Shown one piece after another: positions 1-60,367 of a stretch of 60,367 nt of DNA; position 1 is the stretch's first letter, and each line of letters begins with the position of its first letter. The stretch is taken from the NCBI RefSeq assembly GCF_000429945.1, contig NZ_AUCV01000036.1, forward strand, positions 1-60,367. The letters are read 5' to 3'. The DNA comes from Desulfogranum japonicum DSM 18378 (GTDB taxonomy: Bacteria > Desulfobacterota > Desulfobulbia > Desulfobulbales > Desulfobulbaceae). The notes beneath the pieces were generated by a model, which was given only the letters and a program-made list of their open reading frames with translations, was not told the DNA's origin and made no database searches. The translations under genes and the position numbers were made by a program.

Positions 1-1417
1 AGGCAAGCTCTGTTCGTTGCTCGTCAATGGTTTGATACGCCTTGCGAACCACAGTGGGCAGGCCCATGTCGTTATACGTATAATGGGTTGTAACGCCAAG
101 CTCATCGGTTCTGCTGAGCAGATTATTTTTCGCATCGTAGGTGTAGGAGATGCTTGTCCCATCGGCAAATTCCTGGCTAAGCAGGTTATTGTTGCTGTCA
201 TAGGTTTTTATTACCCTATTATTGAGCTCATCAACGGTGGTGCGGCCACCCGGATAATACTCTTCGCTACTTATGGTAACGCCGTCACGCTTCACCTTGG
301 AAGTCTCGCCATTGTCCAGGAACCAGAACTCGCTGATCCTGCCCATACTTGTGGTGACTTTTGCATAATGGGTTTTGAAGCTGAAATAATAACCGCCTTC
401 CATACGGGAGAGCACACTTTTCACCGCACCATCGGGATGATAGGTGATAAAAAACATGCGTCCTGCTTCATCGACCTTGGCTGTCAACTGCCCCTGCTGA
501 CTATAACTGTATCGTGTAGCATGCCCGAGCACATCGGTTACCCGTGTGAGCAAATCGTTTTCCCAGGTGTAATGTAGAGTGCGGCCATTCTGGTCCGCAA
601 CCTGACGGATCTTGCCCTGATCAGTATAGGTAAAATCGAACACCGTGGCGTGGCTGCGATCCTGAATGGTAAACAACTGATTGCCCTGGTACGTATAATA
701 GGTGAGCACGCCCCTTCGGTCCCCGGTTTCCACCATGCGTCCCTGCCCATCATAGAGCACATATTCCCCTTTTTTATTCTGCCAGCGAAAACCCGTATCC
801 AGAGCATGCAGGGTAAAGGTTCTGTATCGATAGAGGCCGCCTGCCTCTTTATGATAGGTCAGATTACCTTTTTTAAGGGTGTTATCTCCAGATGAACCCT
901 GAATCCGGTTGAATTCGTGTTCGAACTGCCATTTACCATCCACGTAGAGACGGTAAACTTTGGCATGACCGCCTGCAACCTTGACAGACATGTCCACCAG
1001 ATCATCCTGGTACTGCCGGGTAAAGAGATTCACATAGGAATAGGTTTTCTTACAGGGCTTGCTATTGCAGGACTGGGTTGTGGAATCCTTATCAGGTACA
1101 GCGGTACCTTCCGGACACATGTTACAGGAAGAACCTTCGGAACTACCGTTGCCATCATGTGTCTCACAGACAGGGGAGTTGGTTCCAGGATCACCACTCG
1201 AACCACTATCATCAGTTGCACCATCATGCTGATTACCGGCATCACTGGTCTCGTCATCCAGGGAGTGCACCTGTACACCATCCACTTGACTGCCATCTAC
1301 GGATTGGCTGCCAAAATCGCTGGAGCTAAGCCCAAGGTCTGCATAGGCGATGGAAGTGCAAAGGAAAAATGCTGCTATCAGGGCGAGGAATTTCTGTACG
1401 GAAGGTAATATTTTCAT
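1..1417 (-). CDS. RHS/YD-repeat secreted protein, 5' part (runs off left edge)
   Basis: The minus strand is open from an ATG at 1417 to the window edge (about 472 residues, no stop). The first ~26 residues are a signal peptide (KFLALIAAFFLCTSIAYA), then a low-complexity Ser/Asp/Gly stretch and a cysteine cluster (about six Cys, including CNMC and a KPCKK end). From about residue 220 the chain becomes a run of YD/RHS-type units, e.g. VLTYYTYQGNQL, HYTWENDLLTRV, ISYTYDAKNNLLSR and THYTYNDMGL. RHS proteins form beta-cage shells around a C-terminal toxin or act as large surface proteins; the C-terminal part that would decide this lies outside the window. No good Shine-Dalgarno sequence is seen before the ATG, but the signal peptide supports the start. 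No partner gene (VgrG, immunity) is in view. Confidence 0.88.
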   Translation of the reverse strand, partial: MKILPSVQKFLALIAAFFLCTSIAYADLGLSSSDFGSQSVDGSQVDGVQVHSLDDETSDAGNQHDGATDDSGSSGDPGTNSPVCETHDGNGSSEGSSCNMCPEGTAVPDKDSTTQSCNSKPCKKTYSYVNLFTRQYQDDLVDMSVKVAGGHAKVYRLYVDGKWQFEHEFNRIQGSSGDNTLKKGNLTYHKEAGGLYRYRTFTLHALDTGFRWQNKKGEYVLYDGQGRMVETGDRRGVLTYYTYQGNQLFTIQDRSHATVFDFTYTDQGKIRQVADQNGRTLHYTWENDLLTRVTDVLGHATRYSYSQQGQLTAKVDEAGRMFFITYHPDGAVKSVLSRMEGGYYFSFKTHYAKVTTSMGRISEFWFLDNGETSKVKRDGVTISSEEYYPGGRTTVDELNNRVIKTYDSNNNLLSQEFADGTSISYTYDAKNNLLSRTDELGVTTHYTYNDMGLPTVVRKAYQTIDEQRTELA

Positions 1418-1630
1418 AAAGGAAGGAAAGCGAAAGAGAATGCGGCCAATATATTTCTATAAACAGTGCGTAAACATACCCTGCGGTTTAAAGCTTTCAG
1501 GGAAAACCTGGAACTCAGGGTTGTACAGGTGAAACAGCAACAACAGGATGCTTTTTCACAGTAAGCCAAGAACTAAGCCCCTGAAAAATAACAGCTTACA
1601 GCGAGTTAGCAATACAAAAGGATCTGATCA

Positions 1631-1662
1631 CCGAATTCCCCTTGCGGCACAACGATAAAAAA
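1631..1662. repeat. 32-bp segment shared with 59621-59652
   Basis: The segment beginning CCGAATTCCCCTTG and ending in an A-rich run is nearly the same as one at 59621-59652. Both lie a short distance outside a RAYT remnant, so they may be part of the same mobile or REP-associated unit. The rest of the 591-base gap 1418-2008 shows no gene; besides this it holds only the hairpin at 1727 and the RAYT remnant at 1822. Confidence 0.5.
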
Positions 1663-1726
1663 TGAGGCATCTTGGAATTTAGCTGGCCAGGCTCTTTTGG
1701 TGAGGCCCCCCTTATTACAATTTCAT

Positions 1727-1743
1727 GGTGCGCACGGCGCACC
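1727..1743. repeat. REP-like hairpin
   Basis: GGTGCGCACGGCGCACC is a perfect 7-bp stem around a 3-nt loop, followed by CTACC. Short GC-rich palindromes of this kind are typical REP sequences spread between genes, often linked to RAYT transposases; a RAYT remnant starts 80 bp away. Confidence 0.5.
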
Positions 1744-1821
1744 CTACCAGAGTTCATTGCAACAAATGAGATGCGGGAAAGCGGAAGTATTGAGCATTAC
1801 ATGTTGGAAATAAGCTCTTAA

Positions 1822-1987
1822 AGATTATTGCCTCGCTGAATACCATGGACAGGCACTCCTGCAGGTGAAAGCGAGCTAATCCTGTCATCAGCTGCTCCTT
1901 ATGTGATATTTTCTTTTTCTGTCTTTATTTTCTCTTTTCGTTTGTTAAACTCTGCGGCTGCAAGCCAGCATTTTTTACTCTGCGCCC
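1822..1987 (-). mobile_element. 5'-end remnant of a RAYT (REP-associated tyrosine transposase) element
   Basis: This stretch matches the first ~60 bases of the intact RAYT gene at 57017-57718 plus its whole upstream region out to the inverted-repeat end (TTTTTACTCTGCGCCCC here, TTTTACTCTGACCCC there). The start codon would be at 1888, but a one-base loss shifts the frame within a few codons, so it is dead. The rest of the transposase is missing. It shows that the element once sat here, just downstream of the P1B ATPase gene. Confidence 0.75.
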
Positions 1988-2008
1988 CTTTTCTCTCTAA
2001 CCACTCTA

Positions 2009-3856
2009 TTACCTCTTTCCTTCTTCCCGCATAAACCTAATTGATGCAGCCAGAGTGACGACAAGGATGGAACCAATATTATGAGTTACTGCTCCTGATA
2101 TCGGTGTAAGCAACCCCATACCCCCTGCAAACACTGCGATAAAATTTATACCAAAGCTTAACCAGATATTTGTTTTTATGGTCCGGGACATTTTTCTGCT
2201 CAACCGAATGAGAAAAGGAAGTTGTTCCAGCCTGTCATTCAACAATACGATATCAGCAGTCTCCAAGGCAACGTCGGCCCCTCTAATACCCATGGCAATA
2301 CCAGTATCTGCAGATTTCAGTGCTGGTGCGTCATTGATACCATCACCAATATAGACCACACCATCTCCTGCTAATGCCTCTATCTTCTTCAGCTTTTCAA
2401 GGGGTTTTTGGGATGCATAATATTCGCTGATACCTACCGATTCTGCAGTACTTTTAACCGAGGAATGCTGGTCTCCGGAAATGATCGCGATTTGGGTAAT
2501 ACCCAGACCTGCTAGAGCTTGCACCGTTGATTTGGCTGCAACACGAGGCTGATCCATGAAACTGATCGAACCGTATTTCTTCCCTTCAACGAGCACATCA
2601 ACGTTTGTGTAGCCATTATCATCAAGCGTACTACTGGTTATAATCTCAACCAGAGCCCCCTCAACCCGGCCTGATATTCCCTGCCCTACCTCAGTATGTA
2701 TGTCCGTCGCTTTACTGTAATCACACTGTAGTGTCTCTGCTTTTTTAACAACAGCAGCAGCAAGAGGATGCAGACTACCTTTTTCTATGGCAGCGGCCAT
2801 TGCTATCACCTGGTTTTCTGATACACCTTCCACCGTGGTTACTGCTACGATTTCAGGTTCTCCGGAAGTGATAGTCCCGGTTTTGTCAAAAAAGAACGCT
2901 GTTGCGTCAGCTATATTCTCAAGATATTTTCCTCCTTTAACCATTATTCCAGCCTTGGCGGCTCTTCCGATAGCAGCGACCGTAGTGACGGGACTCGCGA
3001 GTAGAAATGAGCAGGGACAACCGACAATCAGAACTGTAATCGCACGGGTTATGTCTTGAGTAAGGATATACGTGAGCAGTGCAGCAGATAGAATCGCGGG
3101 TGTAAACCACGCGGCATAGGCGTCGACAATCTTACCGCTCCGGGTCTTTTGCTGTTCGGCTTTCTCCACAATTTCAATAATGCGGCCAATGGTCGAATCT
3201 TTTCCTACCCGATCAGCTCGAATCTTGATAAATCCATCTGTACAGGTGGTGCCGGCGAACACCTTTTCTCCTGCTTTTTTATACACAGGTAGAGACTCTC
3301 CTGTTATTGATGACTCATCAACTGCGGTTGCCCCCTCAATGACTGTCCCGTCAACGGCGATGGTGTCTCCAGCTTTGAGGATCACAACATCATTGATGTT
3401 AACGTCTTGTATATCTACCTCAATCTCGATGCCATTCTGCTCCAGGATAGCTGTGCCCGGTGTAACCTCAATTAATTGCTTTATTGAATTTCTGGCACTG
3501 TCGCTGACCGCCTCTTCAATCAAAGCTCCGAGAACCATGATTGCACTCACTACGGCCCCTTCAAGATAATTACCATTAAGTACACATGCGATAACTGCGA
3601 TACTCACCAATTCATCGACGTTGATTTCTCTATGAATTATCCCTTTCACAGCGTCAAAGATTATCGGTAACCCATTTATACCTATTGACACCAGAAGAAC
3701 CATATCAAGAAGCCCCAAGTTAAAAAACGGAACAATCTGCTCCTTGGGCAGGAGAAAAGAAATGGGAATAAGTAACGCCCCAAGGGATACCTTTATGAAG
3801 TCTTCTGATCGAAATAATTCTCTGTAAACACTCAAATTTGCGTGGCGGCCTATCAT
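2009..3856 (-). CDS. Heavy-metal-translocating P1B-type ATPase
   Basis: An inner-membrane ATP-driven exporter of soft metal ions (Zn/Cd/Pb-type most likely). All core P-type motifs are present: actuator-domain TGES in SSITGESLP near residue 185, the membrane metal site CPC at 280-282, the phosphorylation motif DKTGT at 324-328, and the hinge GDGINDAPAL near residue 500. At 615 residues it lacks the usual N-terminal HMA metal-binding domain. The last membrane helix has HN..S rather than the DxG of ZntA-type pumps, so metal choice is not settled. It diverges from a histidine-rich MarR gene that is the likely regulator. No clear Shine-Dalgarno sequence precedes the ATG. Confidence 0.92.
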   Translation of the reverse strand: MIGRHANLSVYRELFRSEDFIKVSLGALLIPISFLLPKEQIVPFFNLGLLDMVLLVSIGINGLPIIFDAVKGIIHREINVDELVSIAVIACVLNGNYLEGAVVSAIMVLGALIEEAVSDSARNSIKQLIEVTPGTAILEQNGIEIEVDIQDVNINDVVILKAGDTIAVDGTVIEGATAVDESSITGESLPVYKKAGEKVFAGTTCTDGFIKIRADRVGKDSTIGRIIEIVEKAEQQKTRSGKIVDAYAAWFTPAILSAALLTYILTQDITRAITVLIVGCPCSFLLASPVTTVAAIGRAAKAGIMVKGGKYLENIADATAFFFDKTGTITSGEPEIVAVTTVEGVSENQVIAMAAAIEKGSLHPLAAAVVKKAETLQCDYSKATDIHTEVGQGISGRVEGALVEIITSSTLDDNGYTNVDVLVEGKKYGSISFMDQPRVAAKSTVQALAGLGITQIAIISGDQHSSVKSTAESVGISEYYASQKPLEKLKKIEALAGDGVVYIGDGINDAPALKSADTGIAMGIRGADVALETADIVLLNDRLEQLPFLIRLSRKMSRTIKTNIWLSFGINFIAVFAGGMGLLTPISGAVTHNIGSILVVTLAASIRFMREEGKR

Positions 3857-3887
3857 AATATGTCTCTTGATATTTCTCAGGATTAAG

Positions 3888-3943
3888 TTTGATAATCAAA
3901 ATACTTGACTAGCTTACTACATGTTTTTACCTTGACTGTCAAG
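3888..3943. promoter_or_regulatory. Divergent operator region with two palindromes
   Basis: Between the pump gene and the MarR gene lie TTTGATAATCAAA (3888-3900, perfect 6-1-6 palindrome) and CTTGACTGTCAAG (3931-3943, perfect 5-3-5 palindrome). They are centred about 43 bp apart. MarR proteins bind such AT-rich palindromes, so this is the expected place for autoregulation and pump control. This is inference from position and symmetry. Confidence 0.5.
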
Positions 3944-4044
3944 ATATTTGAACAGCAATCAATGATTGAATAACAACCGCAACAAGTTTATACATTCAGA
4001 AATTTCAACAACCCTCTTCAACAATTCTTTTTGCTCGGGATACA

Positions 4045-4461
4045 ATGATGGATGTGAAAGAACTATCAAAAACCATTATCGAATTTTATGAAAAGCTCTC
4101 CACCTGGGAAGAAGGAGTCGTCAAGGATAGCGGGCTGACAACAGCGCAAAATCATACTATTGAGATCGTTGGTCACGAGGGTGCCATAAAAATGAAACAG
4201 CTTGCGGACAAACTTGGAGTGACGACGGGAACGTTGACCGTAAGCATCGATCGGCTAGAAGAAAAAGAGCTCTTACGCCGAGTCCCACACAAGTCGGACA
4301 GGCGATCATATCTGATCGAATTGACGGAGAAAGGCCAGGAGGTGTTTAAAATGCACCATAACCATCACATCAACCTGACACGGGAGATGATGGCAGGTTT
4401 TTCCGAACAAGAGCAGGCCAATTTTTATGGAGCAGTGAAAAAAATCATGGAAAATTTTTAA
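4045..4461 (+). CDS. MarR-family regulator, AdcR/ZitR-like (probable metal sensor)
   Basis: A 138-residue winged-helix protein with the usual MarR layout; the recognition region is MKQLADKLGVTTGTLTVSIDRL and the wing is VPHKSDRRSYLIELT. After the wing it carries HHNHH near residues 108-112, and a His follows TTAQNH near residue 38. The zinc sensor AdcR of streptococci has a similar His run at that place and a zinc-binding His in the matching N-terminal segment, so zinc or a related metal is the likely signal. The divergent neighbour is a metal-exporting ATPase, which fits. Either of two tandem ATGs could be the start. The TAA stop (4459-4461) is the first triplet of a dispersed repeat. Confidence 0.85.
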   Translation: MMDVKELSKTIIEFYEKLSTWEEGVVKDSGLTTAQNHTIEIVGHEGAIKMKQLADKLGVTTGTLTVSIDRLEEKELLRRVPHKSDRRSYLIELTEKGQEVFKMHHNHHINLTREMMAGFSEQEQANFYGAVKKIMENF

Positions 4462-4617
4462 CTGGTCACTGTCCATATATGAGGATCGTTGTTCGAGAGT
4501 AAGGCCTCTTCAAAATTTCAGCACAGGCGTATACCTGATATTCCGAGGATAAAGCCTTGAAGAGAGCAAAGATATCGGGCAAGGAGGCCGTTTATGGACA
4601 ATCACTCACTGATTATA
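4459..4617. repeat. Dispersed palindromic repeat, divergent member of the GTAACTG family
   Basis: Begins TAACTGGTCACTGTCCATA and ends with an imperfect inverted copy (TATGGACAATCACTCACTGATTA region). The core is unlike the other copies but has GGCCTCTTCAAAATTT and an inverted partner. Its first three bases are the stop codon of the MarR gene. Confidence 0.55.
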
Positions 4618-4655
4618 AACTCAGTATTTCTTCAACCTTAACCCGGTAACCTATA

Positions 4656-5006
4656 ATGTCAGCCGAAAAAAACACCTGCCCCAAATGCCATTCACCCTAC
4701 GTATACCCAGATGGACATCTTTGGATTTGTCCGGAATGCTCCCACGAGTGGTCGGCAGATCAAGAAGCTGCAGACTCTTCAGGAGAGCCTGCACAATTTG
4801 TTGATGCCAATGGCACACCTTTGCAAGATGGAGATTCCGTCACAATAATCAAAAACCTCAAAGCAGGAAAAGAGACCATAAAATCAGGCACCAAAGTCAA
4901 AAATATCAAATTACTGACTGAGCCGGTTAACGGCCATGACATTTCCTGTAAAATTGCAGGCCATGGTTCTATGTATCTGAAGTGCTCAGTCGTTAAAAAA
5001 GCGTAA
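4656..5006 (+). CDS. yjdM: YjdM/PhnA-family zinc-ribbon protein
   Basis: A 116-residue cytosolic protein that matches E. coli YjdM (formerly PhnA) along its length: N-terminal zinc ribbon CPKCHSPY...CPECSHEWS, then the beta-rich domain with ANGTPLQDGDSVTIIKNLK, KSGTKVKNIKLL and CKIAGHGSMYLK. Despite the old name the family is not needed for phosphonate breakdown, and its molecular role is unknown. The gene stands alone between two repeat copies. Its TAA stop (5004-5006) lies inside the GTAACTG end of the downstream repeat. Confidence 0.93.
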   Translation: MSAEKNTCPKCHSPYVYPDGHLWICPECSHEWSADQEAADSSGEPAQFVDANGTPLQDGDSVTIIKNLKAGKETIKSGTKVKNIKLLTEPVNGHDISCKIAGHGSMYLKCSVVKKA

Positions 5007-5160
5007 CTGCTCACAGTGCACCTGATATTTCCGCGATCAGCCTGGCTTGCGTATGATCCAATGCGCTGCGCCAGCCTGATTGCGAAAATTTCTGGTACCC
5101 TGTAGCCAGTTACAAATACAGGGAGATTTCATATTCTCCGTCTCCCCTGTGAGTAGTTAC
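5003..5160. repeat. GTAACTG repeat, composite of two modules (A-type, inverted orientation)
   Basis: Module 1 (5003-5113) runs from GTAACTG to CAGTTAC and is an inverted copy of the one at 25668-25778. Module 2 (5109-5160) runs from GTTACAAATACAGGGAGA to CTGTGAGTAGTTAC and is itself a palindrome. The two share the GTTAC joint. Confidence 0.75.
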
Positions 5161-5222
5161 GCCCGAACTTCTCATGACTTTTTTGAAAACATGTTTAACG
5201 GCCTGCAATAATGCCCTTTGAT

Positions 5223-5260
5223 AAACATCCCTGAAAAAACACTCTTTTTCAGGGATGTTT
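5223..5260 (-). terminator. Intrinsic terminator of the VOC gene
   Basis: A perfect 16-bp stem (AAACATCCCTGAAAAA paired with TTTTTCAGGGATGTTT) around a 6-nt loop, 23 bp beyond the stop of the minus-strand VOC gene. The arm ends give T-runs on both strands, so it could work in both directions. Confidence 0.8.
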
Positions 5261-5283
5261 CACTGTGCGACGAGGCACAATGA

Positions 5284-5727
5284 TTATTTCCAGGATTGGA
5301 TTTCGACAATGTTCCCTTCAGGATCACGAAAATAAACAAATTGCAGAACCCCGACGTTTTCGACCTCTCTCTCCACAATTGAGCCTAATTGCGTAGCTCC
5401 ATTTTCCAATGCCTTGTCGAAAATAGCTTTGACATCATTAACTTCAAAGGCAATGTGAGTAATTCCGGTGGAGTTGGCCATACTCTCAGGCGACTCAACC
5501 ATTTCTTCATAGGTGAAAATCTCCAGGGTCGGTGGATTATCTCCGTGGCCCGGAAGGGTTAAATGAACACCTTGCAGCTTGGCATTTTGCAAACCAGTTG
5601 CATTATTCAGCCATTCTCCCTCTAAATTTCTTATGGGTGGCTTGATTCTGCATTCAAAGACATTGATATAAAAATCTGCGAGTTTTTTCCAATCGTTGGC
5701 TGCGATATTTGTATGAGCAAATCTCAT
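5284..5727 (-). CDS. VOC-superfamily (glyoxalase/bleomycin-resistance-like) protein
   Basis: A 147-residue single vicinal-oxygen-chelate domain: N-terminal RFAHTNIAANDWKKLADFY, middle GITHIAFEVNDVKAIFDK, and C-terminal FVYFRDPEGNIVEIQSWK. His and Glu at the ends of these strands are the usual metal ligands. The substrate cannot be told from sequence; members include lyases, dioxygenases and resistance proteins. The ATG at 5727 was chosen over an upstream one at 5772 because it has AAGGAT at proper spacing and starts the domain exactly. It is followed by a strong terminator, so it is a single-gene unit. Confidence 0.88.
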   Translation of the reverse strand: MRFAHTNIAANDWKKLADFYINVFECRIKPPIRNLEGEWLNNATGLQNAKLQGVHLTLPGHGDNPPTLEIFTYEEMVESPESMANSTGITHIAFEVNDVKAIFDKALENGATQLGSIVEREVENVGVLQFVYFRDPEGNIVEIQSWK

Positions 5728-5762
5728 GAAATCATCCTTTTTGAATACCCAAAAAAAAGAGT

Positions 5763-5900
5763 GCCTGTCCACTGGTGAGGGGTTCCGTTCAAGGGCAGGG
5801 GAGACTTCGAGGTATCTTCAAAATTTGACAACAGGCACACAGTTAATATCGGAGTCTTCGCTTACCTTCAAGCATACTTGAACACAACCATCGGGCGAAA
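5763..5900. repeat. Degenerate fragment related to the GTAACTG repeat family
   Basis: Holds phrases also found in the B-type copies, such as GGGGAGACTTCGAGG and CGGAGTCTTCGCTTACCTT (inverted relative to 7468-7616), but the GTAACTG ends are gone. Confidence 0.35.
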
Positions 5901-5941
5901 GGACCATGTATGGACTGGCACGAGGTAAAATCGGAGAGCAA

Positions 5942-7348
5942 TTATTCCTGAGGAGCATTTTTATCCAGCAGGTTCACCCCATCACTCAAAATCTGCTCTT
6001 CAGCCACTTGCTGTTCAACGGTTCTGTCTGCACTTACATCCTGCATGTCTGTTGCAGGTACCTGGGAAAGCCGGACATCTGCCATTGTTGAAGCTTGTTT
6101 CGGTCTCTGCTGTTCAGATTTTTTGGAAGAAATGCTGCCGCTCTCTGAAATGTGTAGATTGAAAATCGGCTCAGGCATGGATATTCCCGCACTGTCAAAG
6201 GCTTTTTTCACGAGACGGATTGCCTCGCTTCGTACCATTCCGAAGCTGTGTTTGGATTGATCTACCCAGGCATAAATGAGAAGTTCCACATTGGAGTCAC
6301 CCAGTTTTTCAATCAACACCAAGGGCTTGGGCTCGTCAAGAACACCTTCCATGGTAACAAGGGTCTGCAGAGCCAACGACTGAGCCTGTACCAGATCCTG
6401 TTCTGTAGATATTCCGACCTGAAACTGGAAACGCCTTTCAGGTTTCCGGGTATAGTTTATGATAACAGCCTTAAATACTGTTGAATTTGGAATTCTGATG
6501 TGATTACCGTCCGGAGAGATAAGAATCGCTGCCCGGGATGTCAGACGCGCCACATTTCCCTCCATACCATCAATGTTTACAAAATCATTCTCCTCAAAAG
6601 GATTTCGCAGGCTCAGGAAGATACTGGCAATATAGTTTTCAACGGTATCCTTAACCGCAAAGCCGACAGCCAGTCCGACCAAACCGGCTGCACCGAGAAT
6701 GGTACCAAGCAATGCCGTGGCATCAAGAAGGTTCAAGGCAAGAACCAACCCGGACAACATGAACACAGCATGTATAAACTGGCCAATCAGGTTTGCAATA
6801 AATGCGTTGGGCGCAAATTTATGGGTGAGCCACTTCCGGTTTGAAATCCACTTTCCAGCCAACCACATCACTGCAAACACCAGGAGGGCCAGCAAAAAAA
6901 GGGGCAGACTGTATGCGAGCTGCAGCCCTACCTTACGAAATTTTTCCAAGGTACTTTCAAGCCTGGATTCAACACTGCGGGTTACCACCAACTGATTCTG
7001 CACTTCCACCACGCCTTCAACCTGACTTGCCAGTTGCAGCGCCTTGCTTTCAGCGCTTGCAGTGTCGACTTTCCCCTGTAGGGTCACAACTCCCTGGCTG
7101 ACAGAGAGGGTTATGTCTTGAAGGGATTCTAACTCGGCAAAAATAAGGGTGAGCCGTTGCTGAATCTTACGGTCTTCGTTTTTGCTGCTCTCTTTGGCAA
7201 TGACCTTGTCATTGGTCACCGAAGGTTCAGCGGCTTTCCCGGTTATGAGTTCTGTGAGTTCATCTGCAGAAGTTGGGAATGGTGCGCAACAGAATAGAAA
7301 ACACAGCAAGCCAAAAACAGAAAAAAACTGCCGAGTCCAGTAATGCAC
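5942..7348 (-). CDS. Mechanosensitive channel of the MscS family with N-terminal BON domain
   Basis: A 468-residue membrane protein that likely opens under membrane tension to release solutes. Order: signal peptide (to about residue 28), a BON domain (about 62-123, ITLSVSQGVVTLQGKVDTASAES), membrane helices from about 145, the pore-lining MscS helix rich in Gly/Ala (GAAGLVGLAVGFAVKDTVENYIAS), and the cytosolic beta domain (RNPFEENDFVNIDGMEGNV). BON domains bind phospholipid or periplasmic partners; fusion to MscS is a known but less common form. GTG at 7348 was taken as start because AAGGAG lies 6 bases upstream and a signal peptide follows; the frame stays open to 7432, but that extension reads into a repeat. 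Confidence 0.9.
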   Translation of the reverse strand: MHYWTRQFFSVFGLLCFLFCCAPFPTSADELTELITGKAAEPSVTNDKVIAKESSKNEDRKIQQRLTLIFAELESLQDITLSVSQGVVTLQGKVDTASAESKALQLASQVEGVVEVQNQLVVTRSVESRLESTLEKFRKVGLQLAYSLPLFLLALLVFAVMWLAGKWISNRKWLTHKFAPNAFIANLIGQFIHAVFMLSGLVLALNLLDATALLGTILGAAGLVGLAVGFAVKDTVENYIASIFLSLRNPFEENDFVNIDGMEGNVARLTSRAAILISPDGNHIRIPNSTVFKAVIINYTRKPERRFQFQVGISTEQDLVQAQSLALQTLVTMEGVLDEPKPLVLIEKLGDSNVELLIYAWVDQSKHSFGMVRSEAIRLVKKAFDSAGISMPEPIFNLHISESGSISSKKSEQQRPKQASTMADVRLSQVPATDMQDVSADRTVEQQVAEEQILSDGVNLLDKNAPQE

Positions 7349-7420
7349 GTTCTTCTCCTTAGAAAATTTTCGCAATCTTTCACCAAGGGTAACGACAAGT
7401 GAGACGAATACACATGAAAC

Positions 7421-7616
7421 GTAACTGATCACGGGGTTAACACTGGTATTCCAATGAGTTCTGAGTTGTAACTGGTCACAGGTGCTTCAAATTTGGACAA
7501 GCGCAGTTTTTTCGCAGGTAAGCGAAGACTCCGGCAGGCTATCTATGCGCGAAACCGCGATTATGCAAAGAGATAAGCGACCATCGGGAGACTTGGTGGA
7601 GTCTGTGATCAGTTAC
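7421..7616. repeat. GTAACTG repeat, composite (B-type)
   Basis: Module 1 (7421-7473) begins GTAACTGATCACGGGGTTAACACTG; module 2 (7468-7616) begins GTAACTGGTCACAGGTGC and ends GTGATCAGTTAC. The same two modules occur, inverted, at 49981-50183. Module 2 has an internal palindrome around GCAGGTAAGCGAAGACTCCGG. The gap 7349-7786 holds only this and a short fragment at 7632. Confidence 0.75.
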
Positions 7617-7631
7617 CATAAAACGCCTCTG

Positions 7632-7672
7632 TAGTTGGAACTTGTTACAGGGTGTCTGAGATGTTCGAAAGC
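7632..7672. repeat. Left-end fragment of an A-type GTAACTG repeat
   Basis: TTGTTACAGGGTGTCTGAG followed by an AAGCAG stretch matches the left part of the copy at 8724 (GTTACAGGGTGCCTGAGG). The right part is not recognisable. Confidence 0.4.
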
Positions 7673-7786
7673 AGATCGACGAGGGACAAGCCTCTCCCTG
7701 CTTACTCATGACTTCTTCAAATATACATGAACCACGTATAATACCAGCGCTTGCCAGACCTACCTGAAAAACAAAGTATTTTTGGA

Positions 7787-8251
7787 TCAGCCATCATAGC
7801 CGCCGTCTTTTTCAAGAGCATTTGCTGAGGCTGCTTCCTTGGCCAACTGGTCGCAGCGTTCATTTTCCGTGTGTCCGTCATGCCCTTTAACCCAGACAAA
7901 ATCAACTGTATGCTGTTCTGCCAGGTCAAGCAGGATGGCCCACAAATCAGGATTTTCGGCCTTATCCTTGCTGTTACGCTTCCAGTTGTTTGCCCGCCAC
8001 CTTTTAGCCCAGCCTTTAGTCATGGAATCGACCACATATTTGGAATCGCTGGTTATGGTCACCTTACAGGGGAACTTCAACGCCTCCAGCGCCTTGATAC
8101 ACGCCATGAGCTCCATGCGATTATTGGTTGTCAGCGCATAACCGCCTGACAGTTCTTTTCTGTGCTCGCCAAAGGTCAGAATGGCGCCATAACCGCCTGG
8201 CCCGGGATTCCCGAGGCATCCGCCATCTGTGTAAATTTCCACCTGCTTCAT
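7787..8251 (-). CDS. rnhA: Ribonuclease HI
   Basis: A 154-residue cytosolic enzyme that cuts the RNA strand of RNA/DNA hybrids with Mg2+. It has [17 protein letters not shown] (first catalytic Asp), [13 protein letters not shown] (catalytic Glu), [15 protein letters not shown] (second Asp), and [16 protein letters not shown] (catalytic His/Asp region). Length matches E. coli RnhA (155). The ATG at 8251 was chosen over longer forms because AGGTGG stands 5 bases upstream and the domain begins at once. It is flanked on both sides by GTAACTG repeats. Confidence 0.97.
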
Positions 8252-8349
8252 ACATCCACCTGCATGAGAACTCATCAAATATTGTATAATGGAGCGGAGA
8301 AGATGTCCTCTTTGAAAAACACCTCGCAATCTTTTCTATACATACTAAA

Positions 8350-8504
8350 TAACTCCCCATAGGGGAAGTGACTAAGCTTACCAACTCTCCCTGTATGTGT
8401 AACGGATTAAAGAGTAGCTGAGAACACACAGGCGGCACAGCGTATGGGGCTAAACGTAAGCCAGGGTTATCGCGGAAAGATCAGGTGCACTGTGAGTGCG
8501 TTAC
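8350..8504. repeat. GTAACTG repeat, composite (A-type), decayed
   Basis: Module 2 (8350-8404) has AACTCCCCATAGGGGAAG and CTCTCCCTGTATGTGTAAC; module 1 (8399-8504) has CGTAAGCCAGGG, ATCGCGGAAAGATCAGGTGC and ends TGCGTTAC. Both match 25621-25778 and 8694-8835 in the same orientation. Confidence 0.65.
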
Positions 8505-8515
8505 CACACAAACAG

Positions 8516-8549
8516 CAAGGGCGCTGTATATTTCCATACAGCGCCCTTG
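8516..8549. other. Perfect 14-bp hairpin in an unassigned structured gap
   Basis: CAAGGGCGCTGTAT and ATACAGCGCCCTTG form a perfect stem with a 6-nt loop. No T-run follows on either strand, so it is not a textbook terminator. The 8550-8690 stretch between it and the next repeat has further short palindromes (TACCAG/CTGGTA, GGCC/GGCC) but no convincing ORF. It lies downstream of ilvC and upstream of rnhA, both on the minus strand. It could be an ilvC 3' processing signal, a small RNA or a degraded gene. Confidence 0.5.
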
Positions 8550-8693
8550 GCCAGCGATGCTTCTCCGGCCCCAATACCAGACACCACTGGTAATTCGGGC
8601 TCACCGCCTCTTACTGCGTATTCTTCTCGACTGTGCAGATAGCACCAGATGGTGCAGCTCAACCAGAGCGAACACGTCTTTTCTTTATTTTCT

Positions 8694-8835
8694 GTAACCC
8701 CTCACAGGGAAGCTTCCCGTATGTATAACGTGGTTACAGGGTGCCTGAGGTTTTCGCAAGCAGGCTGGCGCAGTGCATAGGTCATACGTAAGCCTGGCTA
8801 ATCGCGGAAAGATCAGGTGTGTTGTAAGCAGTTAC
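8694..8835. repeat. GTAACTG repeat, composite (A-type)
   Basis: Palindromic module GTAACCCCTCACAGGGAAG/CTTCCCGTATGTATAAC followed by the A module ending GTAAGCAGTTAC. It ends 7 bases past the ilvC stop codon. Confidence 0.7.
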
Positions 8836-8842
8836 TTTTTTC

Positions 8843-10315
8843 TTAAAAGATTGGTTTCATAGCTCCCATATAGGAACGCAGCTCTTCACCAACCATCTCA
8901 ACGGCTGTATAACGAATACCCTCGTTGACCTGAATCAACTCAACATTATCCACGTGGTTATCTTTTATATCCAGCCCTTTTCCAATGACATCAGTATTCA
9001 CTTTTTCCATGAACTCCTTGAGCATGGGCACTGCGCTATGGGCGAAAAGATAGTTACCGTACTCTGCTGTATCTGAAATAACAACATTCATTTCATAGAG
9101 TTTTTTACGGGCAATGGTATTGGCAATCAGGGGAACCTCGTGCAGGGACTCATAGTATGCAGACTCTTCCTTGATTCCGGCGGCAACCATGGTATCAAAA
9201 GCAAGCTCAACGCCAGCCTTGACCATGGCAATCATGAGAATGCCGTTATCAAAGTACTCCTGCTCTGAAATTTCCGCTGTGGTGGATTCAGATTTCTCAA
9301 AGGCAGTTTCCGCTGTCTCGCCGCGCCATTTCAAAAGATTCGCATCTCCGGCCGCCCAATCTTCCATCATGGTTTTGGAAAAGTGTCCGGACATGATATC
9401 GTCCATATGTTTTTCAAACAGCGGAGTCAGGATCTCGCGAATCTCTTCTGCAAGATAAAAGGCTTTAATCTTAGCAGGATTGGAAAGACGGTCCATCATG
9501 TTGGTGATACCACCATGCTTGAGGGCTTCGGTAACGGTCTCCCATCCGTACTGCACCAGCTTGGAGGCATAGCCGCTTTCAACACCCTGCGCGATCATTT
9601 TATCGTAGCAGAGCAGAGAGCCGGCCTGCAGCATACCGCAGAGAATGGTCTGCTCACCCATGAGATCAGACTTCACTTCAGCAATGAAAGAAGACTCCAG
9701 AACACCGGCACGATCCGAGCCAAGCCCACATGCATAGGCTTTGGCAAGATCCCATCCTTCATTATTAGGATCGTTTTCACGGTGTACGGCAATCAAAGTT
9801 GGCACGCCAAAGCCTCGCTTGTATTCCTCACGGACCTCGGTTCCAGGAGATTTGGGAGCAACCATGATCACGGTAAGATCGTCACGAATCTGCATTCCCT
9901 CTTCCACAATATTGAAACCATGGGAATATGAGAGACAGGCGCCCTGCTTCATCAGAGGCATAACCGCAGCAACCACGTTGCTGTGCTGCTTATCCGGGGT
10001 CAGGTTGATAACCAGATCAGCTGTGGGAATCATCTCCTGATAATTGCCGACATTGAAACCGTTCTCCGTGGCATTTTTCCAGGACTGGCGCTTCTCTTCA
10101 ATGGCGCTGTCCCGCAGCGCATAGCTGACGTCAAGACCGGAATCTCTCAAATTCAATCCCTGATGCAGGCCCTGGGCACCACAACCGACAATCACAATTT
10201 TTTTGCCCTGCAGTTTGCCAACACCTTCAAACTCAGACGCATCCATGAACCGGCACTTGCCCAATTGCTCCAGTTGCAAGCGCAGAGGCAGTGTATTAAA
10301 ATAATTTTCCGCCAT
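8843..10315 (-). CDS. ilvC: Ketol-acid reductoisomerase, class II
   Basis: Converts acetolactate or acetohydroxybutyrate to the dihydroxy acid in valine/isoleucine synthesis, using NADPH and Mg2+. The 490-residue length and duplicated C-terminal domain mark the long class II (E. coli type). The Rossmann loop GCGAQG is at 44-49, and R68, R76 and S78 in [13 protein letters not shown] sit at the positions that bind the NADPH 2'-phosphate in E. coli IlvC. The ATG at 10315 has AGGAG 7 bases upstream; the longer frame to 10468 lacks support. The gene is divergent from ilvY, its usual activator. Confidence 0.97.
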
Positions 10316-10448
10316 AATGATCTCCTCGTAGTTCCTTAATGAATATAACAAACAATTCTTACTTGCTGCCAAGTATACCTGATTTATTCGTTGCGAAAAG
10401 TGAATTGATTGCAACCAGACATTGCATTTTTTGCAACATTCTGTTATC

Positions 10449-10466
10449 GCAGTACCATGGTACTGC
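10449..10466. promoter_or_regulatory. 18-bp palindrome in the ilvC-ilvY intergenic region (candidate IlvY site)
   Basis: GCAGTACCATGGTACTGC is perfectly symmetric. Nearby, TTGCAACCAGACATTGCA and TTGCAACATTCTG give repeated TTGCAA elements at 10403-10440. LysR regulators bind T-N11-A palindromes between divergent genes, and in E. coli IlvY binds between ilvY and ilvC. Which element is the true operator is not clear. Confidence 0.45.
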
Positions 10467-10497
10467 AACAGTGAACTCTTCTTTCAGTCCCCCCCCC

Positions 10498-11379
10498 ATG
10501 GATATCAGAATTCTAGACATCTTTCTGCACCTGACAGAATCTCTGCATTTTGGCCGGACGTCCAGCGTTTACAACATGACGCCTTCCACCCTCACCAGAG
10601 CCATACAACGTCTGGAAGAGGAGGTCGGTAAACCTCTCTTTCACCGTAATAACCGCTCTGTATCCCTGACCCCTGCGGGCATCTTGTTTCAAAAATATGC
10701 AGAAGAAAGCCGAAGGCTGTGGCTCACCTTTCAGGACCAGCTGGCTGCCACTGAAGATTTAAACGGTAGTATTTCGCTGTATTGCTCGGTCACGGCGGCA
10801 AACAGCATTCTTCCCGCCATTCTCAACACGTTTCGCAGTCAACACCCCGGCATCCAACTCCTGCTCCAGACAGGTGATGCGGCCATGGCCCTGCCCAAAC
10901 TCCTGGCCAACGAAGCGGATATTACCATTGCTGCATTGCCAGAAAAACTGCCAGCCTCCATTGCCACCATCAAGGTAACGGAAACACCACTGGTTTTTAT
11001 CGCGCCTGTTGAATATCCGGACATACTCCGCATTGAGAAGGGGCAGATCGACTGGAGCAATACCCCGATCATTCTGGCTGAGCAGGGGTTGAGCAGGGAA
11101 CGTATGGACCGCTGGTTCAGGACCAACGCCATCCGGCCCAATATCTATGCCCAGGTGGCTGGAAACGAGGCGCTGCTCACCATGGTCAGCCTTGGCTGCG
11201 GTGTGGGCGTTATCCCCTTGCTGGTTCTTGAAAAAAGCCTGATGAGACACCAGGTCCAGGTCATTGAGAGCGCACCGGAGCTCTCTCCCTTTTCCATAGG
11301 CGTCTGCACCATCAGCAGACGACTGGAAACACCGCTGATAAAGGCCTTCTGGGAAACTGTTCTCCACCAGCAGGGATAA
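10498..11379 (+). CDS. ilvY: LysR-family activator of ilvC
   Basis: A 293-residue LysR regulator that aligns with E. coli IlvY: N-terminal helix-turn-helix (FLHLTESLHFGRTSSVYNMTPSTLTRAIQRLEEE shape), and effector domain with CSVTAANSILPAIL, GDAAMALPKLL, EADITIAALPE and VSLGCGVGVIPL. IlvY senses acetolactate/acetohydroxybutyrate and turns on ilvC; the divergent placement next to ilvC supports the call. The ATG at 10498 starts the domain as in E. coli; it follows a run of C and has no Shine-Dalgarno, so an upstream start in the same frame cannot be excluded. The 3' end is convergent with panE, two bases apart. Confidence 0.92.
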   Translation: MDIRILDIFLHLTESLHFGRTSSVYNMTPSTLTRAIQRLEEEVGKPLFHRNNRSVSLTPAGILFQKYAEESRRLWLTFQDQLAATEDLNGSISLYCSVTAANSILPAILNTFRSQHPGIQLLLQTGDAAMALPKLLANEADITIAALPEKLPASIATIKVTETPLVFIAPVEYPDILRIEKGQIDWSNTPIILAEQGLSRERMDRWFRTNAIRPNIYAQVAGNEALLTMVSLGCGVGVIPLLVLEKSLMRHQVQVIESAPELSPFSIGVCTISRRLETPLIKAFWETVLHQQG

Positions 11380-11381
11380 GC

Positions 11382-12335
11382 TCACGACTGAGCGGTCACC
11401 ATTTTCTGGCGAAAACGAATAAGGGCAGTAAGCATATCGCAGGTTGGAGTCGCCACCCCCAGTTCAGCCCCCTTTTTAGTTACATATCCTACCAGGCTGT
11501 CAACTTCAGTCTGTTTCCCGTTTTCCAGGTCCTGCAACATGGAAGGCCTGTGATTGTAGGTAACGGGAAGAAGGGTTTCGTAGAAGAGTTTCTTGTATTC
11601 TTCCACGCTGTTCCAGGGGAGCGATCCGCCCAGCGCGGCAACCACGGCAAAGCTTTCCTCAAGAACAGCGTCAATCAGGTTGCGTGTCTCTTCCTGTTCC
11701 CCCAACAGGCCATAATGAACACCAAGCACAGCTCCCAGAGGGTTGAGGGCGCAATTATAGAGCAGCTTGGCATACAGGGATTGATGGACATCTTCCACAG
11801 CCACTGCCGGGTGACCTGCCTGGCGGATGATGTCAGCCAGTTGCAGTGCACTCTGCGATACGTGCCCAGGGATACTGTCTCCGAGATGGACGGCATCTGC
11901 AGTGACAGTGATCCTTACCGTTCCCGGTGCGATTATTTCAAAACCTGTGATCACCCTGCCCCCGAGGACTTTTTCCGGTGAAAATGCTGCTGCAAGTTTT
12001 TCAACATTCCCACAACCATTCTGCAGCGAAACAAAACAGTCGATACGTTCCTGCAAGGGCATCAGACTTTTTATGGCAAGATCGGTGTCATAGGATTTAG
12101 TGGTTATGAGGGCATAATCATAGTGGCCAGGTAACTTTTCCACACTGTCGTACAATCCCAAGGTACCTGGTTTGGCAGAAAATTCTCCAAGTACGCCATC
12201 AACCTTGAGCCCCTGTGCTTCAATTGCCGGAATAAAACGTTGTCGTAACAGCAGGTCAACTGAATGCCCATCCTGACTGAGCAGGCAACCAAGGGCCTGC
12301 CCCAAAGCTCCTGCTCCAAAAATTACAAATCGCAT
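11382..12335 (-). CDS. panE: Ketopantoate reductase family protein
   Basis: A 317-residue NADPH-dependent 2-dehydropantoate 2-reductase-like enzyme (pantothenate/CoA synthesis). N-terminal Rossmann loop GAGALG at 7-12, VSLQNGCGN in the middle, and the C-terminal helical domain with AKLLYNCALNPLGAVLG, which holds the catalytic Lys and the Asn of the family. Several paralogues of this family act on other 2-oxo acids, so the substrate is likely but not certain. The ATG at 12335 begins the Rossmann strand directly. Being next to ilvC is sensible, since ketopantoate comes from the valine pathway. Confidence 0.85.
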   Translation of the reverse strand: MRFVIFGAGALGQALGCLLSQDGHSVDLLLRQRFIPAIEAQGLKVDGVLGEFSAKPGTLGLYDSVEKLPGHYDYALITTKSYDTDLAIKSLMPLQERIDCFVSLQNGCGNVEKLAAAFSPEKVLGGRVITGFEIIAPGTVRITVTADAVHLGDSIPGHVSQSALQLADIIRQAGHPAVAVEDVHQSLYAKLLYNCALNPLGAVLGVHYGLLGEQEETRNLIDAVLEESFAVVAALGGSLPWNSVEEYKKLFYETLLPVTYNHRPSMLQDLENGKQTEVDSLVGYVTKKGAELGVATPTCDMLTALIRFRQKMVTAQS

Positions 12336-12410
12336 TGTTTCTCTCAACAGCCGTTATGTTACGTGAGCAGATAGTGCTCACCTCAGTCGTTTATAAAAAA
12401 GTACCGGGAT

Positions 12411-12456
12411 AGCATATTGGTCACACCTAAGCCAGCCTGATCGCGCAAACATCAGC
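12411..12456. repeat. Fragment of an A-type GTAACTG repeat
   Basis: GCATATTGGTCACACCTAAGCC followed by GATCGCGCAAACATCAG matches the right half of the copy at 25668. It overlaps the stop codon of the zinc-ribbon gene at 12452. Confidence 0.4.
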
Positions 12457-12715
12457 AATCCTCGCATTGTTTCGAGATTACGGTGTGAACAAAGCCCATG
12501 AGTACCCTGTTAAATTCCGTGGCATGGAGGAAAACGGCTGCTGCAACACACTCCTGCGCACGCTGCAGGTCCCCGGCCAACAGATGCTGCATCGTCTTTT
12601 GAGTATATTCCTCGGCCTGTGCTTCAACAATGAGCAGAAAGGACAAATCGGCTCCACAGCGGGGGCATATAGGCTTGTCCTTGATACGCGCTCTACAGTG
12701 GGGACAACGTTCCAT
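12452..12715 (-). CDS. Small zinc-ribbon protein, last gene of the Hsp70 operon
   Basis: An 87-residue protein with two CxxC pairs at the N terminus (C4, C7, C17, C20) forming a zinc ribbon, then a helical stretch (AEEYTQKTMQHLLAGDLQRAQECVAAAVFLH) that looks like a short TPR-like hairpin, and a Cys-rich end (CEDC). It starts four bases after the Hsp70 stop, so it is surely co-transcribed. Function unknown; a client or scaffold role within the chaperone operon is a guess. Its 3' end runs into a repeat fragment, so the last residues may not be ancestral. Confidence 0.75.
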   Translation of the reverse strand: MERCPHCRARIKDKPICPRCGADLSFLLIVEAQAEEYTQKTMQHLLAGDLQRAQECVAAAVFLHATEFNRVLMGFVHTVISKQCEDC

Positions 12716-12719
12716 ACTT

Positions 12720-14486
12720 CTAGGACTCCAGGAAAAAAATAATTTCCGTAAGCTCTTCCAGGGCCTCTTCCACCCGGGCAGTATCGTTTTCCTTACTGGC
12801 TGTGGTCAATTGTTCCACCAGGTCAACCAGATCTTCACGGTCGTCCTCAGACACCGTGTCCATGAGGTTGCGCGCCTTCTCAATCAAGGAAAGGACCTCC
12901 GCTGATATTCCAGGTTCAGACCCGGTACCATTGTCCTCGCCAACATCTTCCTCCGGCTCCTCTTCGATATCAGCTGAATCTGCACCAAAAAGCCTGTTAA
13001 TCCGGTTTCTGGCTGCTGCAAGACTTTCCTCGGAATCACGGGACAAAACATTATCAATGGTAATCGATTTAGCCATACCGGTTGCCTTTTCCATTGCCTG
13101 GACCTGGAGAATTCCATCGGTATTCAGAGAAAAGGTGGCAATAATCTCACTGCCTGCCGGGCGTTGTGACAGCCCCTGTATATGGAAGCTGCCGACTTCC
13201 AGATTATCCAGGGCATGACTTGCTTCACCCTGGTACACCTTTACTTCCACATCTTTCTGGTTATCTGTAACGGTGTAGAAGACTTCGCTGCGGGTTATCG
13301 GAACCGGGGAATTTTTGGTAATCAGGGGAACAAACACATCCGTGCAATACTCGCCGTCAATATCACCTATGGCACTGGTGCCAAAGGTGTATGGCGTCAC
13401 ATCGACCAGAATGGACTGCACCTGCTCACCACTGAGCATGGCAGCCTGCAGGGCTGCTCCGGAGGCAACACAGAGATCCGGATCAACCTCACGGCGCGGA
13501 GGCTGGCTGAAAACCTCCTCCAGTACTTTCTGGATCCGGGGAATATTTGTAGATCCGCCAACCAACAGTACCTCATCAATATCTGAAGCGGTGAGCCCCG
13601 CATCCTTGAGCACCACATGCACGCTATCCAGGGTCTCGTCAATCAACGGCGTGATCATCTCTTCAAAGGCAGTTCGCTCAAGTTCCAGGTTGAGATTGTA
13701 AGGTCCGCCGTCATGCTCCAGCAAATACTCTTCTTCAATCTGGGCAAATGGATGAACGGAAAGCACCTTTTTCGCTTCTTCCGACGCCCGTTTGATCCTC
13801 GCCTGTGCCTGTCTGGACACATCCTGGATACCATCCTCCTGCAGCTGCTCAAGTATCCATTCTTCCACCAGGGTATCAAAATCATCTCCACCCAGTTGAT
13901 TATTGCCATGACTGGCAACCACTTCGATAACCCCATCCTGAAGTTGCACCACAGAGACATCAAAGGTTCCGCCACCAAGATCATACACCAACACCCTTTT
14001 GCTGCCGACATGATTGGACTCATACACCAGGGTGGCGGCGGTGGGCTCATTGATCATCTTCACAACTTCAAGACCGGCTATTTCACCGGCCTCCCTGGTT
14101 GCCCGGCGCTGCTGATCTGAAAAAAATGCGGGAACAGTGATCACCGCACGTTCTATGCTGTGCCCCAGACATTCTTCTGCCGCCTGTTTCAGATGCCTGA
14201 GAATCATTGCCGAGATCTCCTGGGGCATATAGCGGCTGTCTCCCATCTCCACAGGATCGCTGCTGCCCATGAGCCGCTTGATGGATTTAATGGTGCGTTC
14301 AGGGTACAGTACATACTGATTCCTGGCAGCACCGCCGACCAGCAGGTTCTGCTGGTCATCGAGCCCGACATAGGATGGAAACAATTTTCCGTCCGGCCCT
14401 TCAATGACCGTGACCTTCCCGTCTTCGTAGAAAGCAACTTCTGAATTTGTGGTTCCCAGATCAATACCGAGTATTGCTGTTGTCAT
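12720..14486 (-). CDS. Hsp70 (DnaK) paralogue
   Basis: A 588-residue Hsp70. The ATPase domain is complete: GIDLGTTNS at 7-15, VPAFFSDQQRRAT at 118-130, DLGGGTFDVSVV at 169-180, and the adenosine motif VLLVGGSTNIPRIQ at 307-319. The linker is ILVDVTPYTFG in place of the usual VLLLDVTPLSLG. A substrate-binding domain follows, then an acidic spacer (DIEEEPEEDVGEDNG) and a short helical lid; the typical C-terminal tail of housekeeping DnaK is missing. It overlaps the GrpE-like gene by four bases. The operon partners (J-like, GrpE-like, TPR-like) make a dedicated chaperone set, separate from the general dnaK, which is presumably elsewhere. Confidence 0.93.
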   Translation of the reverse strand: MTTAILGIDLGTTNSEVAFYEDGKVTVIEGPDGKLFPSYVGLDDQQNLLVGGAARNQYVLYPERTIKSIKRLMGSSDPVEMGDSRYMPQEISAMILRHLKQAAEECLGHSIERAVITVPAFFSDQQRRATREAGEIAGLEVVKMINEPTAATLVYESNHVGSKRVLVYDLGGGTFDVSVVQLQDGVIEVVASHGNNQLGGDDFDTLVEEWILEQLQEDGIQDVSRQAQARIKRASEEAKKVLSVHPFAQIEEEYLLEHDGGPYNLNLELERTAFEEMITPLIDETLDSVHVVLKDAGLTASDIDEVLLVGGSTNIPRIQKVLEEVFSQPPRREVDPDLCVASGAALQAAMLSGEQVQSILVDVTPYTFGTSAIGDIDGEYCTDVFVPLITKNSPVPITRSEVFYTVTDNQKDVEVKVYQGEASHALDNLEVGSFHIQGLSQRPAGSEIIATFSLNTDGILQVQAMEKATGMAKSITIDNVLSRDSEESLAAARNRINRLFGADSADIEEEPEEDVGEDNGTGSEPGISAEVLSLIEKARNLMDTVSEDDREDLVDLVEQLTTASKENDTARVEEALEELTEIIFFLES

Positions 14487-15139
14487 GCTGATGTTCCTTT
14501 TTTATTAACAATCACTTCTGCTACTCGAAGTATTCGATTCCCAATCAAAAACCCTGTTCGCTGCTCTTCGAGCACTATTCCATCCTCTTCCTTTTTCTCT
14601 GAGAGCGAGCCCACAGCCTTCATCCGATATGGATCAAAGGGCTGGTGCACCACATCCATGGCGGAAACATTCTCCTGCTCCAACAGTTGTTCGATGCGCT
14701 TGAGCAGCATGGACTGTCCCTCACGATGCCCCTGCTCCCATTTGCGGTAGCGACGTCCGACGCCCAGCAGTTTCTCAAGCCAGGTCTCCACCGGCGGAGC
14801 CTGCTGTAATCCTGATCGAACCCGATCGTACAGATCTATCATCCCCTGCACCTGTGCAGAATTTTCAGGAGAAATATCCTCCGGTACCGAAGCATCGCTT
14901 TTCTCTAACGATGCGATCAGTTCCTGCTGGCCATGGTCCAGTGCGGTAAACGCCTGGCGGAAATCATCCAGCGCACCTTTTAACTGACGCGACTCGAGGC
15001 GAACTTCATTTTTCAGTCCGGACAGCTCACGAAAAAGGCTCATCAGATCAACGCCTTCATCAGAAGAACCCGGCATATCCACCATATCCAGGTAGGTACT
15101 GAATTGTTCCTGTAATGCTGTTTTTTGGAAATTATCCAT
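14483..15139 (-). CDS. GrpE-like nucleotide-exchange factor
   Basis: A 218-residue protein whose C-terminal part carries the GrpE head: MDVVHQPFDPYRMKAVGS, then GIVLEEQRTGFLIGNRILRVAEVIVNK, matching the GrpE pattern of a Gly-Tyr/Phe turn and an RxLRxAxV strand. The N-terminal part is helical (LSGLKNEVRLESRQLKGALDDF), as expected for the GrpE dimer stalk. It differs strongly from housekeeping GrpE and would serve the Hsp70 encoded next, with which it overlaps by four bases. ATG at 15139 was preferred to a TTG at 15148; neither has a clear ribosome-binding site, so coupling from upstream is likely. Confidence 0.82.
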   Translation of the reverse strand: MDNFQKTALQEQFSTYLDMVDMPGSSDEGVDLMSLFRELSGLKNEVRLESRQLKGALDDFRQAFTALDHGQQELIASLEKSDASVPEDISPENSAQVQGMIDLYDRVRSGLQQAPPVETWLEKLLGVGRRYRKWEQGHREGQSMLLKRIEQLLEQENVSAMDVVHQPFDPYRMKAVGSLSEKKEEDGIVLEEQRTGFLIGNRILRVAEVIVNKKGTSA

Positions 15140-15154
15140 ATTCGTCAATGGCTA

Positions 15155-15478
15155 TTAAAGTGTAAATTTACGACAAAAAGTACCTACCCCGCTCTGCAAC
15201 GCAGCAGCGAATTCTTCAGGTGAAGAGCTGACTGGTGCGGCCCGTTTGTCTACCAGCAGTTCAAACACGTCTGCAACTGTGGGTAACTGCCGATGAAACA
15301 AGGCATAGCTCAACCGTTTTTCTTCAGTACCGATCAATTCATAGGCGTCGAATATTTTCTGAAACATTTCAGGATGCTGTTCCGGGGGATATCGACGAAC
15401 CATGCCCAGATACGCCTGCCTCACCTGCTCATCGTTACTCTGCTCAGAAATATCAAGCAGTTCATAAGGAGTCTTCAT
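15155..15478 (-). CDS. J-domain-like protein without HPD
   Basis: A 107-residue protein with a J-type fold: helix I (TPYELLDI), helix II (NDEQVRQAYLGMVRRY), and helix III (EMFQKIFDAYELIGTEEKRLSYAL). Where J proteins have HPD between helices II and III, this one has P31-P32-E33 (RRYPPEQHPE). HPD is what triggers Hsp70 ATP hydrolysis, so this protein either docks without triggering or uses another contact. The C-terminal tail is unassigned. It overlaps the TPR-like gene by four bases and is followed by the GrpE-like gene after 15 bases. Confidence 0.8.
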   Translation of the reverse strand: MKTPYELLDISEQSNDEQVRQAYLGMVRRYPPEQHPEMFQKIFDAYELIGTEEKRLSYALFHRQLPTVADVFELLVDKRAAPVSSSPEEFAAALQSGVGTFCRKFTL

Positions 15479-17859
15479 ATTTCATCCCCAAAAAGATTGA
15501 GTTGGCGTCCGGTCAGGGGGGGAAGACCGGAGGTGCTCTCCTGCTTTTGCCCAGATTTGGGTTTGGCGTTCTGCCTGGGTTTCTTCTCTGGCACCGGTTT
15601 CCGGGGTTTGAACACCTCTTCCAGAAAATCTTCCATATCAAACCCGGCAAGGTTCTCCCTTTCAATGCCTATATCCATATTGTAATAATCAATACTGCGC
15701 TCTTGCAGTACATCGATAATATGATCTATGAACTCATGTTGACCAGTCTCAACCAATATATCAAACAAGTCTTCAAGCTGTAAGTTTCCCTCCAGCCCTG
15801 GAGGCCGCTTACTTTTGATAAAATCCCCGACCAGACGCCATACCTTGAATTCCAATCGCCCAGGAAATCTTTTTTCAAGGCGACGCGCACATTTGCCCAA
15901 TGCAGTATCCAGCCCCAGGCTTTCCAGTGTACGGCACAGGGAAAGCCCTTCGTCAGCATTCCATTCCAGGTCGATTATTCTGGAAAAATAACGCCCCAAC
16001 TGACCGCAAATTTCATGGAGAGAGCTTTGCTGATTTTCAGGGAAAGAAGATAACCAGGAAATAATACGCAGACATTCTCTCTTTTTCGGGGGATTCAGGT
16101 CTGCTGCTACCTTTTTCAGTTCACGATCAAAACGGTTCTGCACGGAGGATGGCAGTTGATACAATCTGGCTTCAAGGGATGTCAGCAACGCACCAAGCAG
16201 CATACTGCCGTTTTCTTCTTTTCCAAGACGTATATCCTCCAGTCCCTGATCATCTTTTTGCAGCAGGCGGACCATGCCGAGCCCTATTCGATTACGCCCC
16301 CGAAAACGTAGTGATTTCACCCGGGTTCCCGCAGCATGCAACTCTTTTTCAGCCAATTGCCATTTTGTCTGTTTTACCAGTTTGCGGGCATGCTCCAGAT
16401 GGGATTCCACCACAAAATCCAATGCCTTGATATTAATGGGATCAATTGCAAGAACCTGTTGAGCAATCCTGGATGCCTTTTTAAAGGCTTTTCGTTCTGC
16501 AGCAGCTTTCATGGAGGCAAGCAGAATATCTACATTGTCCGGCAGATTGTGGACAGCTTCATTGAGATGATCGTAATAGGCTTTAACAGAGTTACGCTGT
16601 TTTGCTGAACGGGCCACTGCCAGCCAGGTTTCAGCATGGGAAGGATCGTATTCCAGCGACAGTTTGAGTAAAGAATATTTTCTTTGCGGTTCAAAATGAT
16701 CTACTTCTGGAGGGATAGTAGCTGCCATATGCCGATAAATCATCGCCTTTTCCTTGGCGGGAAAACCACCTGCTTTTTCCCTGATTGCAAGATATTCCTC
16801 CCAAAAATCCTGGGCATAAAAACCTGCCCCATCCTGCTCTACCGTCAATGCCAGCAGACGATATTTTTCTGCCAAAGGGTACTTGCAGGCTTCCAGTTTT
16901 CGGGCACCCGATTCTCCGCAATATATAAGAAGGTTTTTTTCGAGTAGCGTATACTTTTCACGGCTGAACAAGTGTTTATTCTTCTTAACAAACCTGTAAA
17001 GCTGCTCCGGATCATCATCAGAATCGAGCAAGCTTGCCAGAGCTTGGCAGGTTTTGAGATCTACATTCCGCTGAAGAAAAAACTCCTGGCGCGCGTCTCT
17101 GGGTAATGGGCGCACCGAGGCTATGATTTCCCGTGAAGACATCTCCAGGCCCAAGTAGCTTGTTGCAAAACCGAAATAGGGGGAGTCCCGGGCAATTTTC
17201 CGAAGCAACGACTGCCCCTTCTCTGCATCGACAGCAAGCTGGGATACCCCTGCCAACAGTAGCCTGAGATCTTTAAAAGGTGAACGAAAAGAAATTTTAC
17301 CCAATATTTGCTGCAGAGCACTATGCTTCTCTGCTGTAAACAAACAGACAGCTTCCTGTGCCAGGGGGTAGTCTCTGGCTACCGCGCAATCAGCATCTAT
17401 CTGTTCCAGTGAAAGCTCATTGGTTAGCAGCAACGCTCCCTGTAACACGTGCATTCGCTGTATCTGTTCCACAGACAAACGATCCTGGCAATCTGAGAAC
17501 AATGCGACAGCCTGGGCATACTCTCCGCTTCGGACAAGTAAATTCAGGCGTATGATATCGCCCGATTTTTCTGGAAAAAAACGAACCATATTTTCCAGAA
17601 TGACAAAGGCCTCTTTAAGCATCTCCTTTTCACTGAGTTCATCGATCCTCCCGATATATGACTGTTCCAGCAAAAGGAAAAGTTCTGCGGAGTCCTCCAG
17701 ATCATCGTTTTTGATGACCTGCTTGCAACAGTTTATGGCCTCCCGAAACTTAGACTGCTCAAAAAACTGTTTTCCACGATTCAACAGCTCCGGCGTGGAT
17801 AGCCCTTGCAGTGAATCACTACGTTTTGAACGTACGTTTTTCTTTCTCTTTTTCGCCAT
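15475..17859 (-). CDS. Large TPR/helical-repeat protein, first gene of the Hsp70 operon
   Basis: A 794-residue protein made almost wholly of helical-repeat units of TPR kind (e.g. LLNRGKQFFEQSKFREAINCCKQ, PSHAETWLAVARSAKQRNSV, KASRIAQQVLAIDPINIKAL). The N terminus is strongly basic (AKKRKKNVRSKRS) and the C-terminal tail is Pro/Lys-rich (RKPVPEKKPRQNAKPKSG). There is no signal peptide, so it is cytosolic. ATG at 17859 was chosen over 17895 because of this basic start; no Shine-Dalgarno is visible for either. It overlaps the J-like gene by four bases. A scaffold or adaptor that brings clients to the Hsp70 is plausible but not shown. I do not recognise a named family. Confidence 0.85.
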   Translation of the reverse strand: MAKKRKKNVRSKRSDSLQGLSTPELLNRGKQFFEQSKFREAINCCKQVIKNDDLEDSAELFLLLEQSYIGRIDELSEKEMLKEAFVILENMVRFFPEKSGDIIRLNLLVRSGEYAQAVALFSDCQDRLSVEQIQRMHVLQGALLLTNELSLEQIDADCAVARDYPLAQEAVCLFTAEKHSALQQILGKISFRSPFKDLRLLLAGVSQLAVDAEKGQSLLRKIARDSPYFGFATSYLGLEMSSREIIASVRPLPRDARQEFFLQRNVDLKTCQALASLLDSDDDPEQLYRFVKKNKHLFSREKYTLLEKNLLIYCGESGARKLEACKYPLAEKYRLLALTVEQDGAGFYAQDFWEEYLAIREKAGGFPAKEKAMIYRHMAATIPPEVDHFEPQRKYSLLKLSLEYDPSHAETWLAVARSAKQRNSVKAYYDHLNEAVHNLPDNVDILLASMKAAAERKAFKKASRIAQQVLAIDPINIKALDFVVESHLEHARKLVKQTKWQLAEKELHAAGTRVKSLRFRGRNRIGLGMVRLLQKDDQGLEDIRLGKEENGSMLLGALLTSLEARLYQLPSSVQNRFDRELKKVAADLNPPKKRECLRIISWLSSFPENQQSSLHEICGQLGRYFSRIIDLEWNADEGLSLCRTLESLGLDTALGKCARRLEKRFPGRLEFKVWRLVGDFIKSKRPPGLEGNLQLEDLFDILVETGQHEFIDHIIDVLQERSIDYYNMDIGIERENLAGFDMEDFLEEVFKPRKPVPEKKPRQNAKPKSGQKQESTSGLPPLTGRQLNLFGDEI

Positions 17860-18140
17860 GGAAATAACCGCTGAGACAAAATGGAGGGGCAGCAAGCAAC
17901 AACAATTTCATCCCCACTGCCTGTTTGCCACAGTAAATGTATATCATGTTGTACACGTAAACAAAAACCCCATTGCCAAACAGGCAAAAAGGAATTCCCG
18001 GCCCGGATTTCTCACAAGCATATTTAACAGTAAATGCTAAACACCGGACATATAGCCGTAGCGAACTCCGGCAGGTGTACGGTAACAAAGCAGATGCTGT
18101 AAAATTTGCTCGCCCGCCGGAGTGATTTTTTTGAATTCCC

Positions 18141-18165
18141 CCTGAAAAATACTCTGCTTTTCAGG
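18141..18165. other. Small hairpin in the gap between the exporter operon and the Hsp70 operon
   Basis: CCTGAAAA and TTTTCAGG pair around a 9-nt loop. It lies about 110 bp beyond the end of the last exporter gene (minus strand) and could end its transcript, but no T-run follows. The 412-base gap 17860-18271 should also hold the promoter of the Hsp70 operon; no clear -35/-10 pair or CIRCE-like element was seen. Confidence 0.35.
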
Positions 18166-18271
18166 CATGTTGAGAAAAAACTTTCCATTCAACATGGTTA
18201 CACAGTTATTCAAAAAGGTCATGAGAAATGCGGGATAAAGAACGTCTTGAACCAGACACCATACCTGTTCT

Positions 18272-19471
18272 CTATTCGGAACGCAATGCCTGAACAGGAT
18301 CAAAGCGGGCGGCCTGCATGGCTGGAAACAGGCCGGAGAGGATGCCAATCCCCATGGAAAGTAGCTCTGCGAGCACAACAAAATTCCAGGGAGTGTGGAC
18401 GGGCATGAGCGGAACGTATATTTTTATCAGCAGTACCAGCACAAGGGCTACCAGCAACCCGGCACCGCCGCCGATAACGGCAAGAAGTACGCCTTCTGTA
18501 AGGAACAGCAGCAGTATCTGCCGACGCCCGGCACCAAGAGCCCGCAACAGGCCAATTTCTGCAACCCGTTCCCGAACGGCAATGGTCATAACTGTAAAGA
18601 TGCCGACACTACCGACCAGCAGGGAAATCCCGCCCAGAGCGCCCACTGCCACTGTCAGCATACCCAATACCGAGCCAAGGACATCCAGCATCTGTTGCTG
18701 GGTGGTAATGGTAAAGTCTTCCTGACCATGGCGGTTTACCAGGATTCTTTTCACAGCAGCGACGATCTCCTCTACCCTTGCTCCTTCCCGGTAAAGAATA
18801 TCTATCTCCATCAAGCCATCGTTGTTGAACAGATCCAGTCCGCGGGAAGCAGGAATATAGACCGTATCGTCCATGTCATACCCTAGAATCTGACCCTTTG
18901 GCTCCATAATCCCGATCACCCTGCCTGAAAAATCGCCAACCTGAATGCGCTCGCCCAGAGGATTTCGATGGGGAAACAGTTCCTGCCTGGTTTTATGGCC
19001 CAGTACCACATAGGGCCTTGCGGCCCTGGGATCATCATCAGGAAGAAATCTTCCACTGCGCACGTGCATCTGAAAAGCAGTGTCCATTTCTGATCCGACA
19101 CCGTACACTGTTAATCGCCGTGTTCTGCCATTGGCCTTTAATTCAGCATTTCCCTGCAACATAGGAACCACTGCACGTATTCCTGGAATACTTCGCAGGG
19201 CCTCGCCATCTTCTATAGTGAGGAGACGTTCTGAGCCCAACACCCCCAAAGGGGTCCCCATGGTCATCACTTTGCCGGGATTGATAGCTATCAGGTTGGT
19301 GCCGAACTGGGTAAATTCAGAGAGGACAAAACGATGCAGGCCTTCCCCCAGAGAAGTAAGAAGAATAACAACGGAAATGCCAATGGCAATGCCAAGCCCG
19401 GTGAGAAATGAATGTAACTTCTTATGACCGAGCGATCCGGTGATAAAACGCAGGTATTCAACAAATTCCAT
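18272..19471 (-). CDS. MacB-like ABC exporter permease (FtsX type), second copy
   Basis: A 399-residue inner-membrane protein: one helix near the N terminus (HSFLTGLGIAIGISVVILL), a large periplasmic domain of MacB type (TNLIAINPGK, YVVLGHKTRQELF), and three C-terminal helices in the FtsX domain (GSVGIFTVMTIAVRERVAEIGLLRALGAGRRQIL). The last phrase is the coupling helix region that contacts the ATPase. It is the fourth gene of a minus-strand operon; its start is nine bases after the first permease's stop. It is about 40% like the neighbouring permease by eye, so the pair probably forms a heterodimer. Confidence 0.9.
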   Translation of the reverse strand: MEFVEYLRFITGSLGHKKLHSFLTGLGIAIGISVVILLTSLGEGLHRFVLSEFTQFGTNLIAINPGKVMTMGTPLGVLGSERLLTIEDGEALRSIPGIRAVVPMLQGNAELKANGRTRRLTVYGVGSEMDTAFQMHVRSGRFLPDDDPRAARPYVVLGHKTRQELFPHRNPLGERIQVGDFSGRVIGIMEPKGQILGYDMDDTVYIPASRGLDLFNNDGLMEIDILYREGARVEEIVAAVKRILVNRHGQEDFTITTQQQMLDVLGSVLGMLTVAVGALGGISLLVGSVGIFTVMTIAVRERVAEIGLLRALGAGRRQILLLFLTEGVLLAVIGGGAGLLVALVLVLLIKIYVPLMPVHTPWNFVVLAELLSMGIGILSGLFPAMQAARFDPVQALRSE

Positions 19472-19480
19472 CTCTCCCCT

Positions 19481-20689
19481 CTACCTCCTGGAAAGTGCCA
19501 GGATAGGATCAAGACCGGCTGCACGGCGTGCAGGCATCAGGGAGAAGATCAGACCGGTCAGCAGTGCTGTTCCCAATGCAGCACCAATTGCCCAGAACGG
19601 AGGTGTGGCATCCAGGGCAGGATAAAGCCAGGATGCGATACGGGCTCCCGCCAAGCCGAGGGCCAGGCCGAGACACCCGCCAAAGGCTGAAAGGAGAAGC
19701 GCCTCGCTTACTATCAGCAGCATGATCTGCCCCCTGGCTGCTCCCAAAGCCTTGCATAGACCTATTTCTGCGGTGCGCTGGGATACAGACATAAGCATGA
19801 CATTCATAATCAGTATACCGGCAACAGCCAGGGAAATTGAGGCAATACCGGCAACGGTCACGGTCATGACCTGGAAAATCGTGTCAAAGGTCGCAAGCAC
19901 CGAATCCTGGGTAATAATGGTCACATCTTTTTCGCCATAGTGACGTTGCCTGATGGTATCCCCAATAAAAGTTTTCACCTTATCGATAGCCTCGGAATGC
20001 TGGACCTCCACCAGGATACGGAACAGACTTTCTGTGTTCAGCAGCATCTGGGCAAAGGCAACCGGTACCACGACCAATTCGTCGGTATCCATTCCCAGGG
20101 ACCTGCCCTGCCCTTCAAGCACACCGATAACTCTGCAGCGGTATCCGGCCAAACGAATCTGTTCACCAAGGGGTGATTGATCAGCAAACAATTCGCGGCT
20201 GATTTTGTTGCCAATCACGCATACCGGCCTGGCCAGAGTGGCATCTCCCTCGGGCAGAAATGTTCCCCGGGACATTTGCAGATGATGTATCTTCAGAAAC
20301 GATGCAGTTGACCCCAAAACAGGAACCTGCCTTTCCCTGCGCCCCCTGGCAGCGCTCATCTCACCGATATTGAGAGGAGCCACCCTCGTTACCCTGCTGT
20401 TACGGGTCAATGCCTTGGCGTCATCAAGGGTTAAATCCCTCGGCGTTCTTCCCGCAAGGGTTGAGAGAGTACCGGATGCGGTTTCCGCACGCCCGGGAAT
20501 AACAATGATCAGGTTTGTTCCAAGAGATGAAAATTCATTGACTATATAACCTCGGGCACCATTGCCGATACCGGTCAGCAGGACGACAGCGGCAACCCCT
20601 ATGGACATGGCAAGCAGCATCAACAATGTCCTCACACTGCCGCTGCGAAGGCTGTGCAGTCCATATGCCATAGAATTAAACAAGGTCAC
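19481..20689 (-). CDS. MacB-like ABC exporter permease (FtsX type), first copy
   Basis: A 402-residue permease with the same plan as its downstream partner: N-terminal helix (RTLLMLLAMSIGVAAVVLLTG), periplasmic domain (GTNLIIVIPGRAE, VIGNKISRELFADQSPLG), and three C-terminal helices with SQRTAEIGLCKALGAARGQIMLL. A GTG start at 20689 overlaps the ATPase stop (GTGA), a typical translational coupling; an ATG six codons later is the alternative. Unlike E. coli MacB, permease and ATPase are separate proteins. Confidence 0.9.
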   Translation of the reverse strand: MTLFNSMAYGLHSLRSGSVRTLLMLLAMSIGVAAVVLLTGIGNGARGYIVNEFSSLGTNLIIVIPGRAETASGTLSTLAGRTPRDLTLDDAKALTRNSRVTRVAPLNIGEMSAARGRRERQVPVLGSTASFLKIHHLQMSRGTFLPEGDATLARPVCVIGNKISRELFADQSPLGEQIRLAGYRCRVIGVLEGQGRSLGMDTDELVVVPVAFAQMLLNTESLFRILVEVQHSEAIDKVKTFIGDTIRQRHYGEKDVTIITQDSVLATFDTIFQVMTVTVAGIASISLAVAGILIMNVMLMSVSQRTAEIGLCKALGAARGQIMLLIVSEALLLSAFGGCLGLALGLAGARIASWLYPALDATPPFWAIGAALGTALLTGLIFSLMPARRAAGLDPILALSRR

Positions 20690-21375
20690 GGAACAACCTT
20701 ATCCAGGGAGATACGTCCATCCACCACCTCAATAGTCCGTCGGGCACGGGTTCCAATGTTTTGGTCATGGGTGACAACCACCAGAGTCAACCCGTCCCTG
20801 TTCAACTCCTCCATGAGCTCCACAATTTCGTTGCCGGATTCCCTGTCAAGGTTCCCTGTGGGTTCATCGGCAAGGAGTACTGCCGGACGGGTGACAACCG
20901 CGCGGGCAATGGCAACCCGCTGTCGTTGCCCGCCGGAAAGTTCCTCTGGACGATGATGGCTGCGGGTGGCCAGACCAAAACGCTCCAGTAGAGACGAGGA
21001 GCGTTTCTGTCTTTCCGACTTCCCCACACCTGCCAGAAGCAGGGGCAACTCAATATTCTGCCTGGCTGTTAGCCTTGGAATAAGATGAAAAAACTGAAAA
21101 ATGAACCCTATCTTTCTGTTACGGATAGAGGCGAGTTCTTTATCCTGGAGCCTGGTCACGTCTTTACCTTCCAGGAGATAGGTGCCGCTGTCGGGAGTAT
21201 CCAGCAGTCCCATGATATTGAGCAGGGTGGATTTCCCAGATCCTGAAGGCCCCATGATCGAAAGGTACTCTCCCTGCCGAACAGTGAGGGAAACATGATC
21301 CATCGCCCGCACTTCCTGGTCACCCACGACAAAAGTCCGACAGATATCCTGCAACTGTATCATGGCATGCTGCAT
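20686..21375 (-). CDS. ABC exporter ATP-binding protein (MacB/LolD type)
   Basis: A 229-residue ATPase with Walker A GPSGSGKST, the Q-loop (FIFQFFHLIPRLTARQN), signature LSGGQRQRVAIARA, Walker B VLLADEPTGNLD and H-loop VVTHD. The LTA.QN phrase and D-loop are typical of the MacB/LolD/FtsE group, which powers periplasmic pulling rather than classic transport. The ATG at 21375 overlaps the adaptor stop (TAATG). It energises the two permeases encoded after it. Confidence 0.94.
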   Translation of the reverse strand: MQHAMIQLQDICRTFVVGDQEVRAMDHVSLTVRQGEYLSIMGPSGSGKSTLLNIMGLLDTPDSGTYLLEGKDVTRLQDKELASIRNRKIGFIFQFFHLIPRLTARQNIELPLLLAGVGKSERQKRSSSLLERFGLATRSHHRPEELSGGQRQRVAIARAVVTRPAVLLADEPTGNLDRESGNEIVELMEELNRDGLTLVVVTHDQNIGTRARRTIEVVDGRISLDKVVP

Positions 21376-22523
21376 TAATCGCTTTCCTCGATTTCTGCGC
21401 GTACGCCATCGGCAAGCCCTTCTCTATCCACGGAAGTCACAACCAGCTCTCCGGCTGACACCCCTGAACGAATTTCCGTTTCTTTCCAGTTTGCCAGGCC
21501 TGTGGCCACCTCCTGCTTACGGAGAGTACCGCTTTCCCTGTCAAGAATGTACACATATTGACTCTGAATAACGGCCTCGGTGGGAATACGGATAACCTGT
21601 TCTCTGGAATCAACCACTATTTCGACGTCAGCGCTGTACCCTACCAGGAGATTTTTCTCCTTTGCCTGGCCGGCAAAGTCAACCTCCACATCCACTGTTC
21701 GAGCCTGTTTGGCAAGTTCCAGGACATACGGAGCGATACTGCGTACAGTTCCGGGAAAAACCGTATCCGGATATGCATCAATATGGATTCTTGTTGCCAG
21801 GCCAGGTTGAATCTGGGCAGCATCAATTTCATCAATGGGAGCTGCAACGTACAGTTTTTCCGTGTTGACAAGATCTATGGCAGGCAACGTTGCTATACCT
21901 GGAGGGGAAGGGGTGATATACTCTCCCACCTCGCCATTGACTTCAGCCACCATACCGTCAAAGGGAGCTTTGAGTATGGTACGTTCCAGCAAAGCCTCTG
22001 CAGAGGCCACACGGGCCATACTGACCAGTATCTGATCTTTGGCTGCAGAACAGGCTGCAGCCTGGGCTTCGGCATTTGAAAGTGCCTGGTCATAGGCTGA
22101 TTCGGAGGTAGTCTTTTTGGCACGCAATTCTGTTAAACGCTGAGCCTGCCGTTTACTGTACGCAGCCATAAGGCAGCGCTCATGGGAGGTTGATTTGGCC
22201 ACGTTTACCTGGGCACGGGCAAGCTTGAGATCTGCCTCAATGTCCTTATTCCAGATAGTCAACAGCACCTGGCCGGCTTTGACGGAATCCGCCTTGCGCA
22301 CATGTAGGGATTCTATCTGGCCACCAATGGCCGGAGCCAGTTTGGCACGGTGCCTGGCCTTGATGGTACCGGCACGGGTATTGGAAACAGTTGCCTCAAT
22401 GGCCCCTGCCTGGGCTGCCTGGACGAGCACCTGAACAGGATCAGGTTCTCTGGTAAGAAAACGATATCCTATCACAACGAGCAGGAGCCCCAGAAGTATA
22501 AAGATGATGATGCGCTTGTTCAC
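21375..22523 (-). CDS. MacA-like periplasmic adaptor (HlyD/RND-MFP family)
   Basis: A 382-residue protein with one N-terminal membrane anchor (IIIFILLGLLLVVIGYRFL), the split lipoyl domain (APAIGGQIESLHVRKADSVKAGQVLL ... ILKAPFDGMVAEVNGEVGEYI), a helical hairpin between the halves that reaches the outer-membrane channel, and beta-barrel plus membrane-proximal domains. With the ATPase and two permeases it makes a MacAB-TolC-like tripartite exporter. No TolC gene is in this operon; one of the TolC-family genes further along (41906 or 54576) or elsewhere would be needed. Substrate unknown. Confidence 0.9.
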   Translation of the reverse strand: MNKRIIIFILLGLLLVVIGYRFLTREPDPVQVLVQAAQAGAIEATVSNTRAGTIKARHRAKLAPAIGGQIESLHVRKADSVKAGQVLLTIWNKDIEADLKLARAQVNVAKSTSHERCLMAAYSKRQAQRLTELRAKKTTSESAYDQALSNAEAQAAACSAAKDQILVSMARVASAEALLERTILKAPFDGMVAEVNGEVGEYITPSPPGIATLPAIDLVNTEKLYVAAPIDEIDAAQIQPGLATRIHIDAYPDTVFPGTVRSIAPYVLELAKQARTVDVEVDFAGQAKEKNLLVGYSADVEIVVDSREQVIRIPTEAVIQSQYVYILDRESGTLRKQEVATGLANWKETEIRSGVSAGELVVTSVDREGLADGVRAEIEESD

Positions 22524-22675
22524 GTCAGCAGAAACCTCATACAGGAATGAACCGATGTCCTGGGCAATCGTTGGAAAATTCTTCTTTGCCGCGCCCCGTA
22601 CTCAGTTGGAAACGGACACGGGACATTCATGATCAATCGGCACGCAATACACCTCTTGTCCTGCTGTGTATTATT

Positions 22676-23563
22676 TTATTTTTTTAACCTGGAAAGCATT
22701 TTTTCAACACTGATGCGTAGCCTGTCCACGGCACTTGCCAGCGCACCGATTTCATCTTTGCTTTGAATACCTATGGGCGAATCTAAATTTTTACCCAGGC
22801 TGATTTGAACGGTCCGTTCTTCCAACATGGAAAGAGGATTGATGACATAGCGTTGAAACGTAGCCCAGATCAAGAGCATGAGTACCAGGATAACGCTGGT
22901 ACCGATACCGATAAGAACCAATGCATTTTTCTGGGCAAGAGTTACCGCCTTCTGCACAGGCACATACACGATATATGCTGATGCGATATCGCCTTCCTTC
23001 CAATTGTAACCATTCTCTGTACCATAGATTTTCCGCTGCCAGGCAGGAGCATCCTGCGGATCACCGTGGCAGGTGAGACATTTCTTTTTAACAGGTATGG
23101 GCTCGGCAAGGTAGTAGTATTTCCCGTTCTCCCTGACAGTGGTTCCTGAAAGTTGCACTTTACCGGGATTGGCCTGAAAATCACGAATTATTTTAAGGTC
23201 TTCTTCATCGGCTTTATTTGTTTCCACCAGGGGATCAAGGGTTGCCTGTTTAAAAATATAATCGGTGTTCCTTTCCAGAAACTTGTCCCACACCCCCCGG
23301 GTCAAAGCAAATCCTGAAACCAGATGCGCTGGAAGCTCTTCCTGCAGGGTAGATGTATTGAGAAGTTTCTCAATATTTGGCTTCTGTTCATTTCTGAAAT
23401 GCGCACGGGACGCTTCCAAAAAATTAAACACCAGCTCCCCTTTTTCCCTGGCATCGGTCAAGGCCTTATCCATACTGAACTGGTAGCTGAAAATACCAAT
23501 AATCAGTATGGACATCACACTGAGCACTCCGATGAGAAATAGAAATCTAACCCGTATACTCAT
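22676..23563 (-). CDS. Membrane haem-binding sensor (Tll0287-like/DUF3365) with HAMP, no output domain
   Basis: A 295-residue protein: membrane helix 1 (about 7-29), a periplasmic domain of the Tll0287/DUF3365 type with one c-type haem site CLTCH at 162-166 followed by GDP, membrane helix 2 (about 214-236) and a HAMP domain (RYVINPLSMLEERTVQIS ... DEIGALASAVDRLRISVEKML). The chain ends right after HAMP, so there is no kinase, cyclase or chemotaxis output. It stands alone between the exporter operon and the SPFH gene. It may be a redox or ligand sensor acting on a partner protein; the family is often fused to output domains. Confidence 0.85.
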   Translation of the reverse strand: MSIRVRFLFLIGVLSVMSILIIGIFSYQFSMDKALTDAREKGELVFNFLEASRAHFRNEQKPNIEKLLNTSTLQEELPAHLVSGFALTRGVWDKFLERNTDYIFKQATLDPLVETNKADEEDLKIIRDFQANPGKVQLSGTTVRENGKYYYLAEPIPVKKKCLTCHGDPQDAPAWQRKIYGTENGYNWKEGDIASAYIVYVPVQKAVTLAQKNALVLIGIGTSVILVLMLLIWATFQRYVINPLSMLEERTVQISLGKNLDSPIGIQSKDEIGALASAVDRLRISVEKMLSRLKK

Positions 23564-23932
23564 TCAGCACCTCTAGCAAAAGATTAACTGTAGGACATCT
23601 GCCTGGAGTAAAAAATTCATATATCATCGTCCAGGCCAAGCTCGCCAGTGAGTAGTTGCACGGCATCACAAGTTATAACAAGTATCAGAAACTCAAACAT
23701 ATCCTTACTGTTCCCCGTTCATTTTGTATTATAGAGAGACACAGGTTGAAATAACAAGAAATATCATTATTTCCGTAGTGGGGATTCTTTTACGAGAAAG
23801 AGATTGAGGCAATGAAAGATGGCATTTCTGAGCGTAGTTCCGATAACCAAATAACAGGACTGTTGCTCATACTAAAAAAAGGTCCGGCCACGGAAATACA
23901 ATCAACAAAAAGCACCCATGGCCGGAAAATCA

Positions 23933-24093
23933 GGGTCGCAGAAAATAATACATATCCAAAAATTGCGTAGGATATCGGTTTGGTAACGTCATAGCGTCAA
24001 TGGTTCCATACTGGCCGTATTGAGCCATTGACGCTACGACGTTACCGAGTTGAGAGACAAGCAAGATTGGGTAATTTATTTTCCCGTAACCCT
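23933..24093. repeat. MITE-like repeat (family C) with an extra 60-bp hairpin
   Basis: The ends form an imperfect terminal inverted repeat: GGGTCGCAGAAAATAA at the left, TTATTTTCCCGTAACCC at the right. The body (ACATATCCAAAAATTGCGT, GAGAGACAAGCAAGATTGG) is shared with 40484-40583. This copy carries about 60 more bases holding a long hairpin: arms 23983-24003 and 24024-24045, 20 of 21 bases paired. The gap 23564-24138 has no gene; a further inverted repeat TCCGGCCACGG/CCATGGCCGGA lies at 23882-23925. Confidence 0.7.
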
Positions 24094-24138
24094 AAAAGGA
24101 GACAGCATTATTGAGACATACTGAGAGCTGCGGGAAAC

Positions 24139-25086
24139 TCAGCCGACAGACGGAGGGACTGGGTAGCCGCCCTTTTTACTGTGTTCCAGGGTGGACATGG
24201 CAGTGGCGACCATGGCCGAGACATCTGTCAGGTTGCCGGGGAGAATCATGGTATTATTTTCTTTGGCAAGCTTACCAAACTCATCAAGATACTTTTTAGC
24301 CACCTCGAGATTTGCAGCATCATGCCCTCCTGGCAGACTGAGTGCTTCAGCGACCTTGCGAATGCCTTCTGCTGTGGCCTCTGCAACCTTGAGGATTTCC
24401 TGGGCACGGCCATCGGCCTCATTGATGCGTTTCATTTTCTCACCTTCAGAAAGCGCAATGGCCTCTGCCTTCTCACCATCGGCCCGGTTGATCATGGATT
24501 GGCGCTGACCTTCAGACTTGGCAATCTCTGCACGTTTCTCTCGTTCGGCCTTCATCTGTTTTTCCATGGCTTCCAGAACTGTGCGGGGTGGCTCAATGTC
24601 TTTGATCTCGTAACGCAGGACTTTCACACCCCAGTTCTGGGCAGCCTCGTCCAGGGCATCAACCACCTGCTGATTCAGGGTTTCCCTGGCCTCAAAGGTA
24701 TTATCCAGATTGATTTTACCGATGGCGGAACGGAGACTGGTCTGGGCCAACTGGGCTGCAGCAAAATGATAATCCATAATTCCATAGGCTGACTGACGTG
24801 AATTAACCACCTGCAGATACAGAACACCGTCCACTTCCAGGGTAACGTTGTCGGCTGTGATACAGGTTTGGGCACCGATATCTATAGGTTCTTCTTTCAG
24901 GCTTCGCTTGTAGGCAACCTTATCAAGAAAGGGGATCAATATATGAAATCCCGCATCAAGTGTTGTTCTGTACTTGCCAAGCCGTTCAACAACAAACTCA
25001 TTCCGCTGGGGCACCACCACAGCGGTTTTAATTAAAATGACAAAAATAAGGCCAACTAAAAATATCACACCAATGAGCATTTCCAT
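24139..25086 (-). CDS. SPFH/Band 7 membrane protein (QmcA/paraslipin type)
   Basis: A 315-residue membrane-anchored scaffold: N-terminal helix (IGVIFLVGLIFVILIKTAVVV), the SPFH domain (about 25-180, PQRNEFVVERLGKYRTTLDAGFHIL at its start), then a long charged coiled coil (MKAEREKRAEIAKSEGQRQS ...) and a Gly/Pro-rich tail. Such proteins form large cage-like oligomers at the inner membrane and help organise proteases or lipid domains. It overlaps the nfeD-like gene upstream by one base (TAATG), the standard pairing. Confidence 0.95.
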   Translation of the reverse strand: MEMLIGVIFLVGLIFVILIKTAVVVPQRNEFVVERLGKYRTTLDAGFHILIPFLDKVAYKRSLKEEPIDIGAQTCITADNVTLEVDGVLYLQVVNSRQSAYGIMDYHFAAAQLAQTSLRSAIGKINLDNTFEARETLNQQVVDALDEAAQNWGVKVLRYEIKDIEPPRTVLEAMEKQMKAEREKRAEIAKSEGQRQSMINRADGEKAEAIALSEGEKMKRINEADGRAQEILKVAEATAEGIRKVAEALSLPGGHDAANLEVAKKYLDEFGKLAKENNTMILPGNLTDVSAMVATAMSTLEHSKKGGYPVPPSVG

Positions 25087-25550
25087 TATTCTTCTCCTTG
25101 TGCAGCAGCAGGTTTTACTTTAAGCGTCAGATCCTTCTGTTCAACAATTTCAACTACCCTCCCTTCCTCAATCTGGATATCTGCCGTGGCCTTCCAAAAT
25201 GAACCACCATATTTAACCTTACCCTGAGCAGGGGGAATAATTTGTTCGGTTACTATGCCTGTACTCTTGGCACCACCCATTATTACACTATCATCCAGGT
25301 CCCTGGTTGCCCCAAGGAAAGCGTTTCGAAGATAAGAGCGCAACGCAAGGAGAGCAACAAGGGAAGAGCTAATAAAAATCAGTAACTGCATCGACAGACT
25401 CATATCAAAGAGCCAGACGCATAGCGAGGTACACCAGGCTCCGACGCCAAAGAAAAAGACTATAAACCCTGGCAGGGCCAGTTCTGTCAGGTAAAAGAAA
25501 ATGCCTACCAGAAACCAGATAAGAATCGGCGACAATGAGATATCAGGCAT
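25086..25550 (-). CDS. NfeD-family membrane protein
   Basis: A 154-residue protein with two to three membrane helices (ILIWFLVGIFFYLTELALPGFIVFFFGVGAW; LLIFISSSLVALLAL) and a C-terminal OB-fold (GIVTEQIIPPAQGKVKYGGSFWKATADIQIEEGRVVEIVEQKDLTLKV). NfeD proteins work with SPFH partners; the partner is the next gene. The ATG at 25550 was chosen among three nearby ones because AAGGAG stands 7 bases upstream. It is the short form without the ClpP-like protease domain. Confidence 0.92.
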   Translation of the reverse strand: MPDISLSPILIWFLVGIFFYLTELALPGFIVFFFGVGAWCTSLCVWLFDMSLSMQLLIFISSSLVALLALRSYLRNAFLGATRDLDDSVIMGGAKSTGIVTEQIIPPAQGKVKYGGSFWKATADIQIEEGRVVEIVEQKDLTLKVKPAAAQGEE

Positions 25551-25620
25551 GAACATACTCCTTGCGAGGTAAATCACATGATAATGAAAGACTTCAGTGC
25601 AACATGTTAAGGACAGCCAC

Positions 25621-25778
25621 TAACTACTCATGGGGAAGACGGTTACGTTTAGAACTCCCCAGTATTTGTAACTGATTACAGGGTGCCTGAGGTTTGCACA
25701 AGCAGGCCGGCGCAGCGTATTAAGCCATACGTAAGCCAGGCTGATCGCGTAAATATCAGGTCCACTGTGAGCAGTTAC
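25621..25778. repeat. GTAACTG repeat, composite (A-type), best preserved copy
   Basis: Module 2 (25621-25672): TAACTACTCATGGGGAAG to CCAGTATTTGTAAC. Module 1 (25668-25778): GTAACTGATTACAGGGTGCC to GTGAGCAGTTAC, with an inner palindrome around GCGTATTAAGCCATACGT. The copy at 5003-5160 is its inverse. Together with the terminator at 25863 it fills the gap 25551-25952. Confidence 0.8.
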
Positions 25779-25862
25779 CTCATTTAAGGGTAGCACATGA
25801 ATGTCATGCTTACCAGAATGGAAACAGGCGGGACGTATTTATCTTTGCAGCACAATAAAAAA

Positions 25863-25891
25863 AAACGGGGCAGTGTACGTCTGCCCCGTTT
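25863..25891 (-). terminator. Intrinsic terminator of the D-lactate oxidase operon
   Basis: On the minus strand a 10-bp perfect stem (AAACGGGGCA/TGCCCCGTTT, 9-nt loop) is followed by a run of nine T (plus-strand A-run 25857-25865). It lies 62 bp past the stop of the Fe-S subunit gene. Confidence 0.88.
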
Positions 25892-25952
25892 GAGGGTCTC
25901 GCTGACAAGGGGGAATCAGCGATATGGGAGTGTGTATGAGACAGTGCCTGTA

Positions 25953-27290
25953 TCAGGCACTTTTTTCCCGGCGATATGACTCTGCCAGGAGAGAAACAAA
26001 ATGGACAACGTCCTCATTTTTGCCATATCGATTGGCATTGTCAAACAGCTGCATCATGCAGGCCGGACACCCTACGGAAACGGTGTCAGCCCCGGTTGCC
26101 GTAACATCCTCAGCTTTTTTCCTGCCTATTGCCGAAGAGGTATCATAGTGCGAGAGTACATAGGAACCACCGCTGCCACAGCAGGTATCAGGAGCCTTCA
26201 TCTCCTTCAGGGTTATACCTGGAATGGATTTGATAATCTCGCGAGGCTCGGCAGAAACCTTCATGGATTTCTTCAAATGGCAGGAGTCGTGATAGGTTAC
26301 AACCTTGTCCAACTTACCCTTAGGTTCTCTGAGCGTAATCACCTTGGTCAGAAAGGTGGAGATGTCATAGGTCCTTGTTGCCCAGTGAGCCGCTTTTGTG
26401 GCATACACAGGATCATTTGCCAGGATTTCGGTGTAATCATGCTGCCAGGCACCACCACATGATCCACAGGCAGTGATAAGATAATCACAACCCGTCTTTT
26501 CAAAGGCATCAATGTTTTTCTTGGCAAGGGCACGTACGGTTTCCACATCACCATGGACCAATACAGGAACACCGCAACAGTTCTGCTCCTTGGGAATGTG
26601 CACATCAATACTGTTGGCGGTCAGCACTTCAATTACATCCATTCCAGCATCGGGATAAATGTAGTTCAGAGAGTCACCGGTAAAAAAAGCCACCTTCATT
26701 TTGGGAGCTGCCGCACGAACGACTTCCGGCACTCGTTCACGTAAAGTTTTGACATTGAGGCTTGGCATCTTACGTTCGCCATCCATTCCTATGCCTGCTC
26801 CAAATTTTGCAAAAGGAGACCGGGGTGTAATGGATGCACCACCATCCTCTCCTTTAAACGCCAGGGGCTGCATGGCAGCGCCAATACGCATACCGGCATC
26901 AAAAAGTTTGGGATGTTTCAGGGTGGAGAAGATCATCTTCTTCAACCAGGGGAGCCCATTTTTTCTCACCAGGGCAGCTCGAAAAGCAAGCATGATACGA
27001 TCAAAATTTACCTTGGTCGGACATGCTGTCATACAGGATTTACAGACCAGGCAATTAAACATCATCTGATAAACCTGGGGATCATCCAGCTCCAGTTTGC
27101 CATCAAGGACAGCCTGTGCCACGGCGATTTTCGAACGGGTAACAGACGTCTCGACCTTTTCCGCACCATACACAGGACACACGGCCATACAGTTGCCGCA
27201 TTTCATGCATTTATCGAGTTCTTCGCGAACTATCGCCAACTCGTCATGGTAGGTTTTACCGGTTGTATCACCGGCGCTTGTGGTAGCCAT
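25953..27290 (-). CDS. GlcF-like Fe-S subunit of D-lactate/glycolate oxidase
   Basis: A 445-residue electron-transfer subunit. Two 4Fe-4S ferredoxin motifs (CMKCGNCMAVCP near 28-39, CLVCKSCMTACP near 80-91) are followed by two CCG domains (NCCGVPVLVHG with CGSCGGAW; HDSCHLKKS with CCGSGGSY and CPACMM). It would take electrons from the FAD subunit encoded two bases upstream and pass them toward the membrane or a soluble acceptor. GGAGG stands 7 bases before the ATG. The neighbouring lactate permease and LUD genes point to lactate rather than glycolate as the substrate. Confidence 0.92.
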   Translation of the reverse strand: MATTSAGDTTGKTYHDELAIVREELDKCMKCGNCMAVCPVYGAEKVETSVTRSKIAVAQAVLDGKLELDDPQVYQMMFNCLVCKSCMTACPTKVNFDRIMLAFRAALVRKNGLPWLKKMIFSTLKHPKLFDAGMRIGAAMQPLAFKGEDGGASITPRSPFAKFGAGIGMDGERKMPSLNVKTLRERVPEVVRAAAPKMKVAFFTGDSLNYIYPDAGMDVIEVLTANSIDVHIPKEQNCCGVPVLVHGDVETVRALAKKNIDAFEKTGCDYLITACGSCGGAWQHDYTEILANDPVYATKAAHWATRTYDISTFLTKVITLREPKGKLDKVVTYHDSCHLKKSMKVSAEPREIIKSIPGITLKEMKAPDTCCGSGGSYVLSHYDTSSAIGRKKAEDVTATGADTVSVGCPACMMQLFDNANRYGKNEDVVHFVSLLAESYRREKSA

Positions 27291-27292
27291 GA

Positions 27293-28687
27293 TTACACCT
27301 CCTGCATGGGAACCATTTTGCCGGGGTTGAGAACATTCTCAGGATCCAGAGACAACTTGATGTTGCGCATCAGGTTCGTACCGCTTTTGCCCAGCTCATC
27401 TTCCAGATATTTCATTTTGGCGATACCGATGCCATGCTCACCGGAAAGGGTGCCGCCATAGTTCAGGGCAGCCTTGAAAATCTCATCTACGGCCTTGTGT
27501 ACACGGCTGATTTCGTCCTCATCATACTTGTCGCAGAGAATGGTGGGATGCAGATTGCCATCTCCGGCATGGCCGAAAGTTCCGAGGGTAAGATCATATT
27601 TTTTGCCAATCTCTTCACAGGCAACCAGCATGTCAGTGATGTGGCTTCTCGGTACAGTGGCGTCTTCAAGAACAACGGTATTGTTCAAAGAAGCAAGGGC
27701 GGGCAGTGCGTTTCGGCGTGCTGTCCACAGCTGGTCGCGCTCCTGATCGGTGTTTGCCGCCTGCAGGTCACCATTGTTCTCGGTAACGACCTTCATGACA
27801 GCCTCAGCCTCGTTCACCACCACATCCTCGGAATTACCATCCACTTCGATCAGCAGCAGAGCCTTGGCATCAGTCGGCAAACCGATTTTAGCAAAATCTT
27901 CAACGGTTTTGATGGTCATCTGGTCCATGATTTCCAGGGTCGCAGGGATAACCTGTGCGGCGATGATTCCTGCAACTGCGTTTCCAGCATCGGCAATGGT
28001 TTTAAAAATTCCCATCATGGTACGACGGTATTTAGGGGCGGGAATCAATTTTGCAGTCAGTTCGGTAATGATACCAAGGGTTCCTTCGGAACCGACAAAA
28101 AGATTGGAGAAATCATAGGCCGTTACATTCTTAACGGTCTTGCCGCCAAAACGAACTTTATCGCCATTGGCCAGCACGACTTCCATACCCATAATATAGT
28201 TTTTGGTTACGCCGTATTTCAGGCCACGAAGCCCACCGGAATTCTCAGCAGCAGAACCACCCATGGTTGCAGTGGCAACCGTACCAGGATCAGGAGGATA
28301 GATAAGACCATGCTCAGCCACTGCGCTGTTCAGCGCATTAATGACCACTCCGGGTTGAACTCTTGCGGTAAGATTTGCAGCATCTATTTCCAGAATCTGG
28401 TTCATTTTCTGAAAAGAGAGCACAATGCCTTTTTTAAGAGGGATGGTTCCACCGCTCAGGTTGGTACCTGCGCCGCGGGGATATATGGAAATTTTATTTT
28501 CCCTTGCAAGGTTAACAATCTGCTGAACCATTTCACTGCTGGTTGGAAGCACAACCACGTCCGGTGTCTGGTTTGGCATATCTGCAGTTGCATCGTAGCT
28601 ATAGGCCACCATATCAGCCTTGCTGGTTAAAACATTTTCTTTTCCGGCCAAGGCCTCAAGTTGCTCAATAATCTTCTGGTCAAGCAT
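27293..28687 (-). CDS. FAD-linked D-lactate dehydrogenase/glycolate oxidase subunit (GlcD type)
   Basis: A 464-residue flavoprotein: N-terminal FAD-binding type 4 domain with the PP loop YPRGAGTNLSGGTIP (about 78-92) and GGSAAENSGGLRGLKYG, C-terminal FAD-oxidase domain with FGHAGDGNLHPTIL and GTLSGEHGIGIAKMKYL. Oxidises a 2-hydroxy acid, here most likely D-lactate, to the oxo acid. The pair with the Fe-S subunit matches the lactate dehydrogenases of sulfate reducers. AGGAG stands 6 bases before the ATG. Confidence 0.93.
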   Translation of the reverse strand: MLDQKIIEQLEALAGKENVLTSKADMVAYSYDATADMPNQTPDVVVLPTSSEMVQQIVNLARENKISIYPRGAGTNLSGGTIPLKKGIVLSFQKMNQILEIDAANLTARVQPGVVINALNSAVAEHGLIYPPDPGTVATATMGGSAAENSGGLRGLKYGVTKNYIMGMEVVLANGDKVRFGGKTVKNVTAYDFSNLFVGSEGTLGIITELTAKLIPAPKYRRTMMGIFKTIADAGNAVAGIIAAQVIPATLEIMDQMTIKTVEDFAKIGLPTDAKALLLIEVDGNSEDVVVNEAEAVMKVVTENNGDLQAANTDQERDQLWTARRNALPALASLNNTVVLEDATVPRSHITDMLVACEEIGKKYDLTLGTFGHAGDGNLHPTILCDKYDEDEISRVHKAVDEIFKAALNYGGTLSGEHGIGIAKMKYLEDELGKSGTNLMRNIKLSLDPENVLNPGKMVPMQEV

Positions 28688-28781
28688 TAGATACTCCTAT
28701 GGGGCATGTTCTTTCCACTTTGCGATGTTGTGCAGATTGCCTCTCCGCTTCCTGCCCAACTGTCTCGGTCATCTTGTCATA

Positions 28782-28788
28782 CCAATTA
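28782..28788. promoter_or_regulatory. FadR/LldR-type half-site in the glcD-like promoter region
   Basis: ACCAATT (reverse AATTGGT, followed by ATGACA) matches one half of the site at 32040-32056. It is about 95 bp before the start of the FAD subunit gene, a workable place for control by the regulator encoded at 29049. The rest of the gap 28688-29048 holds only the hairpin at 28959. Confidence 0.4.
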
Positions 28789-28958
28789 CTACTTAGAAAA
28801 AAGTATGTCAAATAAAAAAGAGCGGAAAAAAACAGATTTTCCCTATTTTAGGCTATTTCTGACAGAACAGGGCAATGGGGATTAAAAGAGAAGTAAAGAA
28901 AAAAACAGAGAGGGCTTGAGAATGATTCCCAAAAACAACAACATATGTTTAGCGGGAA

Positions 28959-29013
28959 GCGCATGAGAACCGCAACACGCTACGAACATCAGCCTGTTGC
29001 AGTTCTCATACGC
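28959..29013. other. Long hairpin behind the FadR-family gene
   Basis: A 19-bp stem with two mismatches (GCGCATGAGAACCGCAACA against its inverse at 28995-29013) and a 17-nt loop. It sits 36 bp past the regulator's stop. The nearest T-run on the minus strand is about 20 bases beyond the stem, so termination is possible but not textbook. Confidence 0.5.
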
Positions 29014-29048
29014 CTAAAAAAGAAGTACTTCAGGAAAGGGGAAAACGT

Positions 29049-29768
29049 CTACTTGGGCAATTCAGCAACATAGGCTGCGCTTCGCTGCTCTGCAAAAGTC
29101 AGGTGCTTCATCATCTCATCGCGGGCGACTTCTGGATCTTTGGCACGTATTGCAGCAACAATTTTGGAGTGATGGCGAAAAAGAAGCTGGTGGTCGTCTC
29201 CTGTAAGATATACAGCACGCCAGACTCCACGCTGAAACTCTTTCATGGCATCAAACAGGCTTTGCATGAGATGGAGCCAGATAATATTATGGGTCGCCTG
29301 CGCTATCAGAATGTGCAGATTGGCATCAAGATCCTCAAGAGGCTTCCCTTCCTGCAGGTTCTCCTCCATTTTTCTGATAATATCTTCCATGCGCCTGACA
29401 TCATCAGGCAAAGCTCGCTGGGCGGCATAATAGGCTGTCCAGGTCTCCATACACTTGCGTACCTCAACCACTTCGAGGGCACGATCTTTCTGATCACGGA
29501 TAAGTTCGCTTAAAGAGTTACCATGTTCTGAATCAACCAGCGACTGAACCACCGTCCCCCCACCCTGATAGGACATTACCAATCCTGCGGAGGATAAAAT
29601 ATTCAAGGCCTCACGAACAGAAGGCCTTGAAACACCAAACATTTCAGCAAGCTCTCTTTCAGGGGGCAATTTATCGCCAGGGGTGAAATCACCGTTGAGA
29701 ATCGATTCCCGAATTTGCTCAGCAATCTGGGTCGATACTTTTTTAGGTTTTATAGGTTTGAATCTCAT
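29049..29768 (-). CDS. FadR-family (GntR) regulator, LldR/PdhR-like
   Basis: A 239-residue transcription factor: N-terminal winged helix (TQIAEQIRESILNGDFTPGDKLPPERELAEMFGVSRPSVREALNILSS shape) and C-terminal FCD ligand domain with the metal-binding His pattern (ANLHILIAQATHN; HHSKIVAAIRA). LldR and PdhR of this group respond to lactate or pyruvate. It lies between the D-lactate oxidase genes and the permease, all on the minus strand, and AATTGGT-type sites are present upstream of both flanking units. The ATG at 29768 fits the family's usual start; the frame is open to 29900 but the extra part is not conserved-looking. No strong ribosome-binding site. Confidence 0.88.
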   Translation of the reverse strand: MRFKPIKPKKVSTQIAEQIRESILNGDFTPGDKLPPERELAEMFGVSRPSVREALNILSSAGLVMSYQGGGTVVQSLVDSEHGNSLSELIRDQKDRALEVVEVRKCMETWTAYYAAQRALPDDVRRMEDIIRKMEENLQEGKPLEDLDANLHILIAQATHNIIWLHLMQSLFDAMKEFQRGVWRAVYLTGDDHQLLFRHHSKIVAAIRAKDPEVARDEMMKHLTFAEQRSAAYVAELPK

Positions 29769-29929
29769 TGGCTCTGTTACACGCGTTATATGTGACTGTT
29801 GAATCTCTACTTTTACCTCAAGGAAGGGGTAAATGCAACCAAATGTCATTGTGCAGCAAAGGCTTCTCTGCCTGTCATCTCTCCTGGCAGCAAGATCCAA
29901 CCTACCATTTTCAGAATAGCTGACATAAA

Positions 29930-29964
29930 AAGAGCCTCCCAGGGAAACTCCTCGGGAGGCTCTT
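29930..29964 (-). terminator. Intrinsic terminator of the lactate permease gene
   Basis: A perfect 11-bp stem (AAGAGCCTCCC/GGGAGGCTCTT, 13-nt loop) followed on the minus strand by TTTTTATG. It is 87 bp past the permease stop and before the regulator gene, so the two are separate units. Confidence 0.88.
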
Positions 29965-30051
29965 GGTAAAGGTATCCGGCACGATCTCAGGTAGACTTAC
30001 AGACCTCTTCCTTTGTCATCACGCTTACTACCTCAAGCAACACGCTGTAAC

Positions 30052-31746
30052 TCAATACACTCCTGGATACAGCACATAGATAAACACACAGCCTATTGCA
30101 CCGGCAATCAAACCGTAAACCAGTAACGGCAACGAGTTACGGCGAATCAGCATACCCTCCATACCGGCAAGGCCAACGGTAGCTGAAGCTGCAACGATGT
30201 TATGGATACACACCATGTTCCCCATGGCTCCACCAACAGCCTGCAGAGCAACAACAATCTGATGAGAAATACTCAGGTTGGTTGCAGTTGCATACTGAAA
30301 CTCTGCAAACAGCAGGTCAGATACGGTATTGGAACCGGTAATAAAAGAACCGAGCGCACCAACAAAAGATGCAAACATCGGCCAGGTATGACCAGCAAGG
30401 GCACCAGCTGTTTCAGCCATGGACAGAGGCATTGAAGGCATATTGATGCCGTTGTGTGCAGACTGTTTAAAGATTTCAACCATGGCAACCGCGAAGAACA
30501 GAGCAATGGCAGGATTTTTCATACGGATGATGGAATCTTTCCATGCCTCCTTAACCTTAGCAGGCTTCATGCCATGAATGAAGATAGTAAGAATAGCAAC
30601 CAGCATGAAAGGAATGGTTCCCGGCAGATAGAGCGGCTTCATGGAGAAGTTGACAGATTCATAGCCAAGAATATGCGGGATGGTGAATTTAATGTCGTTG
30701 AGCATAGCTTTCAAAGGCAGGAAATTCACCCTGGTCAGTACCAGGATAAGCCCGATAAGGATATATGGAGTCCATGCACGGAACTGACTCATATGCGCTT
30801 TGAACTCAGCTTTTTCATCAGTGGCGATCTCGCCGGTCCAGTCTTCCTCCCAGGTGGATTGTGGACCAAAGTCCCAGGTGGTCTTGGGAAGGAGAAAGCC
30901 TTTCTTCGCTGCTGCAATCACCAGCGCAGTACCGACAAGGCCACCGATCAGGCTTGGGAACTCCTCACCGATAAGAAATGCCACTGCAGTATAGGGAATA
31001 GCAAAACAGGTAGAAGCAAAAAGAGAGAACTTCCATGCGCCAAGCCCTTCGGTCCAGGATTTGTTCTGACCGAAGAAACGGGTCAACATCATGTTCACGA
31101 ACAGAGGCAACAGGAAGATCATGGGCAGGTGCAACAAAGTGGACCACTGTCCCACAGCTTTTAGAAATTCGGCAAAGGTGGTGATATCACCAGCCTGTCC
31201 GGCTGCAATGGCAGCTTCAACAGGTGTTTTCAGGTTTTTCAACCCAAACCAGACCGGTGTACCAACAGCACCAAAGGTTACCGGGAAGGAGTTGAGGATT
31301 AAGCAGACCATTGCAGCTGCAAGCGCTGGAAAGCCCAGACTGAGGAGCAATGGTGCGGCAATGGCTGCAGGGGTACCGAATCCTGCAGCACCCTCGAGGA
31401 ATGCGGCAAACACGGTAGCAATGATGATAACCTGCACACGACGGTCACGGCTGATGCCGTAGAAGCCGTGATTAATGGTTTCCATACCACCACTGTCACG
31501 CAGGGTATGCAGAATCAAAATTGCGCCAAAAACAATGATTAACACGTTAACGGCTCCACCAAACCCACTCAGGGTGGAAGCCGCGACAAAACCAATGTCC
31601 ATTTTCCAAACATACACGCCTGCAACGGCTGTAACCAACCAGGCCAAAGGCATTGCACGCGTAGCTGGCCAACGTAAACCGACCATAAGCACCAACGCCA
31701 GCATAATTGGCAACAGCGCAACCGCAGCTAATAGTTCAAGAGGCAT
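30052..31746 (-). CDS. lctP: L-lactate permease family transporter
   Basis: A 564-residue inner-membrane protein with about 13 helices, matching the LctP/LldP family along its length: [67 protein letters not shown] and [25 protein letters not shown] are family landmarks. It imports lactate (and often glycolate) with protons. The ATG at 31746 has AAGGAG 8 bases upstream; a longer frame to 31767 would start inside that site. Surrounding lactate oxidation genes confirm the role. Confidence 0.96.
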
Positions 31747-32026
31747 CTTGTAATCTCCTTCCTCCATGAGGATGTCTGCTTATCTACAACTGCGAACCCG
31801 CTGTTGTAGCGGCAAGAACTTTGTTTTTAAACAGCCATCACCTCGGCACAACGCCGACAGTAAAGCGATCAGGCTGCCCTGCAGCGTTCTCACGTTGCAT
31901 CACACCTGCTCCTGACACAGGCACAAACAACGTCTGCAGAACCACTTACGACTCACTCATTGTGACAAACTGTTTGTTACGACACACCAGGTACAATCTT
32001 TAGTCCTTCTAGAAGCAACTCAGTAA

Positions 32027-32056
32027 ACCAATTTGATCAAATTGGTAATACCAGTT
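32027..32056. promoter_or_regulatory. LldR/PdhR-type operator region between lctP and the LUD operon
   Basis: Two overlapping symmetric sites: ACCAATTTGATCAAATTGGT (32027-32046, perfect 20-bp palindrome) and AATTGGTAATACCAGTT (32040-32056). The second fits the FadR-family pattern AATTGGTnnnACCAATT with one change. The site is placed to control both divergent units, by the FadR-family protein at 29049. Nothing else was seen in the gap 31747-32265 apart from the candidate promoter at 32112. Confidence 0.65.
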
Positions 32057-32111
32057 ATTATACTCTCAGCAACTTGTCAATGTTTTTTTACATAAACCCG
32101 CAAAAAGCATG

Positions 32112-32141
32112 TTGACAAGCAGCGATAGAATAAAATATGGT
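32112..32141 (+). promoter_or_regulatory. Candidate promoter of the LUD operon
   Basis: TTGACA (32112-32117) with TATGGT (32136-32141) at an 18-base spacing, 56 bp downstream of the operator and 125 bp before the first ATG. The -10 is a weak match. Confidence 0.35.
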
Positions 32142-32265
32142 TACATTGAATTTGGCTTTACAAATTCATTTACAGTTGTATTACTATGTACCATCTCGTT
32201 AACTGGCAGCGCTGCAGACTGACAACTTTCTGCCTGCCATTCAATACAGGTGGCAAGGAGGGTCA

Positions 32266-32814
32266 ATGTACGATCAATTTCGAACCAAGGCTGAAGGGGT
32301 CAGCGCTGAAGTTCACCGATTTCAAACACAGACAGAGGCAATGGATTTCATCCTGGAATTCATGAAACAGGAAAACGTATCAGACACACCAAACCAGTAT
32401 GCGGTCTGGGCTCAATGTCCTTTTCTGGAACAGGCTGACAAAGGGAAAGTGTCTGATGTCAACGGATTATATTTTGACATCAACCGGGAACGTGCCAATC
32501 AGGCCCGTGTTGGTATCAGCCAGGTCGACTGGGCCCTGGCAGACACGGGTACCCTGGTTCAGGATGCCTCAGCTATAGACAAAAGGTTGGTTTCCACCCT
32601 GCCTTCAATCCATATCGCCCTGCTGCCTTCTTCGGCAGTGCTTCCTGACATGGCCTCATGGCTGTCCTGCGTCAATCCCAAGAATACCGGTTACATCTCC
32701 ATGATTACAGGTCCCAGCCGAACAGCTGATATCGAAAGAGTATTGACTATTGGTGTTCATGGTCCTGAGCGACTTGTTATCGTATGTGTTGATGAGCTTG
32801 GAGGAGATAACTGA
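32266..32814 (+). CDS. LUD-domain protein (LutC/LldG type)
   Basis: A 182-residue protein of the LUD fold, like the small subunit of the L-lactate oxidation complex LutABC/LldEFG. Family phrases: ISQVDWALADTGTLVQDAS, LPSIHIALLPSSAVLPDM and YISMITGPSRTADIERVLTIGVHGPERL. AAGGAGG precedes the ATG at ideal spacing. It overlaps the next gene by one base (TGATG), and the two together cover LutA, LutB and LutC. Confidence 0.92.
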   Translation: MYDQFRTKAEGVSAEVHRFQTQTEAMDFILEFMKQENVSDTPNQYAVWAQCPFLEQADKGKVSDVNGLYFDINRERANQARVGISQVDWALADTGTLVQDASAIDKRLVSTLPSIHIALLPSSAVLPDMASWLSCVNPKNTGYISMITGPSRTADIERVLTIGVHGPERLVIVCVDELGGDN

Positions 32815-34955
32815 TGCAGCAGGAATTCAAACAATCCATAGACAAGGCAATTCACAACAAAAACCTGACTGGAGCTTTGGGAAAATTCTCCGAGGCATAC
32901 AAGGTTAACAGAGCCAAAGCCTATGAAGGAATAGACTTTGAAGCATTGCGCAGCACCATTGCCGAGCGCAAGGGATATGCGGCAGCTCATGTTGATGAGC
33001 TGTGTGCAACCTTTAAGAAAAACGCAGAAGCTAATGGAGCCAAGGTTTTTCAGACCAAAGATCCCGCTGCAGTAAGAGACTACATTCTCCAGGTTGCCAA
33101 AGAAAATAACGTTAAAACCGTGGTCAAGTCCAAATCCATGGCCACAGAGGAGATCCACCTCAATCCTTTCCTGGAAAAAGAAGGAATTGACGTTGGAGAA
33201 ACAGACCTGGGCGAATGGATCATCCAGCTGGCAGGCCAGACACCTTCACATATGGTTATGCCGGCCATTCATCTCACCAAGGAAGAAGTCTCTGATCTGT
33301 TCAGTAAAGAAATAGACGAGCGGCTGACTTCAGATATTCCACGACTGGTCAAAGTAGCCAGAGAGCAGCTGCGTGAAAAATTTCTCCAGGCAGACATGGG
33401 CATTTCCGGAGCCAACATTGCCGTTGCAGAAACAGGCTCCATAGTCATTGTGACCAATGAAGGAAACGCCAGACTGGTTACTTCTCTGCCCAAGATTCAT
33501 ATCGCTGTTGTAGGTATCGAAAAGCTGGTTGAAAGCTTTTCAGATATTGTTCCCATTCTCAGAGCACTGCCAAGAAGCGCCACTGCCCAGCTGTTGACCA
33601 GTTATGTCACCATGATCAGCGGGCAGACACCCAATGAAGAGGGCAGCATGAAAAACCTGCACATTGTCCTGATGGATAACCGACGCACAGAGATGGCAAG
33701 CGATCCGGTCTTCAAAGAGGCGATGCAATGTATTCGTTGTGCATCCTGCCTCAATGTGTGCCCGATTTTCCGTCTGGTGGGTGGTCACGTATTCGGCAAG
33801 GTGTATACCGGCGGTATCGGCACCATCCTGACAGCCTGGTATGACGAGATGAAAAGCTCTGAAGATATCCAGGGCCTATGCATCCAGTGCGGTGCCTGCA
33901 AAGACGTCTGCCCAGGAAAAATCGACATTCCAGGCCTGATCATGGAAATCCGCCGCAGACTGGTTAAGGAACAAGGCATTCCCATGCTGCAGAAATCCAT
34001 CTTTGCGGTGGTGAATAACCGGCGTCTCTTCCACAGCATGCTCAGAGCCGCTTCCGTTGCAGGCAAACCTTTTACCAAAGGAAAATTCATCCGTCATCTG
34101 CCCCTTTTCCTTGCAGATCTGACCGATGGCAGAAGCCTGCCAGCCATTGCACCAAAACCTTTCAGGGATGTATTTCAAAAGATCAAACAACCCAGCCTGC
34201 CGGAAAAAGCTGTTTTCTATGCCGGCTGCCTGATTGATTTTGCCTATCCGGAAATGGGTACCGCCATTGTTGAGATCCTCAATAAAGCGGGCATCGAGGT
34301 GGTTTTCCCTGAAAAACAGACCTGCTGTGGAGCTCCTGCAAGATATAACGGCGCCTATGAAGTTGCTGCTAAAAATGCAGAGGACAACATCGAGGCATTG
34401 CTTGAACAAAGCGATGCAACCTATGTCATCTCTGCCTGTCCGACCTGCACAGTGGCCCTGGATCATGAGTTTATCCAGACCTTTGAGTCCATAGGCAAGA
34501 CAGAAAATGTGCCACGGGCCAAGGAACTTGCCGCAAAAACCATCGACTTTTCAACCCTGGTGAAGAAGCTGGTGGATGAAGGACGGCTCACACTGAAAGA
34601 GGGGCAGCAACTCGGTAAAATTACCTACCATGATTCCTGTCATTTGAAACGTACCCTCAAGGCAGATCAGCCGCCACGTGAGCTGCTGACCAAAGCCGGG
34701 TATGAAATGGAGGAGATGTTTGAGTGTGATACCTGCTGTGGTATGGGAGGATCCTATTCTCTCAAACTTCCGGAAATTTCCGGCTCAATCCTCACCCGTA
34801 AATTGACAAACATCAAAAATACCGGTGCACCTCTTGTTGCCATGGACTGTCCGGGCTGTGTTATGCAGATCCGTGGAGGCATGGATCAGGACGGCAGCGA
34901 TATAGCTGTTTGTCATACAGCGGAACTCATTGCCAAACGACTCAAGGATGATTAA
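32814..34955 (+). CDS. Fused LutB-LutA-type protein: LUD domain, two 4Fe-4S clusters, CCG domains
   Basis: A 713-residue fusion. Residues about 1-290 are the LUD domain (ISGANIAVAETGSIVIVTNEGN, YVTMISGQTPNEEG); two ferredoxin motifs follow (CIRCASCLNVCP near 304, CIQCGACKDVCP near 356); the C-terminal half (from about 460) is the LutA-like CCG region (TCCGAPARYNG, CPTCTVAL, HDSCHLKRT, CDTCCGMGGSY, CPGC). LutB and LutA are separate proteins in Bacillus; the fused form occurs in sulfate reducers. It should oxidise L-lactate to pyruvate together with the LutC-like protein. An intrinsic terminator follows. Confidence 0.93.
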   Translation: MQQEFKQSIDKAIHNKNLTGALGKFSEAYKVNRAKAYEGIDFEALRSTIAERKGYAAAHVDELCATFKKNAEANGAKVFQTKDPAAVRDYILQVAKENNVKTVVKSKSMATEEIHLNPFLEKEGIDVGETDLGEWIIQLAGQTPSHMVMPAIHLTKEEVSDLFSKEIDERLTSDIPRLVKVAREQLREKFLQADMGISGANIAVAETGSIVIVTNEGNARLVTSLPKIHIAVVGIEKLVESFSDIVPILRALPRSATAQLLTSYVTMISGQTPNEEGSMKNLHIVLMDNRRTEMASDPVFKEAMQCIRCASCLNVCPIFRLVGGHVFGKVYTGGIGTILTAWYDEMKSSEDIQGLCIQCGACKDVCPGKIDIPGLIMEIRRRLVKEQGIPMLQKSIFAVVNNRRLFHSMLRAASVAGKPFTKGKFIRHLPLFLADLTDGRSLPAIAPKPFRDVFQKIKQPSLPEKAVFYAGCLIDFAYPEMGTAIVEILNKAGIEVVFPEKQTCCGAPARYNGAYEVAAKNAEDNIEALLEQSDATYVISACPTCTVALDHEFIQTFESIGKTENVPRAKELAAKTIDFSTLVKKLVDEGRLTLKEGQQLGKITYHDSCHLKRTLKADQPPRELLTKAGYEMEEMFECDTCCGMGGSYSLKLPEISGSILTRKLTNIKNTGAPLVAMDCPGCVMQIRGGMDQDGSDIAVCHTAELIAKRLKDD

Positions 34956-34989
34956 TGAGGTAAGCGGTATATAACTTGAAGCGTACAGA

Positions 34990-35029
34990 ACAGTTCCCAT
35001 CCCCCACCCCCCCCTTGGGAGCTGTTTTG
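34990..35029 (+). terminator. Intrinsic terminator of the LUD operon
   Basis: ACAGTTCCCA pairs with TGGGAGCTGT (one G-U) around a C-rich 16-nt loop, followed by TTTTGT; 35 bp past the stop. Confidence 0.7.
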
Positions 35030-35164
35030 TACCTTCTTTCTCATAACACCGAAATCATGAATCAGAAGACACTCTGCCTCCATCCAAACTATTGGCATGT
35101 TCGAGGCTAAACAGCATGTTCATCAACACCATGACACATATTCACCCCGAGTGATAATGAAGTT

Positions 35165-35228
35165 CTCATGAAGTGCAGCCCTGCCTCCACAATGAAACCG
35201 AGCAAACCCTATTTCAACACTTCATGAG
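35165..35228. other. 11-bp inverted repeat upstream of pta
   Basis: CTCATGAAGTG (35165-35175) and CACTTCATGAG (35218-35228) are perfectly complementary, 42 bases apart. It could be a leader hairpin or a two-part operator. The gap 34956-35382 has nothing else beyond the terminator. Confidence 0.45.
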
Positions 35229-35382
35229 CAGTGTGGAGCTGTCACCCGAATACTGCATATCGGATGGTGGAGACTTCAGTATGCCAATGCCTGTCTGTAG
35301 CCAGACTGTTCGAGCAGATACTATATATCGTTCATACATATTTACTTATTAACCCATTATTACATCGTATTACGTTGGTCCC

Positions 35383-37503
35383 ATGTCTAAAAATCTTTAT
35401 ATCACGGCTACTGAAGAACGAAGCGGAAAATCGGTAATTGTCCTGGGGGTTATGCAAATGATCCTCAAGGAAATAGGACATATCGCCTTTTTCCGTCCAA
35501 TCATCAACGACACCGAGGTCGGCGAGGTCGATCCCGACCTTTACCTGATTCTGAAATACTTCAACCTTGATGTCTCTTACGAGACAGCCCACGCCTACAC
35601 CCTCAGCGAAGCCAGGCAGCTCATCACTTCCGGCCAGGAAGAGATCCTCTTTGAAAACATTCTTAAAAAATACAAACAGCTGGAGAGCAGCTACGATTTC
35701 GTTCTCTGCGAGGGTACGGATTTCCGTGGCAAAGACGCGGGATTTGAGTTCGATCTGAACGCTGATATTGCAGCAAACCTGGGTGCCCCTATTCTGCTGG
35801 TATCCTCAGGGAGAGACAAAAACACCGATGAGGTCTGCACCAATGTGACCCTGACCCTGGATGCACTGGAAGAAAAGGGAGTGGATATTACAGCTTGCGT
35901 GATAAACCGCGCACCTGAGAATTTTGAAAGCGACATGCAAAGCAGTAAAGAATGTCGCGAACAGATGACACGTCCTTTCCCGATGTATGCCATCCCTGAA
36001 AACAAGACCCTGAACAACCCGACCATGGATGACGTGCGGCGCTATCTGGAAGCAGAGGTGCTTATCGGCGAACTGGGAGCCTTGAACCAGGTAGACAACT
36101 ATGTGGTCGCAGCCATGCAGATCAGCAATTTCCTTGATTATATCAAAGAAGGGAGCCTTGTTATCACCCCTGGCGACCGTTCGGATATCATCATTTCAAG
36201 TCTTGCCAGCCGGGTTTCATCAGCTTTCCCCAACATTTCAGGTATATTGATCACCGGTGGCCTGAAAGTCAGCGAAAATGTGCAGCTACTTATTCAGGGT
36301 TGGACCGGTATTCCCCTTCCTGTACTCACTGTTCCAACGCACACCTATGACACTGTCCAGAAAGTTAATGAAATGTACGGTCGTCTGGAGCCAACCGATT
36401 CCAAACGCATAGCGACAGCCCTTGGCTGGTTCTCCAACCACGTGGATGTCCCTGAGCTGACAAAACGGGTAGTGGCTCAGAAATCCATGAAAATGACCCC
36501 CCGAATGTTTGAATTCTCCCTGATCGAAAAAGCGGCCAGAAAAAAACAGCATATCGTACTTCCAGAAGGAACAGGGGAACGTATTCTCTCTGCAACTGAT
36601 ATTATTCTGCGCCGTGGAATTGCCGAGATCACCCTGCTGGGAAAAGAGGAAGATATTCTGGCCAAGGCGACCAAGCTCGGACTCAATATTGATGCTGCCA
36701 ACATCATTGATCCTGGTGTATCAAGCTATTATGACGAGTTTGTGGAAACCTATTTCGAACTCCGCAAACAACGCGGTATTGTCATGGACGTGGCCCGTGA
36801 CCGCATGTGCGACCCCACATATTTCGGCACCATGATGGTACACAAGGGCATGGCTGACGGCATGGTTTCCGGTTCCATCACCACCACTGCGGCAACCATC
36901 CGTCCCGCTTTTGAGTTTGTGAAAACAAAACCTGGGGTATCCGTTGTTTCCTCCATCTTCATCATGTGTCTCCAGTCTAAAGTACTGGCCTTCGGAGATT
37001 GCGCCGTTGTACCTAACCCAAATGCCCAGCAACTGGCGGAGATTGCCCTCAGCTCTGCAGAAACCGCGCAAATCTACAACATCGAACCGCGCATTGCCAT
37101 GCTCAGTTATTCCACAGGCAAATCCGGATCCGGCCAGGATGTTGAAAAGGTTGTGGAGGCCACAGCCATAGCCAAACAGCTGATGCAGGAAAGAGGACTC
37201 GATTTTCCCATTGAAGGCCCCCTGCAATATGATGCTGCTTTTGATAAAGAGGTTGCCAGCTTTAAAATGCCAGGTTCAGAAGTGGCAGGCAATGCTACCG
37301 TTTTCATCTTCCCGGATCTCAACACAGGCAATAACACCTACAAAGCCGTACAGAGGGCTGCGCGGGCCGTGGCCATGGGTCCGGTTCTCCAGGGCCTGAA
37401 TAAACCGGTTAATGATTTGTCCAGAGGATGTACGGTTCAGGATATCGTTGACACCGTTGCCCTGACAGCAATACAGGCCCAGAATGCAAAAGGCCTGAAG
37501 TAG
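35383..37503 (+). CDS. pta: Phosphate acetyltransferase, long form
   Basis: Interconverts acetyl-CoA and acetyl phosphate; with acetate kinase it yields ATP from lactate oxidation. The 706-residue long form has an N-terminal BioD-like P-loop domain (TATEERSGKS at about 8-17), a DRTGG domain (near 220-330) and the C-terminal catalytic PTA domain from about 385 (KKQHIVLPEGTGERIL, GMADGMVSGSITTTAATIRPAFEF, FKMPGSEVAGNATVFIFPDLNTGN). The ackA gene is not in the window. A terminator follows directly. Pta beside lactate genes is known in sulfate reducers. Confidence 0.97.
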   Translation: MSKNLYITATEERSGKSVIVLGVMQMILKEIGHIAFFRPIINDTEVGEVDPDLYLILKYFNLDVSYETAHAYTLSEARQLITSGQEEILFENILKKYKQLESSYDFVLCEGTDFRGKDAGFEFDLNADIAANLGAPILLVSSGRDKNTDEVCTNVTLTLDALEEKGVDITACVINRAPENFESDMQSSKECREQMTRPFPMYAIPENKTLNNPTMDDVRRYLEAEVLIGELGALNQVDNYVVAAMQISNFLDYIKEGSLVITPGDRSDIIISSLASRVSSAFPNISGILITGGLKVSENVQLLIQGWTGIPLPVLTVPTHTYDTVQKVNEMYGRLEPTDSKRIATALGWFSNHVDVPELTKRVVAQKSMKMTPRMFEFSLIEKAARKKQHIVLPEGTGERILSATDIILRRGIAEITLLGKEEDILAKATKLGLNIDAANIIDPGVSSYYDEFVETYFELRKQRGIVMDVARDRMCDPTYFGTMMVHKGMADGMVSGSITTTAATIRPAFEFVKTKPGVSVVSSIFIMCLQSKVLAFGDCAVVPNPNAQQLAEIALSSAETAQIYNIEPRIAMLSYSTGKSGSGQDVEKVVEATAIAKQLMQERGLDFPIEGPLQYDAAFDKEVASFKMPGSEVAGNATVFIFPDLNTGNNTYKAVQRAARAVAMGPVLQGLNKPVNDLSRGCTVQDIVDTVALTAIQAQNAKGLK

Positions 37504-37518
37504 TTTCCAGAGTATTAC

Positions 37519-37553
37519 AACAGGACGGGTTGACGACAATCCGTCCTGTTTCC
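37519..37553 (+). terminator. Intrinsic terminator of pta
   Basis: AACAGGACGG pairs with CCGTCCTGTT around a 12-nt loop, then TTCCCC; 16 bp after the stop. The rest of the gap to 37818 shows nothing definite. Confidence 0.75.
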
Positions 37554-37818
37554 CCTTCCCTTCTCCCTCATACCACCTGCTACTGCCAGCCATCTCCTGC
37601 CCGGCAGACTTCAGACAGGCAGGCTGATACCAGATTGGCTTGACTTCCCGGGAAACCGTGTGTAAAAATACGCGGCATGAAAACCTGCTAACCCCATAGC
37701 TGCAAACAGCAGCCCTCAATTGAGGAACGTGCAATTTTTACCCCACGAACCTCAACGTATCGTGTGCGTTCTGCACAAACAGTATATTTGCGTCATTCTA
37801 CTAACAAATGAGGTTTTC

Positions 37819-38673
37819 ATGAAACTCAACGATTATATTACATTCGCCTCTCGCCCGTCGGTTTATGCCCCCGGAACATCCACCATGTGGGATGATGAAT
37901 ACATCTCCAAACAACTCCTGGCTGTTCATCTTAATCCCGATATCGACCTTGCCAGCAGAAAACCGTCTACGATCATCTCCACCCTGCAATGGCTGGAAAA
38001 AATTGTTCTCAAAGCGGGTTCGGCAATACTTGATCTTGGCTGCGGTCCGGGACTATATACTGAATATCTTGCTGAACAGGGTTATAACGTCACCGGTGTG
38101 GACATCTCAGCTCATTCCATCGGGTATGCACAAGAGTCGGCGCAAAAGAAAGGGCTTGGCATAACCTATCGAACCATGGATTATTTGGATTTGAAGGACA
38201 GGGATGCCTTTGACCTCATTCTCATGATATTCACCGACTTCGGTGTATTGGTGCCTAAAGCCCGGGAAAAGGTGCTTGCCAATATCTACAGAGCCCTTAA
38301 ACCTGGGGGAGTCTTCTGTTTCGACTTTCTTAACGACTCCTTCCCCATCGCCGAAGAGGGAAATCGCGAGTGGGAAATCTGTAACGGGGATTTCTGGAAA
38401 AAAGGGCCCTATCTCCTCTTGCAGGAAAAGCAGTTTTACCCGGAACAAAATGTGTGTCTCAGCCAACATATCGTTGTCGAAGATAATGGGGAAACGAGTA
38501 TTTACCGCTTTTGGACCCATGCATTCAAGCACCATCACATACGGGAGTTGGTTGAAAAACATGGCTTCACCGGCTGTGATTTCCATGAAAACATTCTTCC
38601 CAACTGCCAGTTCTACAGTTCAGATGATATAAGTTTCTGCCTTGCTGTCAAACAAGAACGCACAGGCAAATGA
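37819..38673 (+). CDS. Class I SAM-dependent methyltransferase
   Basis: A 284-residue cytosolic enzyme with the Rossmann SAM-binding motif I DLGCGPG at 72-78, acidic motif VTGVDIS after it, the motif for the catalytic strand (DLILMIFTDFGVL) and ALKPGGVFCFDFLND. The substrate is not evident; family members act on small molecules or proteins. ATG at 37819 follows GAGG at proper spacing; a longer open frame from 37720 is unlikely. It stands alone. Confidence 0.88.
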   Translation: MKLNDYITFASRPSVYAPGTSTMWDDEYISKQLLAVHLNPDIDLASRKPSTIISTLQWLEKIVLKAGSAILDLGCGPGLYTEYLAEQGYNVTGVDISAHSIGYAQESAQKKGLGITYRTMDYLDLKDRDAFDLILMIFTDFGVLVPKAREKVLANIYRALKPGGVFCFDFLNDSFPIAEEGNREWEICNGDFWKKGPYLLLQEKQFYPEQNVCLSQHIVVEDNGETSIYRFWTHAFKHHHIRELVEKHGFTGCDFHENILPNCQFYSSDDISFCLAVKQERTGK

Positions 38674-38718
38674 GGAACGAAACGTAGAAAAAGACCCTGG
38701 CCAGGCATAGCCTGTAGC

Positions 38719-39333
38719 TCACAGTGTGCATGAGTGCACGCACAACGATATGGCTATCGCCCACATGATAATGCAAATGATGCTGTCAAAAAACCTCCAG
38801 GCCCGTGGTTTACTGAAAACAGGTGCCAGTAACTGGCCCCCCAGACTCAGACTGACGAACCATACCATTGAGGCAAAAACAGCACCAGCGCAAAAGGCTA
38901 TACGCCCCTGTCCATATAATTTGCTGCTCACACTGCCTAAAAGGACAACCGTATCAAGGTAAAAATGAGGGTTAAGGAGCGTAACAGCCAGGGTAGTGGT
39001 GATAGCGGTTATTACCGAAAGTTTTACAGTATCCTCTGTGTTGAGAGTTCCTCCTTTCAGCGCTGAACGAAGAGATCGCAAACCATACAGGAACAGGAAT
39101 CCGGCACCGCCCCACGTTGCCAGTTGCGATAGCCATTGGCTACGGGCGATGCTGGTTCCAAGCCCCATGACTCCGGCAGAGATAAAAATTGCATCACAGA
39201 TAATACAAATGCCTGCTATCAGCAAATGGTGGTTCTTTTTGACTCCCTGCGACAGAACAAAGGCATTCTGGGCACCAATTGCCACAATTAAACTACCTCC
39301 GGTCGCAAACCCTTGTAAAAATGGCGTAAACAT
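38719..39333 (-). CDS. ArgO/LysE-type amino-acid exporter
   Basis: A 204-residue inner-membrane protein with about six helices; GGSLIVAIGAQNAFVLSQGVKKNH and TLLNPHFYLDTVVLLGSVS are hallmark phrases of the LysE/ArgO branch. It exports basic amino acids (arginine, lysine or analogues). It diverges from an ArgP/LysG-type LysR gene, the standard regulator arrangement. GAGGAA precedes the ATG. The 105-bp intergenic region is AT-rich and should hold the operator. Confidence 0.93.
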   Translation of the reverse strand: MFTPFLQGFATGGSLIVAIGAQNAFVLSQGVKKNHHLLIAGICIICDAIFISAGVMGLGTSIARSQWLSQLATWGGAGFLFLYGLRSLRSALKGGTLNTEDTVKLSVITAITTTLAVTLLNPHFYLDTVVLLGSVSSKLYGQGRIAFCAGAVFASMVWFVSLSLGGQLLAPVFSKPRAWRFFDSIICIIMWAIAISLCVHSCTL

Positions 39334-39438
39334 ACTTTTTCCTCTATGAAAATTTTCTTGTCGGAAAAATAGAATAGAGGGGGTAAAAAGTAAAATTAAT
39401 TATTTTAATTACAGATTAGCCACCCTAATAGACATAGT

Positions 39439-40329
39439 ATGCTTGATTATAAACTTGTAGAAGCCCTGGCCATGGTGGTCCGAGAAGAAGGTTTTGATAA
39501 AGCTGCTCACGCCTTGCACATCACCCAGTCCGCGGTATCCCAACGTGTAAAATTACTGGAGGAAATCACCGGCCAGGTGTTGATAACACGAACAAGCCCA
39601 CCGCAAACGACAACTGCCGGGCAGGCATTTCTCAAGCACTATCTCAAGGTCAAACAGCTTGAAGACGATCTGAAAGGAGAAATGCAGCAGACGGGCGGCA
39701 CCGAATTTTCTTCAGTGGCAGTGGGCGTTAACGCCGACAGTCTTTCGCTCTGGTTTGTAGATGCCATGTATCCTTTTTTAAAGCAGGAGCGGGTATTGCT
39801 GGACATTCGTGTCAACGACCAGGAGCAAACGCACCAGCTATTGAAAGACGGGGAAGTCATGGCTTGCATCAGTACCCAGGAGCAGCCTGTTCAAGGGTGC
39901 CGAAGTGAATATCTCGGGTGTATGGACTATCGCCTGGTGGCTGCACCGGATTTTGCACGCCAATGGTTTCCCCATGGATTTACCCTCAAAGAAGCGCACC
40001 ATGCTCCGGCTGTAATTTTTGATAAATACGATGCCCTACATCACAAGTATCTCAAAAAATGTTGTAAAGAGACGCCTGTTGCATTCCCTGCGCACTATGT
40101 TCCTTCGGTGGAAAAATTTGCCGATTTCGTCCTGAAGGGGCTCGCCTATGGTATGTTGCCGGATAAACAGATTGAAACGCTTCTCGCTGCTGACAAGCTA
40201 ATAGATCTGTCACCTGGAATGGCGTTGCCGGTGAAACTCTACTGGCACTGCTGGAATCTCAAATCAGAGTTACTGGTAAAGCTCACCCGGCATCTTCTCA
40301 CCACGAGCAAAGCCCTGCTGAAGAAGTAA
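39439..40329 (+). CDS. LysR-family regulator, ArgP/LysG type
   Basis: A 296-residue LysR protein; LDYKLVEALAMVVREEGFDKAAHALHITQSAVSQRVKLLEE is the typical ArgP N terminus, followed by GQVLITRTSPPQTT and effector-domain phrases VGVNADSLSLWFVDA and ACISTQEQPVQGC. ArgP/LysG turns on the basic-amino-acid exporter in response to arginine or lysine. No clear Shine-Dalgarno. Confidence 0.92.
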   Translation: MLDYKLVEALAMVVREEGFDKAAHALHITQSAVSQRVKLLEEITGQVLITRTSPPQTTTAGQAFLKHYLKVKQLEDDLKGEMQQTGGTEFSSVAVGVNADSLSLWFVDAMYPFLKQERVLLDIRVNDQEQTHQLLKDGEVMACISTQEQPVQGCRSEYLGCMDYRLVAAPDFARQWFPHGFTLKEAHHAPAVIFDKYDALHHKYLKKCCKETPVAFPAHYVPSVEKFADFVLKGLAYGMLPDKQIETLLAADKLIDLSPGMALPVKLYWHCWNLKSELLVKLTRHLLTTSKALLKK

Positions 40330-40483
40330 CCCGCAGCCAGGTTGTCAGATTGAGGCCTGACTGTACATGGACAATGTACACAAGTTTTTCGTTATGTGAA
40401 AAAACTTCACCACAGACATTTACTTGATATTCTGGCAAGACAAGTAAACATCACATAGCCATTGAACCATGCCGATCATGTAT

Positions 40484-40583
40484 GGGTTGCGGAAAATAAT
40501 ACATATCCAAAAATTGCATAGGATATCGACGTTACCGAATTGAGAGACAAGCAAGATTGGATACTTTATTTATTCCGCGACCC
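40484..40583. repeat. MITE-like repeat (family C), short form
   Basis: Ends GGGTTGCGGAAAATAA and TTATTCCGCGACCC form a terminal inverted repeat. Body is near-identical to 23933-24093 but lacks the 60-bp hairpin there, joining GGATATCG straight to ACGTTACCGA. It sits in the gap 40330-40778, which has no gene. Confidence 0.7.
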
Positions 40584-40778
40584 TCAACTCAAACACGAGT
40601 GAGTTACATAAAAAGGTTTCGTAAGGCATGACGACGGGGTAAAATGAAAACCGATCAGCCTTTCTTCAGTAGATTTTCCCCCTTGGGTTACCCCTGCTGG
40701 AAAAGCTATTCATATCCTTTCGTATACGCGTTTGCATCCATGCCGACCCGCAAACCGGCAAAACCATAGGAACTGCAT

Positions 40779-41423
40779 ATGTTCGGCATTCACGATATCG
40801 GCCTGTTCATCATCTCCGGCCTCTTGCTCAATATCATTCCCGGCCAGGATGTGGCCTTTATCGTAAGCCGCAGCGCAGCTCTTGGCTGGAAATCAGGATT
40901 CCTGGCCGTATTTGGTATCAGCGCGGGATGCCTGGTCCATGTGAGTTGCGCCTCCCTTGGGCTGTCTGCCATTCTTGCCACCTCGGCCACCGCATTCACA
41001 CTGGTCAAACTTATCGGGGCGGCATACCTCTTCTGGCTAGGGTTCTCCATGCTGCGCTCCAGTCCAGACGACATCAAAAAACATGTGGCGCAGCCTAATA
41101 ATGCGGCCTGGAAAGTTTTTTCCCTTGGATTTCTCAACAATGCCCTTAATCCCAAAGTCGCCCTTTTTTTTCTCGCCTTTCTTCCCCAGTTTGTGGATCC
41201 GTTTTCGCACACGAAACCACTTGCATTTCTCGTGCTTGGCATCATCTTTACAGTCAATGGCATCCTGGTAAATTTCTGCTGGGCCTGGTCTGCTGTCAGC
41301 GTTGCGTCTTTATTCAAAAAACAAGGCCGATACACCAGATTGAGTAAACGTTTTGCCGGAGCCCTTTTCATTGCCCTCGGCATCCGCCTGGCCATGGATG
41401 ATGCCGTCAATCCGAATTTCTGA
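40779..41423 (+). CDS. LysE/RhtB-family amino-acid exporter
   Basis: A 214-residue inner-membrane transporter with five to six helices; LLNIIPGQDVAFIVSRSAALGWKSG and LGFLNNALNPKVALFFLAFLPQFVD are RhtB-type landmarks. It exports neutral amino acids or derivatives such as homoserine or threonine. AGGA precedes the ATG. It is not operonic with the ArgO/ArgP-like pair, being separated by 449 bp and a repeat. Confidence 0.92.
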   Translation: MFGIHDIGLFIISGLLLNIIPGQDVAFIVSRSAALGWKSGFLAVFGISAGCLVHVSCASLGLSAILATSATAFTLVKLIGAAYLFWLGFSMLRSSPDDIKKHVAQPNNAAWKVFSLGFLNNALNPKVALFFLAFLPQFVDPFSHTKPLAFLVLGIIFTVNGILVNFCWAWSAVSVASLFKKQGRYTRLSKRFAGALFIALGIRLAMDDAVNPNF

Positions 41424-41426
41424 TGA

Positions 41427-41462
41427 GGATCGCGGAAAAATAAATTTTCATATATCCAACTA
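41427..41462. repeat. Half-copy of family C repeat
   Basis: GGATCGCGGAAAAATAA then CATATATCC resembles the left end of the copy at 40484. No right end found. Confidence 0.4.
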
Positions 41463-41547
41463 TTGAGGAAATCGCAGACTTGGGAGATATCTACAGGCAC
41501 AGGCGGCCATGATCCGCACAGACCCTACAATCTCTGTTTGCTTATAT

Positions 41548-41676
41548 TCACAGAGTTTTCGCAGTATTTTCCAGATCCCTATTTTTAGGTTCCGTAGGCT
41601 CATTTTCTCCCATTCTTAGGTATCCATACGATATGGCATTTGCATTCCAAAACTGTTGGTCTAACGTCTTTTTCAT
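41548..41676 (-). CDS. Possible 42-residue small protein
   Basis: An ORF starting ATG at 41676 with a strong AAGGAG six bases upstream and ending TGA at 41548. It begins MKKTLDQQFWNANAISYGYL and is hydrophilic with Trp/Tyr and a Glu/Pro/Asn-rich second half; no signal peptide or helix is evident. It lies downstream of the TolC gene (41906, same strand) in an otherwise empty 482-base gap, so it could be the last gene of the RND operon or stand alone. No family recognised. Confidence 0.4.
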   Translation of the reverse strand: MKKTLDQQFWNANAISYGYLRMGENEPTEPKNRDLENTAKTL

Positions 41677-41905
41677 CAGGTGCTCCTTCTTGGATCGGCC
41701 ACGATCTCGGTTTCGTGCCAGCTCCCCCCAGAAGTCGCATTTTTACATACAACAGCATAGCTTTAGCCATTCTCCCCAGCATAACTGGGGAATTAGCCTG
41801 GATTTATTTTTTACCAGAAAAAAATGATGGGGAAACGCATTGCACTCCTGGTGACAAAATTGACGTTCAGCCACAGATTCCGTTCTTCGTTCACCACATT
41901 GCATT

Positions 41906-43285
41906 TCACACCTCTTCCAGTATCCGGCCACTTGCAGCTCGCAGGCTCTCCAGCTGCTGCAGATAGTTGATTCGGCTGATGGCCACTGCAGCAGAAACCG
42001 AAACCAGATCGCTCTGGGCTTCGTTGAGCCGTGTCAGGGTTGTTGCCCCAGCCCTGTAAGAGCGTTCAACATGATCGCGAATTTTTTGAACAAGCATCAG
42101 GGTGTAGCATTCACGCTGATAGACCGCACGTGAAGACTCAGCCTTGACCAGCGCCTCCTGTAGTGCAGCCTTTATCTCCAGTATTTTTTGCTGTTTTTGT
42201 TTTTGCAGCTGCAACAGCCCGGCATCTGCTGCCTGTATCCTGGCAGATCGCTTTCCGCCGCTGAAAATATCCCAGCTCAGTCTGAGCCCCACGGTACTGC
42301 CATGCTCGTCCTGGTCAATGGAGCCATAATTGTTGTATTTATCATAATCATAACTGCTATGGGCTGTAATTTTGGGATAGTAGCTGCCACGAATATTGTG
42401 TTTATCCTGGGTCAACGCCTCACTTTGAGCGGCTAATGCCTGCAAATCCGGCCTGTGCTGCAGGGCATAGTTCAACTCATCGGCAAGTTCCGGTAATTGT
42501 GCCAATGTCTGTATGGGCTTGCCAACTTCCGGATACATGTCCTTGGGAAGTTCTGATCCCGGCAGGGCGAGCAGTTTGGCAAGCATGATACAGACCGCAG
42601 ATAACTCCTGCCTGGCCTTTAAAAAATGATTTTCCGCCTGGAGGGATTTGACAGAAAAATTCAGATATTCGGCTTCCGGAATATCTCCGGCCAGGAAGCG
42701 TTTTTCAGCATCATGTTCAAGGTTACGATTAAAGAGCGCATTTTGACGGGCAATCTGCATGGCCTCGGCAGCCAGTTGCGCCTGGTAATACGTACCGGCA
42801 ACGGACTCGGCAAGCAGACGACGGGCTTCATTACTCAGCTCCTGAGCAGACAAAACTCTCGCTTTTGCCGCAAGGATGGAAGCGCGCCTGCTAAAGCCGT
42901 CAAAAAGCAGCCAGTTGACCTGTATCCCGGCATTGAAATGGTTGGAACTCTCATCCATCCGCTTCTCCGGCTTCCAGTCAGGACGCGTGGACCAGTTCTG
43001 CCAATCCTGACCGGCATGGACAGACATGGTCGGCCACCAATCAGCTTGTTTTTGTCTGGCAATTGCCTGGGCCTCTTCGATTCGGGCAAGCATTTCCTCA
43101 ACCACAGGTGATGCCTCAAGGGCAATCTGCTGGGCGTGGATTAAGGTTAACTGTCCATAGGGAATATCCATAGACAGAACTTCCGGTTTATTCGCCGCGG
43201 CTGGGGCCGCCTTGAGCGTAATTACTTGAAATAAAACTATGCATACAGCCAGTATTGGCATGATATTGTGCTTTACGCTTTTCAT
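41906..43285 (-). CDS. TolC-family outer-membrane efflux channel
   Basis: A 459-residue outer-membrane factor: signal peptide (NIMPILAVCIVLFQVITLKAAPAA), two repeats of the OEP domain with long coiled helices (LEASPVVEEMLARIEEAQAIARQK; LQALAAQSEALTQDKHNI) and strand regions (AGIQVNWLLFDGF; VGLRLSWDIFSGGKRS). No lipobox. It closes the tripartite pump encoded upstream. ATG at 43285 has AGGT 7 bases before it; the ATG at 43303 has none. A GTAACTG repeat lies between it and the methyltransferase gene. Confidence 0.93.
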   Translation of the reverse strand: MKSVKHNIMPILAVCIVLFQVITLKAAPAAANKPEVLSMDIPYGQLTLIHAQQIALEASPVVEEMLARIEEAQAIARQKQADWWPTMSVHAGQDWQNWSTRPDWKPEKRMDESSNHFNAGIQVNWLLFDGFSRRASILAAKARVLSAQELSNEARRLLAESVAGTYYQAQLAAEAMQIARQNALFNRNLEHDAEKRFLAGDIPEAEYLNFSVKSLQAENHFLKARQELSAVCIMLAKLLALPGSELPKDMYPEVGKPIQTLAQLPELADELNYALQHRPDLQALAAQSEALTQDKHNIRGSYYPKITAHSSYDYDKYNNYGSIDQDEHGSTVGLRLSWDIFSGGKRSARIQAADAGLLQLQKQKQQKILEIKAALQEALVKAESSRAVYQRECYTLMLVQKIRDHVERSYRAGATTLTRLNEAQSDLVSVSAAVAISRINYLQQLESLRAASGRILEEV

Positions 43286-43308
43286 TGATTTACCTAAGAA
43301 CATTTTTC

Positions 43309-43428
43309 GTAACTGGTCGCAGGTGCTTCAAATTTGTGCAAGCACGGTTTTTCGCAGGTAAGCGAAGACTCCGGTAAGCTATCTATGCGAGAAACCGCGA
43401 TCGTGCAAAGATGTCTGTGATCAGTTAC
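43309..43428. repeat. GTAACTG repeat (B-type) inside the RND operon
   Basis: Runs GTAACTGGTCGCAGGTGC to GTGATCAGTTAC. Inner hairpin GGTTTTTCGCA/TGCGAGAAACC. It separates the methyltransferase gene from the TolC gene and its right end supplies the methyltransferase stop codon. Confidence 0.78.
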
Positions 43429-44042
43429 CATTTTTCTATTTGCTTTTGAAAGACAACGAGATTGGTATAGCCAAGGTCTGTGATACTCATCAATGAAAAC
43501 TTCCAACTCAAAAAAGCTTCAGTAACCTGCTCTGCAGACAAGCGCTGTTTCAGGGGTGGCCCAAAAAGTGTTTCTTCTTTTTTCAGTTCGAGAACCGCAA
43601 CCCGTCCGCCGGGACAAACAATCCGCCTGAGCTCCTTGCCAAGACCAAGATCCAGAATATTGAGGGTTGTGGCGTGAAGTACAGTAAACAACAGGCAGAT
43701 TGAAGCTTCATTATCGGACAACGGCAGTTGTTTTCTGATGTCTGCGGTCAGGGGGAACAGATTTACCAGCCCCTGTTCACTTGCCCGTTCCTTCAGGCTG
43801 TCGGTATAGGTGCTCCAATAATCGAGCGCATAAACCCTCCCCCTGGCACCAACCACTTCCGCTGCCCGAAAGCTGTAATCGCCTCGTCCGCAGCCAATAT
43901 CCACGACCACCTCATCCGGTTGCAGCTCAAGCGCTGCAAATACCTGTTCGGCATCCTGTATCTGATAACTTGTCGGCCCACTGCCCTTGTGTTGTCTCTT
44001 ACATGGCGGGGGCTGAATACCGGTATCACTTATAAGACTCAT
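43425..44042 (-). CDS. SAM-dependent methyltransferase within an RND pump operon
   Basis: A 205-residue class I methyltransferase with motif I VDIGCGRGDY (about 48-56), VYALDYWSTY as the acidic strand, and ICLLFTVLHATT as the post-I region of UbiE/methyltransferase-11 type. It overlaps the pump gene by four bases (ATGA), so it is translated with it. A link to efflux is not known; it could modify the pump's substrate (thiol, metalloid or small toxin). The stop TAA comes from the end of the adjoining repeat, so the original C terminus may have been a little different. Confidence 0.88.
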   Translation of the reverse strand: MSLISDTGIQPPPCKRQHKGSGPTSYQIQDAEQVFAALELQPDEVVVDIGCGRGDYSFRAAEVVGARGRVYALDYWSTYTDSLKERASEQGLVNLFPLTADIRKQLPLSDNEASICLLFTVLHATTLNILDLGLGKELRRIVCPGGRVAVLELKKEETLFGPPLKQRLSAEQVTEAFLSWKFSLMSITDLGYTNLVVFQKQIEKW

Positions 44043-47000
44043 TGTATTTCTCCTTCTTGGGGACGACGAACTGCAAAAAGGATGCTGAAAAAAACCGGAA
44101 CCACAAACAGGGTGAGCACCGTGGCAAAACTAAGGCCTCCCATGATGGTCGCTGCCATGGGGCTGAAAAAAGCGTCACCAAGAAGAGGGATCATGCCCAA
44201 AACAGTAGTAAAAGTCGCCATGGTGACCGGTCGGATGCGACTGACTGAAGAATCCAGCACTGCCGTAAATGGTTCCTTGCCGGCAGCAAGTTCCAGTTTT
44301 ATCTGATCCAGCAGCACTATCTCATTTTTGATGAGCATGCCAAACAGACTCAGAAAACCAAGCATGGCCATAAAGCCGAAAGCCTTGTCGGTAACGAGCA
44401 TGCCCGGAGCCACGCCAACAACAACCAGTGGCAGTCCCATAAAAATAATGAGTGGATAGCGCAGACTGTTAAAGAGCAGTACTGTAACCAGAAACATTCC
44501 GGCAAATGCAATGGGGAAATTGGACATCAGCTTGGTATTGGCCTCAATCTGGTCTTCATGTTCGCCGCCCCATTCCAGGGTATATCCAGGCGGAAGCTTC
44601 AGGTTTTTCTCAATATACGGGTATAACTCGCGAAACAGGGCATCTGTTGTCCCCTGACGCTGCTTACAGAACACGCGCAGGGTTCGTTTCTGGTTGAGGC
44701 GGTGGATGACATTGTCTTCCGCCATGGTTTTGGCCCCATCGGTTACCTGCTGCAACGGCACCCATTTTTTGTTGGTCTGGCTGAACACCTGCACATCATC
44801 AAGGGAATCAATGCGGTCGCGCTGTTTTTTCGGTGGCTGCAGGATAATGGGGAGCAGATCATCCTGATAACGATACTGCCCAACTACAGAACCTGTATAA
44901 TTCATGGTAATGGCTGAGGCGATTTCCGGACGGCTGATGCCAAGTCCCTGGGCGCGTAGGTCGGCAAAGGCAACGGAACTGACCTTGATCTGATCGCCCC
45001 AGTCAGTACGGATACTGCGGCTGTTGGGGTTTTCTGCCATCATGTCCATGACCTGTTCAGCCAAACTGCGCAGAGTTACGGTTTCGGGCCCGCTCAATCG
45101 GGCTACCACAGCCCCGCCACCAGGCCCTAGCTTAAAGGCATCCACGCTACCGATGACCTGGGGCATTTCACTATCCAGCCAGGTTTGTATTGTTTCTTTC
45201 AACTGTGTAACCCGGCGATAATCATCCACATCCACAAGCAGCTGTGCATAGGCACTGTCAGGCATTTCCGGCGAAAAAGTTAGCAGAAACCGGAGCGGCC
45301 CCCTGCCGATGAAGCTGGAAATTTTCTCCACACCATCAAGGGTCGCCACATACTCCTCAACCAGTTCGAGTTGTTTTGCTGTACTGTCAATATGCGTTCC
45401 CTCAGGCATCCAGATATCCACCGTAAACTGTGGCCGGTTGGTATCAGGCATAAAATCCTGTTTCACATGCCCAAATCCCCACATGGCCACCATCAGAAGC
45501 CCCATTACTCCGGCAAGAGTGAGCCAACGATGGTCCATCCCCTTACCGACAACGGCCTTGTACCAAGTTACAAAGCGTCCTGAGTGGGATTTCTTCTCTG
45601 TTTCCTGACTAGCAGGCAGCAACATTACACACAGACAGGGTACGGTTGTGATGGCAAAAATCCAGCTGAGCCCCAAAGATAAGCAAATTACCTGAAACAG
45701 GCTGGCGAGCCATTCGCCAGTCATATCTTTTGAAAGGGAAATGGCGGCAAAGGCCAGAATGGCAATAATGGTAGCCCCAAGAAGCGGCCACATGGTTTCC
45801 CTGACGGCCTGATCTGCTGCAGCTTCCCGCTTGATCCCCTGCCGAAGCCTGACAATAATCCCCTCGGTGATAACAATGGCGTTGTCCACCAGCATGCCAA
45901 GGGCAATGATCAGTGCGCCCAGGGATATCCGCTGCAGGGTAATCCCCTGCGATTTCATAATCATCAGGGTGGCAAGAATGGTCAGAATCAAAACAAAGCC
46001 AATGATCAAGCCCTCTCGCCACCCCATGAAAATGACCAGCAGCAGTATGACAATGGCTACTGCGCTGATCAAGTTGTTGACAAAACCGGAAACCGATTTT
46101 TCCACAATTCTGGACTGGCTGGTTATGGTATGCACGTTTATGCCGAGGGGCGTTTCTGGTTGCAGCTCATCCAGACGTTTTTCAATGGCATGGCCCATGG
46201 CAATAACATTGCCGCCTGAAACCGTTGATATCCCGATACCAATGGCTTCCCGACCGCCAAAGCGCATAAGTTCTGCTGCTGGCGTGATGGTGTCGTGCCT
46301 TATTTTCGCCACCTCTTTCAGCCGAATCATACGGCCTTCAGCTCCATTGATGAGCTGATTGCCTATATCTTCCATGGAAGAATAATCACCAGTGATACGA
46401 AAAGGGATATACTGTGATCCCACCTGCACGGCACCAGCCGGGCTGACACTGTTTTGTGCCCGCAGAATGTCAAAAATACTGTTCGGATGTAAACCGAGCT
46501 GTGTCAATTTTGCCCGGTCAATTTCAATGAAAATGGCTTCCTGGGGCAGGCCCCAAAAGTCAATGCGACCAACATCGGTGCAGGAGAGTAGCTCACGACG
46601 CAGGTCTTCCGCATAAGCCTTGAGCTGGATTTTGTTATACCCATCGCCTGTTATAGCAAAAATAATCCCGTATACATCACCGAAGTCATCATTAACAACC
46701 GGCTTCATGCAGCCGGGAGGAAGCTGACCGGCAACTGCACCTACCTTTCGGCGCAACTCATCCCAAACCTGTGGCAGACTGTCTTTGTCATAGATTTCTT
46801 TAGTTTCTGCAAAGATTATGGAGACACCTGATCTTGAGATGGAACGAACCTCCTTGAGCTGTTTCAACTGCTGGATGGCTGTTTCAATGGGTTCGGTAAT
46901 TTCCAGCTCCACCTGCTTGGCTGATGCCCCAGGATATTGGGTGTATATTACAGCCTCCTTGATGGTGAACTCCGGATCCTCCAACCGACCGATATGTAAA

Positions 47001-47089
47001 AAACTAAAAATTCCGCCAAAGACAATAAGCACACTAAACACTATGGTGACTACCTTGAAGCGGACTGCGTATATACCGAGATTTTTCAT
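44039..47089 (-). CDS. RND efflux pump (HAE1-like)
   Basis: A 1016-residue inner-membrane proton-driven pump with 12 helices and two large periplasmic loops. Landmarks: N-terminal helix KVVTIVFSVLIVFGGIFSFLHIGRLEDPEF, TM4 proton-relay region ALGMLVDNAIVITEG (one Asp, not the DD of AcrB), PGYTLEWGGEHEDQ near the funnel, and FGMLIKNEIVLLDQIK in TM10. Exports drugs, dyes, solvents or similar. It overlaps adaptor and methyltransferase genes by four bases each. Confidence 0.94.
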   Translation of the reverse strand: MKNLGIYAVRFKVVTIVFSVLIVFGGIFSFLHIGRLEDPEFTIKEAVIYTQYPGASAKQVELEITEPIETAIQQLKQLKEVRSISRSGVSIIFAETKEIYDKDSLPQVWDELRRKVGAVAGQLPPGCMKPVVNDDFGDVYGIIFAITGDGYNKIQLKAYAEDLRRELLSCTDVGRIDFWGLPQEAIFIEIDRAKLTQLGLHPNSIFDILRAQNSVSPAGAVQVGSQYIPFRITGDYSSMEDIGNQLINGAEGRMIRLKEVAKIRHDTITPAAELMRFGGREAIGIGISTVSGGNVIAMGHAIEKRLDELQPETPLGINVHTITSQSRIVEKSVSGFVNNLISAVAIVILLLVIFMGWREGLIIGFVLILTILATLMIMKSQGITLQRISLGALIIALGMLVDNAIVITEGIIVRLRQGIKREAAADQAVRETMWPLLGATIIAILAFAAISLSKDMTGEWLASLFQVICLSLGLSWIFAITTVPCLCVMLLPASQETEKKSHSGRFVTWYKAVVGKGMDHRWLTLAGVMGLLMVAMWGFGHVKQDFMPDTNRPQFTVDIWMPEGTHIDSTAKQLELVEEYVATLDGVEKISSFIGRGPLRFLLTFSPEMPDSAYAQLLVDVDDYRRVTQLKETIQTWLDSEMPQVIGSVDAFKLGPGGGAVVARLSGPETVTLRSLAEQVMDMMAENPNSRSIRTDWGDQIKVSSVAFADLRAQGLGISRPEIASAITMNYTGSVVGQYRYQDDLLPIILQPPKKQRDRIDSLDDVQVFSQTNKKWVPLQQVTDGAKTMAEDNVIHRLNQKRTLRVFCKQRQGTTDALFRELYPYIEKNLKLPPGYTLEWGGEHEDQIEANTKLMSNFPIAFAGMFLVTVLLFNSLRYPLIIFMGLPLVVVGVAPGMLVTDKAFGFMAMLGFLSLFGMLIKNEIVLLDQIKLELAAGKEPFTAVLDSSVSRIRPVTMATFTTVLGMIPLLGDAFFSPMAATIMGGLSFATVLTLFVVPVFFSILFAVRRPQEGEIQ

Positions 47090-48210
47090 CCTTCCAGTCC
47101 TTTTTTACCTTCTTTCATGGGGCGAACCCGCTGCCCTTCGTTCAGGCTGTTCAAACCGGCTACTGCAACCAGCTCTTTTGCTCTGACACCTTTCTTCACC
47201 TCAATATTGTCACCGTGCATGATACCGACTTGGACGATTCTTTTTTCAGCTTTTTGCGTATCTGGATCAACGATCCATACAAAGGCTCTGGAATCAGGAG
47301 TGAAGGCCACGGCTTCCACGGGAACCAACACTGCATTCCCTGCTGTAGTCCGGTTCGCGGAGTCCCTGATCAATCCGGTTACGGTCGCCGTCATGCCGGG
47401 AAGAATTTTCATATCAGCCGGAGCAGGAAGTTTTATGACCAGGGCATAGGTGCGCGTATCCTGGCTGGACTCCATACCGAGTTCCATTGCCCTGGCGGCA
47501 AAGGCTTGATCCGGGCAGGCATCAAAACGTACCTGCAGTTGATCCAGGATATCGGCTCCACCCCTTGCTACAAGTTGTTCAGGGAGTTGTACTTCAACTT
47601 CAATCCCTGAAATATCCTGAAGCAGCAGCACCGGTTTTCCCTTGGCAATGTGTTCTTTTGTCTCCACATAGCGCTTGGCCACCAGGCCATCAAAAGGGGC
47701 AATGAGCCGGGTATCGGCAAGCGCTTTTTCCTGTATGTCAAGCTCTGCCCTGGCAACCTCGTGTGTAGATTTTGCGCTGTCAAACTGGGCCTTGCTGATC
47801 ACTTTCTCTTGAAACAGTTGTGAGGCCCGTTCATAATCCTGTTTGGAGGCATGGAAACGTGCTTTTGCCGCCTTCACTGCATAAATCAGACTTTTCTGGT
47901 CCAGCTGAGACAGCACCTCCCCTTTTTTCACATGTTGCCCCTCGAGGAGGTTCAGCTGTTCAATTTGTCCGGCAACCTGAAAGGATAATTCCGCTCTGTG
48001 CGCCGCCTTTACCTTGCCAGGAAAACGGAAGGTTTGATCAGGAAAATAGGGTATGGCTTGTGCCGTTGGAACAGGCCTGACAATTTTTTCATCAGCCTTA
48101 TCCTGTACAGAGAAAGTCTTTGGTAACCATTTGCTGCCAAAATTAACAAGAAAAGCAACAAATAATAATAAAAGAGCCAGTACTCCCATTGATGACAGTA
48201 TTCTTTTCAT
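47086..48210 (-). CDS. RND periplasmic adaptor (membrane fusion protein)
   Basis: A 374-residue protein with N-terminal anchor (SSMGVLALLLLFVAFLVNF), split lipoyl domain (FQVAGQIEQLNLLEGQHVKKGEVLSQLD ... RLIAPFDGLVAKRYVETKEHI), helical hairpin and barrel domain (LPGMTATVTGLI). First gene of the operon adaptor-pump-methyltransferase-TolC. AAGGAG precedes its ATG. A 15-bp near-palindrome 37 bp upstream is a probable MarR operator. Confidence 0.93.
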   Translation of the reverse strand: MKRILSSMGVLALLLLFVAFLVNFGSKWLPKTFSVQDKADEKIVRPVPTAQAIPYFPDQTFRFPGKVKAAHRAELSFQVAGQIEQLNLLEGQHVKKGEVLSQLDQKSLIYAVKAAKARFHASKQDYERASQLFQEKVISKAQFDSAKSTHEVARAELDIQEKALADTRLIAPFDGLVAKRYVETKEHIAKGKPVLLLQDISGIEVEVQLPEQLVARGGADILDQLQVRFDACPDQAFAARAMELGMESSQDTRTYALVIKLPAPADMKILPGMTATVTGLIRDSANRTTAGNAVLVPVEAVAFTPDSRAFVWIVDPDTQKAEKRIVQVGIMHGDNIEVKKGVRAKELVAVAGLNSLNEGQRVRPMKEGKKGLEG

Positions 48211-48246
48211 GGTTTTTGCTCCTTGTAATTTGCTTATTGATATTTA

Positions 48247-48261
48247 GTTAAGCAGGTTAAC
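48247..48261. promoter_or_regulatory. Probable MarR operator in front of the RND operon
   Basis: GTTAAGCAGGTTAAC is a near-palindrome that agrees in 13 of 15 bases with the site just before the MarR gene (reverse of 48966-48980). The gap 48211-48493 shows no gene. Confidence 0.6.
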
Positions 48262-48493
48262 CTTTATGGCAAAAAAATACCTGATTATCTGTTATACAAC
48301 TGGGGACAAAATAAAATGGAGCTAGTTCAAAAGGCTTTTTTGGGCTTCACAAAGTTCAGCGGTATCTGCGCAAACCAAGTCGTAAACCGCCTGCTTTTTT
48401 TAGTTGGAGGCGAACACCAACAAAACAAATGATCACACTAAAAAAGCTGATGCCGGTACCATTCAATTCAGCCCCCAATGATTCTCTCTATAG

Positions 48494-48955
48494 TTATTTA
48501 TCGGTCAGCCGCTTATCCAGAATATTGTTTAGATTATGCAACAACTCATTTAACCGTACAAGTTCATCAAGCCCTACACTATCCATGGTTTCCAAAATGT
48601 GTTTCTGATCCTGTCCATGCATCCGGGCATGGGCTTCAAATGCCTGCCACCCCAGAGGGGTGAGCGAAAGCTGCAACTCCTTATTGCTGTGACTGGCCTG
48701 CTTCTTGACTACAAACCCCTGTTTGGTGAGCTTGGAAACAAGCTGTGACGCTGCGCTCTTGGTCACACCAAAATAACCGGCAATTTCAGTCACATTAACA
48801 CACTGGTTATCCCCGATACTTTCAATGGCATGGGCTTCACGGGTTGAGACGCTGACCCCCTCAGTCACTTCAATGGCAAAGGTTTCCACCTCTGCATATT
48901 TCTTTGCGACCTGCATGAGATTATGCACGATCTTTTTTTTCAATTCCAGATTCAT
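48494..48955 (-). CDS. MarR-family regulator of the RND operon
   Basis: A 153-residue winged-helix repressor: dimer helices at both ends (NLELKKKIVHNLMQVAKKYAEV; DELVRLNELLHNLNNILDK) and DNA-binding core VNVTEIAGYFGVTKSAASQLVSKLTKQGFV with wing ASHSNKELQLSLTPLG. It lies just upstream of the RND operon on the same strand and shares an operator motif with it. ATG at 48955 was preferred to 48991, since the longer form would run through the operator. Confidence 0.88.
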   Translation of the reverse strand: MNLELKKKIVHNLMQVAKKYAEVETFAIEVTEGVSVSTREAHAIESIGDNQCVNVTEIAGYFGVTKSAASQLVSKLTKQGFVVKKQASHSNKELQLSLTPLGWQAFEAHARMHGQDQKHILETMDSVGLDELVRLNELLHNLNNILDKRLTDK

Positions 48956-48965
48956 AATCGCAACA

Positions 48966-48980
48966 GTAAACCAGCTTAAC
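48966..48980. promoter_or_regulatory. Probable MarR autoregulatory site
   Basis: Minus-strand GTTAAGCTGGTTTAC, 10 bases before the MarR start; matches 48247-48261 in 13 of 15 positions. Confidence 0.55.
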
Positions 48981-49146
48981 CATTTTAGCAATGTTTTCCT
49001 TCATCAAAATAAAAAAACAACACATTAGCAAACACATCTGAAATTAACCTAAAACCAGTTCCAGTAAAAACCGATACAAAATATGAGTACCTTGTATTTT
49101 CAGCATAAACGCTCCTCAACTTCCCCCCTATGAAGGCAGGTAGATC

Positions 49147-49950
49147 ATGACTCTGATATCCAGCACGTTCTTCCCCAAGACGTCGTCCACATCTTCAGTT
49201 CAAAGCACTGACAATACTGGTACCCCCTTTACATTTGCCGACTGTTTGCAGACCGCTGTAAATACCCAGGGGCAAAAAGACGACGCGATAGATGCCATAG
49301 GCAGTGAAATGCGCCAAATGATAAAGCAAAGAGGTGCAACAACCGAACAGATTTCCATGGTTAATTCCATCTTCATAGAAGCAGAAAACACGGGAATATC
49401 TCCGGCCGAGGCAAAGGATTTTCTACGGAGCCTGTCGAAAGATCAGCTGGAAGCTCTTCAGGTGGCCCACTGTCTGGCAGATACAATAGATATTGATTCT
49501 TTAAGTGACGAGGGAGCCATAAACCTGCTGCTTTCAAAAGACAACCAGCTGGATGTTGATAATAACGGTATGGTTGAGATTGGTATAGGTATTACCTTTC
49601 GCATGCCACCCCCAAATGCATCTGATGAGGTAAAGGCGGCCTGGGATGAAATGACCGAAGGAATGGATGAAAAGGAGCTGATGATAATGGATTTTTACTT
49701 TATGAGTGAGTTCCTGACAACCAACATCAAAACCAACTCAGCCGGGGAAGCTATTGGATTCTACAGCCCGAAAGATCCGGAATGGCAAAATCCCTATGCT
49801 GCAGCTTCGTTCAGCTGGCAGGATCAAGCCCAAAAAATGCTCGACAATCTCGAGGCATCAAAACGACACATGGATCTGGAGCGATATAATCAAACCAAAG
49901 ATTTCTTCACCAGCTGGAAAGCAACCCTGGCGGAATATGGAGTTTCCTGA
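49147..49950 (+). CDS. Uncharacterised 267-residue protein with EF-hand-like loop
   Basis: No family recognised. There is no clear signal peptide or membrane helix. The N-terminal ~30 residues are Ser/Thr-rich; the middle is helical (QMIKQRGATTEQISMVNSIF; EAKDFLRSLSKDQLEALQVAH), followed by LDVDNNGMVEI, which looks like a calcium-binding EF-hand or dockerin-like loop (DxDxNG). The C-terminal part is acidic and helical with several Trp. AGGTAGATC precedes the ATG at proper spacing. A repeat starts 31 bases after the stop. It could be cytosolic or a leaderless secreted protein; single-gene unit. Confidence 0.75.
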   Translation: MTLISSTFFPKTSSTSSVQSTDNTGTPFTFADCLQTAVNTQGQKDDAIDAIGSEMRQMIKQRGATTEQISMVNSIFIEAENTGISPAEAKDFLRSLSKDQLEALQVAHCLADTIDIDSLSDEGAINLLLSKDNQLDVDNNGMVEIGIGITFRMPPPNASDEVKAAWDEMTEGMDEKELMIMDFYFMSEFLTTNIKTNSAGEAIGFYSPKDPEWQNPYAAASFSWQDQAQKMLDNLEASKRHMDLERYNQTKDFFTSWKATLAEYGVS

Positions 49951-49980
49951 CGTATTTGCCAGGAAGGGTATACAGTTCTT

Positions 49981-50183
49981 GTAACTGATCACAGACACTC
50001 CAGGGAGTCTCCCTCTGGTCGCATACCTCTTTGAACGTTCTGAATTTCACGCATAGAAGACAGGCGTATGGAGTCTATGCCTACCTGCTCAAAATCGCGC
50101 TTGCTCAAATCTGAGGCACCTGCAACCAGTTACGGCTCATACCCAATTGAAATATCAGCAGTGTCAACCCCGTGATCAGTTAC
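49981..50183. repeat. GTAACTG repeat, composite (B-type), inverted orientation
   Basis: Module 1 (49981-50133) ends CACCTGCAACCAGTTAC; module 2 (50127-50183) ends CCCCGTGATCAGTTAC. Both match 7421-7616 in reverse order and orientation. It separates the unknown protein gene from the end of the second RND operon. Confidence 0.75.
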
Positions 50184-50204
50184 ATTGTCATGACTATCTC
50201 TTTT

Positions 50205-53200
50205 TTAATGAACTGATTGTGATCCTGTATTTCTGGTAAATAGAGCCTTGAATTTCCGTACAAGTCTCTTCCAGTCATGTCCCATATGGATCAGTACCGG
50301 CACAATGAACAGGGTGACCGGTGTGGCAAAAAGTTCGCCCCAAGCAAGGGATATGGCAGCCGGGATGAGGTACTGTGCCTGCTCGGATGTTTCGGACAGC
50401 AGTGGAAGCAGGCCACAAACCGTGGTCAGGGTGGTAAGGATAATGGCTCTGAACCGGCTTTTTCCTGCATTCATCAGGGCGTCAAAACAGGTAGGACTGC
50501 CAGACCGCAGCTCATTGTAGCGGGTCAGCAGAACCAGGCTGTCGTTGACCACCACACCAGTGACCGCCAGCATCCCGAAAAAGGAGAGCACACTCAACGG
50601 AAAATCCATGATCCAGTGCCCAATCACCGCCCCGACAAAGCCAAAGGGAATGACCGACATGATAACAAAGGGCTGGACATAGGATTTCAATGGTACGGCA
50701 AGCAAGGTGTAAATGAGCAGCAGGATCATAATCAGGGCACGGATCAAGCCGCCCTTCATCTCATTCATCTCTTCCTGCTCGCCTGCCAGATTAGTAGTCA
50801 CCTGGGGAAACTGTTGCTGTAATTTCGGGATGATTCTTTCTTGAATCACTTTGATGGCATCACCGGAAGTGATTACTTTTTTATCCAGCTCAGCCTCGAC
50901 CTGCACCACCCGCTGACCATTTTGCCTGCTGATTGCGGTTGGTGCGTAACCGGACTGGATGTCGGCTACAAGCGACAGAGGCACCCAGTCGCCTTCACTG
51001 GTCTGGATACGGGCACGCATCAAATCCTGAAGATAGCGGCGGTGATCTTCCCGATTTTTTACAATCACCTTGACCTCTTCGGTTCCACGCGGCACACGCT
51101 GGATTTCCAAGCCGCCAAAGGCGTCACTAACTTGGGCTGCAAGGTCCGCGGGAGTCAGACCCAGATGTCTCGCTTCGGGCTTCAGGCGCAGTCGCAGCTG
51201 CGGACTCCCCTGCCTGAGATCATCACGAAGATCATGAATCCCATCCAGTTGCCCTAATTCATCGGTAAACTGCCTGACCGCCTCTTTCAAGATAGCCTCT
51301 TCCGTGGCGGCAAGCTCAACAACAAAACCACCGCCGGATTCAAAGGAACCGCTAAAGGTCAGGGTTTCCACGCCTTCAAGTGTACCAACCTTTTTCCGCC
51401 ATCGATGCAGGGTTTCCATAGTGTCGATCTGCCGATGTTCTTCAGGTTGAAGCTCTGCATATATTTCGGCGCTGTTTTCTCCTTCAACCCCGGTCATGAT
51501 ATGCATGATGGGTGGTTTTTCGGTTTGCAGCGTATCCATAAGTTCGCGGTTCAGCTCTTCCGCAGCCTGTTCAATAAGCGTAATGTTATGCACGGTCAGC
51601 TCTGATGGAGAACCGCTTCTGGTTTTCAGCTTCACGGTAATAATCTGGCCGGGAACCTCAGGAAAAAAGGCGGTTTTGATTTTACCGTTGAAAATCAGGC
51701 TGATGCCGCAGACGGCAACGGTCAGCAAAATGACCAGGGCCGCATAACGCTGATTCAGGGTAAAATGAAGCAAGGGCTGATAGATACGATCACGCACAAA
51801 GTTCATGAGTGCCCCGGCAAAGAACTGAACCTTGCGCCAGATTCTGGCCGGATGATACCGGGCAATCTGTTTTGATTTCCCCATACTGATCGACACCAGA
51901 TGTGCTGGCAGGATAAGTTTACTCTCCATCATGGAGGAGATAACCGAGATGATGACCACCACCGCAAAGCTGGCAAAAATTTTCCCGATCTCGTTATCAA
52001 TCAAAAGAAGCGGGTAAAAAGCTGCAACCGTTGTAAAACAGCCAAACACTGTGGCCGTGGACACCCGCCGCACTCCTTCGATTGTTCCTTCCACGGCATC
52101 GCCGTTTTCCCTGCGGCTTTCAAACACACTCTCGCCAACCACAATGGCATCATCCACCAGAATGCCAAGAACAATGATCATGCCAAAGGTGGTGATATCG
52201 TTAAGTGAATATCCCAGAAAGCGTTCGCCCATGAGCATGAAGGCACAGGAAAGGGAAATGGGAATACCCATGGCGACCCAGAAGGCCAGCTTGACGTTGA
52301 GAAAAAGGGCCAGAAGCAGAAACACGATCATAAGTCCCTGCCAGGCGTTGGAAGCGAGCAATGACAGACGCGCCTTCATATAGGGTGCCTGTTCTGCCCA
52401 GGTATCAATGGAGATACCTTTGGGCAAACGGGGGCGAATGCGCTCAATGGCTTTCAGTGCAGCCTTGTTTATTGCGATCAGGTCTGCCTTTTCACCGCTG
52501 TAAACGAGAATCCCCACCGAGGGTTTCCCCTGAAAACGGGCAAAAAATGGTTCAGTATCAAAGCCGTCGATGACTTTGGCGACATCTTTCACCAGAAGCC
52601 TTGAACCATCGCTCAAGGTTCGCAGGCCAATACTTGCGAATTCTTCATAGGAATCCGCCTTGTGATCCGCCCGGATAACAATCTTACCGCTTTTACTCTC
52701 AATGCTGCCGGTGACATAATCAAAGGATGCCTTGTTGATGGCCTCGGCGACCTCAGTCAAAGTCATGCCATAGGCGCGGAGTTTGTCAGTGTCTACTTCA
52801 ATACGGATTTCATAGGAATTTTGCCCGAACATAACCAGCTTGCTTATCTTGGGATCAGCGAGCAAATCTTCCTTGATTTCCCTTGAGACCTTTTGCAGGG
52901 TGATATCATCCACATCGCCATAGACCTGGACAATCAGGGCCATAAGATTAAATTCTTCCCGTGTTATAATCGGGCGCTCCGAGCGTCCAGGCAGATTAAA
53001 AATGCTGTCCACCCGTGATTGGATATCATTTTGAAAACGGTCAATATTCGTCTTGCTGTTTTTCTTGACCCTGACCTGTGAGTGGCCCCGCTCAGAGACC
53101 GAAGATATTTTTTTGATCCCTGGCATTCCTTCCAGGGCCTTTTCAATTTTGCGGGTAATGCCTTCGTCCACCTGTTGGGCACTGGCATTGGGGTACATGG

Positions 53201-53348
53201 TTTGTATGGAAATCGTATTGGTCGGAACCGAAGGAAAGCCTTCAATACGGATGGTATACAGTGTAAACACTCCGGCAACCACGATAAGCAGCATAAGCAA
53301 ATTGGCGGCAACCGGATTTCTGGTAAACCAGGCAGATAAGGTATCCAT
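50205..53348 (-). CDS. RND efflux pump (AcrB-like), second system
   Basis: A 1047-residue inner-membrane pump: N-terminal FTRNPVAANLLMLLIVVAGVF, periplasmic porter phrases (YPNASAQQVDEGITRKIEKALEGM), TM4 relay GILVDDAIVVGESVFE with the full Asp-Asp pair, and TM10/11 FFGMLAVTGVVVNDSLVL. HAE family; substrate unknown. Last gene of the operon OMF-adaptor-pump; 11 bases after the adaptor stop. Confidence 0.95.
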   Translation of the reverse strand: MDTLSAWFTRNPVAANLLMLLIVVAGVFTLYTIRIEGFPSVPTNTISIQTMYPNASAQQVDEGITRKIEKALEGMPGIKKISSVSERGHSQVRVKKNSKTNIDRFQNDIQSRVDSIFNLPGRSERPIITREEFNLMALIVQVYGDVDDITLQKVSREIKEDLLADPKISKLVMFGQNSYEIRIEVDTDKLRAYGMTLTEVAEAINKASFDYVTGSIESKSGKIVIRADHKADSYEEFASIGLRTLSDGSRLLVKDVAKVIDGFDTEPFFARFQGKPSVGILVYSGEKADLIAINKAALKAIERIRPRLPKGISIDTWAEQAPYMKARLSLLASNAWQGLMIVFLLLALFLNVKLAFWVAMGIPISLSCAFMLMGERFLGYSLNDITTFGMIIVLGILVDDAIVVGESVFESRRENGDAVEGTIEGVRRVSTATVFGCFTTVAAFYPLLLIDNEIGKIFASFAVVVIISVISSMMESKLILPAHLVSISMGKSKQIARYHPARIWRKVQFFAGALMNFVRDRIYQPLLHFTLNQRYAALVILLTVAVCGISLIFNGKIKTAFFPEVPGQIITVKLKTRSGSPSELTVHNITLIEQAAEELNRELMDTLQTEKPPIMHIMTGVEGENSAEIYAELQPEEHRQIDTMETLHRWRKKVGTLEGVETLTFSGSFESGGGFVVELAATEEAILKEAVRQFTDELGQLDGIHDLRDDLRQGSPQLRLRLKPEARHLGLTPADLAAQVSDAFGGLEIQRVPRGTEEVKVIVKNREDHRRYLQDLMRARIQTSEGDWVPLSLVADIQSGYAPTAISRQNGQRVVQVEAELDKKVITSGDAIKVIQERIIPKLQQQFPQVTTNLAGEQEEMNEMKGGLIRALIMILLLIYTLLAVPLKSYVQPFVIMSVIPFGFVGAVIGHWIMDFPLSVLSFFGMLAVTGVVVNDSLVLLTRYNELRSGSPTCFDALMNAGKSRFRAIILTTLTTVCGLLPLLSETSEQAQYLIPAAISLAWGELFATPVTLFIVPVLIHMGHDWKRLVRKFKALFTRNTGSQSVH

Positions 53349-53359
53349 TATATTGTATG

Positions 53360-54565
53360 TTAATTGGCTGCTGAGGTTGTGGAGGCTTGCTCAGCATTTT
53401 TCTTTTCATGGGGTTGCGGCTGCACTGATAACCCATTGGTGAAACTGGCATTGGGCGAGACCGCCACCGAGTATGTTTCGCTCTCGCCGGGATTTCGTAT
53501 ATAGACCACTCCTTCGCCATAAAAAACCGGCTGCGCCTGTATGGAATGCAGGCGGTTATCAGCCTGCACAAACCAGACAAACCCCTGCCTGGTGAGCGCT
53601 GTTTCCGGTATGCAAAGCAGGTTCGGGATGTCCAGGCCGGTGATTTCGGCCCGGACAAAGGTTCCGGTTAAAAGTGGCGGTGTTTGTTCAAGTGGATTAT
53701 CCACCTGCAGATACAGGGTTCGCAGTCGGGACTGCGGATTGAGCCGCTGGGCATCCCGCACCAGGCGCGCCTGCCAGGAGGCACCGGTCTCAGGAGAAAC
53801 GACACGGACCTGCACCTGAGCTTTGTTTGCACCGAGAAGCTGCCATTGCTCATTGGCCACATGAACCCAAATTTCCGCTGTCTGCACTGAAAACAGCGTA
53901 AATACCGCATCACCTGCAAAAAGCGTTTCTCCGGGATTGACATGACGCTCCATAATAATGCCGTCAAAGGGGGCACGAATTTTGGTATATGAGCGCTGCT
54001 TTCTCGCATTGGTCACCGCGTCCTGAGCAGCTTGTACTGCCGCACGGGCAGCATCGAGCTGAGGTTTTCGCAGGGCAAGATCAGCCGGCGCGCCCTTGAT
54101 ACCGGATCGATGCCAGTTTGCCTGGGCTTCACGGGATTCACGTTCCTCTTTGAGCAGGGCAAGCTTTGCTTCAGCTTCCTGGCTCTCTGTTTCACTGAGT
54201 CTCGCATCAAAGGAGGTGCTGTCGATTTCCAGGAGCAGTTCGTCCTTTTTCACCAGATTGCCGGGTTGCAGACGGTCTGAAACATTGAGCACAGCGCCGT
54301 CCACCTTTGCCTTGATGGCGGACTGCCACAGAGGCTTTACCTCCCCAAGGGCGGTGATCAAAGCCGGGTAGGATGATGGGTGGATCGAAACAATGGATAC
54401 CGGCATGCCGGACAAAGCTGAATCTTTTGTATTATTATCGGTATGTTCAGCCTGTTCCTTTGGTTTTGACTGCAAAAAGAGAGCGGCAAGCGATACGCAG
54501 ACAAGCACGGTCAGGATAAAAATAATCCACTTGCCTGCTGTTTTTTGAAAGAGTGTTTTTTTCAT
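53360..54565 (-). CDS. RND periplasmic adaptor, second system
   Basis: A 401-residue membrane fusion protein: anchor (KWIIFILTVLVCVSLAALFLQ), split lipoyl domain (AIKAKVDGAVLNVSDRLQPGNLVKKDELLLEID ... IRAPFDGIIMERHVNPGETLF), helical hairpin and C-terminal barrel region; ends in an Asn/Ala/Thr-rich tail. It connects the downstream-encoded pump with the lipoprotein channel encoded before it; gap to that gene is ten bases. Confidence 0.92.
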   Translation of the reverse strand: MKKTLFQKTAGKWIIFILTVLVCVSLAALFLQSKPKEQAEHTDNNTKDSALSGMPVSIVSIHPSSYPALITALGEVKPLWQSAIKAKVDGAVLNVSDRLQPGNLVKKDELLLEIDSTSFDARLSETESQEAEAKLALLKEERESREAQANWHRSGIKGAPADLALRKPQLDAARAAVQAAQDAVTNARKQRSYTKIRAPFDGIIMERHVNPGETLFAGDAVFTLFSVQTAEIWVHVANEQWQLLGANKAQVQVRVVSPETGASWQARLVRDAQRLNPQSRLRTLYLQVDNPLEQTPPLLTGTFVRAEITGLDIPNLLCIPETALTRQGFVWFVQADNRLHSIQAQPVFYGEGVVYIRNPGESETYSVAVSPNASFTNGLSVQPQPHEKKNAEQASTTSAAN

Positions 54566-54575
54566 TGCTTTCTGA

Positions 54576-56012
54576 TTAGTTGTGTAATGCTGTTGGCTGC
54601 TGTTCTTTCTCTGGCGCTGTCACCGGCACTCCCAGGGCAATCGCCAGATCAATACGGTTACTCAGGCGATCTGCCTGGGCCTGGTTGAGGCGGATTCTGG
54701 TGGATATCTCCTGTTCTCTGGCTATGAGCAGGCTCTGAATGTTGTCCAATCCCTGACGGTAGCGATCGGTAAAATAGAGGCTGCTTTTTTTCGATTCCTC
54801 TTCGGCAATTTTAAGTGCTGCGGCCTGGACAGCCAGTTCACGCTCAAGGGTCAAGGTGTTTTCGACTTCCGAAAGTGCACGGAGAACAATAACCCGCAAA
54901 TCCTGCACCGTGGCATCGGCCTCGCTGTGTTGGGCACGCGCCTCATCGCGCAGTTTTCCACCCTCAAATATGGGCTGAAACAATGATCCCAATAGTCCCC
55001 AGTACGTCGTGGCGCTACCGATATCAGATAGTGTCGAACCTGAGCGGAACACCTCTCCGGACAGGGTTGTCGATGGCAGCCTGGCCTTGTCCGCACCCCT
55101 TGCCTGGTTTCGAGCCGCATCAACCCTTGCCAGTCCAGCCCGGATATCCGGTCGCTGGGCAAGGACAGAGGTTGGCGCGTTCACTTGCGGCAGCGAAAGC
55201 TCGGGCCAGTCAAGATCAGAGCTCAGCTTCCCTTCGGGATATCTTCCCAGTACTATTTCCAGGGCACGGACCGACTGTATCAATTCCGTTCGCTGCAGGC
55301 TCAAATCTGCCTTGGCAATCTGTGTCCGGCTGGCAGCGGTTGAGTAGTCATCAAGGGTGCCGATTCCATCCCGGTAGCGCTGAATGAGTATCTCTTCAAT
55401 CCTCGTCAGAACCTGCAAGCGCTCCTCTTCAATGGCTACTGCACGCCTGGCAGCAAGCTGCTTGACCCAGCCCTGAATAACCCGTGCGGCCAATGCATCG
55501 CGGGCCTGCAGATAATCCTGTTCTTTTGCTGCATATGCACTTTTCGCGCCCTGGTATTGATCAGCCAGACGTCCCCAGAGATCAAGTTCCCAGCTGATAC
55601 TTGCACTTGGCTTGTACGTGGTTGCAGTCTCTGTTTCATACGTCTCGTAGTTGCTTTCCTGATTGTTCCGCCGCACAGCGAAGCCCGCATCAATCTTGGG
55701 AAGCATTTGGGAGCGTGGTTCACTGAGCAGGTACCCTTCGGCCTGCAGGCGCAGGGCAGTTGCCTTGAGATCAGGATTGTTTTCCAGTGCTTCACGTACA
55801 AGCTGACAAAGAGATTCGTCCCTGCCTATCAGATCAAGGAGACCGGTGGTAATGGGCAGATCTGCAACCTCTGCCTTTTCCTGCCAGAAGGAGGGAAGAT
55901 TTTCCGGCAGGGTGGCGGAAGGCTGCTTGCCCACCAGGCCGCAACCTGACAGACAAAAAGTGAGAAATAGGCATAAGCCAAGGTATGTGAATGATATGCG
56001 TTGAAAAACCAT
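54576..56012 (-). CDS. NodT-family outer-membrane efflux lipoprotein
   Basis: A 478-residue outer-membrane channel: lipoprotein signal peptide with lipobox LSGC (Cys 24), then the two OEP repeats (ALENNPDLKATALRLQAEGYL; LAQRPDIRAGLARVDAARNQAR; ASISWELDLWGRLADQYQGAK). First gene of the second RND operon. The frame is open to 56063 but ATG at 56012 places the signal peptide correctly; no Shine-Dalgarno is evident. The gap upstream (56013-56427) has no recognisable gene. Confidence 0.92.
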   Translation of the reverse strand: MVFQRISFTYLGLCLFLTFCLSGCGLVGKQPSATLPENLPSFWQEKAEVADLPITTGLLDLIGRDESLCQLVREALENNPDLKATALRLQAEGYLLSEPRSQMLPKIDAGFAVRRNNQESNYETYETETATTYKPSASISWELDLWGRLADQYQGAKSAYAAKEQDYLQARDALAARVIQGWVKQLAARRAVAIEEERLQVLTRIEEILIQRYRDGIGTLDDYSTAASRTQIAKADLSLQRTELIQSVRALEIVLGRYPEGKLSSDLDWPELSLPQVNAPTSVLAQRPDIRAGLARVDAARNQARGADKARLPSTTLSGEVFRSGSTLSDIGSATTYWGLLGSLFQPIFEGGKLRDEARAQHSEADATVQDLRVIVLRALSEVENTLTLERELAVQAAALKIAEEESKKSSLYFTDRYRQGLDNIQSLLIAREQEISTRIRLNQAQADRLSNRIDLAIALGVPVTAPEKEQQPTALHN

Positions 56013-56427
56013 TTGCGTTATCGCTATAAAAAAAGTGTTAGAAACTGTATCCCACTCCAGCACCTCTGAGGAGGAGTATCGCTGTTAAAGAATGAACTCA
56101 CCCAAAAAACCGCTTTGTTTTTGCTCCTCATTCTTTTCCTCAGTCTGTGTCGTACAGCTTTAACAGATTAAAAAAATTCCATGAGAGATTGGCAGCAATG
56201 TCATTGACTTCATGTTTCTTTCCTTTTTTTCAATAAAAATCAAGTAATGCCTGGAAGAATAATGAAGGACAGGGATAAATCCTATTGAGGTTTTGTACCG
56301 AAGTGTAAGCAAATGTAGACGGATAGAGCAACACGAACTGTGATACGTTGGAACTACCAAAAGCTGCGTGAATTGTATACTTCATGGGAGATCGGCTGCA
56401 CCCGATCTGGAATCAACTAGAAAAAGT

Positions 56428-56577
56428 GTAACTGGTAACAGGTGCTTCAGATTTGGGCAAGCTCGGTTTTTCGCAGGCAAGCGAAGACTCCGGTAGGCTA
56501 TCTATGTGGGAAACCGCTATCGTGCAAAAAGATAAACGGCCAGCGGGAGACTTCGAGGGGTACCTGTATTCAGTTAC
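56428..56577. repeat. GTAACTG repeat (B-type), single module
   Basis: From GTAACTGGTAACAGGTGC to CTGTATTCAGTTAC; matches 7468-7616 in the same orientation (TTCGCAGGCAAGCGAAGACTC, GCGGGAGACTTCGAGG). Confidence 0.78.
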
Positions 56578-56636
56578 CAAGAAAGGGGTGCAAGAAAGAC
56601 GATCAGTGATCTACTTCTTATTGTATCTTTCTATCT

Positions 56637-56987
56637 TTATACTTTCATTATCTTTTGCTTGTAGAATATCCAGCCAATACTCAGGCCGACAGGACAAAAC
56701 CACCACAAAGGAAACCAAATAGCCATTAAAAAAATAAATACTGAAGCTTCATGATGATTGATATTACCCAAATATTTCACGGCTAAATAAGCAGCAGCTC
56801 CACAAACTGGAACCAATAAGAAATACGCGATTACTATACCTGTAAGATAATATCTTAATAGAGATATTTCTGACTTATCATCTCTTTTCAAGAATCCTGG
56901 AATGAGTTTATAAAGAAGATATGAAACCATGGTTCCTGATACAATTCCTAAAAGCATTGGTAGCCAAACAGGTGGTTCACTACTCAT
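56637..56987 (-). CDS. Small three-helix membrane protein, unknown
   Basis: A 116-residue protein with three hydrophobic helices (VWLPMLLGIVSGTMVSYLLYKLI, YYLTGIVIAYFLLVPVCGAAAYLAV, FIFLMAIWFPLWWFCPVGLSIGWIFY) and short charged loops. No family recognised. ATG at 56987 is used because the frame further upstream (to 57035) runs through the RAYT terminal repeat and into the transposase gene. It lies just outside the left end of that element, so its original promoter may have been displaced. It is AT-rich like its neighbourhood. Confidence 0.6.
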   Translation of the reverse strand: MSSEPPVWLPMLLGIVSGTMVSYLLYKLIPGFLKRDDKSEISLLRYYLTGIVIAYFLLVPVCGAAAYLAVKYLGNINHHEASVFIFLMAIWFPLWWFCPVGLSIGWIFYKQKIMKV

Positions 56988-57001
56988 TACAGGGGAAAAT
57001 T

Positions 57002-57814
57002 GGGGTCCGAGTAAAATTAGATATTCTCTTTGCATGATTTTGCCGGCCTCCCTCTCTTTTTCGCAACCACGCGCCTGCCTGTCAACACCTCTATCTCACC
57101 TTTAAATCGACTATTTCCAAGAGCTAACCCCTTGTTCGTCATTAAACGGATGTCCCCAATCAAATCCTCTCCAAGGTGGTTTCTAAATAAATCAAGATAA
57201 GCTTTCTTTCTCTTATTGGCAGTTTTACCAAGAGAAAGATATTCAGCATGTGGCGTACATAGATTTGAGGAAACACCCAGTGCATTCGTCCTATAACTTG
57301 ACCAGACATATTCACCAGGATCAGTCACCATCTCCGCACGTACAGGATTAAGTTCTATATACCTGTATACTTCCAAGAGATAGAGCTCCGACTGCACAAG
57401 ACAAGACTTATATCGTCCTTCCCACAGGGTACCCGTTCGTTCATATTCCTTGTTGAAATAACGCACATAACTCCTGCCTAAGGATTGCATCATGAAACTT
57501 AACGCGCCCTCCTTGAGGGGTGTGCAAAGAAGATGAACATGATTCGTCATCAATACCCAGGCGTGGATTTCCACATGATATTTCTTGGCATATTCAGCCA
57601 ACCAACCGATATAGGCAACATAATCTTCCTCTGACGCAAAACATACCTGACGATTGTTGCCTCGCTGAATAACATGTACCGGCACTCTTGCAGGTGAAAC
57701 GCGAGCTAATCGTGCCATCAGCTACTCCTTATGTGATATCATTTTTTTGTCTTTATGTTCTCTTTTCGCTTTTCAACCCTGCGGCTTTAAGCCAACATAT
57801 TTTACTCTGACCCC
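57002..57814 (-). mobile_element. RAYT element with terminal inverted repeats
   Basis: Bounded by GGGGTCCGAGTAAAAT (57002-57017) and ATTTTACTCTGACCCC (57799-57814), inverted copies with one mismatch. It contains one gene, a REP-associated tyrosine transposase. Two remnants with the same ends lie at 1822-1987 and 59681-60031. The right end interrupts the TadG-like gene. Confidence 0.8.
57017..57718 (-). CDS. REP-associated tyrosine transposase (RAYT, Y1/HUH type)
   Basis: A 233-residue single-strand DNA transposase of the TnpA-REP group. HUH motif NHVHLL (H60, H62), then a helix with two tyrosines (SYVRYFN, Y84 and Y87), one of which should be the catalytic nucleophile; GTLWEGRYKSCLV and YIELNPVRAEMV are RAYT landmarks. 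The C-terminal end (GRRVVAKKRGRPAK) is a basic tail. Complete and in frame, so probably active or recently so. RAYTs cut and move REP hairpins. Confidence 0.92.
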   Translation of the reverse strand: MARLARVSPARVPVHVIQRGNNRQVCFASEEDYVAYIGWLAEYAKKYHVEIHAWVLMTNHVHLLCTPLKEGALSFMMQSLGRSYVRYFNKEYERTGTLWEGRYKSCLVQSELYLLEVYRYIELNPVRAEMVTDPGEYVWSSYRTNALGVSSNLCTPHAEYLSLGKTANKRKKAYLDLFRNHLGEDLIGDIRLMTNKGLALGNSRFKGEIEVLTGRRVVAKKRGRPAKSCKENI

Positions 57815-58289
57815 TTTTTTTTGCGGCTCTTACCTTGGGGTGCAACTTATCGTAGTTGTCATTATGTTTAGCCAATACCTTTTGGCCTGCCTTACGCGCC
57901 ATTTTGGCAAATTCTCTATTTGCCTCTTTCTGAAGGCGTTGTGCATACTCTATCTGTGTATAATAGTATCTAAACGTACGCAGTCCTTCACCTGGCTGAA
58001 ATCCAATTAGGCTACCTATTTTTAAATCCTTATCAAGGTCATTCTTGAGTTTTTTGATTTCAGCATTTAAATCAGCAATCTCATTCATACCGACAGTTTG
58101 GACATTTGCTGCAGAAAGAACAACTGCATCTGCAACTGCCTGGGTCAGCATTTTGTCATGGATAACCTGCCCTATATTAGCAATAAAAGCTAATAATGCA
58201 ACGAGCACCACAGCAGTTAATGCAACTAAAACAGAGCTCTGCCCTCTTTCTTCAACTATTTTATTCCAAAGGCAATTCATGGTATCCAT
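57753..58289 (-). pseudogene. TadE/TadG-like gene truncated by the RAYT element
   Basis: The N-terminal part is a TadE/TadG-like pseudopilin-type domain: VEERGQSSVLVALTAVVLVALLAFIANIGQVIHDKMLTQAVADAVVLSAANVQ, with one membrane helix and the A-D-A pattern of the family, then a helical stretch. After VRAAKK (near 57815) the frame enters the RAYT terminal repeat, so the last ~20 residues (beginning RGQSKICWLKAAG) are encoded by the transposon. The start is uncertain; ATG at 58289 or 58280 overlaps the upstream gene's end. The missing C-terminal part was not found in the window. Confidence 0.65.
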
Positions 58290-59514
58290 ATATTGACATT
58301 TTATCATATACAAATTCACTAAACATCAAACTTTCTTCATACAATTTTATAGATTCTTTTTCCATAGTAGATTCCTTTAAAGATAATTGACCCATATATA
58401 TACATATCGGAAACTCTCCTGGATTTATTATATCTGGAACACCTATAGACGACCTAACAAAGTCATGTATTTGCTTTGCATTATTTAAAGCAGCAAGCCT
58501 ATACCAATCCTGATAAAACTGAGAAAAAAAAACATTAATATTAATCCAATTTGAAAATACTGATTGTAACTCTTCAGCCTTACAACCAGATACTTTGGAC
58601 ATATCTCTAATACCCAACTCAGCAACTTTAATAGCTCTACGTAAATACTTTAAAGCAATCTCATTATTATCAATAGTTTTTTTAAAAAGAAAAGGATCAT
58701 ATGTTATATGATTTTTTCTCCCAGTTTTTTTTTCAATTTCTACAGCTAAACCATACACAATCTCTGTTTCTTCTTGCAAAGCTCTTATTTTTTCAATCTC
58801 ATACTCAACCAATTGTATAGATGTGCAATAATGACTCCCTGCAACAAGCTCACATTTAGGTCCGCGAATCATACACAAAGCAAATTCTTTATACCCTGGA
58901 TCCCCAGTGTAACAGCCATTTTTCCCCTGAGTTTCACATTTTATGTCACAATACTTAGGGGGTGGAAACCACTCACAGTCCTTATGTTTGGCAACAATTG
59001 CTTCGTATCGCTTGCGGATCTCTGCCAGCCAAGGATCTAAAGTTGCTGCAGCAGGCTTATTCCCAGCATTCGCGCCACCGACTTGACCAGCAGCAATGGG
59101 AACCATTTGTAAAATTAGATTATCAACCGAAGATTTAGACGACAGGTTTGCTCCACCTAAAGCCTGCACCGGTGTATTCAGGTGCTTAGTCTCAGTATCA
59201 CATTCAATTCTCAAGGCTGAGTAACGGGTATTAATGGCGCTTTTAAGAACCTGGCAACGTTCTTCAGCAAGATCTCCCGTCTTTTCACCAGTGTCAGCAA
59301 AAACAGCTAACGTAAGCTGTATCTGCAACATACCAACACCCTTGGCCTGTCCAACCTTACCAATAATGGCATGTACCGTTTCCTGATGGGCAACAACGCT
59401 GCTTCCTGGCTCAAAAATATCACCGCTCTTCCCCTGATACACAACGGTGGCAAGAGCAGCGTCTACTTGTACAAGCAAGACTACAGCCAGCAATATGCAA
59501 TAGAATCTCTTCAT
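58261..59514 (-). CDS. Secreted Cys-rich protein, unknown, possibly linked to a Tad-like system
   Basis: A 417-residue protein with signal peptide (CILLAVVLLVQVDAALA). Residues ~25-150 are a mixed domain without recognised family; residues ~175-235 hold a Cys cluster (CEWFPPPKYCDIKCETQGKNGCY; CMIRGPKCELVAGSHYC); the C-terminal half is helical and noticeably AT-rich in codon use compared with the N-terminal half. It overlaps the TadG-like gene start, so the two were probably one operon. Pilus or surface-assembly role is only a guess from that neighbour. Confidence 0.7.
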   Translation of the reverse strand: MKRFYCILLAVVLLVQVDAALATVVYQGKSGDIFEPGSSVVAHQETVHAIIGKVGQAKGVGMLQIQLTLAVFADTGEKTGDLAEERCQVLKSAINTRYSALRIECDTETKHLNTPVQALGGANLSSKSSVDNLILQMVPIAAGQVGGANAGNKPAAATLDPWLAEIRKRYEAIVAKHKDCEWFPPPKYCDIKCETQGKNGCYTGDPGYKEFALCMIRGPKCELVAGSHYCTSIQLVEYEIEKIRALQEETEIVYGLAVEIEKKTGRKNHITYDPFLFKKTIDNNEIALKYLRRAIKVAELGIRDMSKVSGCKAEELQSVFSNWININVFFSQFYQDWYRLAALNNAKQIHDFVRSSIGVPDIINPGEFPICIYMGQLSLKESTMEKESIKLYEESLMFSEFVYDKMSIYGYHELPLE

Positions 59515-59620
59515 GCTTTCATCATTTCCTAAAAACGCACAAAAAACCTTTTGGACAAAACAGATACCTGCGCATTATCAATACATTAGACTCTTAGCGC
59601 AACATAAAAAACAGCCACCC

Positions 59621-59652
59621 CCGAATTCCCCTTGTGTCCCAACGAAAAAAAA
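59621..59652. repeat. 32-bp segment shared with 1631-1662
   Basis: CCGAATTCCCCTTG, then an A-rich end. It lies 29 bp outside the left end of the RAYT remnant at 59681. The remaining bases between 59515 and 59680 hold no gene. Confidence 0.5.
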
Positions 59653-59694
59653 TTTTTTCCGCTATCCTCACCGAAAATTCGGGTCAGAGTAAAA

Positions 59695-60031
59695 TTAACC
59701 GTTCTCTTTGCCTGATTTTGCCAGCCTCCCCCTCTTTTTCACAATCATGCGCCTACCTGTCAGCGCCTCCATTTCACCTTTAAACCGACTATTTCCCAAG
59801 GCTAACCCTTTGTTCGTCATTGAACGGAACTCAACCAAATCCTCTTCAAGGTGGTCTAAATACATCAAGAGAAGCCTTCTTTCTCTTCTTGGCAGTTTTG
59901 ACAAGATAAAGGTATTCAGGATGCGACGTATATAGATTTAAGGAAACACCCAGTGCATTCGTCCTATAACTTGACCATGCATATTCACCAGGATCAGTCA
60001 CCATCTCCGCACGTACAGGATGAAGTTTTAT
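59695..60031 (-). pseudogene. RAYT transposase remnant (3' half), frameshifted and cut by an IS
   Basis: The minus strand encodes the C-terminal part (RSMTNKGLALGNSRFKGEME, LTGRRMIVKKRGR) and, after small indels that shift the frame, the WSSYRTNALGVSSN region of the intact RAYT at 57017. The terminal repeat GGGTCAGAGTAAAATT is present at 59681-59696. Identity ends abruptly at 60031, where another element begins. Confidence 0.8.
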
Positions 60032-60367
60032 GGTTCCTCGCTGTTTCCTGTGGGTAATGCTTGCTTAGCCACCGCCTATCGTGGTATCCCGTTTTCATTA
60101 TGAGAGATATAGAACTTTTCCAAATGGCCCTTGGTTTAACTCCACCTTGGCAGGTGTCCTCCTCAGAGCTCGACCTGGATAAGAAACGAGTAGATATTTA
60201 TATCAGCTTTCAACGAGGAAGCACGTTTACCTGCCCTAAATGCGGTGAACAACACGAGCTGAAAGCTTATGACACCAAGGAGTTCACCTGGCGTCACCTG
60301 AATTTTTTTCAGCATGAAGCATATTTAACAGCAAAGGTTCCGCGTGTTAAATGCCCTCAGTGCGGTT
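60032..60367 (+). mobile_element. Left end of an ISL3-type insertion sequence (runs off right edge)
   Basis: Starts with GGTTCCTCGCTGTTTCCTG exactly where the RAYT remnant stops, as expected of an IS terminal repeat, and carries the first codons of an ISL3-type transposase. The 8-bp target duplication cannot be checked since the right end is outside. Confidence 0.65.
60100..60367 (+). CDS. ISL3-family transposase, N-terminal part
   Basis: 89 residues up to the window edge. The N-terminal zinc-binding domain is visible: FTCPKCGEQHELKAYDTKEF, RHLNFFQHEAYLTAKVPR and the start of the next pair (KCPQCG). This layout (two CxxC pairs with a WRHL strand between) is typical of ISL3 transposases before the DDE domain. 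ATG at 60100 gives the usual 60-70-base leader inside the IS. Confidence 0.85.
   Translation, partial: MRDIELFQMALGLTPPWQVSSSELDLDKKRVDIYISFQRGSTFTCPKCGEQHELKAYDTKEFTWRHLNFFQHEAYLTAKVPRVKCPQCG

Follow-up and report, generated by a model that had tools for sequence, protein, structure and literature searches.

A family of J-domain proteins with PPE or a similar tripeptide at the HPD position, encoded with an Hsp70 and a GrpE-like protein in Desulfogranum japonicum and relatives

Gene content of the locus

The window analysed here is the whole stretch of 60,367 nucleotides from Desulfogranum japonicum DSM 18378. It contains an operon of five genes (Table 1), in which the stop codon of the TPR gene overlaps the start codon of the J gene (ATGA) and the stop codon of the GrpE-like gene overlaps the start of the Hsp70 gene. 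A sequence-only reading of this DNA had described a J-like protein with PPE in place of HPD, encoded beside its own Hsp70 and GrpE. Its coordinates are right, and the gene, for which it gave no strand, lies on the minus strand with both the Hsp70 and the GrpE-like gene adjacent on that strand. For the zinc-ribbon protein every Pfam zinc-ribbon match is below the cut-off.

Table 1. Genes and motifs of the operon in the window
Feature	Position	Strand	Description
TPR-superhelix protein	15475..17859	minus	794 aa counted from the ATG at 17859; the ORF list gives 806 aa, starting at a TTG
QLNLF motif at the TPR protein C-terminus	15490..15504	minus	matches the beta-clamp-binding consensus
J-like protein	15155..15478	minus	107 aa; short-loop J domain (residues 1–60) and C-terminal helical extension of lower predicted confidence
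Codons for P31-P32-E33 at the HPD position (DnaJ 33–35)	15380..15388	minus	CCC CCG GAA
GrpE-like nucleotide exchange factor	14483..15148	minus	221 aa; PF01025, E 1.3e-15
Hsp70, tentatively HscC-like	12720..14486	minus	588 aa
K143 codon of the Hsp70	14058..14060	minus	equivalent of DnaK R167, the partner of the HPD aspartate
Zinc-ribbon protein	12452..12715	minus	87 aa (CPHC...CPRC); last gene of the operon

Directly upstream of the operon are MacB/FtsX-type ABC export genes (18272–22523, minus strand), one recognised by Pfam and a second permease, an ATPase and an adaptor judged by eye. Scans for promoters and terminators between 12000 and 18400 gave 6 and 9 sites, with 7.3 and 6.6 expected, and neither the tRNA nor the Rfam scan of the window gave a match. 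Concerning a plasmid origin, tblastn with the J protein as query found no match at E 0.001 in 72,556 plasmid records. The only match to anti-phage defence systems in PADLOC was a weak CARF match to the GrpE-like protein (E 0.0078). Among the open-licence papers listed in our literature searches, none was seen to describe this operon or a family of PPE-type J proteins.

The J domain and the position of PPE

The Pfam DnaJ profile (PF00226) matches the window's J protein over residues 4–58 (E 6.8e-9; 36.1 bits, cut-off 27.8) and matches all 26 aligned members of the family, this one included, at E 0.001 or better. Apart from the DnaJ domain, Pfam and NCBIfam give DnaJ-type models far below their cut-offs and a few weak unrelated matches. 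The AlphaFold2 model, which was built with 26 sequences, has block-mean pLDDT values of 91–98 for residues 1–60 and lower values beyond, with helices at residues 4–7, 16–29, 36–49 and 52–61. The best listed Foldseek matches to this model are J domains or J-domain proteins, none of them at E 0.001. VIA-align gives Z up to 9.3, and with the DnaK-bound J domain 5nro_B it aligns 57 residues (Z 7.7, rmsd 1.6). A structural prediction lacking the J fold, which the sequence-only reading had named as grounds for abandoning its claim, was thus not obtained, the fold being predicted confidently by AlphaFold2 and matched to J domains by Foldseek and VIA-align.

PPE stands directly after helix II of the model, which is the HPD site in DnaJ; the numbering is offset by two, so that H33, P34 and D35 of DnaJ correspond to P31, P32 and E33, and PPE is confirmed at residues 31–33. 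By profile and predicted fold, the frame 15478–15155 encodes a genuine J domain with PPE where HPD belongs. Based on the published classes of J-domain proteins (JDPs), it has the Pfam J profile and the predicted J fold of the family. The HPD of the canonical classes A, B and C is replaced by PPE, and histidine is found at its first position in 0 of the 32 family members. A recognisable J domain with HPD non-conservatively replaced (here H to P or S, fixed) corresponds to the type IV, or pseudo-JDP, as defined in PMC13254874. The protein fits this definition, yet it is family-wide and operon-bound.

The window's protein also has H35-P36-E37 immediately past PPE. HPD, HPE or HP at this place is shared with a few relatives and P36 is invariant, which would be expected if a shifted motif acted as the true HPD. 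We disfavour this reading and consider it very improbable: few of the aligned sequences (5 of 26) have histidine at position 35, an acid is not regularly present at position 37, DjlC aligns without gaps so that its HPE falls on PPE, and helix III of the AlphaFold2 model begins at residue 36.

Conservation of the motif and distribution of the operon

Relatives were sought with the J protein or its profile in the 257 genomes of the class and in 395 genomes sampled from the phylum, some of them incomplete. Clear J relatives are present in 24 of the 257 class genomes, that of the window included (25 matches, E 1.3e-20 or lower); after these there is a gap, and J proteins of canonical length start at 8.7e-12. 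Seven more genomes with J relatives (E 1e-13 or better) are found in the phylum sample. All 32 copies read, the window's among them, have [P/S]-P-[E/D] and never H: PPE in 20, PPD in five, SPD in four and SPE in three.

The J profile was built from PPE-type members and could bias this count, and the TPR protein was therefore used as an independent bait. Its profile matches 22 of the 257 class genomes at E 1e-40; 21 of these hold a PPE-type J gene, and in the 22nd the contig ends before any J gene could appear. An orthologue with HPD in the same operon was found neither among the 32 copies nor by way of the TPR bait in the 257 class genomes. As a control, J domains outside the operon were read in seven operon-holding genomes, and HPD is present in 34 of 34 (all five of the window's genome and 29 from the other six). 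The other six genomes have 51 J matches, 30 of which were fetched. Among the 21 remaining, five are operon J genes, four were read later and have HPD as well, and the rest are weak J matches that lie outside the HPD control count.

Homologues with HPD, showing that the window's copy is simply decayed, had been the other ground on which the sequence-only reading would fall. The alignment it called for shows [P/S]-P-[E/D] fixed and HPD in 0 of 32. A decayed canonical J gene, for which nothing but the motif itself would speak, is ruled out by a motif of this one type in 32 of 32 copies, across several families and beyond the class, and in the operon each time; this explanation is contradicted, and we give it next to no credence.

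Concerning the operon as a whole, the genes detected in each of the 32 loci share a strand and follow the order TPR, J, GrpE, Hsp70, zinc ribbon, and all five genes are detected in 22 loci. Contig ends account for eight of the ten incomplete loci. In the other two, a single-sequence search did not detect the TPR gene (L101) or the zinc-ribbon gene (L102) though some sequence was left. The spread is patchy, and two genomes of the same genus at 100% completeness (G002 and G006) lack the operon. In two loci, L075 (genome G054) and L080 (genome G010), the operon Hsp70 lies in two frames, by sequencing error or decay, and the other four genes are one long frame each.

Relationship of the operon Hsp70

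The genome of the window also has a separate canonical DnaK. In a tree of 46 rows, from which the truncated operon Hsp70s of L075 and L080 and a distant Hsp70 (L168) were omitted, the operon Hsp70s form one group (92/88), and a 99/97 branch parts them, together with E. coli HscC and a sister pair described below, from DnaK and HscA. A reduced tree places the operon Hsp70s apart from DnaK again (100/99). Both trees contain a single HscC on a long branch, and the program flags long-branch joins as possibly false; the AU test (p 0.0014) excluded HscC and HscA jointly and is no clean test of the placement of HscC. In BLAST the window's Hsp70 reaches 345 bits with the DnaK of E. coli (35% identity) and equally with that of its own genome (41%), against 283 bits with HscC (36%). 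On these trees the operon Hsp70 is not a DnaK. Its grouping with E. coli HscC is tentative because there is one long-branch HscC and BLAST favours DnaK, and the link therefore rests on the trees and on the deletion described next.

A deletion of the region corresponding to DnaK 76–101 in the nucleotide-binding domain (NBD) is common to the 25 operon Hsp70s whose sequence extends over it. In loop L1,2 an insertion of 4–8 residues is seen in the eight rows displayed, of 26. Both are given as HscC features in PMC8215388, which adds that many DnaKs from outside Proteobacteria have the deletion too. The 290–295 region, a GrpE signature, has six of six positions filled in 21 of the 26 operon Hsp70s, the window's included, and two of six in five from outside the class. 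Its retention fits the co-encoded GrpE-like protein. At the C-terminus of the window's Hsp70 (12720–13000, minus strand) an acidic linker seems to take the place of part of lid helix B, and the NCBIfam model of the GAK-system XXXCH domain matches weakly, below its cut-off (E 0.0079).

The J–Hsp70 interface

The DnaJ–DnaK contacts reported in PMC8215388 are H33 with the L391 backbone, P34 with P419, D35 with R167 and Q378, and K48 with D477; charges of the J domain also contact E206, D211 and E217 of DnaK. All 26 operon Hsp70s retain P419, Q378, E217, L391, D393 and T199, and position 167 is always basic (K in 17 of 25, R in eight). The linker is changed: V389 is A, S or T in all 26 and L392 is V in 24, and VLLLD becomes mostly [A/S/T]-[V/I]-L-V-D. 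At D477, D is found in one of 25 and E in nine, and position 206 is variable. In the comparison set all 14 DnaKs have R167 and V389, and K is found at 167 in one (L167) of the five further Hsp70s compared from these genomes. On the J side, the residue corresponding to DnaJ K26 is a nearly invariant Leu (Leu24), as in DjlB and DjlC, and at the equivalent of K48 there is Gln in 16 of 26 sequences, a basic residue in nine and Glu in one. The equivalent of P34 is invariant, and the acid at DnaJ position 35 (E or D, 32 of 32) has its basic counterpart at Hsp70 position 167 in 25 of 25.

Mapped onto the DnaJ–DnaK contacts, these alignments indicate that the acid–base and proline contacts survive, that the histidine is gone and that the charge contacts of K26 and K48 are lost or weakened. 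The salt-bridge half of the trigger is thus apparently kept and the histidine–linker half lost.

One of the two possibilities raised in the sequence-only reading was an altered trigger matched by changes in this Hsp70. The changes themselves exist, at 167, V389 and D477. That they match the trigger is unproven, because R167K shows no association with E or D in the J motif (E-K 13, E-R 5, D-K 4 and D-R 3; Fisher p 0.64), R167 is retained alongside the same kinds of motif in the six operons found outside the class, and neither the acid nor the base is lost. R167K as compensation for D to E is unsupported by these counts, and no specific compensating Hsp70 change was found among the operon Hsp70s, the linker change being a candidate only.

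Comparison with known systems

Like E. coli HscC with DjlB and DjlC, the operon pairs a non-DnaK Hsp70 with a dedicated J protein, although in PMC8215388 the service of DjlB to HscC is an assumption. The window's J protein shares with DjlB and DjlC the replacement of D35 by E (HPE in those proteins), a J loop six residues shorter and Leu for DnaJ K26. The Hsp70 shares the NBD deletion and the L1,2 insertion with HscC, and repeat-protein genes lie nearby in both cases (Sel1 YbeQ/YbeT in E. coli). The differences are that H33 is also lost in the operon J protein, whereas the HPE of DjlB and DjlC seems, according to PMC13254874, to be the sole tolerated replacement of HPD; that DjlB and DjlC are tail-anchored (PMC8215388), in contrast to the short operon protein; that the operon includes a GrpE-like gene as well as TPR and zinc-ribbon genes; and that HscC is without the 290–295 region. 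The family J profile aligns to the loop of DjlC without a gap and requires a six-residue insertion for DnaJ. The profile scores do not discriminate (DjlB 44.3 bits, DnaJ 39.8 and DjlC 35.2, with 44.1 for L003, which is a J protein with HPD encoded in the same genome as the window), and kinship with DjlC appears to be marked by loop length and Leu24 only. Taken together, the locus looks like a DjlC/HscC-type system in which the histidine has been lost too.

The DnaK–DnaJ–GrpE system resembles the operon in its three core components and in most Hsp70 docking residues, and DnaK gives the top BLAST score of the window's Hsp70. It differs in that the operon Hsp70s are a separate clade with a changed linker, K at 167 in most members and D477 rare, in the presence of PPE for HPD, and in that the window's genome has its own canonical DnaK and HPD J proteins besides the operon. 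The type IV or pseudo-JDPs Pam16 and DnaJB13 likewise have a clear J domain with an altered HPD; in the operon family, unlike in these, the change is fixed family-wide, P34 and the acid are kept, and an Hsp70 and a GrpE-like protein are co-encoded.

Pam16 is a known HPD-less J protein that stands beside a functional one (PMC13254874), and the operon protein might similarly pair with a canonical J domain and restrain it. We regard such an inhibitory role as improbable: at E 1e-5 the family profile finds a single J gene in each of the 32 loci, so that no second one was seen near the operon, and Pam16 is also without the proline (DKE or DKS) that is invariant as P32 in the operon family.

Proposed mode of action

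We propose that the J protein is a specialised working co-chaperone of a DjlC-like subtype that serves solely the HscC-like Hsp70 of its own operon, a proposal whose chances of being right or wrong we consider about equal. Its docking mode, the exclusive pairing, an attenuated stimulation and the roles of the GrpE-like and TPR proteins are what we infer as follows. The J domain would dock at the NBD/linker face of the operon Hsp70, where P32 would pack against the conserved P419. E33 (or D) would pair with K/R167 and release it from the linker aspartate D393, and the interdomain gate would open; according to PMC7289447, the aspartate of HPD interferes with the bonding of R167 to aspartates in the linker and the SBD. 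With the histidine–linker contact absent, the push to ATP hydrolysis would be weaker, or another contact would be made in the altered linker. The co-encoded GrpE-like protein would then reset the cycle, and the TPR protein would provide client or location.

In the simulations of PMC13012618, DnaJ with H33A docks but stops short of the stimulating state, and with D35A the docking of the loop is lost. Given these simulations, a protein that has lost the histidine and kept the acid would be predicted at least to dock and to open the gate. The same result is in line with a J protein that only docks, bringing the operon Hsp70 to the TPR protein or a client without stimulating it, hydrolysis being driven by client binding or by an HPD J protein elsewhere. 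Five HPD J proteins are encoded in the same genome, and a 2026 review (PMC13254874) names Hsp70 recruitment without stimulation as an open possibility. This docking-only alternative, the other possibility of the sequence-only reading, has in our estimate perhaps a third share of the probability, and it leaves two observations unaccounted for: the acid at 35 and its basic partner, maybe needless for docking alone, are kept in every readable operon, and the J gene stands with its own Hsp70 and GrpE-like genes.

Several observations lead us to lean towards an attenuated co-chaperone rather than docking only: among the copies read, acid and base are invariably retained; the J gene is accompanied by genes for an Hsp70 and an exchange factor; replacement of HPD by AAA does not fully abolish activation in some systems (PMC13012618); and DjlC alone, among DjlC, DnaJ, CbpA and HscB, stimulated HscC (PMC8215388). 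A designed J analogue without HPD is also reported to stimulate Hsc70 (PMC13254874). Attenuated stimulation is opposed by the literature on H-to-Q changes, which PMC8215388 describes as abrogating stimulation in all systems tested; PMC13254874 agrees.

HPD is called the most conserved sequence of J proteins in PMC13254874, where the distinction between accidental and selected deviations is described as enigmatic. The present family is a natural one in which the histidine is lost and the rest of the trigger kept, and for which the probable Hsp70 and exchange factor can be taken from the operon. In this family the acid–R167 pair and the histidine–linker contact, which make up the trigger, come apart, so that the textbook HPD rule becomes testable on a natural exception, and the family may reveal what HscC-type Hsp70s act on.

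The TPR protein and its C-terminal motif

AlphaFold2 predicts for the TPR protein a helical-repeat superhelix to about residue 725 and then a tail with pLDDT of about 40; this tail, predicted to be disordered, ends in GRQLNLFGDEI. The fold search returned many TPR superhelices with low TM-score and is silent on function. QLNLF is the clamp-binding motif of UmuC, and the consensus QL[S/D]LF is usually found at the protein end (PMC3716654). The pattern Q[L/M/Q][N/D/S/T/G]LF is present within the last 15 residues of 17 of 26 TPR frames and of one of 901 other ORFs of at least 100 aa from the same loci, and that ORF, directly next to a J gene at the edge of a contig, is itself probably the end of a TPR gene. 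The final F is invariant in the 25-row TPR alignment. Y-family polymerase genes of the same genomes have QLxLF or QLxLPF in the last 52 residues of nine of the 12 read.

A speculative and rather unlikely possibility is that the operon encodes a clamp-targeted Hsp70 machine. The QLNLF of the TPR protein would bind DnaN, the sliding clamp of replication, and the histidine-less J protein would couple the HscC-like Hsp70 and GrpE to the remodelling of clamp-bound complexes, for example in repair, with the proline–acid trigger alone. HscC confers resistance to cadmium and UV by a mechanism described as unknown in PMC8215388, which makes the clamp idea worth testing and no more. If true, it would suggest why E. 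coli HscC contributes to UV resistance, and the proline–acid trigger would break the rule of the indispensable histidine. The nine TPR frames without the full motif (L075, L076, L078, L081, L093, L094, L100, L103 and L105) argue against a clamp role in every member. Alternatively, the TPR tail may be a client peptide for the Hsp70.

A sister arrangement

Three genomes, G056 (locus L172), G104 (L170) and G111 (L171), have a sister arrangement, with a YPPE J protein in all three. The Hsp70s of L170 and L172, the two loci with an Hsp70 on the contig, are again HscC-like, fall beside the operon clade and have R at position 167; a protein of about 700 aa is encoded with them. Unlike in the operon, the order in G056 is GrpE, Hsp70, a protein of about 700 aa, and J, and GrpE is not detected in G104; the protein of about 700 aa is without the clamp-type tail.
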